Below, one piece after another: positions 1 through 46,487 of a stretch of DNA of 46,487 nucleotides. Position numbers and translations under genes: made by a program. Under the pieces are notes generated by a model that saw only the letters and a list, made by a program, of their open reading frames with translations, was not told the DNA's origin and did not search any database. The number at the start of each line of letters is the position of its first letter. Position 1 is the stretch's first letter. The stretch covers positions 1 to 46,487 of the forward strand of contig CALIFY010000074.1 of NCBI GenBank assembly GCA_938021675.1, given 5' to 3'. The stretch comes from an uncultured Acidimicrobiales bacterium. Lineage in GTDB: Bacteria; Actinomycetota; Acidimicrobiia; Acidimicrobiales; SZUA-35.

Positions 1-1
1 A

Positions 2-737
2 GAGGCTGAGACGGCGCGTGTGTCGGAGCTGGCTGGCAAGCAGGTGATCCTGAAAGAAGCGCAGGCGACGCTCCAACTGAAGTTGGATGCCCTCGCAGTG
101 TTCGAATCTAGTGAGGCGATCGAGGCGGTGAAGTCTGCCCGAAATGAGCTTGTAGCTGCTGAGGCTGCTGTCGTTGCGTTGGAATCCAACAAGGCGATCC
201 AACGATTCGCTGCGCCTCTCTCCCGTCGGTCCAATATCGATGGAGCGACTGGGCGACGTTGTCGTGCCGCTGGAGGTCGACGCGTTGAGCGATGGCTCGT
301 GCATCTCCCTAGTTACTCCGAGCAACACATCCATCGAAGCGAAAATCGTGGACGACGGTGGCCGGTGCGGGCTGGAATTGCGGTCTGCCGGTGTCATCGG
401 TGACGACTTCTCGGTCGAACTGATCATCGAGAGTGCCGACGGTTCTTGGAACGAAGAGGTGATCGAGGTGCAGGTGCTGGGCGCCACCGTCACCAGTGCC
501 GACGATTCGAACCATTCCGGGACAACGGATCCTTCTTCGGCGAACACCGGCAACGGACAAACAGCACCCTCTACGGGCTCGCCGCCAGAGACACTGGCGT
601 TCACCGGGGCCGAGTCATCGGCGCTCGCCGTTGGCGGGGTATCGGTGTTTCTGTTCGGCGGTGTGTTGTTGCTCGTGTCGCGAAGGCCGCAGGGCTATGA
701 GTTACGTTCTCAAGGCCAGCAATCTACCGCTCGGTAG
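2..737 (+). CDS. C-terminal part of a coiled-coil, sortase-anchored surface protein with an apparent frameshift
   Basis: The reading frame is open from the left edge of the window, so the 5' end lies outside. The first frame (from base 2) encodes an Ala/Glu/Lys-rich coiled coil ending in ESNKAIQRFAAP. Near bases 212-230, in a C/T-rich stretch, coding character moves to the next frame, which continues as PVGPISMERLGDVVVPLEVD. That frame contains a beta-rich extracellular domain with two Cys, a Ser/Thr/Gly linker, the motif LAFTG, a hydrophobic segment (VGGVSVFLFGGVLLLV) and a short Arg-containing tail. LPxTG-like motif, membrane segment and positive tail are the hallmarks of sortase substrates in Gram-positive bacteria, so the product should be anchored outside the cell. 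No sortase gene is present here. The second frame has its own ATG at 240 but no clear ribosome site, so one frameshifted gene is more likely than two genes. A sequencing error cannot be excluded. Confidence 0.6.
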
Positions 738-805
738 GAGGGGTACGGGTAGCGTAACGCCAGTAATGAAGGGGATCGAGCTCATCTCCGTTAGGGATTG
801 TCTTC

Positions 806-825
806 CCTACCTACTGGTAGGTAGG
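806..825. promoter_or_regulatory. Perfect inverted repeat, TetR-type operator candidate
   Basis: The sequence CCTACCTACTGGTAGGTAGG has two perfect 9-bp arms around a central TG. It ends 8 bp before the ATG of the acyl-ACP desaturase gene. Length, small centre and symmetry are typical of TetR-family operators, several of which control lipid genes in actinobacteria. No TetR gene lies in the window, so the regulator would act from elsewhere. Its position over the presumed promoter/leader implies repression. The binding protein is inference. Confidence 0.6.
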
Positions 826-833
826 CTGATCCC

Positions 834-1784
834 ATGGTTATGGATGCCGATCTTGCGTTGCTGGCCGAGCTAGAGCCTGAGGCTGAACGCCTACTTGAAA
901 ACCACCTCAATGTCACTAAAGAGTGGCATCCTCACACGTTGGTGCCGTGGAGCCGCGGCGAGGATTTTGAGCCTGAGTACGAATGGTCTCCCGAGGAATC
1001 CGAGGTGTCGCCGGCGGTGCGCAGCGCACTGTTCGTCAACCTGTTAACCGAGGACAACCTTCCGTACTACTTTCGCGACATCGAACGTATGTTCGGACGT
1101 GATGGTGCGTGGGGCGAGTGGGTACGCCGGTGGACGGCCGAAGAGTGTCGCCACGCCACCGTCATTCGCGACTATCTGACCGTGACGCGCACTATCGACC
1201 CGGTGGAGCTGGAGCGGGGCCGAATGGCTCAAATGTGCGGCGGTCAAGTACCGGAGCCGCCGTCGGCGATCGACGGGCTGATCTACGTGACGCTGCAAGA
1301 ACTCGCGACCCGCATCTCCCACCGCAACACCGGTGCACTGATCGAAGACCGGGCCGGCTACGACATCATGCGGCGGGTCGCCCAGGATGAGAACCACCAT
1401 TTCCTCTTCTACCGCGACGCGGCAAAAGCGGCCCTCGACATCGATACGAGCCAGGCGGTCGAGGCTATGGAACGCCAAATCATCGGGTTTGCCATGCCGG
1501 GCGAGGGGATCCCTCACTTCAGCACGCATGCCAGAACTATCGCCGCAGCCGGGATCTACGACTTGGCCGCCCACTACGAGCAGATCCTCGAACCGATCGT
1601 GCTTCGTTTTTGGGATCTGCCGAACTTGACGGGGCTGACCGCCGAGGCCGAACAAGCGCGAGATCGCACGATGGCCTACATCGAGAAGTCGAAGCGAGTC
1701 GCCAAGCGTCTGAAAGCAAGGCACGAGGCCGCAGCCGACGCAGCCAAGGACGTTGATCGTCCGGAGCCGGCCACCGTCGCATAA
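834..1784 (+). CDS. Acyl-[acyl-carrier-protein] desaturase (ferritin-like di-iron)
   Basis: This is a soluble di-iron desaturase of about 316 aa, the usual size of the stearoyl-ACP desaturase / mycobacterial DesA family. It would insert a double bond into ACP-bound acyl chains in the cytoplasm, using O2 and reduced ferredoxin. Metal-ligand motifs are visible in order: a Glu in LLTEDNLPYYFRDIE, the first EExxH-type motif as EECRH (about residue 103), a helix Glu in VTLQELATRISH, and the second motif DENHH (about residue 187). The Ala/Lys-rich C-terminus looks flexible. Two in-frame ATGs (834 and 840) are possible starts; neither has a strong ribosome site, so the message may be leaderless. The gene stands alone with a palindromic operator candidate immediately upstream, suggesting control of membrane unsaturation by a TetR-type regulator. 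Confidence 0.88.
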   Translation: MVMDADLALLAELEPEAERLLENHLNVTKEWHPHTLVPWSRGEDFEPEYEWSPEESEVSPAVRSALFVNLLTEDNLPYYFRDIERMFGRDGAWGEWVRRWTAEECRHATVIRDYLTVTRTIDPVELERGRMAQMCGGQVPEPPSAIDGLIYVTLQELATRISHRNTGALIEDRAGYDIMRRVAQDENHHFLFYRDAAKAALDIDTSQAVEAMERQIIGFAMPGEGIPHFSTHARTIAAAGIYDLAAHYEQILEPIVLRFWDLPNLTGLTAEAEQARDRTMAYIEKSKRVAKRLKARHEAAADAAKDVDRPEPATVA

Positions 1785-1826
1785 CGCCGACGCCACCGAA
1801 ACCCGTCAACTCTGGCGGCATCGCGG

Positions 1827-2414
1827 TCAGGAAAACGCAGCTTCAACCCGGTCGAGCCATCGTTCCCTGTCGGCCGGCGTGGCATTGTCGATGTCATACA
1901 CCGCGACCCAGCGGGTCCGACACCACGGGTGGCAGAGAACCCGCAGCGTGCGGTTGACCGTTAGGCGGCCACCGTTTCCCTGGAGCCAGTTGACCCGTCT
2001 CGTCGATCCGTGGCTCGTCACGACGTGGATACGGCGGATATTGCGGAGTCGCCCCCGGATCCGGTTCGCTCCCGGGGGCAGCTCCCACGCCACCCCGTTC
2101 ATCCACACGCGGTCGAACCATCCCTTCAACCTCGCCGGCTGGCCGGAGAACCACGTTGGGTACACGAGGACGAGTTCGGTGGCCCACCGGAGCGATTCGA
2201 TGTGATCGGCTAGATCTGAACGATGTTCCGGTGGTCCGAGATGGGCTCGTTTTTCCGATGTTGTGAGTCTCGGGTCGAACGCCATCGAGTCGAGGTCGAT
2301 GACACGGACCGGACGGCCGGCGTCGCCCAAACCGGCTAAGACGCGGCCGGCGGCGGCCCGGGTCAAGCTGTCCGGATTTGGGTGACAGATCACCACGAGC
2401 GTGTTGGCGGTCAC
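1827..2414 (-). CDS. Flavodoxin-fold NAD(P)H dehydrogenase (quinone), paralogue 2
   Basis: The 195-aa product starts with TLVVICHPNPDSLTRAAA, the first beta strand and FMN-phosphate loop of the MdaB/KefF/NQO1 flavodoxin-like family. It contains LVLVYPTWFSGQPARLKGWF, the characteristic active-site and dimerisation segment of these quinone reductases. Two-electron reduction of quinones or related electrophiles with NAD(P)H is the family role; the substrate here is unknown. The gene overlaps the preceding paralogue by 4 nt (ATGA at 2411-2414), so the two are translationally coupled. The C-terminal half, with LCHPWCRTRW and the DIDNATPADRERWLDRVE tail, matches the partner's LMCHRRCRTSWLGLH and VDSADAARRADFLHRVE, which indicates tandem duplication. 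Confidence 0.85.
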   Translation of the reverse strand: MTANTLVVICHPNPDSLTRAAAGRVLAGLGDAGRPVRVIDLDSMAFDPRLTTSEKRAHLGPPEHRSDLADHIESLRWATELVLVYPTWFSGQPARLKGWFDRVWMNGVAWELPPGANRIRGRLRNIRRIHVVTSHGSTRRVNWLQGNGGRLTVNRTLRVLCHPWCRTRWVAVYDIDNATPADRERWLDRVEAAFS

Positions 2415-3010
2415 CGTAGGTTGCCCACCTTGGATTCAACCCGATGAAGGAAGTCGGCTCTGCGGGCGGCATCGGCGGAGTCGACCCGGTGAAGACCGAG
2501 CCAAGACGTTCGACACCGTCGATGGCACATCAATCGGACGGTGCGGGTCAGTGTTCGCCTACCGGCATCGCCGAGAACCAAAAGATCAGGCCGTGGTGAG
2601 CCGTACGTGGTGATGCCGATGAGTCGCCGGACATTGTCGAGCAGCGGCGTGACCTGGTGCGCCCCGTCCTGGCCGGCCAACGAAAACGCCACCTCTGGCA
2701 ACATGGTGCGTTCCAGCCACCCCTTGAGGATGGCCGGCAAGCCAGACCACCAGGTGGGGTATACGAAGATCAAGGCTTCGGCGTTGCGGAGTTGTTCGAT
2801 GTGCCCGGCCACGACGGGATCGGTGTGGTCGAGCCCAATGGTGTAGTAGTCGCCGTACTCGTCGGCCGACAAGCATGGTTGGTAGTCGATTCCGTACAGG
2901 TCGATCAACTCGACGTCGTGGCCGGCGGTGGTGAGGCCCGACACCGCCCGATCGCGAACGGCGGCACCGTAGGAACGGGGGTCAGGATGGGCGTAGACCA
3001 CCAAGCTCCG
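2411..3010 (-). CDS. Flavodoxin-fold NAD(P)H dehydrogenase (quinone), paralogue 1
   Basis: This is the first gene of the coupled pair. The start chosen is MRSLVVYAHPDPRSYGAAV (3010), because the family begins directly with this strand; a start at 3055 would add 15 residues with no family counterpart. It contains ALIFVYPTWWSGLPAILKGWLE, the family signature around the isoalloxazine site, and LIGITTYGS further on. The product is about 199 aa, normal for MdaB/KefF-like NAD(P)H:quinone oxidoreductases, soluble and FMN- or FAD-binding. A pair of such proteins may form a heterodimer, since the family works as dimers; that is inference. The gene diverges from the membrane protein at 3131, leaving about 120 bp for promoters. 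Confidence 0.85.
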   Translation of the reverse strand, partial: RSLVVYAHPDPRSYGAAVRDRAVSGLTTAGHDVELIDLYGIDYQPCLSADEYGDYYTIGLDHTDPVVAGHIEQLRNAEALIFVYPTWWSGLPAILKGWLERTMLPEVAFSLAGQDGAHQVTPLLDNVRRLIGITTYGSPRPDLLVLGDAGRRTLTRTVRLMCHRRCRTSWLGLHRVDSADAARRADFLHRVESKVGNLR

Positions 3011-3130
3011 CATCGGTAGTAGGCTAGGCGGGCCTTCGGCTGCTCCGGGCAGCATGTCGAATCGGTTGACTACCCGGCCCGAACCCGAGATTCCCCGGGT
3101 TAAGTCCGAATTCCATGAGGTGCGCGGAAC

Positions 3131-4162
3131 ATGGCCACAGGCGACGAAACACAGTTCGGTCCGAAACCCGAATTGCCGCCACAGCGGTCGAGCGGAACGG
3201 CACGGCCCGACCCGTCACCGTCGCTCTTCGACCCCAACCGGCCGGTCGCCGGCCGGCCCCAGATCTTGGCCCCGCAGGCCAACGAGTGGGATTCAGCCCA
3301 CCAAGAGCCAGAGCATGTGCGGCGACGGGGGCCTGGGGGGCCGATCCTGCTGTTCCTATTGGCCGGTTTGGTGGTAGCCGTCGTCGCGCTCGGGGCGGCG
3401 GCGTGGTCGGTGTTCGGCGGAGGTGGCGGTAGCGACGGCGAGGTCGCCGATGGTCAGACCGTCGGCGATGGCACTGGAGAAGAAGTCGCCGACCCGACGG
3501 ACTCAACACTCGATCCGACGCCGACTACCGAACCGGCGGCGCCGGTGGATCCGAATGCTCTGCAGGTGTCGCTAGCCGACGATTCCTTTTTGTGCGACGG
3601 CGAGACCCGTGAGTTCGGTCAGATCACCGGCGCCGACCCAAACGAGGAGGTGTCGTTCACCTCCCCACAGGTCGAATCCCTCCGACCTGGCTCGGCCGAC
3701 GCGACGGGCTCGCTCCCCATTCGGTGGAGCTGCACCCCCGATCAGGCCGGAACGACGTGGGAACTGACGGCCACCGGTGTCACCTCCAGCCGGACGGTCA
3801 CCTTTCTCTTTGCCGGGGTGAGCGAGCCCGCCGATGACGCCACCGCTGCTCCCGGCGAGGACACGACGGCCCCGGCGACGGGCCAACCGGCCGAAGAAAT
3901 GGTGGTGGAGATCGTCGAGGATCCGTTCGTTTGCGACGGAACGGTGCGGGTCTTTGGTGAGCTCACGGGGGCCGATCCGACCGAGGAAGTGGCATTTACC
4001 TCACCCCAGGCGTCCGATATATCGAGCGGTACCGCCGACGACACCGGGGCCCTCTCGATTCGGTGGAGTTGTTCGCCAGATCAGGCCGGGACGACCTGGG
4101 AACTGGTCGCCACCGGGGTTACCTCTGGCCGGACCGCCTCGTTTAGTTTCACCGGTTCGTAG
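3131..4162 (+). CDS. Single-pass membrane protein with two copies of an unrecognised ~85-aa cysteine-pair domain
   Basis: I do not recognise the family. Residues 1-68 are a Pro-rich cytoplasmic region, 70-95 a strongly hydrophobic membrane segment, and 96-142 a Gly/Asp/Thr/Pro linker. Two homologous extracellular repeats follow (about 144-229 and 257-342). Each repeat has the order F(L/V)CDG, FG(Q/E)(I/L)TGADP, EEV(S/A)FTSPQ, IRWSC(T/S)PDQAGTTWEL and ATGVTS(S/G)RT. The two Cys per repeat (155/201 and 268/314) could form one disulfide each. The repeats are joined by a 25-aa Ala/Thr/Pro/Asp linker. The beta-rich pattern suggests an Ig-like or sandwich fold outside the cell, perhaps for ligand binding. 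The gene is followed by a hairpin and faces the spermidine-synthase-like gene. Confidence 0.75.
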   Translation: MATGDETQFGPKPELPPQRSSGTARPDPSPSLFDPNRPVAGRPQILAPQANEWDSAHQEPEHVRRRGPGGPILLFLLAGLVVAVVALGAAAWSVFGGGGGSDGEVADGQTVGDGTGEEVADPTDSTLDPTPTTEPAAPVDPNALQVSLADDSFLCDGETREFGQITGADPNEEVSFTSPQVESLRPGSADATGSLPIRWSCTPDQAGTTWELTATGVTSSRTVTFLFAGVSEPADDATAAPGEDTTAPATGQPAEEMVVEIVEDPFVCDGTVRVFGELTGADPTEEVAFTSPQASDISSGTADDTGALSIRWSCSPDQAGTTWELVATGVTSGRTASFSFTGS

Positions 4163-4175
4163 AGCCGGCCCTTGG

Positions 4176-4193
4176 CCCGGCGGCAACGCCGGG
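4176..4193. terminator. Short GC-rich hairpin with GCAA loop between convergent genes
   Basis: CCCGGCG, a GCAA tetraloop and CGCCGGG form a perfect 7-bp stem, 13 bp after one stop codon and 16 bp before the convergent stop codon. There is no T-run, as is common in high-GC actinobacteria. A bidirectional terminator is the simplest reading. Confidence 0.45.
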
Positions 4194-4208
4194 TCGTGTC
4201 TCGGGAGA

Positions 4209-6347
4209 TCAGGTTCGGTTTGTGAGGATCTCCATCGGGTTTAGGTCGTCGGTGTTCGGCTCGGTGGTGACCCGTACCGGGGTTGCTCTGGCCGCCACGC
4301 CAGGGCCGGCCAGAAGGACGATGTTGCCCGAGTCTCCGATTCTGGCCGCCTCGGGAAACACGTGGGCTATCGTCGACGAAAGTGCCTCGAACGACCCTCG
4401 TCGAGGCCCCTGGGTCTGTCCGATCATGTTGATGTAGAGCTTGCCGTCAGCGGTCAAGACCCGTTCGACCTGCTCGTAAAACTCGACCGTGGTGATGTGG
4501 GGTGGCGTCACCCGTGGCCCGTCGAAGGCGTCGATCACGATGATGTCGAACGAATCGTTTGGGGCGTCGGAGATGTACCGGCGGCCATCGGCAATAACCA
4601 CGTCGCCATCGATGACCCCAAAAAACTCATCGGAGGTCTCTGCGACCAACGGATCGACCTCTACCTCGACCACGTCGGCCCCGCCGGTCTCGAACGCACG
4701 GGCCAGGGCATGCCCAGCGCCGCCGACGACCAATGCCCGCCGGCCCGTCGCATCGCCGACCTGGTCGAGGATGGTTCGGGCGTACCCGAAGCGGGGGAGT
4801 CGGTCGTCGATCCCAACCTCCGATTCGAACGTCGGTCCCAGATGGAAACGGAGATAGGTCTGCTCGTCGCTGTAGACGCGAATTGTCTGATGGCGTCCCT
4901 CTCGCTGCGTCAGCAACACGCCCGGTTCGTTTCGCCATCGCCAATCGGGGAGGGGGCCGACAAGGGCGAGACCGGCGAGTGCGGCCAGCGATACCCGGCG
5001 CTGGTCGAGAACCAGCGCGGCGATGGCGAGGTATCCGACGGCCGCGATGCGGACGAACGTCGAGACGCCGAGCACCGGCAACAAAAAGAACACTCCGCTG
5101 AGTGCGCCGAGTAAGCCGCCGACGGTGCTTGCGGCGAAGACTCGCCCGGTGGCCGACGCGACCTCGCCAGGCCCGGATTCGGTTCGGTGGGCGGCGACAA
5201 TCCCCACCACCAACTGGGATTCGACTCCGAACAGTACGAAGGTCGGGAAGAACGTGATGATGGTGATGGTGAGGATGGTCGAAAGCGAGTTGGTCGGCGC
5301 TGACTGGCTGAAGCTGGACATAAGCCAGGCCGATATCAGAAGCCAGATCGAGTTGGAGGCTACGACGGCGACCAGCGCCCCGTTGAGTTGATCGCGCCTA
5401 CATCGTCCGCCGGCGAAATACCCAACCGCCAGTCCGCCGAGGCTGACCGAAAGAACGGAGGCCCACAGCGTTGTCGTCGGCCCGAAGTTCGATGCCAGCA
5501 TCCGCGTGCCCCCAACCTCGATAGCCACCGACGCTACGCCACTGTAAAAAGCGAGCAGGATCAGGCCGATGGGGGCCACCGGCGATGCTGTGATTGGTTC
5601 GCTGGTAGCGGACGGACCCACGTCGGCACGACCGGTGTCGGCCTCCGTGTGATCGCTTTCTTGGCGTTCTGTCCGGTAATCGCGCTCGGTTGTTTCGCCT
5701 TCGGTTGTCTCGTCTGCGGTTGCCTCGCCGGCTGGTGCCGTCACCCGCCAAAGGACGAACACGCCGACGGCGGTCGCCAACAGAAGTACGCCGAGCGCCT
5801 GCAACGATCGGGTCAGGCCAACGAAAGGAACCAGCCAGTACCCGGACGCCAGCCCGCCGATGACGTTGGCCGTCGTGCCGAGCCCGAATACCAACGCTGG
5901 ACGCTCGCTCGGACGGTCGGCACGACGCTGCTCCAGGGCTTGCACCGCTAGTGGCGAGATCGAGCCGAGCCCGATGGCGGGGACGATGGTCAGGCAGCCG
6001 GCGGTTAGGAGCAAACGAGCTGATCCGGCGTCACCGGCCAAGCCGTCGAGTCTGGTCCACACCGATGCGATCGCCAGTGTCGATGCTCCGCCGACCACGA
6101 GACCAGCCACCAACCGGAGTCGGGGATTGCCCCCTGGTAGTCCGCCGACATAGTAGCCGATCGCCAGTCCAGCCAGCGCCGTCGCCACGACGGCAGAGCC
6201 GACGTTTCCGGTCGATCCGAAGTAGGGGTGGAGGGCCCGGGGGAGGATTACTTGGACGGCCAACGTGGTGAAACCGGTCAACACCACCGCGGCCAGGATG
6301 GTGAGCCGATCCAGCACCGAGTCATCGTAGCAGTGGCCGTCGTTCAC
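4209..6347 (-). CDS. Fused polytopic membrane protein / spermidine synthase-like protein
   Basis: The 712-aa product has two hydrophobic blocks (about residues 10-200 and 255-470) separated by a 50-residue Glu/Thr/Asp-rich loop. A C-terminal soluble domain (about 500-700) carries the spermidine synthase-type Rossmann methyltransferase fold. Visible landmarks are ALVVGGAGHALARAFE (nucleotide-binding loop), DVVEVEVDPLVAE (acidic strand end), DVVIADGRRYI and DIIVIDAFDGP, the last two equivalent to the family's catalytic-loop region. Such membrane-fused spermidine synthase homologues are widespread in actinobacteria and proteobacteria. Many are not shown to make spermidine, so substrate use is uncertain. 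The hydrophobic part resembles a transporter-like bundle, and the soluble domain would be on the cytoplasmic side. The gene is monocistronic and converges on the repeat-domain membrane protein. Confidence 0.82.
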   Translation of the reverse strand: MNDGHCYDDSVLDRLTILAAVVLTGFTTLAVQVILPRALHPYFGSTGNVGSAVVATALAGLAIGYYVGGLPGGNPRLRLVAGLVVGGASTLAIASVWTRLDGLAGDAGSARLLLTAGCLTIVPAIGLGSISPLAVQALEQRRADRPSERPALVFGLGTTANVIGGLASGYWLVPFVGLTRSLQALGVLLLATAVGVFVLWRVTAPAGEATADETTEGETTERDYRTERQESDHTEADTGRADVGPSATSEPITASPVAPIGLILLAFYSGVASVAIEVGGTRMLASNFGPTTTLWASVLSVSLGGLAVGYFAGGRCRRDQLNGALVAVVASNSIWLLISAWLMSSFSQSAPTNSLSTILTITIITFFPTFVLFGVESQLVVGIVAAHRTESGPGEVASATGRVFAASTVGGLLGALSGVFFLLPVLGVSTFVRIAAVGYLAIAALVLDQRRVSLAALAGLALVGPLPDWRWRNEPGVLLTQREGRHQTIRVYSDEQTYLRFHLGPTFESEVGIDDRLPRFGYARTILDQVGDATGRRALVVGGAGHALARAFETGGADVVEVEVDPLVAETSDEFFGVIDGDVVIADGRRYISDAPNDSFDIIVIDAFDGPRVTPPHITTVEFYEQVERVLTADGKLYINMIGQTQGPRRGSFEALSSTIAHVFPEAARIGDSGNIVLLAGPGVAARATPVRVTTEPNTDDLNPMEILTNRT

Positions 6348-6382
6348 CTCTCCCCGGCGGGTCCGAGCACGTCGTGGCCACG

Positions 6383-7093
6383 TTAGAGGTCGGTTCGAAT
6401 CTCCTGGCGAAGGGTGACTAGGGCCGGGTCGTCATGGAAGAAGATGATGGTTCCCTCGCGGGCGCAACCCTCGCCGGTAAAGAACGTCGAGCACGAGTAG
6501 AAATCATCGTCGGAGTTGGCGGGCGGTACCTCGGAGGTCTAGAGGGTGAACAGGTGCCCGAATTCGTGGATCAACACGGTGTCGAGGTCGTCCCATTCGA
6601 TGGAGTCTTTTGCCAATCCAAGGATCCATTTTGTCGGATCTTTCTCGTCCTGATATACGAACGCGCCACCATCGCCGTCGGGACCGACCGGTGACGTTAT
6701 GTCGAGTTCGGTGACCATCGGGCGTTGATCGGTTGGAATCAGCTCGGCGAAGCGAGTCCACAGAGCTGCGGCCGCGTTCCGTACTTGTTTCGGTGCTCCG
6801 GTGCCATGGTCAATTTCGTCGCCGTCGACCGGAAACGAACCCAATACGTCCTCATCATATTGACTAACGTCATCGGCATATTGGCTAACGTCATCGGTGT
6901 CATCGGCAGACTCGATGTCGTCGCTACGGTCAGCAAACGCGGCCGAGTCTTGAAGAGTTCTGTCTTTGACGTTCGGCTCCGCATCCTGGTTTTGCTTTGG
7001 AGCGGCGATGATGGGCCACCGCATGGTTGCGGTGCGCCACGGTCGAAACCAAGGGTGAGGATCCCGTACCTTGCCGAACGGATGGTGAGCCAT
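6383..7093 (-). pseudogene. Zinc metallopeptidase-like gene interrupted by an in-frame amber codon right after HEFGH
   Basis: The intact part (6539-7093, 184 codons) ends DTVLIHEFGHLFTL followed by TAG at 6541-6539. HEFGH is a gluzincin/metzincin HExxH zinc site. Reading on in the same frame gives 51 further codons, beginning TSEVPPANSDDDFYSC and including FTGEGC, up to TAA at 6385-6383. The preceding segment, LWTRFAELIPTDQRPMVTEL, is conserved-looking. As I recall, a family of secreted bacterial peptidase-like proteins has the same order: IP..QR, HEFGHLLTL, VPP, FTGEGC. The N-terminal 100 residues are acidic and low complexity, with a DNA triplication of a roughly 21-bp unit near 6865-6908, and no signal peptide is obvious, so the true start is unsure. 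Most likely a decaying gene; readthrough or a sequencing error are alternatives. Confidence 0.65.
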
Positions 7094-7238
7094 TGGTTCG
7101 CCTCTCGCAGCATGCCGATTGTGGGTGAAATGCGGCGATCGTAGAAGAAGTTGACTGAGAGGTAGCTGAGCGATCCTGAGAGAACGCGAAGAGGCGGCGG
7201 TTTCTGCATTGAGGAGACCGTGTAATCATGGTCTTGAC

Positions 7239-7913
7239 ATGAGAGTTTTGATCGTAGAAGACGAACCGCTTATAGCTCGCGCTCTTCGAGAAGGGCTTGA
7301 GGGTGACGGTTATGCTGTCGATCATTCTTCGAGAGGTGATGACGCTCTCTGGAGCGCAACCGAAATCGAGTACGACGCAATAATTCTCGACGTTATGTTG
7401 CCTGGGGTAAGCGGGTATGTCGTGTGTCGCGAGTTGCGGGAGCGGGGCATTGAAACCCCGATCATGATGCTTACCGCCAAAGGAGGAGAGTTCGATCAGG
7501 CCGAAGGACTCGACACCGGCGCCGACGACTACGTGACCAAGCCGTTTTCGTTCATCGTCTTGCTCGCTCGGCTCCGTGCCCTTATCCGCCGCGGTCCGAC
7601 CGCCCGGCAGGCCAGGTTGGTCGCCGGTGATCTCATCATCGATCCAGCGGAACGGTCGTGTTATCGCGGCGATGATCAGATCTCACTCACGCCCCGGGAG
7701 TTCGGATTACTGCTGTATCTCATGCACCGGATGGGCGAACCGGTGTCGAAGCGTGACCTGATCAGCCACGTCTGGTCCGAAGATGAACTCGACGACAGCG
7801 TCGTGCAAGTGTATGTCGGGTATCTTCGCCGCAAAATCGATGCCCCCTATGATCGGCAGGCCATCGAGACCGTTCGTGGCTACGGCTATCGATTGGCGGC
7901 AGACGGCGGGTGA
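7239..7913 (+). CDS. OmpR/PhoB-family response regulator
   Basis: Start chosen at MRVLIVEDEPLIARALREGL, where the receiver domain begins; an upstream start at 7209 would add ten unconserved residues. The 224-aa protein has a receiver domain (1-115) with acidic pocket EDE, phosphoacceptor Asp in DAIILDVMLPGVSGY (residue 51) and the switch Lys in YVTKPFS. The C-terminal winged helix (about 125-222) contains LTPREFGLLLYLM and a recognition region DDSVVQVYVGYLRRKID, followed by TVRGYGYRL. It would bind DNA as a dimer after phosphorylation by the kinase encoded next, whose GTG start overlaps its stop codon by 4 nt. No obvious Shine-Dalgarno is seen, so leaderless translation is possible. Confidence 0.92.
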   Translation: MRVLIVEDEPLIARALREGLEGDGYAVDHSSRGDDALWSATEIEYDAIILDVMLPGVSGYVVCRELRERGIETPIMMLTAKGGEFDQAEGLDTGADDYVTKPFSFIVLLARLRALIRRGPTARQARLVAGDLIIDPAERSCYRGDDQISLTPREFGLLLYLMHRMGEPVSKRDLISHVWSEDELDDSVVQVYVGYLRRKIDAPYDRQAIETVRGYGYRLAADGG

Positions 7914-9271
7914 GGACGAGCCAGTTGCGGACTCGTCTCGGTGTGTTTGCAACGCTGGGTGCCATGGTGCTTTCGCTGATCACGATGACGGTGATCGGCG
8001 TGGCCGGTTGGCGCCAGCAGTCCGTTCGTCTCGACGAGGAAGTGCAATCGGTGGTGTCCCGCCTTTCTGGGGTGGAGGACCCGTCTGAATTGACCGCGGT
8101 CGACGTGCCGAATTCGGCTGCGTCCTTTGCTGTCTTCTTCGACTCCGAAGGGAACGATCAGCATCGGGTCGGCGACGTCTCGGACAGGATGGTCGGTTGG
8201 CTTCTCGACGATGTGTGGGTCCCGACCACTACCGATGGGTTGTTCACGGTCGTCGAATACGACATGCCGGCCGAGATAGTGGTTGTCGGCGTTGCTTGTC
8301 CCGACTCGAACGTGTGCGACACCGCGGTCGTTGGCTCCCAGCGATTGGGAGTCGTCGACTACATCCGTGGTCGGGTCGTTTGGCTGGTGGTCGTGCTGGT
8401 CGTGGTCTCCGCCGCGGTGTGGTTTACCACCCGATGGATCGTGGGACGATCGTTGAGGCCGGTCGAAGAGATGCGGGGTCAGCTCGACATCATCACCGCC
8501 TCGGACCTCGATCGTCGGGTGACGGTGCGTCAGACCAACGACGAGCTTGAGCGACTTGGCCGGTCGATGAACGCGACGGTCGATCGGCTTGGAGACGTCA
8601 TCGCGGCAAACAAACGGTTCGTTGCCGACGCAGCCCACGAACTTCGCACCCCGTTAGCCGGGGTTCGAGCGGCACTGGAAGTCGAGCATTCGCGATCGGC
8701 CAGCGGTCTGATCGAAGACAGCATCAGTGAGCTGGATCGAGCAGGTCGGCTCGTCGACGATCTCTTGACTCTGGCCCGACAGGAGGGAAGATCGAGGGTC
8801 CGCAACGAGGTCGACCTCGATGACGTGCTACGGGCCCAGATCGATGCGGCCCAACTTCGTTTTCCAGACGTGGAGGTCGAACGGAAGCTGGCACCTACTC
8901 GGGTGCTGACCGACCCTGACGCGCTTCGTCGAGTGGCAACCAATCTCTTGGAGAACGCCTGTCGTCACGGACTGGGGAAGATCGCTGTTCTCGTCGGGCA
9001 GGAGAATGGAGTCGCTTCTCTTCGAATAGACGACAACGGCCCTGGGGTGGCGGTGGCCGATCGGGCGATGATTTTCGAACGGTTCGCCAGGCTTGATCAG
9101 TCGCGGGTACGAGCGACGGGTGGATCTGGGCTTGGGTTGGCCATCGTTCGAACGCTGGTCGACGGCCTCGATGGCGAGGTGCTCGTTTTCGACAGCCCTC
9201 TCGGAGGCGCCTCGTTTGTAGTGAGGATTCCGATCGTCGACGACTTGTCCCGTCCGGTGGGTGCCGGGTAA
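7910..9271 (+). CDS. Membrane sensor histidine kinase, partner of the preceding regulator
   Basis: Starts with GTG overlapping the stop of the response regulator (GTGA). The 453-aa protein has a first membrane segment (about 10-32), an extracellular sensor region of about 125 aa containing a likely disulfide-capable VACPDSNVCD, and a second membrane segment (about 157-178). A HAMP linker, with GRSLRPVEEM near its start, follows. The HisKA domain shows the H-box FVADAAHELRTPLAG, and the HATPase domain has the N-box NLLENACRHG, DDNGPGV and GGSGLGLAIVRTL. It autophosphorylates the H-box His and passes the phosphate to the upstream regulator. The signal is unknown; the two Cys in the sensor loop hint at an envelope or redox cue, which is speculation. 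Confidence 0.92.
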   Translation: MRTSQLRTRLGVFATLGAMVLSLITMTVIGVAGWRQQSVRLDEEVQSVVSRLSGVEDPSELTAVDVPNSAASFAVFFDSEGNDQHRVGDVSDRMVGWLLDDVWVPTTTDGLFTVVEYDMPAEIVVVGVACPDSNVCDTAVVGSQRLGVVDYIRGRVVWLVVVLVVVSAAVWFTTRWIVGRSLRPVEEMRGQLDIITASDLDRRVTVRQTNDELERLGRSMNATVDRLGDVIAANKRFVADAAHELRTPLAGVRAALEVEHSRSASGLIEDSISELDRAGRLVDDLLTLARQEGRSRVRNEVDLDDVLRAQIDAAQLRFPDVEVERKLAPTRVLTDPDALRRVATNLLENACRHGLGKIAVLVGQENGVASLRIDDNGPGVAVADRAMIFERFARLDQSRVRATGGSGLGLAIVRTLVDGLDGEVLVFDSPLGGASFVVRIPIVDDLSRPVGAG

Positions 9272-9376
9272 GCGTTCGCGCTGGTTCCCGGACGGCTAGT
9301 CGATGCCTAGCGCGGTGGCGTTGTCAGGACCGGCGGCATTGGGCCGACGGAATTTCGGCGCGGTAGGTTTCACGAC

Positions 9377-10630
9377 ATGGCTCTTTCGACGCCCTCGTCC
9401 GAACACGGCCCGCTCGACGATCCGCTCGTTCGCCGTGTCGCCGTCGACTCGGCTCAGCTGCTGGCCGACTCTCGCGACCTTCTTCCCGATGCGGTAGAGC
9501 TGCGCCGTCGGATCCATAGCGAACCCGAGTTGGGATTAGACCTACCTCGTACCCAAACCAAGGTCATCGATGCTCTCGCCGATCTCGACCTCGACATACG
9601 GACCGGAACGTCGGTGAGCTCGGTGGTGGCCACCTTGACCGGAGAGCTTGAGGGGCCGACGTTGCTACTGCGGGGCGATATGGACGCCCTTCCCATGCCG
9701 GAAGACTCGGGTGAATCCTTCGCCTCGACGGTGCCCGAGACGATGCACGCCTGCGGCCATGATTCGCATGTCGCCATGTTGGCCGGTGCGGCTCGACTGC
9801 TTCACGATCGCCGTGCCGACCTCCGGGGAAACGTCAAGTTTTTGTTCCAACCCGGTGAGGAGGGATACCACGGTGCTCGCTATTGCCTAGACGAAGGTCT
9901 GCTCGAAGATCCTGCTGTTGATGCGGCGTTTGCTATCCACATTTCGCCAAACCTTCGGGCCGGAGCGCTGGCCACCCGATCGGGGGCCATGCTGGCCGCC
10001 GCCGACGAGATTTTCATCAACGTCATCGGCCAGGGCGGACACGCATCGGCTCCGCACCTTGCCACCGATCCGATCCCGACCGCATGCGAACTGGTGATGG
10101 CTCTTCAATCCTTCGTGACGAGATCGATCGATGCTGCCTCACCGGCGGTGCTGACCATGGCCTCGATTCGAGGCGGGACCACCACCAACGTGATTCCAGA
10201 ACACGTCGAGTTGTCCGGCACGTTGAGAACCGTGTCGGAGTCGACGAGAGCCCAGGTTCATGAGGGGGTGCGGCGGGTTGCCGCCGGCGTGGCGGCGGCC
10301 CACGGGTGCCAGGTCGAGGTCGAGGTGAAACAGGGGTACCCGGTCACCAGCAACGATGATGGCGTGGTCAGGTTCGCTTTTGATGTGCTGGGCGATCTCG
10401 TCGGTGCCGACGCCATGGTGGAGATCCCGTCGCCGGTTATGGCCGCCGAGGACTGGAGCTACGTGTTGCAGCGCGTGCCCGGAGTCATGGTCATGCTCGG
10501 TGTCTGTCCCGAGGGCGAAGACCCGGCGGCAGCCCATGCCTGCCATTCGAACCGGATGAGGCTCGATGAGGACGCGATGGCCATCGGGATTGCCGCTCAC
10601 GCCGCCATGGCGCTGTCCTATTTGGGTTGA
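9377..10630 (+). CDS. M20D-family amidohydrolase (N-acyl amino acid / hippurate hydrolase type)
   Basis: The 417-aa product belongs to the peptidase M20 family, subfamily of IAA-amino acid, hippurate and N-acyl-L-amino acid amidohydrolases. It opens with RRRIHSEPELGLDLPRTQ. Metal-binding motifs follow: LRGDMDALPM, then MHACGHDSHVAMLAG with the metal-bridging Cys, FQPGEEGYHGARYCLDEG with the catalytic Glu pair, AFAIHISPN, and the C-terminal His in ACHSNRMRLDEDA. The lid domain contains GQGGHASAPHLATDPI. It removes acyl groups from amino acids or small conjugates in the cytoplasm and needs a divalent metal. It starts about 105 bp after the kinase gene and is probably a separate unit. Substrate cannot be told from sequence. 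Confidence 0.9.
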   Translation: MALSTPSSEHGPLDDPLVRRVAVDSAQLLADSRDLLPDAVELRRRIHSEPELGLDLPRTQTKVIDALADLDLDIRTGTSVSSVVATLTGELEGPTLLLRGDMDALPMPEDSGESFASTVPETMHACGHDSHVAMLAGAARLLHDRRADLRGNVKFLFQPGEEGYHGARYCLDEGLLEDPAVDAAFAIHISPNLRAGALATRSGAMLAAADEIFINVIGQGGHASAPHLATDPIPTACELVMALQSFVTRSIDAASPAVLTMASIRGGTTTNVIPEHVELSGTLRTVSESTRAQVHEGVRRVAAGVAAAHGCQVEVEVKQGYPVTSNDDGVVRFAFDVLGDLVGADAMVEIPSPVMAAEDWSYVLQRVPGVMVMLGVCPEGEDPAAAHACHSNRMRLDEDAMAIGIAAHAAMALSYLG

Positions 10631-10659
10631 CCAGTATTTCGGTTGACCCGTGGGGAGGG

Positions 10660-11061
10660 TCAGGCCCCGAGCAGCCGAGCTTTGGCCGCTTTGCTCCGTT
10701 CGAGAAGAGCGGCCGGGATTTGGGCCGCCAATCCGCTTCCTCCAGCGTCGTCGCCGGCGTTTGCGTCAGCGGCGGCTGGGGCCGATTGGTCTTCGGCGCT
10801 CCTCAACGCGGCGGCTGCCTCGGCCTCTCGGCGATCGATCCACTCTTGTAGCTGGTGAGGGCGGACAAGGTCGTTGTGGTCGACTTGGCCGAGTTGGCGC
10901 CCGTCGTCGAACATCACCCAGTACCGAATCCAGGCACCGAGCCCGTTGCGGATCTGGATTTTGCCCTTTGTGCCTCCGGGGATGCCGAGAAGGTCGCGCG
11001 TGGCAACAACCTTCTCGCCTTTCCGGAACGGGGTTTCGAGGTCCTTCGTTTTCCTGGCCAT
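10660..11061 (-). CDS. Small conserved actinobacterial protein with an SH3/KOW-like N-terminus
   Basis: Start chosen at MARKTKDLETPFRKGEKVVA (11061), because the 25 residues upstream (Arg/Ser-rich) do not look coding. The first 70 residues alternate strands and glycine turns (KGEKVVATRDLLGIPGGTKG, WIRYWVMFDDGRQLGQVD) as in small beta-barrel nucleic-acid-binding or SH3-like domains. The remaining 60 residues are an Ala-rich helix with Glu/Asp and a final KAAKARLLGA. I believe similar proteins occur widely in actinobacteria without an assigned role. The gene is convergent with the amidohydrolase, 30 bp from its stop, and divergent from the Liv operon. No function is claimed. Confidence 0.7.
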   Translation of the reverse strand: MARKTKDLETPFRKGEKVVATRDLLGIPGGTKGKIQIRNGLGAWIRYWVMFDDGRQLGQVDHNDLVRPHQLQEWIDRREAEAAAALRSAEDQSAPAAADANAGDDAGGSGLAAQIPAALLERSKAAKARLLGA

Positions 11062-11214
11062 GGCGAATCGGCCATATCTTACCGCCGACGGGCCGCGACA
11101 CCCGCTTCGGCGGTTAGACAACCTCGTTGAGACCAACGATGTCTACTCTTCGACTGGACGCCGTAGTCTCAGCCATGCCAACGATCTTGAGCTCACGACC
11201 GTAGGGAGACAGCG

Positions 11215-12525
11215 ATGACGAGCGGAGCGAAAACATGGGCAGCGGCGTGCCTTTCCATGGCCCTTTTGGCCAGCGCCTGCGGCGGCGGGAGCGATGCCGA
11301 CCCAGTGGACAGTGCCGATGTAGATATCGAGGCCGACCTGGGTGGGACAGATGACACGTCTGGCCGCGACACCGACGGCGAACAGGCAGCACCGGAATCG
11401 GATGGGGAGGGTGGTGACGAGACGATCAAAATCGGGGCATTGACATCGCTTACCGGTCCATTCACGTCGTGGGGGATCCACGCCAGCGCGGGGATGCAAT
11501 TGGCGGTCGATGAGATCAACGCCGATGGCGGCGTTGACGGGCGGTTACTCGAACTCGTCGTCGTCGACGACCAGTCCGATGCTGAGGAGGGCGTTGTCCA
11601 GATCGAGCGCCTTCATGAAGAAGGGGTCATCGCCGTCGGTGGGGCTATCTCAAGTGGTGTGGCCCAAGCGACCGCGGCTGTGGCCGAGGAAGCCGGTGTT
11701 CCGCTGTTTCTGAGCAAGGCTGGTTCCGAAGCCGTACTGACGACCGAGAGTCGATATACGTTCCGTACCTGCCTTCCGGCAGCACCGATGATCGCCAAAC
11801 CTTGGGCCGACTATGCCGATGCACAGGGCTACTCGAAGGTCGGCGCCATCGTCGCCGATTACGCCTGGGGGCAATCGTTCAAATCCGCTGCCGAGGAGGC
11901 GTTCGGTGAGCTTGAAGGGGTCGAGCTGCAGGTCGAAGTAGCGCCGGTTCCCGAGCAGGATTTTACGACCTACCTGCGAAGCCTTGAATCATTTGAACCC
12001 GAACTGCTCCTTGCGACGGGCCACCCGCCGGGCAACGGCCCGATTCTTACCCAGGCGGCCGATCTCGGTCTCGATATCGATGTCACCGGCCCGTCGTCGT
12101 CGCTTTCAGCGGTGCTCGAAGGAGCCGGTGAGGCGGCGATCGACCGCTATGCGGACATCAGCTGTGCCGACTACTTTGACGAGTCGTATCTCGACCTGGC
12201 CGCCCGGTATGTGGAGTCATCGGGCAACTCGTTCATGGAGGACGACGCGGTCGCCGGGTACGGCGTCGTCACGATACTGGCTGATGCCGTCCGCAACGTC
12301 GGCGATGATCCGGCCGCTATCGCCGAGTACCTGCACGGCGAAAGATACGAATTGCCGGGCATGGCATTCCCTCTTTCTTGGACCGAGTGGGGCGAGTTGG
12401 CAGAGTCTCGACTACTGCTGGTCAAGGTGGTCGAAGGTTCGGCTCCGGCCGGTCTTGAACAGGATGGCGGTTGGTGGGTTGAGCAACTTCAGTTGTCGGA
12501 CCCGCTCGAACCCTACGAACCGTGA
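11215..12525 (+). CDS. livK: Branched-chain amino acid-type ABC transporter substrate-binding lipoprotein
   Basis: The 436-aa preprotein has a signal peptide ending in the lipobox LASAC (lipid-modified Cys22), then about 40 residues of Asp/Glu/Gly linker. The periplasmic-binding protein type I domain starts at IKIGALTSLTGPFTSWG. Family landmarks include MQLAVDEINADGGVDGR, LVVVDDQSD, GGAISSGVAQATAAVAEEAGVP and GAIVADYAWGQSFKSAAEEAF. It captures the ligand outside the membrane and delivers it to the LivH/LivM channel encoded downstream. The start ATG at 11215 has GGGAGA upstream. The family binds leucine/isoleucine/valine, but homologues bind amides, urea or aromatic compounds, so the ligand is uncertain. 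First gene of a five-gene operon. Confidence 0.9.
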   Translation: MTSGAKTWAAACLSMALLASACGGGSDADPVDSADVDIEADLGGTDDTSGRDTDGEQAAPESDGEGGDETIKIGALTSLTGPFTSWGIHASAGMQLAVDEINADGGVDGRLLELVVVDDQSDAEEGVVQIERLHEEGVIAVGGAISSGVAQATAAVAEEAGVPLFLSKAGSEAVLTTESRYTFRTCLPAAPMIAKPWADYADAQGYSKVGAIVADYAWGQSFKSAAEEAFGELEGVELQVEVAPVPEQDFTTYLRSLESFEPELLLATGHPPGNGPILTQAADLGLDIDVTGPSSSLSAVLEGAGEAAIDRYADISCADYFDESYLDLAARYVESSGNSFMEDDAVAGYGVVTILADAVRNVGDDPAAIAEYLHGERYELPGMAFPLSWTEWGELAESRLLLVKVVEGSAPAGLEQDGGWWVEQLQLSDPLEPYEP

Positions 12526-12610
12526 CCGTCGTGGCTCACCCCGCCGGTCGGGCCGTCGCTGTGAAGCTACGGTCTCGGCCGCTGGTTTTGAGTTGCATTC
12601 AGGAGTCGGT

Positions 12611-13348
12611 GTGCCCGTTCTAGAGCTAACCGGTGTCGAGAAGCACTTCGGTGGCCTGCCAGCGGTCGATGGCGTCGACCTGAGGATCGAAGACGAGGAG
12701 ATCGTCGCCCTGGTCGGTCCAAATGGCGCCGGCAAGAGCACGCTCCTCAAAGCCATCAATGGGTTGCAGCCGCCGACGAGGGGGAGCGTACGCCTCGCCG
12801 GCGTTGAGCTGGTCGGTCTCAAGACTCACGTCGTACGGCAGCGGGGGGTGGCGATGGTGCTTCAGCACCCGCAGGTCTTCGAGTCGATGACGGTCCGAGA
12901 AAACGCCATCGTCGGTGGGTTGTTCGGCGTCGGCGGTGAACGACCATCGGCGGCGACGGCAGCACAGCGAGCAGACGATGCGTTGACCTTCACCGGCTTG
13001 ATCGACCGGGCTGAGGTCGATGTCGGAGCCCTGACCCTCCACGAGAAGCGGACCGTCGAGTTCGCTCGGGCGTTGGCCGGACAACCGAAGCTGCTATTGC
13101 TCGATGAGGTGATGGCTGGGTTGAACGACACGGAACTGGCGGCATCGATCGAGATGATCCGGGCCGCTCGAAACGAGTTGGGGATCACCATCATCTGGGT
13201 CGAGCACGTGATGAACGCGGTGATGAGTCTCGCCGAACGGGTGGTAGTCCTTCATTTTGGACGGACGATTGCCGACGGCGTACCGGCCGACGTGATGGCC
13301 GAAGATGACGTCATCGCCGCCTACCTCGGTACCGGGGGTGACCGTTGA
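12611..13348 (+). CDS. livG: Branched-chain amino acid ABC transporter ATPase, LivG type
   Basis: GTG start at 12611 preceded by AGGAG at a suitable distance; the frame is open further upstream but only this start fits the family. The 245-aa ATPase has Walker A GPNGAGKST (36-44), Q-loop region MVLQHPQVFESMTVRENA, Walker B KLLLLDEVMAGLND and the H-loop WVEHVMNAV. The ABC signature is not LSGGQ but LTLHEKRTVEFARAL, a variant of the LTLxxxKRLExARAL form found in one LivG subgroup. It powers transport together with LivF. Stop overlaps the LivF start (TTGA). Confidence 0.92.
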   Translation: MPVLELTGVEKHFGGLPAVDGVDLRIEDEEIVALVGPNGAGKSTLLKAINGLQPPTRGSVRLAGVELVGLKTHVVRQRGVAMVLQHPQVFESMTVRENAIVGGLFGVGGERPSAATAAQRADDALTFTGLIDRAEVDVGALTLHEKRTVEFARALAGQPKLLLLDEVMAGLNDTELAASIEMIRAARNELGITIIWVEHVMNAVMSLAERVVVLHFGRTIADGVPADVMAEDDVIAAYLGTGGDR

Positions 13349-14052
13349 CCGACGAATTGCTCATCGTCGATTCCCTGAGCGCTGGATATCTCGGCGAGGA
13401 CGTGGTCCACGATGTGTCGTTAACCGTCGCGGCTGGGGAGGTGGTAGCCGTCATCGGATCGAACGGTTCGGGTAAGAGCACGATGTTGCAATCGGTCTGT
13501 GGGCTCCTTGCCCCCTCGGGTGGGTCGGTACGTTTCGATGGGGTCGAACTGGCCGGGGTCAAGGCCCACCGGATCGCTCGGTCCGGACTCGTCTACGTCC
13601 CGGCGGAGCGGCATCTCTTCCCCCACATGTCGGTACGGGAGAATCTGTTTCTCGGCGCCTATCCGACTCGACCATCAGCAGACCAGCTTGGGATGGTGTA
13701 CCGGGTCTTTCCCCGCCTCGAGGAGCGAACCGGACAGCTCGCCGGCACCTTGAGCGGAGGCGAGCAGCAAATGCTCGCCGTCGGTCGGGCGTTGATGGCG
13801 GGGCCGAGGCTGCTCATCCTCGACGAACCGAGCACCGGCCTCTCGCCGATTCTCGCATCCGAGGCGTACGCCGCGTTGGTCGAACTGCGGCGGGACGGTT
13901 TGACGGTCTTAGTTGCTGAACAGCAAGTGCCATTGGCCCTCGACCTTGCCGACCGCGGCTACGTGCTCGACCGTGGGCGGATCGAGCTGACCGGGACCTC
14001 GAGCCAACTGGCGGCTGACGAAGGCGTACAGCGCGCCTATCTCGGCGTGTAG
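13345..14052 (+). CDS. livF: Branched-chain amino acid ABC transporter ATPase, LivF type
   Basis: TTG start overlapping the LivG stop by 4 nt. The 235-aa ATPase has Walker A GSNGSGKST, Q-loop neighbourhood LVYVPAERHLFPHMSVRENL, a canonical signature LSGGEQQMLAVGRALM, Walker B LLILDEPSTGLSP and H-loop region VAEQQVPLALDLADRGYVL, where Gln replaces His as is usual in LivF. That replacement suggests an asymmetric ATPase pair with LivG providing the consensus His. Cytoplasmic face of the Liv transporter. Confidence 0.92.
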   Translation: MTDELLIVDSLSAGYLGEDVVHDVSLTVAAGEVVAVIGSNGSGKSTMLQSVCGLLAPSGGSVRFDGVELAGVKAHRIARSGLVYVPAERHLFPHMSVRENLFLGAYPTRPSADQLGMVYRVFPRLEERTGQLAGTLSGGEQQMLAVGRALMAGPRLLILDEPSTGLSPILASEAYAALVELRRDGLTVLVAEQQVPLALDLADRGYVLDRGRIELTGTSSQLAADEGVQRAYLGV

Positions 14053-14120
14053 TCGTATGGATGGTTTCGACCGGAAGTCGGGTCGCTGATGACGAATCGG
14101 TGGGAGAGGAGGTGGGGGCC

Positions 14121-14975
14121 ATGACCGCGGTAGCACTGGACGGCATCGTGCTGGGGCTGCAATTCGGCATCCTCGGCGTTGGGTTGACCCTCGTGTACGG
14201 ACTCGGGGGTATTGTCAACTTGGCCCACGGGCAGATGGCGGTGCTAGCGGCCATCGTTACGGCTCGTTTGATCGATAGCGGGTCTCCCGCCGTCGTGGCT
14301 GCCTTCGTCGGTGTCGTCGCAGTGAGCGTCCTTGGTGTCGTGCTCGATCTAACCTTGATGCGACCCGTGTACCGTCAGCAGGGGGAGCATCGGGTGTTGC
14401 TCGGACTGCTGTTGATGCTCGGCGTCGGGTTCGTCATAGATGGATTGCTGGAGTGGCGGTATCCAATCGAGGCGCTGAGCCTCCGATTCCAAGGAGATCC
14501 GATTCCGGTGTTGGGGGTTGCGATGCGACGCGGTTCGCTTGTGGCATCGGCCATAAGCGTCGCCGCCGGCGGCGTGCTGGTGATGCTGTTGCGATGGACC
14601 ACCTTTGGTCGGGCCACCCGGTCGGTGATTCAGGATGAGACCGGGGCCCGTTTGTGCGGCATCAACCCGGCCGCAGTCCGTACCGTGGTTTTTGGGGTGA
14701 GCGGCGCTCTCGCCGGTCTCGTCGCCATCACGGTTGCTATGACTCGGCCGGTGGTGTCGACCGATGGCGTCAATCTCACGACCTTCGGCTTGATCGTCGC
14801 GGTCGTCGGTGGGCTCGGAAGTGTCCCCGGCGCTTTTCTGGCCGGGATCATTCTCGGTGTCGTGAACACCATCAGCGCGTTCTATATCGGGTCGTACGTG
14901 AGCACGATCCTTCTGCTGCTCGCTGCCGCCACCACTCTGCTGCTCCGGCCACGGGGCCTCCTCGGAATCGGGTAG
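14121..14975 (+). CDS. livH: Branched-chain amino acid ABC transporter permease, LivH type
   Basis: Start chosen at MTAVALDGIVLGLQFGILGV (14121), preceded by GAGGAGG at a good distance; an earlier frame-compatible start at 14061 lacks one. The 284-aa permease has about eight hydrophobic helices. It shows the family sequence LTLVYGLGGIVNLAHGQM near the N-terminus, where NLAHG is characteristic of LivH, and a VVGGLGSVPGAFLAGIILG loop. It forms the channel with LivM, whose ATG comes 4 bp after its stop. Confidence 0.9.
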   Translation: MTAVALDGIVLGLQFGILGVGLTLVYGLGGIVNLAHGQMAVLAAIVTARLIDSGSPAVVAAFVGVVAVSVLGVVLDLTLMRPVYRQQGEHRVLLGLLLMLGVGFVIDGLLEWRYPIEALSLRFQGDPIPVLGVAMRRGSLVASAISVAAGGVLVMLLRWTTFGRATRSVIQDETGARLCGINPAAVRTVVFGVSGALAGLVAITVAMTRPVVSTDGVNLTTFGLIVAVVGGLGSVPGAFLAGIILGVVNTISAFYIGSYVSTILLLLAAATTLLLRPRGLLGIG

Positions 14976-14978
14976 TCG

Positions 14979-15968
14979 ATGATCCGGGCCTACGCACCAA
15001 TCGCCATTGCTACCGCCGTGCTTGCGTGTGTGCCGGCATTGTTCGCCGGCTCACCGTCGATGATGACCGTGGTTACCGCCGGGCTGGTGTTCGCGGCGTA
15101 CGCCATCGCCTTCAATCTGATTTTCGGTAGCACCGGTCAGCTATTTCTCTGTACCGGAGCGTTGGCCGGCATAGGAGGGTTCGGCTCGGCGATCCTCAGC
15201 GACCGTCTTGGCGTGCCCATGGTGCTCAGCATCGGTATCGCTGGAGCGGCGGCAAGCGTGGTTGGCGGAGCGCTTAGTTGGGTGGCGGTCAGTCGTTCGC
15301 TCGGCACGATATTTACCGGCATCGTGACCCTGACGTTCTCGCTCGCATTCCAAAACTTCGTCCTTGGTCGTGGTGATTTGACCGGTGGCGAGAATGGGCT
15401 GCGAATCTCAGCTGGCTCCGACGGCGTTCTCGACCACCAGGTTGCTCCCTACTACGTGTTCTTGGCCTTGGTCGCCGTGTATCTGGTGTTGTTCCGTCGT
15501 ATCCAGCGTTCTCGGATGGGCTGGGCGTTTCGAGCGCTCCGCGACGATGAGGTGGCGGCTAAGTTGGCCGGCGTCGCGGTCGCTCGATATCGGATCTACG
15601 CCGGGGCTATCGGTTCCGCCATGCTCGGCGTCGCCGGTGCGGTGTTTGCTCACCACCGGAGCTTCATCGGGACGACGACCTATGGTTTTGCAAACGTCGA
15701 CATTCGGGTTCTGGTCATGGTCGCCTTTGGCGGGATCGGGTCGCTGCTGGGGCCGATCCTCGGTGCCACCGCGTTTACCGCCCTCGATGAGGTACTCGTG
15801 GACTATGCCCAACTTCGGGAGGTGCTGTACGGGGTTGTTAGCGTGGTGTTGTTCCTCGGATTTCGTCGGGGAGCGGCGCCGACGATAGTCGATTCGTGGA
15901 ATCGGCGTTCCAGTCGTTGGTCCGTGGCTAAAAGGGCCGACTCGGCTCCAGAAGCTGACAGTCGTTGA
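14979..15968 (+). CDS. livM: Branched-chain amino acid ABC transporter permease, LivM type
   Basis: The 329-aa permease carries the LivM signatures YAIAFNLIFGSTGQLFLCTGA near residues 46-66, RIQRSRMGWAFRALRDDEVAA as the cytoplasmic coupling segment that contacts the ATPases, and VMVAFGGIGSLLGPILGA near the C-terminus. About nine hydrophobic segments can be drawn. The last 35 residues are polar and Arg/Ser-rich. Last gene of the livKGFHM operon; the facing gene ends 38 bp away with no hairpin that I can see. Confidence 0.9.
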   Translation: MIRAYAPIAIATAVLACVPALFAGSPSMMTVVTAGLVFAAYAIAFNLIFGSTGQLFLCTGALAGIGGFGSAILSDRLGVPMVLSIGIAGAAASVVGGALSWVAVSRSLGTIFTGIVTLTFSLAFQNFVLGRGDLTGGENGLRISAGSDGVLDHQVAPYYVFLALVAVYLVLFRRIQRSRMGWAFRALRDDEVAAKLAGVAVARYRIYAGAIGSAMLGVAGAVFAHHRSFIGTTTYGFANVDIRVLVMVAFGGIGSLLGPILGATAFTALDEVLVDYAQLREVLYGVVSVVLFLGFRRGAAPTIVDSWNRRSSRWSVAKRADSAPEADSR

Positions 15969-16006
15969 CCTCTTTCCGTGGCCGTTTTACTCCTTTCCGC
16001 GTTCGC

Positions 16007-16756
16007 CTACTCCTGCCCGTGGTCTTCAAGTCGACGCCTGTGGGCGTTGGCGACGTCGAGATGAATGGCGTCGCCGGTCGATGATGGTCGCTGGCAAAGC
16101 TCGGCGAGTACTTCGATGCGGCCATAGGCCAACACCTCGTCACCGTCGTCGATGATCGTCTCACCGGTCGGCGTACCAAAAAATTCACCGTCGCTGCGGT
16201 TGATACCGAGGATGACCACTCCTTCCCGGGTCAGGTGAAGGTCGGCCAGTGGACGTCCTACCATCCACTCGCCACTTCTGGCATGGAGTTCGGTTATTGC
16301 GTATTCGTCATCGAAGCGAAGCAGAGCGGCGTAGTCACGAACGTCGAGGGTCGTGTAGCGGCCCAGTGCGGCCCTGGTGGCCCAACCGATGAGTCGGTCC
16401 ACAATCGAGAGGTGGGCGGCGACGAGCACCAAGACGGTGCCGGCCATCAGGAACGCCAGACGTCCCGCGGTCTGTGTCGCTTCGGTGTCGATGAAGGTGA
16501 GCAGAAAACTACCTATCCCAGTGATCACCCCCGCGTTTCCAAAGGTCATGAGGAACAACACGATGCGCCGGCGGACCGGATGGTTGGTGATGTCCTCGGC
16601 CTCTGCAGTGGTGTAACCAACGCCCATCAGCGCCGATCGGGACTGGAACTGGGCGCTCTCCCGTGCCATTCCCGTCGTCTCCAGGGCGACCGCCGCGACC
16701 TTGGAGAAGAGCACGAAGAGCGTGATCAAAAAGAGTAAGCCGGTGAGGGCGATCAT
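16007..16756 (-). CDS. Membrane protein with a C-terminal TrkA-C (RCK_C) ligand-binding domain
   Basis: The 249-aa product has three or four membrane segments (about 2-24, 64-88, 98-118), then a soluble region ending in a TrkA-C-like domain (about 155-230). That domain contains AITELHARSGEWMVGRPLADLHL, GVVILGINRSDGEFFGTPTGETII and DDGDEVLAYGRIEVLAEL. Such domains bind small ligands, often nucleotides or c-di-AMP, and regulate ion channels or transporters. No pore motif (TVGYG) is present, so this may be a regulatory subunit. A GATCATG/CATGATC inverted repeat (16751-16771) overlaps the start codon, with a third CATGATC at 16782-16788, and may be an operator. It converges on the Liv operon. Confidence 0.75.
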   Translation of the reverse strand: MIALTGLLFLITLFVLFSKVAAVALETTGMARESAQFQSRSALMGVGYTTAEAEDITNHPVRRRIVLFLMTFGNAGVITGIGSFLLTFIDTEATQTAGRLAFLMAGTVLVLVAAHLSIVDRLIGWATRAALGRYTTLDVRDYAALLRFDDEYAITELHARSGEWMVGRPLADLHLTREGVVILGINRSDGEFFGTPTGETIIDDGDEVLAYGRIEVLAELCQRPSSTGDAIHLDVANAHRRRLEDHGQE

Positions 16757-17322
16757 GTTTCCATCATGATCGATCGGGCAGCATGATCGGAGTACCCGCC
16801 CCCGATATTCGACGATCTAGGTCATGCGTCTCACAGCTAATCCACAGACTGGTTGTTCATGTTGATGTACATGTCAGTTCTAACTGGACGAGTTAAGTCT
16901 TCGATGTTGCCCGGTCTGGCCTTTTCGCCGCTTGCCGCCAGATGTGAAGCGATCGACGACGAGGTCAGCACGATTGGCGTCACGATCGAGATCGAGTACG
17001 GGAGCGAAGGTTCTGCAGGTGTCGGGCCATCCGGTGGGGATGGCGGCGTAGGTGGTGGGCCATCCGGTGGGGATGGCGGCGTAGGTGGTGGGCCATCCGG
17101 TGGGGATGGCCTTGAAGGTGGTGGGCCTCGGGGTGATTGATTCGACGCCAGTCGGGATCGAACTGTTGCGTCGGAAGGAGTGTGAGAGGGGTTTGGGCGT
17201 CGGCGTTGTTCCGATTGAGATGTGGTGCGAGGTGGAGGATACGTTCGCTACTGACCACTCAACGAATTCGGGATCAACGTGATGAAGAGGCAGAGGATGT
17301 GAGGGATGTGAGGATGGAAGCG
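16757..17322. other. 566-bp interval with no convincing gene, holding repeats next to an IS remnant
   Basis: No reading frame in this interval looks like a normal gene. An open frame from 16853 to 17140 would encode a peptide ending in GPSGGDGGVGG repeats, but it has no recognisable domain. The interval contains a 33-bp tandem repeat (annotated separately), a 9-bp tandem GGATGTGAG at 17295-17312, and a 13-bp direct repeat GATGAAGAGGCAG at 17281-17293 and 17322-17334 that overlaps the start of the transposase orfA. It looks like a scarred insertion site. Confidence 0.5.
17024..17122. repeat. Three tandem copies of a 33-bp unit
   Basis: Copies begin at 17024, 17057 and 17090, each opening with GGGCCATCCGGTGGGGATGG. 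The first two are identical and the third diverges in its last third. The period is divisible by three, so any frame stays open; on the plus strand one frame gives GPSGGDGGVGG per unit. Copies abut without spacers, so this is not a CRISPR array. Confidence 0.85.
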
Positions 17323-17598
17323 ATGAAGAGGCAGCGACACACTTCGGAGCAGGTGGTTCGCAAGGTCCGTGAAGGCGAGCACATGCTCGACACTGGCCAC
17401 GATCTACAAGAGGTGCTTCGCCACTTGGAGATCACCGAGTCGACCTGGAAAAGATGGCAGAACACGTACGGCGGAATGAAGGCTCAGGACGCCAAGCGGC
17501 TGAAAGAACTCGAATCAGAGAACGCCAAGCTGCGAAAGTTGTTGGCCGAGGCTGAGTTCGACAAGGAAATGCTGAAGTACATCACGGAAGGAAAGTAG
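17323..17598 (+). mobile_element. IS3-family transposase OrfA without its OrfB
   Basis: The 91-aa product starts MKRQRHTSEQVVRKVREGEHM and has the helix-turn-helix of IS3-family OrfA (EVLRHLEITESTWKRWQNTYGG). A leucine-zipper helix, DAKRLKELESENAKLRKLLA, follows, with EFDKEMLKYITEGK at the end. OrfA is full length. OrfB (the DDE integrase) should follow by a -1 frameshift, but only about 30 bp remain before the end of the opposite-strand gene at 17627, and no DDE coding sequence is present. The element is therefore a remnant that cannot move by itself. OrfA alone can act as a DNA-binding repressor in intact IS3 elements. No terminal inverted repeats could be identified. Confidence 0.8.
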
Positions 17599-17626
17599 AC
17601 GTCGTGTCGAGCCAGGGCTTCTGTGG

Positions 17627-18700
17627 TCAGCTTGTGACGAAACGGATTGCCCTGGATGCGATAAGGTCGAGGCGTTCGCCGTCGGCGACGGCCAGGCCTT
17701 CGAGTGTGGCATACACGACCGTTCCGTCGGTCGTTGTCGTCGCATCGTAGATGATTATCGGGTCGATGTTTGTAGCCGAGGCGGCATCGATTGAAGAGGA
17801 AAGCGTCCACCAGGTCGACCGAACGTTGTGGTTGCCGTGGGCATCGGCTGGGGCTCCGAAGGAAATCGATGGCTCCGAGTCTGATTCGAGGACCGCGACG
17901 TGAATCGGATGACGTTCACTCGTTGCGACGAGATGGTCGAGATCGCGGTTGCCGTCGTCGACGTCGATGCTGCTGGTGTTGCCGTCCCGGTCTCGGACGC
18001 CGATTGAGCGACGAGCGCTCTCGGTGTCTACCTCCAAGTAGTAGAGCTTTTCGTTGGCGACCGCGGGGGTGATTCCCTCGTTTGTCACGATGGTGGTCGT
18101 GCCGTCGTCGAGCTCCACTTCGGCGATGGCCAGTTGCTCGTCGTCCTCTGTGCGGTCTACATGGGTAACGAACACGGACCGTCCGTCGGCGGCGAACTCG
18201 GGCTCGGTGAGAAACACGCCAGGTTTGGCGGCGGAGGTCTCGGTTAATTCGAGTGTCTTCATGTCGAGTAACCACAGGCCGCCCCCGTCGGCTTCGAAGT
18301 CCGGAGTGTATGAGACGGCCATTGTTTCCTTGTCAGGACTCAACGATATTCCATAAATGATTGCACCATCCGGTACGGTGAAAATCGTAGTGTCGGAACC
18401 GGTTTTCGGATCGAATGAAAAAATCCGATAGCCTGGCCTTGCCCGTTGCTCTACCACATATACCGGATCGATTGGTGCCGAGCCGATCACCGTATGATCA
18501 AGAGAGAACTGGGTAGATTCATCCGGGAGGACCTGGCGGTCGCCCGTACCCGGAATTCGAGTCAGAGCGAACACCGCGGCAAGAATGCAAACAGCAAGCG
18601 CTAGTTGGAGGACTCTACGGATTCGAGTCGATACTGACGGGCTCGGTCTCCACCGTAGGTGTTGCGAGCCGGACACACTGTCAAATGATACCAGCGGCAC
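17627..18700 (-). CDS. Membrane-anchored beta-propeller-like protein of unknown function
   Basis: The 357-aa product has a basic N-terminus and one hydrophobic segment (about 30-47), then an extracytoplasmic region built of repeating strand-turn units typical of WD40/TolB-like propellers. Examples are YRIFSFDPKTGSDTTIF, IYGISLSPDKETMAVSYTPD, GLWLLDMKTLELTE, EPEFAADGRSVFVTHVD and GTVVYATLEGLAVADGERLDLI. No catalytic motif is recognised. The last codons lie about 30 bp from the IS remnant, so the original C-terminus may have been altered by the insertion. It diverges from the two-component system at 19081 and could serve as its envelope partner, which is inference from position only. Confidence 0.7.
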   Translation of the reverse strand: MPLVSFDSVSGSQHLRWRPSPSVSTRIRRVLQLALAVCILAAVFALTRIPGTGDRQVLPDESTQFSLDHTVIGSAPIDPVYVVEQRARPGYRIFSFDPKTGSDTTIFTVPDGAIIYGISLSPDKETMAVSYTPDFEADGGGLWLLDMKTLELTETSAAKPGVFLTEPEFAADGRSVFVTHVDRTEDDEQLAIAEVELDDGTTTIVTNEGITPAVANEKLYYLEVDTESARRSIGVRDRDGNTSSIDVDDGNRDLDHLVATSERHPIHVAVLESDSEPSISFGAPADAHGNHNVRSTWWTLSSSIDAASATNIDPIIIYDATTTTDGTVVYATLEGLAVADGERLDLIASRAIRFVTS

Positions 18701-19080
18701 CCACTGCGAGGGTTGGGTCAGGGCCGTGTCACACGATGCGAGTCGCTGTCTGCATCATCTCTTCATCATGTTGCATTCACTACCAAGTCGACTATGACCA
18801 AGATGCGAGCGTCCTCACCCACTGGGAGCGCTTGCAAACGGGTAGGGGGCCGTGTCAACGTCTGTTGCGTGACGGTAGCGGTCGGCGTGGACTCTTTGAC
18901 TCCTTTATCTCGTCAGAAGCCTGGCAACGAGAATGCGCTCCCTCCGGTGAATTGGTGGTTCGAGGCATCCGGTGCCGAGTTCGATGGCCAGCTGTCGATC
19001 GTCGAGCGAGACTGCGACGTCGTCACGCGTTGTCCTGGTGGGATGATGTTGATGGGCCGAGCGCTGACAAGGGGTTTATC
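18701..19080. other. 380-bp divergent intergenic region
   Basis: This lies between the propeller gene (minus) and the second response regulator (plus) and must carry the promoters of both. Open frames here are short extensions of the regulator frame or shadows and have no recognisable protein character. I could not assign operators or promoter boxes. AAGGGG at 19070-19075 is the likely ribosome site of the regulator. Confidence 0.5.
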
Positions 19081-19749
19081 ATGAAGGTATTCGTACTGGA
19101 GGACGACCCTGACGTACGCGAGGCCGTGGTGAGGTATCTCGAAGCCGCCGGCTACGCTGTCGATGCGGCGGGGGATTGGGAGAGTGCCGATGAGCATCTT
19201 CAGGTCAACAAATATGATGCGTTGGTACTCGATCGCACCGTGCCCGGAGGCGACGCCATGGACTTGCTGGTGGAGCGGCGTTCGGCCGATGACCCAACGC
19301 CGGCGATTTTCTTGACCGCCCGTGACTCGATCCGAGATCGGGTCGACGGCCTTCGAGCTGGGGCCGACGACTACCTCGTCAAGCCGTTCGCTATGGAAGA
19401 ACTCGTTGCTCGGGTTCACGTGTTGACCCGCCGCTCCGTGGTTGCGGCCGACCCGGTGCTGGTGCTCGGCGATGTCGAGGTTGATCCGGCTGGCGTTAGT
19501 GCCACCAGGGCGGGGGTAGGTCTCGGATTGACGGTGAAAGAACTCTCGATTCTGCGATATCTGCTGGCTAACGCCAATCGGGTGGTGTCACGAAGCGAAC
19601 TCATCGAGCACTGTTGGAACGAATTCATGGAACCCATGTCAAACGTCGTCGACGTCAAGGTGGCGCAACTCCGTAAGAAACTTGGGAGTCCGGCGATCGT
19701 GCACACGGTGAGGGGAGCAGGGTACGTGGCTTCCGAAACGCCACCGTGA
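19081..19749 (+). CDS. OmpR-family response regulator (second two-component system)
   Basis: Start chosen at MKVFVLEDDPDVREAVVRYL (19081), where the receiver fold begins; the frame is open 396 nt upstream but that stretch does not look coding. The 222-aa regulator has acidic pocket EDD, phosphoacceptor in DALVLDRTVPGGDAM (Asp 51), Thr in IFLTARD, Lys in YLVKPFA, and a winged helix with LTVKELSILRYLL, SNVVDVKVAQLRKKLG and TVRGAGYVA. The usual receiver DxMMP turn is DRTVP, a tolerated variation. Stop overlaps the GTG of the kinase by 4 nt. Confidence 0.9.
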   Translation: MKVFVLEDDPDVREAVVRYLEAAGYAVDAAGDWESADEHLQVNKYDALVLDRTVPGGDAMDLLVERRSADDPTPAIFLTARDSIRDRVDGLRAGADDYLVKPFAMEELVARVHVLTRRSVVAADPVLVLGDVEVDPAGVSATRAGVGLGLTVKELSILRYLLANANRVVSRSELIEHCWNEFMEPMSNVVDVKVAQLRKKLGSPAIVHTVRGAGYVASETPP

Positions 19750-21029
19750 GGCGAGAATCGGCCGAGGTTCGACTCGACCGATTGCGGAGAAACCTCACGA
19801 TTGGCCTGATGCTCTCGGCCACACTCGGGATTTCCGGTCTGGCCGCGGTTACGACCGCCATCGAAGCTCGTCTTGTCACCGAGCGGTTCGAGGCGGAGTT
19901 GCAGGGGCAAGCGTTCCGCGCCGCGGCCCTCGTGTTCTTCGATGGCGACGTAGGTGCGTGGGACGTCAGCGGTGTCACCGATGACATGGTGATGCAAGAA
20001 ACGGACAGCATTCTGGTGTATGAGTCCACTGCCGGCGAGGTTCTTTTGATGACCGAGCCGATTAGTCAGGTCGACGGGCTTCTGTCACGGGGCCTGAACG
20101 ATGTTGGAGAGGAAGGGTCGATCGGTTCGGTGACCCTGGACGGCACCACGGTGGCGGCCGCCGCTGCTCCCTTCTTCATCTCTCCGGAGGACACCCCCGA
20201 CGAGGTGGAGAGCAGACTCGCGGGGGCGGTGGTAGTCGTCGCCGACGGCCCACCCCGTGACGAAGACCGACTGACGTTGCTCGTTTGGATAACCGCTGCG
20301 GTCCTCTCGATGTTGTCGGGCATCATCGCCTGGATTGTGTCTAGCCGATTCGCTCGCCCGTTGGGGCTGCAACTCGACCGTGAAGAGGCGTTTCTGGCCA
20401 CGGCGGCCCACGAGCTTCGAACTCCGTTGGGGAGATTCCGAGCGGTCGCCGAGTCGGCCATGTTGAGCGTTCGGGCCTTGCCGGAGTCGTCGTTTCGGGC
20501 CAAGGTTCTCATGGACTTGTACCGCCTCGTGCAGCTCAGCACCGAGACGACGAAGTCCGTCGAAGATCTGCTGTTGGCCGGTCGTATCGATGCCGGCGTG
20601 ATGATGACGCGCCGCGAACCGGTGCGGCTCGACGAAATCGTTTCCGATTTCGAGCGCAGCACCCGGGAGCTAGCGGTCTTCACCGATGGCCCGGTTGAGG
20701 TGATCGGCGACCCGACGTTGATCCATCACGCGATTGCCAACCTCATCGTCAACGCCCAGCGTCATGGTCGGCCCGATAAGGGCTCACCATTGATCGAGGC
20801 AACGGTGACTCGAGATGGTGCCGACGCGGTGGTGTTCATATGCGACAACGGACCTGGACTCGGCGAATCGCCTGAGTCCTTCTTCGGTCGACACCACAGC
20901 AGCCGGGGAAGCGCAGGACTTGGATTGTGGATCGTGCGTTCGATCATCGAAGAGCACCACGGAACGGTGGTTGGCTACAGTCGTGATGAGGGTGCGGTTT
21001 TCGAGATTCGACTTGCGCTAAACAGCTAG
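19746..21029 (+). CDS. Membrane sensor histidine kinase lacking a HAMP domain
   Basis: The 427-aa kinase starts with GTG overlapping the regulator stop. First membrane segment at about 17-40, extracellular sensor of about 135 residues without Cys, second membrane segment at about 178-200. Only about 15 residues separate the membrane (VSSRFARPLGLQLDRE) from the H-box FLATAAHELRTPLG, so a standard HAMP linker is missing. Catalytic elements are complete: N-box NLIVNAQRHG, CDNGPGLGE, and the G-box AGLGLWIVRSIIEEHHG. The signal must pass straight from the second helix to the dimerisation helices. It ends 4 nt into the convergent beta-helix gene. Confidence 0.9.
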   Translation: MRRESAEVRLDRLRRNLTIGLMLSATLGISGLAAVTTAIEARLVTERFEAELQGQAFRAAALVFFDGDVGAWDVSGVTDDMVMQETDSILVYESTAGEVLLMTEPISQVDGLLSRGLNDVGEEGSIGSVTLDGTTVAAAAAPFFISPEDTPDEVESRLAGAVVVVADGPPRDEDRLTLLVWITAAVLSMLSGIIAWIVSSRFARPLGLQLDREEAFLATAAHELRTPLGRFRAVAESAMLSVRALPESSFRAKVLMDLYRLVQLSTETTKSVEDLLLAGRIDAGVMMTRREPVRLDEIVSDFERSTRELAVFTDGPVEVIGDPTLIHHAIANLIVNAQRHGRPDKGSPLIEATVTRDGADAVVFICDNGPGLGESPESFFGRHHSSRGSAGLGLWIVRSIIEEHHGTVVGYSRDEGAVFEIRLALNS

Positions 21030-22498
21030 CTGCTCGGCCGTTCGTTGCGAAACGCGTTGGTCAGGATCGCTTCGTCGGCACCGATGATCCCGTCGTCACT
21101 GCCGGTTCCTCGACCAGGTGAATCTTTCGTCAGGGTGTAGTCGCCAGCTTCGGCATCGACGAACAATGGGTCGGCCACTATCGATGCCGAGTCATTGCCG
21201 GTCGCTGCTTGGTACGACGCCCAGCTGTCGAACCGTTCCGTTCGCCACTCCCAGATCGGTGTGTCGGTCGAGAAATACAGGTTGTGATCAACCAGGTTGT
21301 CTTCGTTTTCGGTGTAGGGATTTCCCAGGAGTAGGCCTTGTTCCCCAGCGGCAAAGATGTTGTCGGTGATGACGTTGTTCGACACATCGAACTGTAGGAG
21401 CAGTTCGCCGTTTCCTTCTTGGTCGGTGTCGTTGTTGACGAACGTGTTGCCGACGATCTCGCTGAACTCGGTTCGGCCTCGGTTCTCGTCGTATCCGCCC
21501 ATCGCCAGGCCGACGATGTGGTTGTTGTAGACGACGTTGTTGCGGACGATGATGTAGCTCGTGTCGCCCCCGCCGTCCTCGCTGGCGATCTCTATTCCCA
21601 TGTTGGAATCGTGAACGATGTTGTTCTCGATCAGGATGTCCCGTCCGCCATCGACGTAGATTCCTCCGGCGTTTCGCTCGTTGTATGACGGGTTGTCTGC
21701 GGTGTCGATGTTGTAGACGAGGTTGTTTTTGACGACCCCGTTTCGGGCCCGGTCGAGTTCCGGGTCGGGAGACTTGCCTTCGAATCCGATGATGTCGATC
21801 CCGATGTTGTCGCTGTTCCAGACTTCGTTCCCGTCGACGACGAACCCGTCGACGTTGCCGTTGACAACGACGGCTTCACTCGTTCCGAGGATGAGGTCGT
21901 GAACCTTGTTGTTTTGGATGACTAGATCGGTGATTGCCGTCGCGCTCGTTCCATAGGCGGCGATTCCGTGGCCATCTCTACCGCCGGTCTCGGCCCGAGC
22001 TTCGATGTCGTGGATGTCGTTTCCGACGATCTCGATGTGTGAGCCAGAGCCGGACACGAATATCCCGACCGGGTTGCGGCGTCCGAAGTTTGACACCCAG
22101 TTCCGAATCTCGAACCCTTCCAATCGCACGTAGTCAACATTGCGCATCGCAACCAGTGGTGCGAACCCGCGGGGGACGGAGACCCCATCGCCATCTATGA
22201 CCGGCGATTCGCCCGGCTTGTTCTTGATGGTGACGAACCCGTCCTCTTCTGAGCCTGATTGAGTGAGTGCGACCGGTCCTGTGTATACGCCGTCGCCCAC
22301 CAGGAGCGTGTCGCCCGGCGCGAGTTGAGTGACGGCGAACTGGAGGGTTTGCCAGGGCTCAGCTTCCTCACCGGGTCCCTCATCGGAGCCGTCGGGCGAC
22401 ACGTAGTACGTGGTGCCACCCTGACCCAGCGAGCAGCCAGCCGCCGCCACGGCGATCGAAATCGTCCATATCCATCGACCGATCCAGCCTCGACCCAT
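21026..22498 (-). CDS. Right-handed parallel beta-helix lipoprotein (polysaccharide lyase/NosD-like fold)
   Basis: The 490-aa preprotein has a signal peptide with lipobox AAAGC (Cys22), then YYVSPDGSDEGPG and APGDTLLVGDGVYTGP, the typical N-terminal cap of secreted beta-helix proteins. The body is a series of coils of the form IVGNDIHDIEAR, VIQNNKVHDLI, VVKNNLVYNI, LIENNIVHDS, IVRNNVVYNN and IVGNTFVNND. Asn ladders and Asp/Asn-rich turns could bind calcium. The C-terminal part (DHNLYFSTDTPIWEWR, DPLFVDAEAGDYTLT, SPGRGTGSDDG) is a standard end cap. Relatives include pectate/alginate/chondroitin lyases and epimerases, but no lyase active-site signature could be assigned. It is divergent from the sugar-utilisation operon and could process or bind the polysaccharide that feeds it. 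Confidence 0.8.
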   Translation of the reverse strand: MGRGWIGRWIWTISIAVAAAGCSLGQGGTTYYVSPDGSDEGPGEEAEPWQTLQFAVTQLAPGDTLLVGDGVYTGPVALTQSGSEEDGFVTIKNKPGESPVIDGDGVSVPRGFAPLVAMRNVDYVRLEGFEIRNWVSNFGRRNPVGIFVSGSGSHIEIVGNDIHDIEARAETGGRDGHGIAAYGTSATAITDLVIQNNKVHDLILGTSEAVVVNGNVDGFVVDGNEVWNSDNIGIDIIGFEGKSPDPELDRARNGVVKNNLVYNIDTADNPSYNERNAGGIYVDGGRDILIENNIVHDSNMGIEIASEDGGGDTSYIIVRNNVVYNNHIVGLAMGGYDENRGRTEFSEIVGNTFVNNDTDQEGNGELLLQFDVSNNVITDNIFAAGEQGLLLGNPYTENEDNLVDHNLYFSTDTPIWEWRTERFDSWASYQAATGNDSASIVADPLFVDAEAGDYTLTKDSPGRGTGSDDGIIGADEAILTNAFRNERPSS

Positions 22499-22530
22499 AC
22501 ACGAAACATAGCATAATCCGTCATTGGTGT

Positions 22531-22626
22531 TGACAGAATCTGCACGAATTGCCAGAATCTGTTGCCAGGGAGCGGTGAAATTTGACGGAGTCTGATTGAC
22601 TTTCGGTCCGCTGCTGACTGAATCTG
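22531..22626. promoter_or_regulatory. Four copies of a TGACnGAnTCTG-like element, candidate DeoR operators
   Basis: TGACAGAATCTG (22531-22542), GCCAGAATCTG (22551-22561), TGACGGAGTCTG (22583-22594) and TGACTGAATCTG (22615-22626) all have the same orientation. Distances between copies are about 19, 33 and 32 bp, near whole helical turns. They occupy the region between the divergent beta-helix and DeoR genes. DeoR-family regulators usually bind several direct repeats near their own promoter. Assignment to this DeoR protein is inference. Confidence 0.6.
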
Positions 22627-22655
22627 TAGTGTTTACTATCGATGGGAACCCCTAC

Positions 22656-23432
22656 GTGCTCAAGGAAGTTCGCCATTCTCGGATCCGGGATCTCCTCGAC
22701 GAACGAGGGGAACTACGAATCAGCGAGATCAACGAGGCGCTCGATGTGAGCGAGGCCACCGTTCGCCGGGATCTCGACGAGATGGCCTCTCGCGGGTGGA
22801 TCCGACGAACTCACGGTGGCGCTCTTCGGGCTGAGCGTGCCGATCCCGAGCCGCCGCTTCGTTTGCGTCAAGCGGCAAACTCGGGTGAAAAGGAACTGAT
22901 CGCCAAAGCCGCAGCCACCTTTGCCAGGAGCGGCGAAACCATCTTCCTCGGCAGCGGTACGACCGTGGCCGCCATGGTGCCGCATCTTGCGAGTCTTGAG
23001 GATCTTCGTGTCGTGACAAATTCGCTCCCGGTGATCACACAACTGGCCGGCCGTGAAGACGTCGAACTCATCGTGGTCGGTGGGTTGTTCCGTCACTCGG
23101 AGGGATCGATGGTTAGCTCCTTGGCTGACGAGGCATTGCGGCAGTACCGAGCAGACCACGTGTTTATGGGAATTCGCGGAATCAACGCCATCGATGGTCT
23201 AACCAACAGTTCGATCAGCGAAGCGGCGACCGATCGGATGATCCTGCAGGTCGCAAGCCATCGAGTCATTCTCGCTGACCATACGAAGTTTGGTCAGGTG
23301 AGCACCTTTGTGGTTGGCCCCGTCGATCAAGCCTCAGTGATCGTTACCTCATCGATGACCGACGAGGTTCAGCTCAACGAACTCGCTGCGTGTGCGGTCG
23401 ACATCGTGAAGGCGGAAGAGGTCATCGCGTGA
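22656..23432 (+). CDS. DeoR-family transcriptional regulator of the sugar operon
   Basis: Start GTG at 22656 (encoding VLKEVRHSRIRDLLDERGEL) is preferred because DeoR proteins begin directly at the helix before the HTH, and because it leaves the upstream repeats outside the gene. TTG at 22596 and GTG at 22629 are alternatives. The N-terminal HTH reads RISEINEALDVSEATVRRDLDEM, followed by the family sequence RTHGGAL. The C-terminal sugar-phosphate-sensing DeoRC domain has IFLGSGTTVAAMVPHL, VVTNSLPV, GGLFRHSEGSMV, HVFMGIRGI and ILADHTKFG. Such proteins repress catabolic operons until a phosphorylated intermediate binds; tagatose-6-phosphate or the bisphosphate would fit here. Overlaps the next gene by 4 nt. 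Confidence 0.88.
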   Translation: MLKEVRHSRIRDLLDERGELRISEINEALDVSEATVRRDLDEMASRGWIRRTHGGALRAERADPEPPLRLRQAANSGEKELIAKAAATFARSGETIFLGSGTTVAAMVPHLASLEDLRVVTNSLPVITQLAGREDVELIVVGGLFRHSEGSMVSSLADEALRQYRADHVFMGIRGINAIDGLTNSSISEAATDRMILQVASHRVILADHTKFGQVSTFVVGPVDQASVIVTSSMTDEVQLNELAACAVDIVKAEEVIA

Positions 23433-24478
23433 CAACCCTCGGAACCGCAACGGCCGACGACATTAACCATCAGGTCGATGCGTGGGTCTCGGTAAATCGA
23501 ATGTTGCGGGACCGAGCCGATGAGATCAGGCACGCCTGGAATGCGCTGGACATCGACAGCGTTCACTTCATCGGATCCGGATCCGTAAACTACCTTTCTC
23601 AGACGGCGGCACCGCTCCTGCAAACAGCTACTGGAATTTCCGCATCGAGTGACCCTGCCTCAGCGTTCCTCGTCCGTTCGGGTTTCCCAGTGGCAAATCC
23701 GGAGCGGACGTTGCTGGTTGCGATATCGCGGTCCGGTGAAACTACCGAGCTCGTCGAAGCGGTCTCATCGTTTCAACAACGTGGCGGTAATACGGTGTGG
23801 GGAATCACCACTCGATCGAACAGTTCATTAGCGGGGCGTTCCGATCTTGTCATCGCCGAGGACCTTGGCTTCGAGGGCAGCGTGGTGCAGACCCGCTCGT
23901 TTTCGTCGTTGCTTGCCATGATGCAAGGCGTCGTCGCCACGATCTCTGGCGATGCGCTTCCTCCTGACGGCCAGCTAGCGGCGTCTGGCGAATCGTGCCT
24001 GGCCAGTGCTGACCTCCTGTCGTCGGACCTCGAAGTACTTGGCACCTGTGAGCGAGTCATTTTTCTCGCCTCGCGACTCGGGTTTGGTCTCGCCCTCGAA
24101 GGGCAACTGCTGATGAACGAGATGGCATTGACCGACAGCGTCGCTCACCAGTTTCTCGATTTTCGGCACGGTCCGATCTCTATGGTCGATGAACACACTC
24201 TTGTGGTCGGTCTTCTCGATGCCGCTGTTACCGATCAAGAGGTTGCGTTGCTGAACGATGTCGCCGGGCTCGGCGCTTCGGTAGTCACCCTCAGCATGGG
24301 CCCCGATGGCCCATCGGGGCAGCCATCGCTTCAGGTCGACCCCCATGGGCTCCGCCACTTGCCGCTGTTCATGCCGGCGATGCAGAAGATGGCTCACCGT
24401 CGGGCCCTTGCCCGGAACCTCGATCCCGACAACCCCCGCCACCTTTCGGCGGTTGTCATTCTCGACGGCCTTACTTGA
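23429..24478 (+). CDS. SIS-domain sugar-phosphate isomerase/deaminase (AgaS/GlmS-like)
   Basis: GTG start overlaps the DeoR stop. The 349-aa protein carries two SIS domains. The first has FIGSGSVNYLSQTAAPLL and the sugar-phosphate-binding loop VAISRSGETTELVEAV, with SVVQTRSFSSLLAMM. The second has RVIFLASRLGFGLALEGQLLMNEMAL and the catalytic-region sequence FLDFRHGPISMVDEHT. Proteins of this type isomerise or deaminate amino-sugar phosphates, for example galactosamine-6-phosphate to tagatose-6-phosphate plus ammonia in the AgaS group. With LacD and PfkB kinases in the same operon, tagatose-6-phosphate formation is a sensible prediction. Other possibilities are glucosamine-type deaminase or a deglycase. 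Confidence 0.8.
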   Translation: MTTLGTATADDINHQVDAWVSVNRMLRDRADEIRHAWNALDIDSVHFIGSGSVNYLSQTAAPLLQTATGISASSDPASAFLVRSGFPVANPERTLLVAISRSGETTELVEAVSSFQQRGGNTVWGITTRSNSSLAGRSDLVIAEDLGFEGSVVQTRSFSSLLAMMQGVVATISGDALPPDGQLAASGESCLASADLLSSDLEVLGTCERVIFLASRLGFGLALEGQLLMNEMALTDSVAHQFLDFRHGPISMVDEHTLVVGLLDAAVTDQEVALLNDVAGLGASVVTLSMGPDGPSGQPSLQVDPHGLRHLPLFMPAMQKMAHRRALARNLDPDNPRHLSAVVILDGLT

Positions 24479-24579
24479 CGACAGGCTCGATACCTTTACG
24501 TTTCCGAATGAAACAAATGTTCCAATGAACACAGTTCGGTTGAGATAGACGGATCTCGACCCCGAAGGGGAGAAATACA

Positions 24580-25911
24580 GTGCGGAAAACAAAACGATCG
24601 ATTCTGGGGGCGATGCTCCTTGCCTTTGCCCTCATCATGGCTGCGTGTACGAACGACGATGAATCGGGAGGAGAAGAACCCGAGACCGGGTCGGGTGAAT
24701 TGAGCGGAAACGTTCGAATCTGGACCCACCAGAATGATGCCTTCAATGACGGCCTGCAGGCGCTCGCCGACTCATTCGCGGCCGAGAATCCCGGTGTGAC
24801 GTTCGAATTTGAGACGTTCGACTATGACACCTATATCCAGACCCTCCAGACCTCGCTGCCAGCCGGAACCGAGGCAGACGTACTCCAGGTGTTCGGCAGC
24901 TGGACCTGTAGTTACGCCGACAACCTGGCCCCCGTACCCGAATCGGTTCTAACCACCGCCGATGCCGACAGCGCCTTTTTTGAGGCCGCCCTCGACGGCT
25001 ACAAGTGTGATGATCAGCTCTACGGCATGCCCCAGGAGTTCAACATCGAGTACGGGGCAACCCTGGTAAACACCGAGTTGGCCGAGGCCGCCGGTTTGGG
25101 CGATCTATCTGAAGGCTGGGACGACTGGGACGCCTTTACCGCAGATGCCCAGAAGCTGAGCGAAGGCGGTGAGGGTGATATGACCCGAGCCGGATTCATG
25201 TTCACGACCGCTGACGCGCTGCCGTACACCTTCTACTCGATGATCGTGCAACAGGGAGGGTCCTACCTCTCCGAAGACGGATCGGCCTTTACCATCAACA
25301 CCCCAGAGGGCAAGGCGGCGTTGGAGCAGATGACCTCGTTCGTCGAAGCCGGGCTGGTCGATCCGGTGCTCTACAACGATGAGGCCAACTGGGTCGGTGA
25401 CTGCTTCTTTGCCACCACGTGTGCCATGGGGGTCGTCGGGCCTTGGGTGGTCGCCGACTACAAAGACGACTTCCCCGAGGTCGCCGCCGCCGCCACCTAT
25501 GCGCCGTTGCCCAGCATGGGCGATGAGCCGAATTTCGTCGCAGACTCCGGTTGGGGGCTTACCGTCTCCAACCGCAGCGAGGTATCAGACGCCGCATGGG
25601 CCTTCGTGCAATACGCAGCCCTTGACGCCGAAAACGCGCTGGAGTGGAACGCCGCCGCCGGAACGCTTCCCGCGCTGCGGGCCAATGCTGAAGGTGACGC
25701 CGCCACGACCTTGGTCGAGGGCTTCCCGCAGTTCGGACCGTTCCTCGACATTCTCGGAAGCGGACAGTTCGTCGGTGAGCTACCCGACCGCGACCTGCTC
25801 TGGTACGACATTACCTACCCCCATATTCTCAGCGCTCTGCAGGGAAACGAGAGCATCGACGACGCCTTGGCTGCCATGGAGCGTGAAGCAAACGAGACCA
25901 TCGGCGGCTAG
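24580..25911 (+). CDS. Sugar ABC transporter substrate-binding lipoprotein (family 1)
   Basis: GTG start at 24580 preceded by GGGGAG. The 443-aa preprotein has a signal peptide with lipobox MAAC (Cys22) and an acidic linker. An extracellular solute-binding protein family 1 fold follows, with VRIWTHQNDAFNDGLQALADSF and a C-terminal domain where PWVVADYKDDFPEVAAAATYAPLP and SGWGLTVSNRSEVSDAAWAFVQY are the classic landmarks. Four Cys (VFGSWTCSYAD, GYKCDD, GDCFFATTCAM) could make two disulfides. It captures an oligosaccharide or glycoside for the two permeases downstream. A stem-loop follows at 25937-25977. No ATPase of the MalK/MsmX type is in the operon, so a shared ATPase elsewhere is expected. 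Confidence 0.9.
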   Translation: MRKTKRSILGAMLLAFALIMAACTNDDESGGEEPETGSGELSGNVRIWTHQNDAFNDGLQALADSFAAENPGVTFEFETFDYDTYIQTLQTSLPAGTEADVLQVFGSWTCSYADNLAPVPESVLTTADADSAFFEAALDGYKCDDQLYGMPQEFNIEYGATLVNTELAEAAGLGDLSEGWDDWDAFTADAQKLSEGGEGDMTRAGFMFTTADALPYTFYSMIVQQGGSYLSEDGSAFTINTPEGKAALEQMTSFVEAGLVDPVLYNDEANWVGDCFFATTCAMGVVGPWVVADYKDDFPEVAAAATYAPLPSMGDEPNFVADSGWGLTVSNRSEVSDAAWAFVQYAALDAENALEWNAAAGTLPALRANAEGDAATTLVEGFPQFGPFLDILGSGQFVGELPDRDLLWYDITYPHILSALQGNESIDDALAAMEREANETIGG

Positions 25912-25936
25912 CGCCTTGATTCGGGACACCGTTCCC

Positions 25937-25977
25937 GCGGGCCCGCTCCCACTTCCCTGCCGTCGGAGCGGGCCCGC
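25937..25977 (+). terminator. Strong intra-operon stem-loop (attenuator/processing hairpin)
   Basis: GCGGGCCCGCTCC (25937-25949) and GGAGCGGGCCCGC (25965-25977) form a perfect 13-bp stem with a 15-nt loop, 26 bp after the binding-protein stop and 30 bp before the permease start. There is no long T-run. Such hairpins often stabilise or partly terminate the binding-protein message, giving more binding protein than permease. Confidence 0.75.
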
Positions 25978-26007
25978 CTTGGTTTCGGCTGGCCGAAAGG
26001 CAACGAG

Positions 26008-27084
26008 ATGACAACACCGATCGTGGAGAACCAAGGCGACAAGGAAGCCGTTTCGTCCTCTGCTGGACTTCGGGGTTCGGATCGTGCATCTGGAGGCCAG
26101 CCGGACGGTGGGCGACGTCGCTGGTTCGGCGGACGGCAAGGGCGGGAACGGAAGTTCGTCTTTGGTGTGATGAGTCCAATGGTCTTCTACATGGCCATCT
26201 TCTCGGTCCTACCAATCATTTGGGCGATCGTGCTTGCATTCTTCGACTACAGCGCACGCCGAAATGGTGGCCCTGTTGTTGGGCTTGGTGGTGACAATCC
26301 GTTTGTCGGAGCCGACAATTTTGGTCAGATGCTGGACTTTTCGGAGGAGAGACCACTTGAAGTCCGACAATTCCATCTCAGCCTGAAGACGACCCTCATG
26401 TTCGCCTTTGTGGTCGTACCGGTGAACTTGGCCATCACGTTGCCTCTCGCTTCGTTCATCGAATCGATCCACCAGCGGATGCGTCCGGTATTTAGAAACC
26501 TGTTCTTCTTGCCCGTGCTCACGTCGGCCGTTGGCGTGGCCATTATGTGGGGCTTCATCTTCAATCCTCAGCAAGGCCTGCTGAACGGCTTGATCAGCCA
26601 GGTGCGTGGCCAAGACACGATTATCGCCTGGACGACCGATCCGAACCTTACCGTCCTGGGTATTCCGGTGGCGTTGCTGGCGGTGATCGTTGCCTACATT
26701 TGGCAAGACCTCGGCTACAACCTGATCATCTTTATCGCGGCGTTGCAGGCCGTGCCCCAGTCGATGAAGGAAGCGGCTGTCATCGATGGTGCCCGACCGT
26801 GGCAACTGTTTCGCTACGTCACCGTTCCGTTGTTGAAACCGACCATCTTGTTGGCGTCGATCCTCACGATGATCTCGGCATTCCAAGTGTTCGATCTGTT
26901 CCAGGTGATGACCGCAGGAGGTCCACAGGACCAGACTCGGGCCCTCTCACTCGATATCTATGAGAGTGCGTTCCGCTTTCAGCGGATGGGCTGGTCGGCC
27001 GCCATCTCCGTGGTGTTGTTCCTAATCGTATTCGGTCTCTCGTTAGTCCAATCGCGGTTGCTCTCATCGGACTGGGAGTACTGA
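26008..27084 (+). CDS. Sugar ABC transporter permease, MalF/UgpA type
   Basis: The 358-aa permease has an unusually long polar N-terminal tail (about 50 residues, Gly/Arg-rich: GRRRWFGGRQGRERKFVFGV) before six predicted membrane helices. The EAA loop that contacts the ATPase is EAAVIDGARPWQLFRYVTVPLLKP. The start ATG at 26008 has AAAGG upstream. It forms the channel with the MalG-type subunit, which begins 1 bp after its stop. Confidence 0.9.
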   Translation: MTTPIVENQGDKEAVSSSAGLRGSDRASGGQPDGGRRRWFGGRQGRERKFVFGVMSPMVFYMAIFSVLPIIWAIVLAFFDYSARRNGGPVVGLGGDNPFVGADNFGQMLDFSEERPLEVRQFHLSLKTTLMFAFVVVPVNLAITLPLASFIESIHQRMRPVFRNLFFLPVLTSAVGVAIMWGFIFNPQQGLLNGLISQVRGQDTIIAWTTDPNLTVLGIPVALLAVIVAYIWQDLGYNLIIFIAALQAVPQSMKEAAVIDGARPWQLFRYVTVPLLKPTILLASILTMISAFQVFDLFQVMTAGGPQDQTRALSLDIYESAFRFQRMGWSAAISVVLFLIVFGLSLVQSRLLSSDWEY

Positions 27085-27085
27085 G

Positions 27086-27988
27086 ATGGCGACAACGTCT
27101 ATCAAATCAGCGGGACCGGCTCGGTCTTCTGTGAAACACGTCGGTGGCGCCCGAAGTCGACTGCAATCAATGCTGAGCCTTCGGCCGGGTGCATACATTA
27201 TCCTGACCCTGTTTGCCGTAGTGTCTGCTGCGCCGTTCGTGTGGACGATTCTGGCGTCGTTCAAAACGGGGGCGGAAATCCGGCAGTTCCCGCCGACGTT
27301 CGTCCCCCAGGATCCGACACTCGACAATTACCGTACGATACTCAACGACCCGGACCTCGACTTGGTTCGTTTTTACCGAAACTCGGCCTTTGTTGCCATC
27401 GCAAACGTGATCGCCACACTGTTCACCAGCTCACTGTTGGGCTATATATTCGCCAAGCACAGCTTCAAAGGTCGTAAAGTATTCTTTTGGTACATCCTGG
27501 CCACCATGATGGTCCCGGCCCAGGTGACCATGATTCCCGGCTTCCTGATTCTGGTGAAGCTTGGGCTTCTGAACAACTTGTGGGGGCTCGTTCTCCCGGC
27601 ATTCATAGATGCCTTTGGAATCTTCCTGATGACGCAGTTCTGTAAGAGCATCCCCAACGACCTGATTGCAGCAGCGCGGCTCGACGGGGCAAGCGACTTC
27701 AGGATTTACCGATCGATAGTTCTTCCTCAGTTGAAGCCAGCGTTGGCAACATTAGGACTGCTCACGTTCATGACCCATTGGAACGCCTACTTGTGGCCAC
27801 TGATCGTCTTGACCGAGCAGAAAAACCGTACCCTTCCGATCATTCTCACCTGGTACTCAAACCAGAACTCCAATCAGCTTCATCTCACGATGGCGGCTTC
27901 GGTGTTGATCGTGATGCCGGTACTCGTGTTGTTCGCTCTGGCCCAGCGATGGATCGTGCGCGGTATCACCCTCACCGGTCTCAAATGA
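27086..27988 (+). CDS. Sugar ABC transporter permease, MalG/UgpE type
   Basis: The 300-aa permease has six predicted helices starting at YIILTLFAVVSAAPFVWTIL. It contains the MalG-family periplasmic stretch PPTFVPQDPTLDNYRTIL and the EAA loop IAAARLDGASDFRIYRSIVL followed by PQLKPA. The N-terminal 30 residues are polar. It pairs with the preceding permease for uptake of the glycoside bound by the operon's lipoprotein. Confidence 0.9.
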   Translation: MATTSIKSAGPARSSVKHVGGARSRLQSMLSLRPGAYIILTLFAVVSAAPFVWTILASFKTGAEIRQFPPTFVPQDPTLDNYRTILNDPDLDLVRFYRNSAFVAIANVIATLFTSSLLGYIFAKHSFKGRKVFFWYILATMMVPAQVTMIPGFLILVKLGLLNNLWGLVLPAFIDAFGIFLMTQFCKSIPNDLIAAARLDGASDFRIYRSIVLPQLKPALATLGLLTFMTHWNAYLWPLIVLTEQKNRTLPIILTWYSNQNSNQLHLTMAASVLIVMPVLVLFALAQRWIVRGITLTGLK

Positions 27989-28022
27989 GTAGCCGGTCTG
28001 ACCAATCGGAGAAGGTATCCCT

Positions 28023-29333
28023 ATGGTGAAGATGACCATCATTGGCGCTGGTAGTGCTGAATTTTCGGCCGAGCTGATGACCGACGTCCTTTCATCCCCA
28101 GGGCTTCCGACCGGCACGTTCGCGCTGGTTGACATCGATCCTGTTCGTCTCAAACTGGCCCACGACGTTGGGGAACAACTTATTGAGCGGACCGGTCGTG
28201 AATGGACTGTCGAGTCGAGCACGGACCGGACCGAGCTCCTCGCCGGTACGGATTACCTCATCAATACCATTGAGGTTGATGGCCTCGCCAACGTCCGGCA
28301 CGACTACGACATTCCCCTAACATACGGAGTCGATCAGTGCATCGGTGACACCATTGGGCCTGGTGGACTTTTTAAGGCATTGCGAACGTTGCCGGCGTGG
28401 ATTGACATACTGCGTGACGCCGATCGTCTCTGTCCAGAGGCGATGATATTCAACTACACGAATCCGATGTCGCTGACCGTGCTCACCGGAAGCCGCGTCA
28501 CGACGCAACCGATTTTTGGACTCTGTCACTCCATCACTCACACCGTTGAAGAACTTGCTGGAATGCTGGAGGTGCCAAGTTCTGAACTGACGTACCGTGC
28601 AGCCGGGGTGAATCATCTCTCATGGATCCTCGATCTTCGACACAAGGGCGTCGACGTCTACCCCAGACTTCGCGAGCTGAGCGAAGATCGAGATATCGCC
28701 GAAAAAGATCTGATCCGCTTCGAGACGATGAAACACCTTGGAGCGTTCCCCACCGAGACCAGTGGTCACTCATCGGAATACACGCAGTTCTTTCGTAAGC
28801 GGCCTGATCTGATCGATGAGTTTGCCCGGTCCGGCTATCGGGGTGAGTCTGGGTTCTACGCTAACAATTGGCCGACGTGGCGTTCGGAAGCCGACGATCG
28901 GCTTCGTCGGGCGTTGTCCGACGAAGAGCCGCTAGAAATCGAGCGGGGCCCCGAGTACGCCTCGTACATGATGGAAGCGATCGAGACCGACCAGCCGGTC
29001 GAGGTGTACGTCAACGTGCCCAATAGCGGTCTCGTCGACAATCTTCCCGTCGATGGAGTTGTCGAGGTTCAGGCCCGGGTTGATGGACACGGGATTCATC
29101 CCCAGGTTTTCGGTTCACTGCCTACCCACCTGGCCTCGCTCGATCGGGCTCACATGGCCTTTCACGATCTCGTAGCCACTTCGGTGATCGGCAAGGACAG
29201 GGAGGCCGCCGTGCACGCCCTCATGATCGATCCGCTCACATCGGCCGTGTGTTCGTTGGCGGAGATACGAGCGCTGTTCGATGAAATGGCGGAGGCGGAA
29301 CGTGACTACCTTCCTAGCTACCTCAACCCCTGA
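28023..29333 (+). CDS. melA: Glycoside hydrolase family 4, alpha-galactosidase-like (NAD- and metal-dependent)
   Basis: The 436-aa enzyme begins with an NAD-binding Rossmann fold, MTIIGAGSAEFSAELMTDVL, and has the GH4 order IGDTIGPGGLFKALRT, FNYTNPMSLTV, then GLCHSITHTVEEL with the metal-binding Cys and His. GVNHLSWI carries the second metal-site Asn/His. The CHS form of the motif is the one seen in alpha-galactosidases (MelA), whereas glucosidase members differ. GH4 enzymes hydrolyse through transient oxidation at C3 and tolerate unusual leaving groups. GGAGAAGG just upstream is a good ribosome site. Placed after a sugar ABC importer, it would act on the imported glycoside in the cytoplasm. 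Exact sugar (galactose, galactosamine or uronate) is not certain. Confidence 0.85.
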   Translation: MVKMTIIGAGSAEFSAELMTDVLSSPGLPTGTFALVDIDPVRLKLAHDVGEQLIERTGREWTVESSTDRTELLAGTDYLINTIEVDGLANVRHDYDIPLTYGVDQCIGDTIGPGGLFKALRTLPAWIDILRDADRLCPEAMIFNYTNPMSLTVLTGSRVTTQPIFGLCHSITHTVEELAGMLEVPSSELTYRAAGVNHLSWILDLRHKGVDVYPRLRELSEDRDIAEKDLIRFETMKHLGAFPTETSGHSSEYTQFFRKRPDLIDEFARSGYRGESGFYANNWPTWRSEADDRLRRALSDEEPLEIERGPEYASYMMEAIETDQPVEVYVNVPNSGLVDNLPVDGVVEVQARVDGHGIHPQVFGSLPTHLASLDRAHMAFHDLVATSVIGKDREAAVHALMIDPLTSAVCSLAEIRALFDEMAEAERDYLPSYLNP

Positions 29334-30939
29334 GGGAGCCGAACAACCTGGCGCCAATCCACGACGCCGAAAGAACTGGGATCCCGATGGTGCCGACCGG
29401 GCCGTGGCCACCATCTTGGGGCTGGCGTCGTTCGTCGCCTACTGGCGGACGTTGGCCCACGGGTTGCTGGTCGACGACAGCGCCGAGTTCCAAACGATGG
29501 CTCGGTTGTTTGGGCACACCCATCCAACCGGGTACGAGGTCTACACGTTCGCTGCCGGGTTGAGTGCGAGGATACCGATCGGTGAAGTAGCGACGAGGGT
29601 GACCGCCTGGTCGGCGGTGGCCGCCGCGCTTACCGTCGTCGGCGTTTTCGGCATCGTCCGTCAGCTCGGCGGAGGGCGGGTTGGGGCTACCGCGGGGGCG
29701 GTGTCGCTCGCACTTGGAACGACGTTCTGGTCGCAGGCCGTCATCGCCGAGGTCTACAGCACCGGTTTGTTGCTGGCGGTCATCATCATCGGCGCCACGC
29801 TCCGCTGGGATGGGTCCGGGGATCGGCGGTGGTTGGTCGTCGCTGGGCTGGCCGGCGGGCTGAGCCTCGGAGTGCACTTCACCAACGGCCTGTTTATCCC
29901 GGGGATCGGCGTGCTCCTCGTTCTCGGAGCCACGGACCGGTACGGGTCGATAGTGAGCATCGATGGGCTGAATCGTGTGATCAAGCCGGCGGTTTTTGGC
30001 GCCCTTTGTGGCGTCTTGCTGTCGCTGGCGGCGTTCGTGGTCGTCGACCTCGTCGACCCGCCAAGCCAATACTTCGACGCGGTGATCGGACCGTCGTCAT
30101 CGGCCTGGGATCTTCAACCGAACGAGATCGATGGCATCACGGAGCGAATCCGATTTGATTGGACGGCGCGCCAATTTCGGAATCAAATGTTCTCCGACCC
30201 CGGACGGTTGATGCCGCAACGCTGGCATGACGTACGGACTGAAATATCCGCGGAGTTCAGCATCGTGGCCCTCGTGGTTGCCGTCGTCGGGGCCGCAGCT
30301 GTTGTGGTCCGGTCCCGGCGGTGGGCGTTGTTCATTGGTCTTTCGCTCGTGGCTCAACTGTTCTACGCGTTCAACTATGAGATAGGCGAACTCGTCTACG
30401 TCTTCTACCTCCCGGCCTACCTTCTGCTGGCGACGTTGTTCGGAACCGGTATCGACACGGTGGGCAGGGCGGCGAGCCGAGCGGTTCCCGGCCCAGCCGC
30501 CTGGGCCATCTCAGCGGCGGTTGGCCTCGTAGCCGTCGCCCCGGTCGCGGCCTTGCACTCGGGCCACGTCGTGTCTGGTACGACACCCGATTTTGATTTC
30601 GACGGCTATCCATCGGAATCGGGGACCGAAGCAATCGTGGCGGCGACGATTGCTGACTTGCCGCAAGACGCGGTCGTGTTGACCGATTGGGGGTTGCTGT
30701 ACACCTATGTCTATGTCGCACATATCGAGCTTGAGCGATCAGATCTCGTCTTCCACGAGACCAAACCGGCCGACGACTCAGATGAGCTAGCCCAATCGTT
30801 GTTCGACTATGTCAAGACGACGTCGACCCAGCGACCGGTGTACATATCGGAATACGAAGACCAATTTCGGGCCGCTGGATTCGAGTTGTTCCCGGCTCGA
30901 ATAGGTCCAACTCGTATGTTCCGCATCGAAGAGGAGTGA
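29302..30939 (+). CDS. DUF2723-family polytopic membrane protein (protein O-mannosyltransferase-like)
   Basis: GTG at 29302 is chosen because GGAGG lies 6 nt upstream; ATG at 29281 is an alternative. Either start lies inside the GH4 gene. The roughly 545-aa protein has about ten hydrophobic segments and the DUF2723 landmark near the N-terminus, GLLVDDSAEFQTMARLFGHTHPTGYEVYTF, the acidic loop equivalent to the catalytic region of GT-C glycosyltransferases. A soluble C-terminal domain of about 120 residues includes AVVLTDWGLLYTYVYVAH. TMEM260-type relatives transfer mannose to proteins from a lipid donor. Its stop overlaps the aldolase start, so it is firmly in the operon, an unexpected place for such an enzyme. 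Confidence 0.8.
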   Translation: MTTFLATSTPEGAEQPGANPRRRKNWDPDGADRAVATILGLASFVAYWRTLAHGLLVDDSAEFQTMARLFGHTHPTGYEVYTFAAGLSARIPIGEVATRVTAWSAVAAALTVVGVFGIVRQLGGGRVGATAGAVSLALGTTFWSQAVIAEVYSTGLLLAVIIIGATLRWDGSGDRRWLVVAGLAGGLSLGVHFTNGLFIPGIGVLLVLGATDRYGSIVSIDGLNRVIKPAVFGALCGVLLSLAAFVVVDLVDPPSQYFDAVIGPSSSAWDLQPNEIDGITERIRFDWTARQFRNQMFSDPGRLMPQRWHDVRTEISAEFSIVALVVAVVGAAAVVVRSRRWALFIGLSLVAQLFYAFNYEIGELVYVFYLPAYLLLATLFGTGIDTVGRAASRAVPGPAAWAISAAVGLVAVAPVAALHSGHVVSGTTPDFDFDGYPSESGTEAIVAATIADLPQDAVVLTDWGLLYTYVYVAHIELERSDLVFHETKPADDSDELAQSLFDYVKTTSTQRPVYISEYEDQFRAAGFELFPARIGPTRMFRIEEE

Positions 30940-31931
30940 TTGTTTTGCTAGGTACCAGCACCGCCCGTTCGTTGTCGGTTGGGAAGCAACGCCGTCTGGC
31001 TCAGATCGCTGACGCCGCCGGCCGGTTCGCCCTCGTCGCCTGTGACCAACGAGGCAATCTTCGGCGTGCCCTCAACCCCGAATCCCCCGAATCGGTCAGC
31101 TACGACCAAATGGTGACCTTCAAGGGGCAGGTGATCAAAACGATCGGGCCGTTCGTCACCGGCGCACTCGTCGATCCTGAATTCGGCGCCGCTCAGGTGA
31201 TTCGGTCTGGCGAACTCCCAGGTTCGTGTGGGCTAATTGTGGCGGTAGAAGAAACCGGTTACGAAGCCGATGCTCACGATCGCCAGACCGCGCTCATCGA
31301 AGGATTCGACCCCCGAAAGGCCGCCCGCCTCGGTGCCAGCGCGGTGAAACTCCTGCTGTACTTTCATCCCGAGGCCGGTCGGGCCCGCCGACAACTCGAC
31401 GTGGTCGCCGCCGTGGCCGCCGGTTGTCGGGAAGTAGAGATGCCGCTGATCGTAGAGCCGCTCTCGTTCTCTATCGACGCCGGGGCGGCGTTGAGCCCGA
31501 ACGAACGGCGCCGGGTTGTCGTCGAAACGGCGCGAGTACTGTCCAGACTTGATATCGATATGTTGAAACTTGAGTTTCCCGTGGATGTCGTTGCCGAAAC
31601 CGACCGGGCGATCTGGCGCCATGCCTGCGAAGAAGTGACGGCCGCTAGTACCGTGCCGTGGCTGCTGTTGAGCGCCGGCGTCGGTTTCGAGCTATTCGCA
31701 GCACAGGCCAAGATCGCCTGTGAGGCCGGTGCCAGTGGTGTGCTTGCGGGGCGAGCGGTCTGGCGAGAGGCCACCGAAGTGGACGGGGTTGATCGGCTCG
31801 ATTGGCTCGAAACGATTGCCCGTGAACGGATGGTCACGTTACGGGCCATCGTGTCAGAATCCGGTCGTTCGATTCACGAGGTCTTCGCTAAACCTGAGCC
31901 GGTTGCCGAACGTTGGTACGAGGCGTACTGA
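30936..31931 (+). CDS. lacD: LacD-type class I aldolase (tagatose-1,6-bisphosphate aldolase-like)
   Basis: Starts at GTG 30936 overlapping the previous stop, or at TTG 30945, which has GAGGAG at ideal distance. The 331-aa protein opens with LSVGKQRRLAQIADAAGRFALVACDQRG, the conserved start of LacD, and has VAVEETGYE, SAVKLLLYFHPE and VEPLSF. MLKLEFPVDV carries the predicted Schiff-base Lys, and LSAGVGFELFAAQAKIACEAGASGVLAGRAVW forms the last barrel strands and phosphate site. LacD cleaves tagatose-1,6-bisphosphate into glyceraldehyde-3-phosphate and dihydroxyacetone phosphate. Sulfofructose-phosphate aldolase YihT is a relative, so that is the main alternative, but no other sulfoglycolysis gene is present. 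Confidence 0.82.
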   Translation: MIVLLGTSTARSLSVGKQRRLAQIADAAGRFALVACDQRGNLRRALNPESPESVSYDQMVTFKGQVIKTIGPFVTGALVDPEFGAAQVIRSGELPGSCGLIVAVEETGYEADAHDRQTALIEGFDPRKAARLGASAVKLLLYFHPEAGRARRQLDVVAAVAAGCREVEMPLIVEPLSFSIDAGAALSPNERRRVVVETARVLSRLDIDMLKLEFPVDVVAETDRAIWRHACEEVTAASTVPWLLLSAGVGFELFAAQAKIACEAGASGVLAGRAVWREATEVDGVDRLDWLETIARERMVTLRAIVSESGRSIHEVFAKPEPVAERWYEAY

Positions 31932-32869
31932 TGACGCAAGACCACGGCAACTATGACGTCTTGGTCGTCGGTGACGCCAACCCGGATCTGATCCTTTCCG
32001 GTGATGGCGCGAGCCCCCGGTTCGGCCAGGTCGAGACGTTGGTCGACAGCGCAGATCTTGTTCTCGGAGGTTCGGGCGCTATCGCCGCGGCGGGGTTGGC
32101 ACGCCTCGGTCTTCGGACCGCGTTGTTGGCCGCGGTTGGCGACGACTCGCTTGGACATTTGACGATCGATCAGCTTGAACGGACCGGCGTCGACACGTCG
32201 CACGTAGTCGTAGATCCAGGTTGCACGACCGGTGTCAGTGTGCATTTGGTAGCGGGGGACGATCGCGCCATCGTTACTCACCTCGGTGCTATCGCTGGCC
32301 TACGGCCGGAGCACATCGATGATCGGGTAGTGACCTCGGCTCGCCACGTTCACGTGGCCAGCGTGTTTTTGATCGATGGGATCCGTCACCGGTTGCCGAC
32401 GATGCTCGAACAAGCTCGTCGGATTGGAGCCAGCACGTCGATCGACACCAATTGGGATCCGGCTGAGCGATGGGACATCGCCGAGATTCTGGCGCACTGC
32501 GACATGGTGTTTCCCAACGAACAGGAGGCGGTAGCGTTGGGCGACTGCAGCGAGTTGGAGCAAGCGATGATGGCGTTGTCTCGCCGTCATTCGACGGTGG
32601 TTGTCAAGCGGGGCGATGCTGGCGCGGTGGTGGTCACACCGCAGGGGCGCCACTCGGTTGCCGCCCCGTCAGCGATCGCCGTCGACGCAATTGGAGCTGG
32701 TGACTCGTTCGATGCTGGCTATATCGCCGGAACGCTCTTTGGCCTTGAACCGCCGGCTGCCCTCGCGCTCGGGGTTGCCTGTGGATCGCTCTCGGTTCGA
32801 GCTGCCGGCGGCACCGAGGCCCAACCATCACGGGCCGAAGCGGAGTCGCTTGCGGCGACGTTGCGATAG
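31931..32869 (+). CDS. PfkB-family sugar kinase (ribokinase-like), first of two
   Basis: ATG at 31931 shares one base with the aldolase stop (TGATG). The 312-aa kinase has the N-terminal strand VLVVGDANPDLIL, the substrate-binding GGSGAIAAAGLARLGLRTALLAAVGDD, the central SIDTNWDP, FPNEQEA, and the C-terminal PfkB signature DAIGAGDSFDAGYIAG with the catalytic Asp. It resembles ribokinase/KDG-kinase-type members more than the 1-phosphofructokinase group. In a PTS-free pathway it could phosphorylate the sugar released by the GH4 enzyme, giving the substrate of the SIS protein. That role is inference. Confidence 0.85.
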   Translation: MTQDHGNYDVLVVGDANPDLILSGDGASPRFGQVETLVDSADLVLGGSGAIAAAGLARLGLRTALLAAVGDDSLGHLTIDQLERTGVDTSHVVVDPGCTTGVSVHLVAGDDRAIVTHLGAIAGLRPEHIDDRVVTSARHVHVASVFLIDGIRHRLPTMLEQARRIGASTSIDTNWDPAERWDIAEILAHCDMVFPNEQEAVALGDCSELEQAMMALSRRHSTVVVKRGDAGAVVVTPQGRHSVAAPSAIAVDAIGAGDSFDAGYIAGTLFGLEPPAALALGVACGSLSVRAAGGTEAQPSRAEAESLAATLR

Positions 32870-32878
32870 CGCCTGGCC

Positions 32879-33826
32879 ATGATTTGGTGCCTTGGACCTA
32901 GCCCTGCGCTCGACCGAACGCAGTACGTGTCCCATCTCACGATTGGTGAGGTGAATCGCTCGACCCGGGTGGTAGTCCAGGCCGGAGGAAAGGCGGCAAA
33001 CGTCGCTCGGGTGATTCACACCATTGGTGGATCGGCGACCTTGGTCGGACCGGTCGGTAGGGGTACCGGCGAGGAGGTTCGGACGAGGGCCGAGTCGGAG
33101 GGCATCATGTGTCGATGGTCGCCCAGTAGTTTGTCGACGAGGGTCTGTACCACGATCGTCGATTCCGAAGGGGTGGCGACCGATGTCAACGAGCCGTCGA
33201 TGATCGATGCCGCTGGGTGGGACCAGCTCGTCGAACTGGTCTCCCAGGGCTCGGTCGATGCGTCACACGTGCTGCTCTCGGGGGCGATGCCGGAATTGCC
33301 GGACGGGCGTCTCGTTTCGCAACTGGCCGATGCGGTTGATCCACGATGCGGACTGTGGGTAGATACCAGCGGGCCCGCGCTGCGTCAGCTCACCGCCGGA
33401 ACGAGGCCGGTCGACGTGGTAAAGGTCAATCTCGATGAGGCGTTGACCGCCGTGAGAATTGACTGCCGTGGACGTTCCCGCCTGGAACTTTCGGCTGTTG
33501 TTTCGTCGGAGTTGCAACGGCAGACGGGTGGAGTCGCCGTCGTCACGGTGGGGAGCCAGGGGGCGGTTCTGGCCGATCGCGACCGATGTTGGTATGGCAA
33601 GCTCCCCGTCGAAAACGTGATCAATCCGACGGGGAGCGGTGACAGTTTCTTGGCCGGACTGGCTGTGGCTGTCGTTGAGCGATCGGCATCATGGCCGGAA
33701 GCGCTCGCTTTGGCATTGGCCTGCGCGGCGTCGAACGTGGGGCATCTCGGGGCCGGTCAGATCGACGTGTCCACCTTGCCCAATCTCGTAGAGGCCGCGG
33801 TGGTCGAGGAGCTGACCGACCCCTGA
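32879..33826 (+). CDS. PfkB-family hexose-phosphate kinase (LacC/FruK-like), second of two
   Basis: The 315-aa product begins MIWCLGPSPALDRTQYV, matching the CLNPALDRT-type start of 1-phosphofructokinase and tagatose-6-phosphate kinase. It has QAGGKAANVARVIHTIGG, the substrate-binding signature of that group, VLLSGAMPE, VKVNLDEA, and PTGSGDSFLAGLAVA with the catalytic Asp. In this operon it most likely converts tagatose-6-phosphate to the 1,6-bisphosphate used by the LacD-type aldolase. It is the last gene of the operon; the stop lies 20 bp from the convergent arylsulfotransferase-like gene, with no terminator that I can see. Confidence 0.85.
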   Translation: MIWCLGPSPALDRTQYVSHLTIGEVNRSTRVVVQAGGKAANVARVIHTIGGSATLVGPVGRGTGEEVRTRAESEGIMCRWSPSSLSTRVCTTIVDSEGVATDVNEPSMIDAAGWDQLVELVSQGSVDASHVLLSGAMPELPDGRLVSQLADAVDPRCGLWVDTSGPALRQLTAGTRPVDVVKVNLDEALTAVRIDCRGRSRLELSAVVSSELQRQTGGVAVVTVGSQGAVLADRDRCWYGKLPVENVINPTGSGDSFLAGLAVAVVERSASWPEALALALACAASNVGHLGAGQIDVSTLPNLVEAAVVEELTDP

Positions 33827-33846
33827 TAGATGGTGGTCTGTCGTCG

Positions 33847-36489
33847 TTACTGCGATGGGTTCTGGTCGCGTCTGTTTTGACCGTTCTGACCGTTTTGGCC
33901 GCGCCGCTCCCGACCGACTTGATTCTCCTCCGAGGGATCGGGCTCATCGGTTGGAGAGGTCGATGACGATTCGCGACCAGACTGTTCGCCTGTGGGGCCA
34001 AACTCGTCGCTCGGGGTGCCGGAGAAGCAAGCCATCACGTACGGGTATTCACCGGTGATGTAGTAGCCATACTGGCCATCGACGACCATGCCGTTGCACT
34101 CGTCGAGGTCGCCGGCGCCATCGGTGAACTCGTAGTCTCCCATGAACTGGCCGTTGTAGTCATCGGACTGCACGTTGCCGACGACGTGCGGGGTGGTGAA
34201 GCCGGCCACGTCTTGGCGAGGGCCTTCCTGCAGGACGTAGCTGCTTTCGGCGGCGCGGATGGTGCCGCCTTCGTCGGTAAAGCAGGGGCCGTAGACGGGG
34301 AATCCGTCTCGGGCGAATCCGATGACCGGTGACTCTGAGACGTCGTTGCATTCGATCTCATAGAGTGCTTCGGGAGTTGCGTGGTAGTGGTAGACCCCGG
34401 TGGCTTGTGAGTGGGCTGAGAACGCATCGAGTCGGAATCCGTTGAGCGGCGAGCCGATGTTGTAACGCCACGGATGATCGAGCGTGCTATTGCAGCCGAT
34501 CGACTCCTGGCCGAGCTCGCTTGGGCCTTCGTCGAAGCACGCGGCGGGGAACAATTCCCAGATGACGCCGTTGAGCATCACGGCGTGTCCGTTCGAGCCG
34601 AGCCCGGTCGGTTCAGCGTTGACCACCGGTTCGGTGGGAACTCGAAACGTGGCGTCGACTTCATCGGCATCGTTTGCCCCGCTGGCGTCTATCCCGATGT
34701 CATGGTTGGGTATTTGGTTTGAGATGAGTGTGCAATGGTCGTCGTCGGCGGTGATAGTGAGCTGGCCTTCGAACTCGGTTCCGTTGCTCACATCGCTAAT
34801 CATGGATGAATAGTTGCCGACGTACGCCGCGCAATCTGCATCGGTTGAGGTCAGGACGGCACCGGTGATGTCCACGCTGTCGCCTGGAGGACCGGACGTT
34901 TCAGGATCGGGATCTTCGGGGTCCCCGTCGTCGGGATCGCCGCCGTCAGAGTCCCCGCTGGCGTCTCCAGAATTGTTGACTACAACGTCGCTCCAGGCCA
35001 GGCGTTCCGATCGGTATATCGCCCCGTCAACCGTCGCTTCCCATATCGTGGCCCCGCTGCGGTCGACCTCGACGAGGTGGGCGGTGTCGGAACTTCCTCG
35101 TCCGCCTGCGGTCAAGAAGAGGTTGCCGTTTTCGAGTTCGTCGACGTCGCCCAGCGAGCTGGTGTACTTCGGGGCGATGTACTCGAATGTTTGCGCTGCC
35201 GTCTCCGACTCGCCATCGATGGCGTAGGTAACGATTCGACTGTTGTCCTCATCGCCGCCGGACTCGTTTCGGTTGTCGTAGGCGAGGAGCTCACCGTCGT
35301 CGGTCCAGGTAGCGGCGTGCTGACCGGTCGTCCAGGTTCCTTCGGTGAGTTCGAGGAAAGATGCGTCGAAGCCGGCATCGGTTCCGGTGTCTTCACCGGC
35401 GATCCATACGATCTCGCCGGTGGCGTGGTCGATGTTGACGATCCACCCTTGGGAGCGGAGCGACAACAGGATCTGGTCTGTTGATTGGTCGTAGTAAACG
35501 GCGTTGCCGTGGGTCCAATCGATACCGCCGGCCCGTGCTTCGTTCGTCGAGAGTGCTCCTGGAAAGCGCGTGGTGTCGAGGTGATCGAAGCTTGACCATT
35601 CCCACACCACGGAACCGGAGGCGTCGAGTTCGACAATCGTGTCGCCCAGAATCTCGCTGCCATCGATGGTTTGCAGGTCGCCGACAAGGGTGAGGACGCC
35701 TCCATTGTCCAGCGGGACGGCATCGTGCTTCCAGCGGCCGGCTCCGGAGAGATCATAGGATTGGAGCAACCGTCCGTCGAGGCTCATCCGGTCGACGCTG
35801 TCAGCGAAGAATGCCAAGATCTCACCGTTGCCGAGGTTGCGGATCACTGGAGAGCCATTGACCCGTTTTGTGGTCTCCAGGTACCACACGATGTGTCCGT
35901 CAGGATCGACTCCGACGTAGGCCGGCGCGGTGCTCTGCTCGTTTTGTTGGTTTGTACTGTTGGTGAGGCCGAAAAACGTAATGCCGCTCGCGGTCGACGG
36001 CTCATTGACCTCGACGGCCACCTCGGGAAGACCCTCAGGGAGTGGACCGGTCGTTAGCGACGTGACGGCTGAGAACTCGCCGCTCGAAGCTGTGAATTCG
36101 TACGGTGTATCGGCACGAAGCCCGACGACGGTGAAGTCGTGGTTTGTGCCGGGTGGGGAGGTCAGCTGGCGGGTTTCGACACCCGATGCGTCGATGTCTA
36201 GCGTGACCGGCGCACTCGTTTCAGCGGTCACCGAAACGTTGGCGATAAGCGAGTTGTCGGGGCTGACGACGCCAGAAATCTCCAGTTCGGCGCCAGCGCC
36301 GGCGTCAGCGGTCTGCGACGTCGATGCGGATTGCAATCCATCGTCACCCGAAGCTGATGAACAACTGGCGGCGGCGATGGTGGCGACAGCGAGGAGGAGC
36401 CGGGGAAGCAGAATGCGAGCCGACCGGGCCTTTGGATATCCGTCTTTCAGTCTAGAACCGCGACGCCGGCGCCGTTGCATCTTGTTCAT
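33847..36489 (-). CDS. Lipoprotein fusing an arylsulfotransferase-type beta-propeller to a C-terminal YHYH domain
   Basis: The 880-aa preprotein has an Arg-rich start, a signal peptide with lipobox IAAASC (Cys43), and a fibronectin-like strand region (about 66-150). A six-bladed propeller of arylsulfate sulfotransferase type (about 160-525) follows. Candidate active-site residues are H255 (RWKHDAVPLDNGG), H327 (DWTHGNAVYY), R345 (LLSLRSQGW) and H391 (TGQHAATW). The 18-residue H327-R345 spacing equals the His356-Arg374 spacing I recall for E. coli AssT. An Asp/Pro/Gly linker precedes a YHYH domain (about 640-830) with HPWRYNIGSPLNGF, YHYH at 700-703, FARDGFPVYGPCF and several Cys. The tail is a low-complexity Arg/Gln/Asn/Gly stretch. 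AssT enzymes move sulfate between phenolic acceptors outside the membrane; YHYH has no settled function. Confidence 0.8.
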   Translation of the reverse strand: MNKMQRRRRRGSRLKDGYPKARSARILLPRLLLAVATIAAASCSSASGDDGLQSASTSQTADAGAGAELEISGVVSPDNSLIANVSVTAETSAPVTLDIDASGVETRQLTSPPGTNHDFTVVGLRADTPYEFTASSGEFSAVTSLTTGPLPEGLPEVAVEVNEPSTASGITFFGLTNSTNQQNEQSTAPAYVGVDPDGHIVWYLETTKRVNGSPVIRNLGNGEILAFFADSVDRMSLDGRLLQSYDLSGAGRWKHDAVPLDNGGVLTLVGDLQTIDGSEILGDTIVELDASGSVVWEWSSFDHLDTTRFPGALSTNEARAGGIDWTHGNAVYYDQSTDQILLSLRSQGWIVNIDHATGEIVWIAGEDTGTDAGFDASFLELTEGTWTTGQHAATWTDDGELLAYDNRNESGGDEDNSRIVTYAIDGESETAAQTFEYIAPKYTSSLGDVDELENGNLFLTAGGRGSSDTAHLVEVDRSGATIWEATVDGAIYRSERLAWSDVVVNNSGDASGDSDGGDPDDGDPEDPDPETSGPPGDSVDITGAVLTSTDADCAAYVGNYSSMISDVSNGTEFEGQLTITADDDHCTLISNQIPNHDIGIDASGANDADEVDATFRVPTEPVVNAEPTGLGSNGHAVMLNGVIWELFPAACFDEGPSELGQESIGCNSTLDHPWRYNIGSPLNGFRLDAFSAHSQATGVYHYHATPEALYEIECNDVSESPVIGFARDGFPVYGPCFTDEGGTIRAAESSYVLQEGPRQDVAGFTTPHVVGNVQSDDYNGQFMGDYEFTDGAGDLDECNGMVVDGQYGYYITGEYPYVMACFSGTPSDEFGPTGEQSGRESSSTSPTDEPDPSEENQVGRERRGQNGQNGQNRRDQNPSQ

Positions 36490-36524
36490 ACGTCGACCCT
36501 GAGTGGCCGAGCTGTGAATTTGCT

Positions 36525-36541
36525 GTGTAGGAAACCTACAC
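36525..36541. promoter_or_regulatory. Inverted repeat upstream of the arylsulfotransferase-like gene
   Basis: GTGTAGG-AAA-CCTACAC has perfect 7-bp arms. It lies 36-52 bp before the start codon of the minus-strand gene at 36489 and after the stop of the aldo/keto reductase. It may be an operator for the former. A weak terminator for the latter is less likely because the stem is short and A/T-containing. Confidence 0.4.
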
Positions 36542-36588
36542 CGACGTTGGCTCCATGGCCGACCTATTCATGATGTACATCTTGGGTT

Positions 36589-37560
36589 TCATTGACCAAC
36601 TGCTGCGGCGATGGTTTCAAGAACGTCGCTGTCGAGTTTCGTCAGAACGTCGAGTGCGCCGATGTTCTGTTCGACTTGTTCTCGTTTGCTGGCACCGGTG
36701 ATCACCGACGAAACGTTCGGGTTTACCGCACACCAGGCGATTGCCAGTTGGGCCAGAGTGCAGCCCAATTCGCTGGCGATCGGTTGGAGTCGTGAAACTC
36801 GTTCGTTGTCGGTCGGTTCGAGCAGCGAGTCTCGAATCCATTCCATTCCTGGAGTCGTCGCTCGGGATCCGTCGGGTGCGCCGTCGATGTATTTTCCGCT
36901 CAATAGCCCAGATGCCAGTGGACTGAAGGTGGTGAGTCCGATACCGAGGTCATCGTAGAGTCGGGCGTATTCGTGTTCGACACGTTCTCGAACTAACAGG
37001 TTGTACTGTGGTTGTTCAACGACCGGTTTATGGAGATGATGGCGTTCGGCGATCTCCCAGGCAGCCCGGATCTCATCGGCACGCCATTCCGACGTTCCCC
37101 AGTACAGCGCCTTCCCTGCGGTGATCATCTCGCTCATGGCGAAGACCGTCTCCTCGATAGGAGTATCAGGGTCCGCCCGATGGCAGTACACCAGGTCGAC
37201 GTAATCGAGACCTAGCCGAGACAGCGACGCGTCGATGGCTTGCATAAGGTACTTGCGGTTGAGCGTGTTCCTCATGTTGGGATCGTCATGGATGCCCCAG
37301 AAGAACTTGGTCGAGACGACGTATGACCAACGGGGCCAACCGAGTTCGGCGAATGCTCGACCCATGATTTCCTCCGACTCGCCGCCGGCGTATGCTTCGG
37401 CGTTGTCGAAGAAATTTATGCCCGCATCTCGAGCGGCGGTCATGCAATCTTTGGCCAGAGTCAGATCGACCTGCTTGCCGAAGGTGACCCATGAGCCCAA
37501 CGACAAGAGCGAAACCTGCAACCCCGATCGGCCGAGACGTCGATACTCCATATCTGCCAT
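36589..37560 (-). CDS. Aldo/keto reductase, voltage-gated K+ channel beta-subunit-like group
   Basis: Start chosen at [20 protein letters not shown] (37560) because AGGAG precedes it. The 323-aa TIM-barrel oxidoreductase has the catalytic tetrad in order: Asp in [13 protein letters not shown], Tyr in the same segment, Lys in VVSTKFFWG and His in [19 protein letters not shown]-site motifs include [30 protein letters not shown] and [17 protein letters not shown]. The group, which includes KCNAB and YghZ-like enzymes, reduces aldehydes, often methylglyoxal. Substrate unknown. No clear operon partner. Confidence 0.9.
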
Positions 37561-37822
37561 GTGACTCCTCACCAAGTAGATCCGTCAGCCCGCCAACCTA
37601 GTCAGATTCGGCCAACGGGCAAGAATCGTGACAACTGTCGCTACGGCGGCGGCAAAAAGATGGTGGTGGCATCAAAAAGGTGACCACATCGGCTGGTCAG
37701 GCCCAACAAGAAACTAGTTGTTTGTACTGGGGAGGATTCCGGCTTTGGTTGGTAGTATCAAGGCTGCGCGTGTTGTGTAGTAACAATACGAATACCCACT
37801 TGCTAGGTGACGGGAGTACCGA

Positions 37823-38230
37823 ATGGCGAAGAAATCCGAGATGACGGATGAACACAAGAATGCTTTGGCAGAAGGCAGAGCCGAGGGTCGAATTGTTCGT
37901 TCTTACTTGGAAGCATTAGAAGCTGGTAAAGCGAAGCGCGGTCGTAAGCGCACATCGGAGTCAATTACCAAGAGACTTGACCAGATCGAGATCGACATTG
38001 ACGAGGCCGACCCGGTCAAACGATTGGAACTGGCCCAGGAGAAAATCAATCTGGCAACAGAGCTTGTCCAGATGGACATGGTGGTCGACATAACTTCCCT
38101 CGAGGGAGAGTTCGTCGGGGTCGCAAAGTCCTATGCCGAACGAAAAGGCATAAGTTACACCGCCTTTCGCCAATCCGGCGTATCGGCTTCGGTGCTAAAG
38201 CAAGCCGGGATTTCCCGCGCTAGCCAATAG
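37823..38230 (+). CDS. Small, highly charged conserved protein of unknown function
   Basis: Not assigned to a named family. The 135-aa product starts MAKKSEMTDEHKNALAEGRA with a good ribosome site (GGGAG). It has a basic segment GKAKRGRKRTSESITKRLDQ, an acidic helix (EIDIDEADPVKRLELAQEKI), and a C-terminal region GVAKSYAERKGISYTAFRQSG ending in VSASVLKQAGISRAS. That region looks like a helix-turn-helix-style or SAP-like motif; the AT-hook-like GRKR and the C-terminal helices suggest DNA association, but this is only a guess. Codon use is less GC-biased than its neighbours. The 247 bp upstream are AT-rich for this genome (for example TTGGTAGTATCAAG) and likely contain its promoter. A strong hairpin follows. 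Confidence 0.75.
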   Translation: MAKKSEMTDEHKNALAEGRAEGRIVRSYLEALEAGKAKRGRKRTSESITKRLDQIEIDIDEADPVKRLELAQEKINLATELVQMDMVVDITSLEGEFVGVAKSYAERKGISYTAFRQSGVSASVLKQAGISRASQ

Positions 38231-38287
38231 TCCACCGGTCTGGTTCGGAGCGGAGAGGATCCTTCCGGACGTCAGTTCTGCCCGGTC

Positions 38288-38327
38288 GACGGGGTGATGT
38301 TGGCTTTGCTGCCTCCATCACCCCGTC
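38288..38327. terminator. Rho-independent-style hairpin between convergent genes
   Basis: GACGGGGTGATG (38288-38299) and CATCACCCCGTC (38316-38327) make a perfect 12-bp stem with a 16-nt loop. It lies 58 bp after the plus-strand stop and 13 bp before the minus-strand stop, so it can serve both genes. Confidence 0.75.
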
Positions 38328-38339
38328 CCGAGCTGTTCA

Positions 38340-39950
38340 CTACTTCAGGGCTTTGCTGAGACCGGCTGGTCCGACACTGCGGCTGCCCAGTTCGCTACTA
38401 ACCAGTTTCAGGCCGATGTCCGCCCCCTCGGTGAGGATGGCCATCATCTTGGTCGTATCTGGTTCGCCGTTTTCTATGTTGAGGTATTCCCGAACGACCT
38501 TGACGCTTTCTTCCTCCGAATCGGGTAACACTTGAGCGAGGTTCCACATCGCGCCGCCTATGACCGCGGCGACAACGGAGTCTCGATCGATCAGCGTCGA
38601 GGTAGGGATGCGATCGCCGATCTTGCGGTTGCGCGCCCATTTGGGGTTTAGGTACGACCGCGCCCGGTCCTTGAGGTCGAGCCCCGATGTCAGAAGCGTC
38701 ACGAGGTCTTCGGCGGTTCCGCCCCGGAGCCCCTTCATGCTGCCGATGACTGACTTTCCGATCGCCACCAGCGTCGCCAGTTCCGGGTCACCGCGGAACT
38801 CGATCTCTTGCACGAGCGGCCACGCCCAGCGGAGGCAGGGAAACCAGATCACGATGGTGCAGATCCGGATGCGGTCGGGCTCTAGCCATCCTGCGATGTT
38901 TTGGAAGTACTGCTGGATTTGTTCGTATTCGGGGGTTGGGTTGCCGAGCGTGTCGTAGAGGCCGTCGACGGGCACTCCGCCACCCAACGGGCCGGCCCCG
39001 ATGCCGTTGAGGTTGATGTTGACGTAGTGGTGCCACGTCGACTCCACAACGATTCTCCCTAGATCCGCCTGGTGTCCGTCGTACCCGCCGATGACGCCGA
39101 AGAGTTCGGGGGCGACCGGCGCTTTAGTCGACGTTCCCGGGCCACCGGACACGCCCCATGCCACTATCTCGGGGGCAATGCCGCCGGGAAACTCGTCGGG
39201 GTCAAGAACGGCCGGCTCGATCACTCGACCCTCGTGAGGATGATCGGGGAGGAACGTTACCGTGCCGTCAACGTCGTGACGGTCGAGTAACTCATGGGCG
39301 AACGTGGCGCCGCCGTCGGTGTACCACTTGGGGTAGATGTGTTGTGGCACGCTGTCGGACTGGAGATCAAAATCGGCTCCGGCTGCTGCGTTCGGCACGT
39401 TGGTATCGATCCTGGACGCGCTGTTGCTGCCGTCGGGTGCCCCGTCGGCGTCAAACCACAGACGCATGCTTTTGACCCGCTTCACGCCACCGCAAAGGAA
39501 CGCGCCGAGTGAGTTGTGGTCGCCGGTGGCGAACACGCCGCCGCCGTCATCCATGAATGCCTCAAGCTCGGCGAGATCGGCTCCACCCATTGCCGTCGCC
39601 GCCGTTGCACTGCCGATGCCGAAGATCCAGATTTCTTCGTAGTAGTGAATCGTCCGGTTGGCGCCATTGACGGTATGGGGGCCGGAGAAACTGAAGGATG
39701 TGACGTCGGCCGTCGGGTCGAACCCGGTGTGTGCCGTCGTCAACTCGACTTGATGGTTCGTTGTGGTGGCGGCAGCGATGATGTCGGCGGCTTCGCTAAG
39801 TCCGAAACCGGACGCTGGGTTGAACGACAGTCCGTCGGTCACCAGAAGGATCCGAGTCTTGCAATTCAGGTTAATTATCGTTTGTTGCCATAGGGGTGGA
39901 AAGAATGGGCGAAGTACTTCTCCTGTGGGGGTGGGGTCCACAATAGTCAT
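38340..39950 (-). CDS. 536-aa protein of unknown function with a glutamine-amidotransferase/ThuA-like look
   Basis: Start chosen at MTIVDPTPTGEVLRPFFPPL (39950), preceded by AAAGGA; the frame runs to 40151 but the extra 67 residues are Arg/Ser-rich and not protein-like. The first 330 residues show alternating strands and helices: TRILLVTDGLSFNP, EIWIFGIGSATA, LEAFMDDGGGVFATGDHNSLGAF, GVKRVKSMRLWFD, LFGVIGGYDGH and VVESTWHHYVNINLNG. This pattern recalls class I glutamine amidotransferase/ThuA folds, but no catalytic Cys motif is evident. The C-terminal third (about 370-536) is mostly helical. No signal peptide, so probably cytoplasmic. I cannot name a function. It is divergent from the aldehyde dehydrogenase operon. 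Confidence 0.7.
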   Translation of the reverse strand: MTIVDPTPTGEVLRPFFPPLWQQTIINLNCKTRILLVTDGLSFNPASGFGLSEAADIIAAATTTNHQVELTTAHTGFDPTADVTSFSFSGPHTVNGANRTIHYYEEIWIFGIGSATAATAMGGADLAELEAFMDDGGGVFATGDHNSLGAFLCGGVKRVKSMRLWFDADGAPDGSNSASRIDTNVPNAAAGADFDLQSDSVPQHIYPKWYTDGGATFAHELLDRHDVDGTVTFLPDHPHEGRVIEPAVLDPDEFPGGIAPEIVAWGVSGGPGTSTKAPVAPELFGVIGGYDGHQADLGRIVVESTWHHYVNINLNGIGAGPLGGGVPVDGLYDTLGNPTPEYEQIQQYFQNIAGWLEPDRIRICTIVIWFPCLRWAWPLVQEIEFRGDPELATLVAIGKSVIGSMKGLRGGTAEDLVTLLTSGLDLKDRARSYLNPKWARNRKIGDRIPTSTLIDRDSVVAAVIGGAMWNLAQVLPDSEEESVKVVREYLNIENGEPDTTKMMAILTEGADIGLKLVSSELGSRSVGPAGLSKALK

Positions 39951-40316
39951 GCTGGTCCTTTCGGGGCTGAGTTCTTCTCGGCGAGATACAAAGAGCCGTC
40001 GTTCGATACATTGATACAAATTTGTCCTGTCCGTCCGTGTCGTGAACGGTCTTCGTCCGACGAGGGTCATAGCAGGACTGCTAATCGAGCGGTGCGAAAT
40101 GGCACTGGAGCGTGCCCCCGAACTCGGCGATGGTTGACCTATGTCGACCAACGCTCCAGGTTCTCAACAACGCTGGTCGGTGCCGAGGGCCCGTCACCGG
40201 TATCGGTGTCTCGGGTGTAGCGGTCACGTCTCTGGTCGGATTGCCGACCGGATAGCCTGCAGGCCGCTGTTTTTGGGCCGGCCTTGGGTAGTCAGCACCA
40301 GAGACGGAAAAATCCA
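39951..40316. promoter_or_regulatory. 366-bp divergent promoter region with repeated GATACA elements
   Basis: No gene is supported here. GATACA occurs at 39985-39990, 40005-40010 and 40013-40018, in an AT-rich island 35-70 bp upstream of the minus-strand gene, together with a perfect palindrome ACAAATTTGT at 40016-40025. Read on the minus strand these are TGTATC boxes suitable for a promoter or operator. Nearer the dehydrogenase gene, GGTCGG-ATTG-CCGACC (40234-40249) is a short inverted repeat. The LysR-type regulator at 43625 is a possible binder, which is inference. Confidence 0.45.
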
Positions 40317-41753
40317 ATGACTCGTTACCCCGATGTGAACCTCTATATAGGTGGTACTTGGCGCTCTGCGACCGAGGGACTTCCGATCGTCAATCCAGCG
40401 AACGAAGATGTTGTCGGGCGCCTGCCGGTTGCCGGCAGCGGGGATCTCGATGATGCTCTCGACGCGGCAGCCGCCGGATTCAAGGTGTGGAGTCAGACCG
40501 CGCCGAAAGATCGGGCGCACATCATACGGAACGCGGCGGCTCTTATGCGTCAGCGTCGGGATGAGATCGCTTATGCGATTACCGTGGAGCACGGCAAGCC
40601 GTTCGCTCAGGCACAGGCTGAAGTCATACGGGGTTGTGAGTTTCTTGAATGGGACGCCGGTGAGGCCGTGCGCACATACGGTCGGGTCATTCCAAGCGGG
40701 CCGGGCATCAGCTACACCGTCCACCACCAGCCCCGCGGCCCGGTTGCGGCGTTTTCTCCTTGGAACTTTCCGCTCAGTCAACCGGCTCGTAAGGTAGCGG
40801 GAGCGTTGGCGGCCGGCTGCTCGCTGATTCTGAAAGCGGCCGAGGAAACTCCGGCTGGAGCTGTGCATCTGGTACGAGCGTTTCACGATGCCGGGCTTCC
40901 CGCCGGCGTGCTTAACCTGGTTTTCGGGGTGCCGGCCGAGATCTCCGATCACCTCATCCCGGACGAGCGAATCAGGCTTGTGGCCTTCACCGGTTCTACG
41001 GCTGTCGGTCGAAAACTCACGGGTTTGGCGGCCCAGTACATGACGCCGGTGTTGATGGAACTCGGCGGTCACGCTCCCGTGGTTGTCTGCGAAGACACCG
41101 ATATCGAGGTTGCCGCCAATAGCTCGGCGGTGCGGAAAATGCGAAACGCTGGTCAGGTCTGCACGTCGCCGACCCGTTTCTTTGTGCATGACAGCGTCTT
41201 TGAGGAGTTCCTTGGTGCGTTCGTTGACCGGGTGAACGCCACCATCGTCGGCGATGGGATGGCCCCGAACGTTGAGATGGGGCCGCTGGCCAATGGCCGT
41301 CGGCTTGTCGCCCTCACCGGATTGGTTTGCGACGCTGCGGACAAGGGGGCTGATGTAGTGACTGGTGGTGAAGTGTGTGGCGGGACGGGCTATTTCTTCC
41401 AACCCACCGTGCTTGCCAATTGTCCCGACGATGCTCGGGTGATGCAGGAAGAACCCTTCGGGCCGTTGGCCATCGTCAACCCGGTCCGATGTTTGGACGA
41501 CGCAATCGAACGGGCGAATTCGGTGCCGTTCGGCCTCGCCGCCTATGCGTTCACCAACAGAGCCGACTACATCGGTCGCTTGATCGACCGAATCGAAGCC
41601 GGCAACCTGTCGATCAACACCCTTGAGGCCTCCGTGCCGGAAACGCCGTTTGGTGGCGTCAAATCCAGTGGCTTTGGTCGGGAAGGCGGGGCGGAGGGGT
41701 TGGACAACTACATGGTGGTCAAGAATGTCTCTCAGAGCCTCTCGGTCGTCTGA
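40317..41753 (+). CDS. NAD(P)-dependent aldehyde dehydrogenase, succinate-semialdehyde dehydrogenase-like
   Basis: Start chosen at MTRYPDVNLYIGGTWRSATE (40317), the normal N-terminus of the family. The 478-aa enzyme has FSPWNFPLSQPARKVAGALAAG (cofactor-binding strand), FTGSTAVGRKL, the general base Glu248 in MELGGHAP, and the catalytic Cys282 in NAGQVCTSPTRFFV. EEPFGPLA and ETPFGGVKSSGFGREGG near the end are canonical. It oxidises an aldehyde to an acid in the cytoplasm. First gene of a four-gene run with a DapA-family lyase, an aspartate dehydrogenase-like protein and a LysR regulator, so its substrate is probably the aldehyde product of that lyase. Confidence 0.9.
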   Translation: MTRYPDVNLYIGGTWRSATEGLPIVNPANEDVVGRLPVAGSGDLDDALDAAAAGFKVWSQTAPKDRAHIIRNAAALMRQRRDEIAYAITVEHGKPFAQAQAEVIRGCEFLEWDAGEAVRTYGRVIPSGPGISYTVHHQPRGPVAAFSPWNFPLSQPARKVAGALAAGCSLILKAAEETPAGAVHLVRAFHDAGLPAGVLNLVFGVPAEISDHLIPDERIRLVAFTGSTAVGRKLTGLAAQYMTPVLMELGGHAPVVVCEDTDIEVAANSSAVRKMRNAGQVCTSPTRFFVHDSVFEEFLGAFVDRVNATIVGDGMAPNVEMGPLANGRRLVALTGLVCDAADKGADVVTGGEVCGGTGYFFQPTVLANCPDDARVMQEEPFGPLAIVNPVRCLDDAIERANSVPFGLAAYAFTNRADYIGRLIDRIEAGNLSINTLEASVPETPFGGVKSSGFGREGGAEGLDNYMVVKNVSQSLSVV

Positions 41754-41775
41754 ACACGAAAGGTCTGGCCCCAAG

Positions 41776-42729
41776 ATGGAGTACAGCAGAAGTGACGCGA
41801 AGGCCTACGCCCGATCCAACATGAAGGGGATTTGGGCTGCGGCCCTGATGCCGTTCACCGAAGATCTCAAACTCGACGAGGAAGGCTTTGGCGAGAACAT
41901 TCGTCATTGGACACAAGACTTAGGAGTGGAAGGAGTCTTCGTATCCGGGAAACAGGGCGAGTTTTTTTCGATGACCGTGGAGGAACGCAAGCGCAGCTTG
42001 GAACTTGCCGTGGCATCCGTTCAGGGGCGAGCGCAAACGATCATGTCGTGCTCCGATCAGAATATGGATGTTGTGCTCGATCTTGCGCAACATGCGCAGG
42101 ACGCAGGCGCAGACTACATCGTCACCCATGCACCCATGCTTCCGTTTTCTACAGAACAAGACGACACGGTATTCAACTACTACAAGACTCTCTCGGACCA
42201 TGTCGATATTGGAATGGCGCTCTGGAGTCATCCCGACAGTGGGTACCTGCTGTCGCCCGAACTCTGCAATCGATTGGCTGACCTCGATAACGTCGTTGCC
42301 ATCAAATACAGCGTCCCTCGTCCGATGTATATCGAACTTACCGAACTGGCCTCTGACCGGATACAGGTAAGCACCGCGTCGGAGGATGAGTGGTTAGATA
42401 ACATTCTCGAACTCGGGTGGAACCTCTACTTGTGTTCATCGCCGCCGTTTCTCTTGCAGACAGCGAACGATCGACGCATGCACGACTACACCGAGGCGGC
42501 CTTTGGTGGACGACCAGAAGAGGCGCGTCGGATATGTCGCAGCCTCGATCCGGTGCGTCACGCGTTGAAGCGGACGAGGCCAGCCGAGAAACCTCATGCC
42601 CACCAGAAGTACTGGCAGGAACTCTTGGGTCAGGTCGGTGGTCGCGTCCGTCGGCCCCTGTTGGAACTCACCGATGCGGAGAAGGCGGAGACAGCCGAAG
42701 CGTTTGAGCAGTGTGGTCTTCGGGTGTGA
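41776..42729 (+). CDS. DapA/N-acetylneuraminate lyase-family aldolase, divergent subgroup
   Basis: The 317-aa TIM-barrel protein belongs to the dihydrodipicolinate synthase/NAL superfamily. The predicted Schiff-base Lys is K177 in NVVAIKYSVPRPMY. The family's substrate-carboxylate loop, usually GTTGE, is GKQGEFF here (58-64). The segment that normally carries the catalytic Tyr (YYxxPPY) reads YIVTHAPMLPF, with no Tyr at the usual place. Distinctive motifs are MALWSHPDSGYLLSPELCNR, VSTASEDEWLDNILELGW, LCSSPPFLLQ and RPAEKPHAHQKYWQELLGQ. This points to a separate functional subgroup rather than DapA itself. It sits 22 bp after the dehydrogenase and overlaps the next gene by 4 nt. Confidence 0.82.
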   Translation: MEYSRSDAKAYARSNMKGIWAAALMPFTEDLKLDEEGFGENIRHWTQDLGVEGVFVSGKQGEFFSMTVEERKRSLELAVASVQGRAQTIMSCSDQNMDVVLDLAQHAQDAGADYIVTHAPMLPFSTEQDDTVFNYYKTLSDHVDIGMALWSHPDSGYLLSPELCNRLADLDNVVAIKYSVPRPMYIELTELASDRIQVSTASEDEWLDNILELGWNLYLCSSPPFLLQTANDRRMHDYTEAAFGGRPEEARRICRSLDPVRHALKRTRPAEKPHAHQKYWQELLGQVGGRVRRPLLELTDAEKAETAEAFEQCGLRV

Positions 42730-43535
42730 TCTCTGAACCGACGCCGATGCGTGTGGTCTTCGTCGGATGGGGTGCGATCGCCACCACAGCATCTCGGCTG
42801 CTGGCCGACGCTCCGGTCGACATCGTGGCCGTCGCCGTTCGAGATGGATCAAAGGCTCGGTCCGGACTTCCGCCCGGTACTCGGTTGCTCACAAGGCCAC
42901 AGGAGCTGGGTGACATCGGTGCAGAGCTGGTGATCGAGGCTGCCGGTCGAGAAAGCGTGGTGCCGTGGGGGAGTGCGGCACTGGAACTGGGGTGTGATCT
43001 CATCGTGTCGTCGGTCTCGGCGCTGGCAGATCCTGACGTGCTCGATACTCTCCAGGCCGTTGCCCGTCGCACTAACGCGAAGATCCACATTCCCCCTGGC
43101 GCGCTCGGCGGCATAGACGCGTTGGCCGCGGCAGAGGTCATGGGGATCGATGATGTTGAGCATCGGATCGTCAAACCGCCCCGAGCGTGGTTGGGCACAC
43201 CGGCGGAAACGATGTGCGACCTGTCGGCGCTCCTGGGCCCGGTCGAGTTCTTCCGCGGCACTGCTACCGAGGCTGCATCTCGATTCCCGAAGAACGCCAA
43301 CGTGGCGATGACGACGGCCCTGGCGGGGCGCGGTCCGGCCGACACACAGATCGCTCTCGTGGCCGACCCCGATGCCGCCGTGAACCGGCACGAGGTTCGG
43401 GCCAGGGGAGCGTTTGGCGAGCTCACCACGATCGTGCACAACAAGCCCTTGCCGGAGAACCCAAGAACCTCGGCGCTGACCGCTCTCAGTCTCGTACGGG
43501 CGATCCGCAACCGGATCGGTCCACTGGTGATCTGA
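42726..43535 (+). CDS. Aspartate dehydrogenase-like oxidoreductase (NadX family)
   Basis: GTG at 42726 overlaps the lyase stop by 4 nt (GTGA); ATG at 42747 is an alternative start. The roughly 269-aa protein has a Rossmann fold beginning MRVVFVGWGAIATTASRLL, in which the last Gly of GxGxxG is Ala, then VIEAAGRESVVPWG and SVSALADPDV. The family region HIPPGALGGIDALAAAEVMG and the C-terminal FPKNANVAMTTALAG are also present. NadX enzymes oxidise L-aspartate to iminoaspartate/oxaloacetate with NAD(P). In catabolic operons close relatives act on other amino acids. Grouping with an aldolase and aldehyde dehydrogenase suggests breakdown of an amino-dicarboxylate-like compound, which is inference. 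Confidence 0.82.
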   Translation: MISEPTPMRVVFVGWGAIATTASRLLADAPVDIVAVAVRDGSKARSGLPPGTRLLTRPQELGDIGAELVIEAAGRESVVPWGSAALELGCDLIVSSVSALADPDVLDTLQAVARRTNAKIHIPPGALGGIDALAAAEVMGIDDVEHRIVKPPRAWLGTPAETMCDLSALLGPVEFFRGTATEAASRFPKNANVAMTTALAGRGPADTQIALVADPDAAVNRHEVRARGAFGELTTIVHNKPLPENPRTSALTALSLVRAIRNRIGPLVI

Positions 43536-43624
43536 GTCGGCGGCCCGCCTCGCTGAGCCCGCATGTTGTAAAGTTGTCGAAATTGTTCTGGAGGGACCCT
43601 GAGAAATAGCGAAAAGGGCATACG

Positions 43625-44620
43625 TTGAATCTTGCGCACCTCATGGCTGGTCGGCTCCGTCTCCGTCATGTCTACGTCGCCACAGCCATCGCAAAGTTTG
43701 GTTCGGTGCGTGCCGCCAGCGAGGCATTGCATCTGACGCAACCGGCAACGAGCCGAACGTTACGCGATTTGGAGGCCGCGCTCGAAGTGAAGATGTTCGA
43801 GCGGACCGCTCGAGGCATGGCGCTTACCGCCGACGGGACCGACCTGTTACCTCATCTCCAGTTTCTCGTTTCGGAGGTGAGCGCCCTTGAACGACACGCC
43901 GCCGAGTTGGCCTCCGGCAATGGTGGTGACGTTCGTATCGGCACCCTCCTCGCCGGTTCGGCCGACGTTCTGCCCGACGCCATACTTGAACTTCGCCGGG
44001 AGTTTCCCGGCATCCGACTACGAATCGTTGAAGCTACGCCGACGGCATTGCACCTTCAACTCATGTTGGGAGAGATCGATGTCATTCTCGGTCGTGTTGA
44101 ACCGCTTGGGTCGCTCCCCGGCGTTACCGTGGAGCCGCTTTTCGAGGATTGGGTGAACATTATCTGCTCATCGGATCACCCTCGTAGCACTGGCGATTGT
44201 GAACTCAGCGAATTGGTTGAAGAGTCGTGGGTGTTGCCTCCAGCGGAGACGTCGCTTCGCCAGCAGGTCGACCGGGCGTTCATCGCCGCGTCGGGAACGA
44301 CACCGACGGACACGGTCGAGTGCGTTGCCCCGGTGCCGCTGCGCAGCATTCTGTTGCGGTCACAACATTTGGGCGTGGTCCCTTCAGGGATCTTCGCCGA
44401 CGATATTTCCTCTGGTGTGCTGGTGCTGGTGCCGGTGGCGTTGGAGGGAACGTTCGTACCCGTTGGTCTGATGACGCGCACCGGAGGAGACTTGCCGGCC
44501 AGCGCTCGGTCGGTCATCGAAACGATCCGGTCGTGTGCGGCCGGGCATCGGAAACCGTTACAGATCAGCGACGTGGGGAACCGTGCCGGTTCGTCGCCCG
44601 GAGTCGGTCGGCGATCGTGA
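43625..44620 (+). CDS. LysR-family transcriptional regulator
   Basis: TTG start at 43625 has AAGGG 7 nt upstream; ATG 43643 is an alternative. The 331-aa protein has the LysR winged HTH at the N-terminus, HVYVATAIAKFGSVRAASEALHL followed by TQPATSRTLRDLEAALEVKM and FERTARGMALTADG. A periplasmic-binding-like effector domain follows (VRIGTLLAGSADVLPDAI, LGEIDVILGRVEP). The N-terminus RLRLRHVYVATAIAKFGSV resembles the GbpR/PcaQ branch. It lies 89 bp after the dehydrogenase gene in the same direction, not divergent as most LysR genes are, and likely regulates the operon start at 40317 or itself. The last 25 residues are Ser/Gly/Arg-rich. Confidence 0.88.
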   Translation: MNLAHLMAGRLRLRHVYVATAIAKFGSVRAASEALHLTQPATSRTLRDLEAALEVKMFERTARGMALTADGTDLLPHLQFLVSEVSALERHAAELASGNGGDVRIGTLLAGSADVLPDAILELRREFPGIRLRIVEATPTALHLQLMLGEIDVILGRVEPLGSLPGVTVEPLFEDWVNIICSSDHPRSTGDCELSELVEESWVLPPAETSLRQQVDRAFIAASGTTPTDTVECVAPVPLRSILLRSQHLGVVPSGIFADDISSGVLVLVPVALEGTFVPVGLMTRTGGDLPASARSVIETIRSCAAGHRKPLQISDVGNRAGSSPGVGRRS

Positions 44621-44657
44621 TGCGTCGCTGGTTGCGAGGGCCCCTGGTGGGATGTTG

Positions 44658-45575
44658 CTAGTGGCTGGTTTGAAGCGTCCACACCGCGTTGATGTCGGCA
44701 TCGAACTCCGAGCCTTTTTCGATGACGACGGTAATGCTGGCCACTCGGCAGAGGATGTGGAACAGGGCGGCGTCGAGTAGCGGATGGGGCGAGCGGTAGT
44801 ACCAATCGTTGATCGCCGCGTCGGGGCCGAACGCCTTGAGTAGGTAGACGCCTGGGGTGTGCCGGTAGCTTGGCGTCATCCCGGCGGCGGCCGCCGCGTG
44901 GGCCACCTCGGGCCAGGTGTGATTGGCCGTTTCGTGGGTGATGTAATCGGACCGGGTTCTGGCGAAATCGCTGGCCGACTCATCCGGTAGGCGGCGGAGC
45001 GGTCCGATGCGGCTGAGGCCCAGCCGTGCCGCCAGGTTGTAGTAAGCGCGGCGCAGGTCGCCGGACAGGATTCGGTGCCCGAAGGGCATGCCTGTGTGCC
45101 CTTCGATGGTGTAGGTCTGAAGGGGGAACACATGAACGCCAAAGCCGCCAGGCTTGAGTACCCGACCGCATTCGGACATGAAAAACCTCATGTCTTTGAC
45201 GTGCTCTCCGACCTGGTTTGAAACCACGACGTCAAACGACTCGTCTTCGAACGGCCACGGTTGCCCGGTGGACGCCAGGTGTAGTCGGGACGGCCAGTCG
45301 ACCTCGGGCCGGAGTTCGCTGAGGTAGCGGGCTGTCGACTCGTAGAAGGTCGGAACTTGGACCGCCGAGTCGTCGACCTCCAGGCCGTGGGGTTCGGTGT
45401 GAGATTCGCAGAGCAAGTCCATCAGGCGGCCATCACCGCATCCCACGTCGAGGACTTTGGTGGTATCCGATGGCCGGCGGGTCACTTCGGTGTCGACGAC
45501 TCGGACGATGTGTTGGTGCATCTTCGATGTCGGCAAGCGGTGCGTGGTCGGCTCGGACTCGATCACAGTGGTCAC
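44658..45575 (-). CDS. Class I SAM-dependent methyltransferase
   Basis: GTG at 45575 (VTTVIESEPTTHRLPTSKMH) is the preferred start; the frame is open to 45881 but the added 100 residues are Arg/Ser-rich and not family-like. The roughly 305-aa protein has motif I VLDVGCGDGRLMDLL, PHGLEVDD for the ribose-binding acid, WPFEDESFDVVVSNQVGEHV (motif II/III) and RVLKPGGFGVHVFPL. The C-terminal half carries an insertion region with RRLPDESASDFARTR and ends in a hydrophobic helix, LLDAALFHILCRVASITVVI. This resembles small-molecule or glycan methyltransferases. Substrate unknown. Convergent with the LysR gene. Confidence 0.85.
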   Translation of the reverse strand: MTTVIESEPTTHRLPTSKMHQHIVRVVDTEVTRRPSDTTKVLDVGCGDGRLMDLLCESHTEPHGLEVDDSAVQVPTFYESTARYLSELRPEVDWPSRLHLASTGQPWPFEDESFDVVVSNQVGEHVKDMRFFMSECGRVLKPGGFGVHVFPLQTYTIEGHTGMPFGHRILSGDLRRAYYNLAARLGLSRIGPLRRLPDESASDFARTRSDYITHETANHTWPEVAHAAAAAGMTPSYRHTPGVYLLKAFGPDAAINDWYYRSPHPLLDAALFHILCRVASITVVIEKGSEFDADINAVWTLQTSH

Positions 45576-45670
45576 CCACTCCAATCGGCCGAACCCGATC
45601 GACCGTGAACGATTCGACGCGGTTCGAGTCGCGTCGAACGCTCCGTCTCTCGGCCGGGAACCGAAGCAGG

Positions 45671-45877
45671 CTAGAAGGGTGGGTGGCAGAGGTGGATGCC
45701 TATGCCCTGTCGCTGGCAATCCCGACTGCGCCGCAAGTCTTCGATCCGTTCCCGATATGCAGCGGCCTCTGCTTCGCGCTGTCTCGCAGCTTCTTCTGCG
45801 GCGGCCTGTTTCGCCTTCTCGAATCGAGTTCGATGTGACTTGGTGCAGTTCAAAAACTTTCCCGGTGCAGTGTTCAC
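45671..45877 (-). CDS. Possible small Cys/His and Ala/Glu-rich helical protein; boundaries uncertain
   Basis: From 45877 the minus strand encodes NTAPGKFLNCTKSHRTRFEK followed by a strongly helical Ala/Glu/Gln/Arg stretch (AAAEEAARQREAEAAAYRER), then RSRDCQRQGIGIHLCHPPF. The helix has real-protein character. Just upstream another frame reads MCEHCTGKVFELHQ, which looks like a zinc-finger start, and a single-base shift would join the two. So either this is a short gene starting with GTG at 45877 or a longer one with a frameshift. No function can be given. It is squeezed between the methyltransferase and the PPOX-family gene, both on the same strand. Confidence 0.35.
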   Translation of the reverse strand: MNTAPGKFLNCTKSHRTRFEKAKQAAAEEAARQREAEAAAYRERIEDLRRSRDCQRQGIGIHLCHPPF

Positions 45878-45957
45878 ACATCGGAAGATCGCCCGTGTCG
45901 CCCGCGATTCGATACCTGGCGGCCTCAATCCGTGATCGGTAACGAGAGACGGAGGTA

Positions 45958-46473
45958 TCAGGAACGTGGAGGGAATCGAAACCGCGTCATGTCGGTCGGA
46001 AACTCGAACCACGCCATCGCCTTCACCGGAGTGAGAACACGGAGGCCACCGCTGTCTGGCCCGTCCCAACTGTCTGGGCCCGGCGTGTAGCCGAGATCGC
46101 CGTACTTGGCCGACATCGCCTCGGACAACTTGGTGCCGAGTGCCGAACCGGGCGGCTCGGCCACCTCGGAGTGGCCCTCGACGATTACCGCCTCACGCCC
46201 GTCTTCGAGGTGGAGCGCACAGGAATTGTCATCGGCGAGGTTTCGAGCGTGGAGCGTATCGGGCGAGCCGTCGTACCAGAATCGCCCGTCGAGCCACACT
46301 CCCCAGCGTGGTACCACGTGGGGTGCGCCGCTCGGCCGGGTTGTCGACATCCAGTAGTGCAACGATTCCCGCAGTCGATCCTCGACCGCGGTCCATTCGA
46401 GGGTGCCTTCGTCTGACTCGGGGAGCCCGTAGCCTTCGGGAACGATTGGACGATCACGAATCGGTTCGCTCAT
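45958..46473 (-). CDS. Pyridoxamine 5'-phosphate oxidase-family (split beta-barrel) flavoprotein
   Basis: The 171-aa product has the split-barrel order of PPOX/F420-dependent proteins: RLRESLHYWMSTTRPSGAPH, VVPRWGVWLDGRFWYDGSPD, TLHARNLADDNSCALHLEDG and AVIVEGHSEVAEP, then a Trp/Phe-containing end VLTPVKAMAWFEFPTDMTRF. The segment TTRPSGAPHVVP is typical of the family's phosphate-binding strand. Many actinobacterial members bind F420 or FMN and reduce small molecules, and others bind haem. Substrate and cofactor cannot be fixed from this sequence. The gene is complete, with its start 14 bp from the right edge of the window. Confidence 0.85.
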   Translation of the reverse strand: MSEPIRDRPIVPEGYGLPESDEGTLEWTAVEDRLRESLHYWMSTTRPSGAPHVVPRWGVWLDGRFWYDGSPDTLHARNLADDNSCALHLEDGREAVIVEGHSEVAEPPGSALGTKLSEAMSAKYGDLGYTPGPDSWDGPDSGGLRVLTPVKAMAWFEFPTDMTRFRFPPRS

Positions 46474-46487
46474 GGCGTCACCCTAGA

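Follow-up and report, generated by a model that had tools for sequence, protein, structure and literature searches.

Does the joining of an arylsulfotransferase (AssT) propeller to a YHYH domain in a single chain mean that the two work on one substrate, or does it record an event peculiar to one genome? The question is raised by a gene on a contig of an uncultured Acidimicrobiales bacterium (assembly GCA_938021675.1, contig CALIFY010000074.1), all 46,487 nucleotides of which were analysed and are referred to here as the window. An earlier note on this DNA had described the product as one lipoprotein, with an AssT-like propeller connected through a Pro/Asp linker to a YHYH domain, and had suggested that the YHYH domain shares the propeller's substrate or supplies metal or redox chemistry to it. 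We find that the architecture brings together two known families in a joining not seen elsewhere in our searches, and so far confined to a single species. The account that we consider rather probable is that the protein is exported, probably anchored by lipid, and works as a PAPS-independent sulfotransferase of AssT/Cpz4 type, which has gained a resident YHYH envelope module acting separately from it.

The gene is a single reading frame with an ATG start, encoding 880 amino acids followed by a stop (Table 1). Both domains score above their curated Pfam cut-offs: PF05935 (AssT) at residues 180-490 with 218.6 bits (E 1.7e-64; cut-off 24.2), and PF14240 (YHYH) at residues 614-824 with 141.1 bits (E 5.5e-41; cut-off 25). 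A weak match of Arylsulfotran_N, under its own Pfam cut-off, covers the Ig-like stretch preceding the propeller, and the protein had no match among NCBIfam models; PADLOC gave no match either. With both Pfam domains in one 880-residue frame, the single-chain description holds, its lipoprotein element being probable. The leader has a hydrophobic stretch followed by AAASC43, in which position -3 is Ala, a departure from the textbook lipobox residue; Cys43 is the sole cysteine ahead of the YHYH half, and judging from these residues the protein is likely to be lipid-anchored through it. Promoter-like sites (1 against 1.1 expected) and terminator-like sites (5 against 2.8 expected) were given no weight.

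Table 1. Positions in the window of the parts of the fusion gene and of the operon beside it.
Feature	Position	Strand	Basis
Whole AssT-YHYH fusion gene	33847..36489	-	Frame, translation, Pfam
Leader, residues 1-43: basic n-region, hydrophobic stretch, AAASC43 (probable non-canonical lipobox)	36361..36489	-	Sequence; textbook lipobox rule
Predicted N-terminal beta-sandwich, ~residues 68-150, E. coli AssT-like	36040..36288	-	AF2 model against 3ets; weak Arylsulfotran_N match
AssT beta-propeller, ~residues 151-500	34990..36039	-	PF05935, AF2 model, Cpz4/EcAssT superposition
His255 (EcAssT His252)	35725..35727	-	Alignment, conservation
His327 (EcAssT His356)	35509..35511	-	Alignment, conservation
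Arg345 (EcAssT Arg374)	35455..35457	-	Alignment, conservation
His391 (EcAssT His436, transiently sulfated there; available text of PMC13426309)	35317..35319	-	Alignment, conservation
Acidic Pro/Asp/Gly linker, ~residues 505-536	34882..34977	-	Sequence
YHYH domain, ~residues 550-826	34012..34842	-	PF14240; single-domain YHYH relative L069, 57% identical over 292 aa
His693, His701, His703 (AHSQATGVYHYH), putative metal ligands	34381..34413	-	Conservation
Asp728, invariant	34306..34308	-	47/47 bacterial, 45/45 viral
Asp796, invariant in bacterial set	34102..34104	-	47/47 bacterial, 44/45 viral
Polar C-terminal tail, residues 827-880, probably disordered	33850..34011	-	Sequence
Putative galacto-sugar operon	22596-33826	+	Gene functions assigned by sequence

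The catalytic residues proposed for the propeller can be judged against E. coli AssT (EcAssT), in which, according to the available text of PMC13426309, His436 becomes sulfated, the probable sulfuryl-holding residues being His252, His356, Asn358, Arg374 and Thr501. The earlier note had named His255, His327, Arg345 and His391 as candidates and had proposed alignment with the EcAssT active site and structure prediction as checks. All four residues are at the positions named and pair with His252, His356, Arg374 and His436, respectively, and Asn329 pairs in addition with Asn358. The AssT search returned 88 stretches, reduced to 64 at 80% identity, 56 of which entered the modelled alignment together with the query (n = 57); a profile of these 57 sequences matched the EcAssT chain with E 4.5e-51, the H436N mutant chain deviating at the expected column. 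In this alignment His255, Asn329 and His391 are kept in all 57 sequences, His327 in 56 and Arg345 in 50. A recount over all 64 stretches and the query (n = 65), which adds the eight non-redundant rows left out of the smaller alignment, gives 65 each for His255, Asn329 and His391, 63 for His327 and 54 for Arg345, the last being replaced in 11 of the 65. The column of EcAssT Thr501 is occupied by Leu446 in the fusion and mostly by Met, Leu, Val or Ile in its relatives; since hydrophobic residues prevail there, Thr501 is not a general feature of AssT enzymes and was not taken as a defining one.

Structure prediction of residues 45-506 gave a confident model (AF2; pLDDT 91.5, pTM 0.89) that superposes on both Cpz4 and EcAssT. 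The top match by VIA-align was Cpz4, the caprazamycin sulfotransferase of Streptomyces (PDB 9kf4, 9kf6), with Z 36.4, 329 aligned residues and an rmsd of 2.8 for 9kf6, followed by EcAssT (3ets), on which model residues 11-461 superpose with Z 30.6 and an rmsd of 3.3 over 427 aligned residues; beyond these two the score falls to Z 20.0 (TolB). In the Foldseek ranking the first nine rows were EcAssT chains, and rows 10 and 11 were Cpz4. Alignment and model superposition, rather than measured distances, argue that the four residues converge in the propeller; by these comparisons, the non-convergence that would have contradicted the earlier note was not encountered. The AssT half therefore displays what marks a member of this family: the PF05935 score, the catalytic His, the sulfuryl-holding His/His/Asn/Arg set, and a predicted fold of sandwich plus propeller.

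The two closest solved structures differ from the fusion in separate ways. Cpz4, which belongs to the PAPS-independent AssT type (available text of PMC13426309) and serves antibiotic synthesis, has its His/Arg motifs aligned with those of the fusion, but the identity is 22% and the N-terminal sandwich is mostly unmatched, the alignment beginning at model residue 103 in 9kf6 and 82 in 9kf4. With EcAssT (3elq, 3ets, 3ett, 4p04-4p07) the N-terminal domain and the propeller are both aligned at Z ~30. Cys418 and Cys424 of EcAssT form a disulfide, and neither is matched in the fusion, whose AssT half has no cysteine after Cys43. The fusion also differs from EcAssT in Leu446 for Thr501, in a leader with a probable lipobox and in the additional YHYH domain.

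The closest relatives of the YHYH half are single-domain proteins of its own order, to which it is 57% (L069), 49% (L068), 41% (L060) and 40% (L061) identical over 292-298 aa. Unlike the fusion, these four are shorter, with no AssT match in them or in the surrounding stretches of 12-16 kb, and two (L068 and L060) carry their own leaders. All eight cysteines of the YHYH half are present in L069 and L068; L060 and L061 carry six of them and lack precisely the pair 714/736, which suggests that Cys714 and Cys736 may form a disulfide. Among 47 non-identical bacterial YHYH sequences, the query included and matches not spanning the domain excluded, His693 is kept in 46 and His701 and His703 in all, as are the two Asp residues of Table 1. 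From viruses, 102 domain-spanning segments were reduced to 45 at 85% identity (42 and the query were modelled, and all 45 were counted), with His693 in 32, His701 in 37 and His703 in 33. The available text of PMC7824862 reports for YHYH a His triad with an Asp, not saying which, and predicts zinc binding as well as a possible role of the domain as a tail-associated metal-dependent hydrolase; the conserved His and Asp residues agree with that zinc-site prediction, and a metal site in the YHYH half is plausible. The metal element of the proposed metal or redox chemistry is accordingly credible on conservation, while none of our results bears on redox. In the available text of the openly licensed PMC papers on YHYH, no tested function is reported.

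The PF14240 score, the YHYH motif and the three His/Asp set place this half in the YHYH family. A model of residues 535-835 had moderate confidence (pLDDT 74.2, pTM 0.77); its best Foldseek match among solved structures was E 0.73, none of 806 aligned chains had Z of at least 2, and a PDB sequence search with this half found no match. With a model pLDDT of 74, the lack of a solved-structure match does not show a new fold. Named YHYH proteins were among the top matches when a viral library was searched with the model, and the domain shares with the YHYH domains of cyanophage virions both a family by sequence and a predicted fold. Unlike that of the fusion, the cyanophage domain lies in long virion proteins, some of which are without the YHYH histidines; two viral domains (L091 and L093) have YVYR in their place and retain the Asp motifs.

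Across everything searched, the fusion occurs in the genome of the window (G000) alone. No second example was found among 41 relatives, among 39 family genomes (E up to 1e-10), among 296 class genomes searched with both families, or among 396 phylum genomes searched with YHYH only, 17 of which have a YHYH match; these sets overlap, and the genome itself is counted in each. Apart from the query, the longest YHYH frame in the 396 phylum genomes is one of 663 aa (L081), without an AssT match. Plasmid records gave 31 with any match, none covering 80%. In the phylum of G704, where 103 of 329 genomes have YHYH, AssT was absent from 10 of the 11 listed YHYH loci with frames of at least 570 aa, the remaining one being that of G922. 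Four loci (L473-L476) have YHYH as the final part of long proteins, preceded by Cys-rich repeats, with a second YHYH match in a neighbouring frame. A search of openly licensed PMC papers (YHYH, DUF3500, arylsulfotransferase domain fusion) found none on an AssT-YHYH fusion.

The two halves differ in ancestry, the AssT half grouping with proteins of foreign type and the YHYH half with same-order single-domain proteins. In a tree of 57 AssT sequences the query joined L098, from a Desulfobacteraceae bin, and L099, from a Krumholzibacteriia bin, with support 99/95, and eleven actinobacterial sequences, most of which have titles naming Acidimicrobiia or one of its orders, formed a separate set (98/94). 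A control tree was made by dropping three long rows and adding eight AssT proteins from genomes of the same order or genus: support for the query with L098 and L099 rose to 100/99, and five of the eight added proteins joined the eleven to form a set of 16 (100/100). The AssT proteins of two genus mates (G008 and G010) lay in a third region of the tree, and the eighth added protein (L023) had a very long branch of unsure place. On this evidence the simplest account would be that the AssT gene was gained from outside and then fused with a YHYH protein already resident in the genome; the lineage that donated it is uncertain, because the branch of the query is long and its kin are metagenome bins that may be mislabelled. 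L098 and L099 are 40% (residues 32-504) and 39% (residues 31-499) identical to the fusion, but both stop just past the propeller, and their genomes (G699 and G700) have no YHYH match.

In L099 (5962-8784) the AssT stop is followed after ~21 bases by a separate lipoprotein-like gene with an Lcl_C domain, and one other searched locus (L171) has a protein similar to this neighbour. Legionella Lcl recognises sulphated glycosaminoglycans, according to the available text of PMC11162425.

Beside the fusion gene, on the opposite strand and convergent with it, a putative operon ends 20 bases from the fusion stop. It encodes a DeoR regulator, an SIS isomerase, an ABC sugar importer, a GH4 enzyme close to alpha-galactosidases, a TMEM260-like protein, a LacD-type aldolase and two PfkB kinases, and because of this gene content the name galacto-sugar operon, assigned by sequence, seems fair. 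An aldo/keto reductase gene lies on the strand of the fusion, 99 bases upstream. Eleven genus mates were searched, and orthologues of the reductase (63-65%) are present in the five stretches compared; in none of these, 8.5-18 kb long, was any other gene of the window found beside it, and the last PfkB kinase of the operon had no match above 35% in the genus. The convergent sugar-gene cluster is real, while the link that the earlier note had raised between sulfated compounds and glycan use is one of position only, with no conserved synteny in the five genus mates. Two further frames of the window may be mentioned: the TMEM260-like gene (29281-30939, + strand), of the protein O-mannosyltransferase type, lies among the sugar genes and overlaps the GH4 gene, and a frame of 603 aa (38340-40151, - strand) has no Pfam match at E 0.001.

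Could the two halves nevertheless serve one reaction path, with YHYH as a metal-dependent hydrolase producing or removing the sulfotransferase substrate? The presence of both in one chain, the three His and two Asp conserved in YHYH, and the hydrolase prediction in the available text of PMC7824862 speak for such a bifunctional enzyme, but the genomic record is against it. The fusion is in one genome only; the flanks of 79 AssT loci (the best 79 of 137 relatives; up to 6 kb on each side, less at contig ends) yielded no YHYH gene; and among the 296 class genomes AssT is present in 42 and YHYH in 46, with both in 6 against 6.5 expected (Fisher p = 1). The two families co-occur at chance level, so that a shared substrate is unsupported, and a general AssT-YHYH link by that route was rejected; the earlier proposal that YHYH works on the substrate of AssT finds no support in these counts. 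Seven YHYH genes are present in G000, six of them outside the fusion, yet the fusion is its only AssT. We regard the bifunctional enzyme as decidedly unlikely, and give still less credence, as a long shot, to a reading in which YHYH depends on a metal to capture or cleave sulfated surface glycans or aromatics and the joined AssT moves the sulfuryl group. In eight genomes from which AssT loci were taken, four have YHYH, in frames of 304-408 aa. The seven YHYH genes of the 4.4-Mb genome are on contigs C74, C70, C21, C1, C94, C65 and C25; the protein on C70 ends in a repeated helical tail motif of LGIT type, which is also found in relatives including L013, L017 and L060.

The same restriction to one genome could be taken to mean that the joining is recent or neutral, an in-frame accident of a single lineage that leaves the YHYH half, or both, with no joint role and that may soon be lost. 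The absence of the fusion from the other genomes searched in genus, family, class and phylum, and the locus without synteny in five genus mates, fit this, but neither the catalytic nor the putative metal residues nor any of the eight cysteines has been lost, and the frame runs unbroken through 880 aa; we think the accident unlikely, though it deserves to be kept in mind. Because only one genome carries the fusion, selection for it cannot be judged. A mis-assembly joining genes of different organisms would likewise account for a single occurrence: the genome is a draft in 99 contigs, the window being one whole contig, no second copy of the fusion was seen, and the AssT half has foreign-looking kin. 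Against this, the frame continues through a natural-looking linker, and a chance junction in frame seems improbable. GC3 is level over the joint (0.72 in one half, 0.73 in the other, both inside the span of further window genes compared), which argues against a chimeric contig, and the two flanks resemble each other in codon use (distance 0.064). An artefact therefore appears highly improbable.

We return to the account preferred above, a separately acting envelope module on a sulfotransferase. A sulfate-ester donor would sulfate His391 inside the propeller, His255, His327, Asn329 and Arg345 would hold the sulfuryl group, and a hydroxyl acceptor would then receive it from His391 in a ping-pong reaction. 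The gene itself would have arisen when an in-frame fusion brought an AssT gene of foreign type together with an envelope YHYH protein native to the host lineage and replaced the leader of the latter. The YHYH part, carried on a flexible acidic linker, would be Cys-rich, probably held by disulfides and equipped with a putative three-His/Asp metal site; most likely it would be not a part of the active site but a separate module placing the sulfotransferase near its surroundings. Leu446 for Thr501, the replacement of Arg345 in relatives, Ala at position -3 and the single genome were counted against this account.

The fusion suggests that a foreign-type AssT has been built into a resident envelope protein, and a chain in which neither domain is damaged provides one purifiable protein on which both can be assayed. 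Natural acceptors are unknown for most AssT enzymes, according to the available text of PMC13426309. If YHYH were tied to sulfate-ester chemistry, this would be the first defined reaction for a domain of bacteria, phages and diatoms. While known from one species the fusion is a lead and not a rule, of modest interest until a second case or an assay is at hand.

The neighbourhoods of YHYH genes were examined in 24 stretches, 21 of which contain 23 YHYH genes (none was called in L447, L448 and L457). Four neighbouring genes are common to two congeners (G204 and G245), and two other pairs of genomes have a single neighbour each in common; these neighbourhoods are insufficient to assign a role. 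In two genomes, G019 (L441, 4140-9330) and G024 (L443, 4757-10270), a row on one strand is common to both and comprises a response regulator, a histidine kinase, YHYH, DUF3500 and YceI (Pfam was run on L441 only); this row may be the best lead to the function of YHYH.
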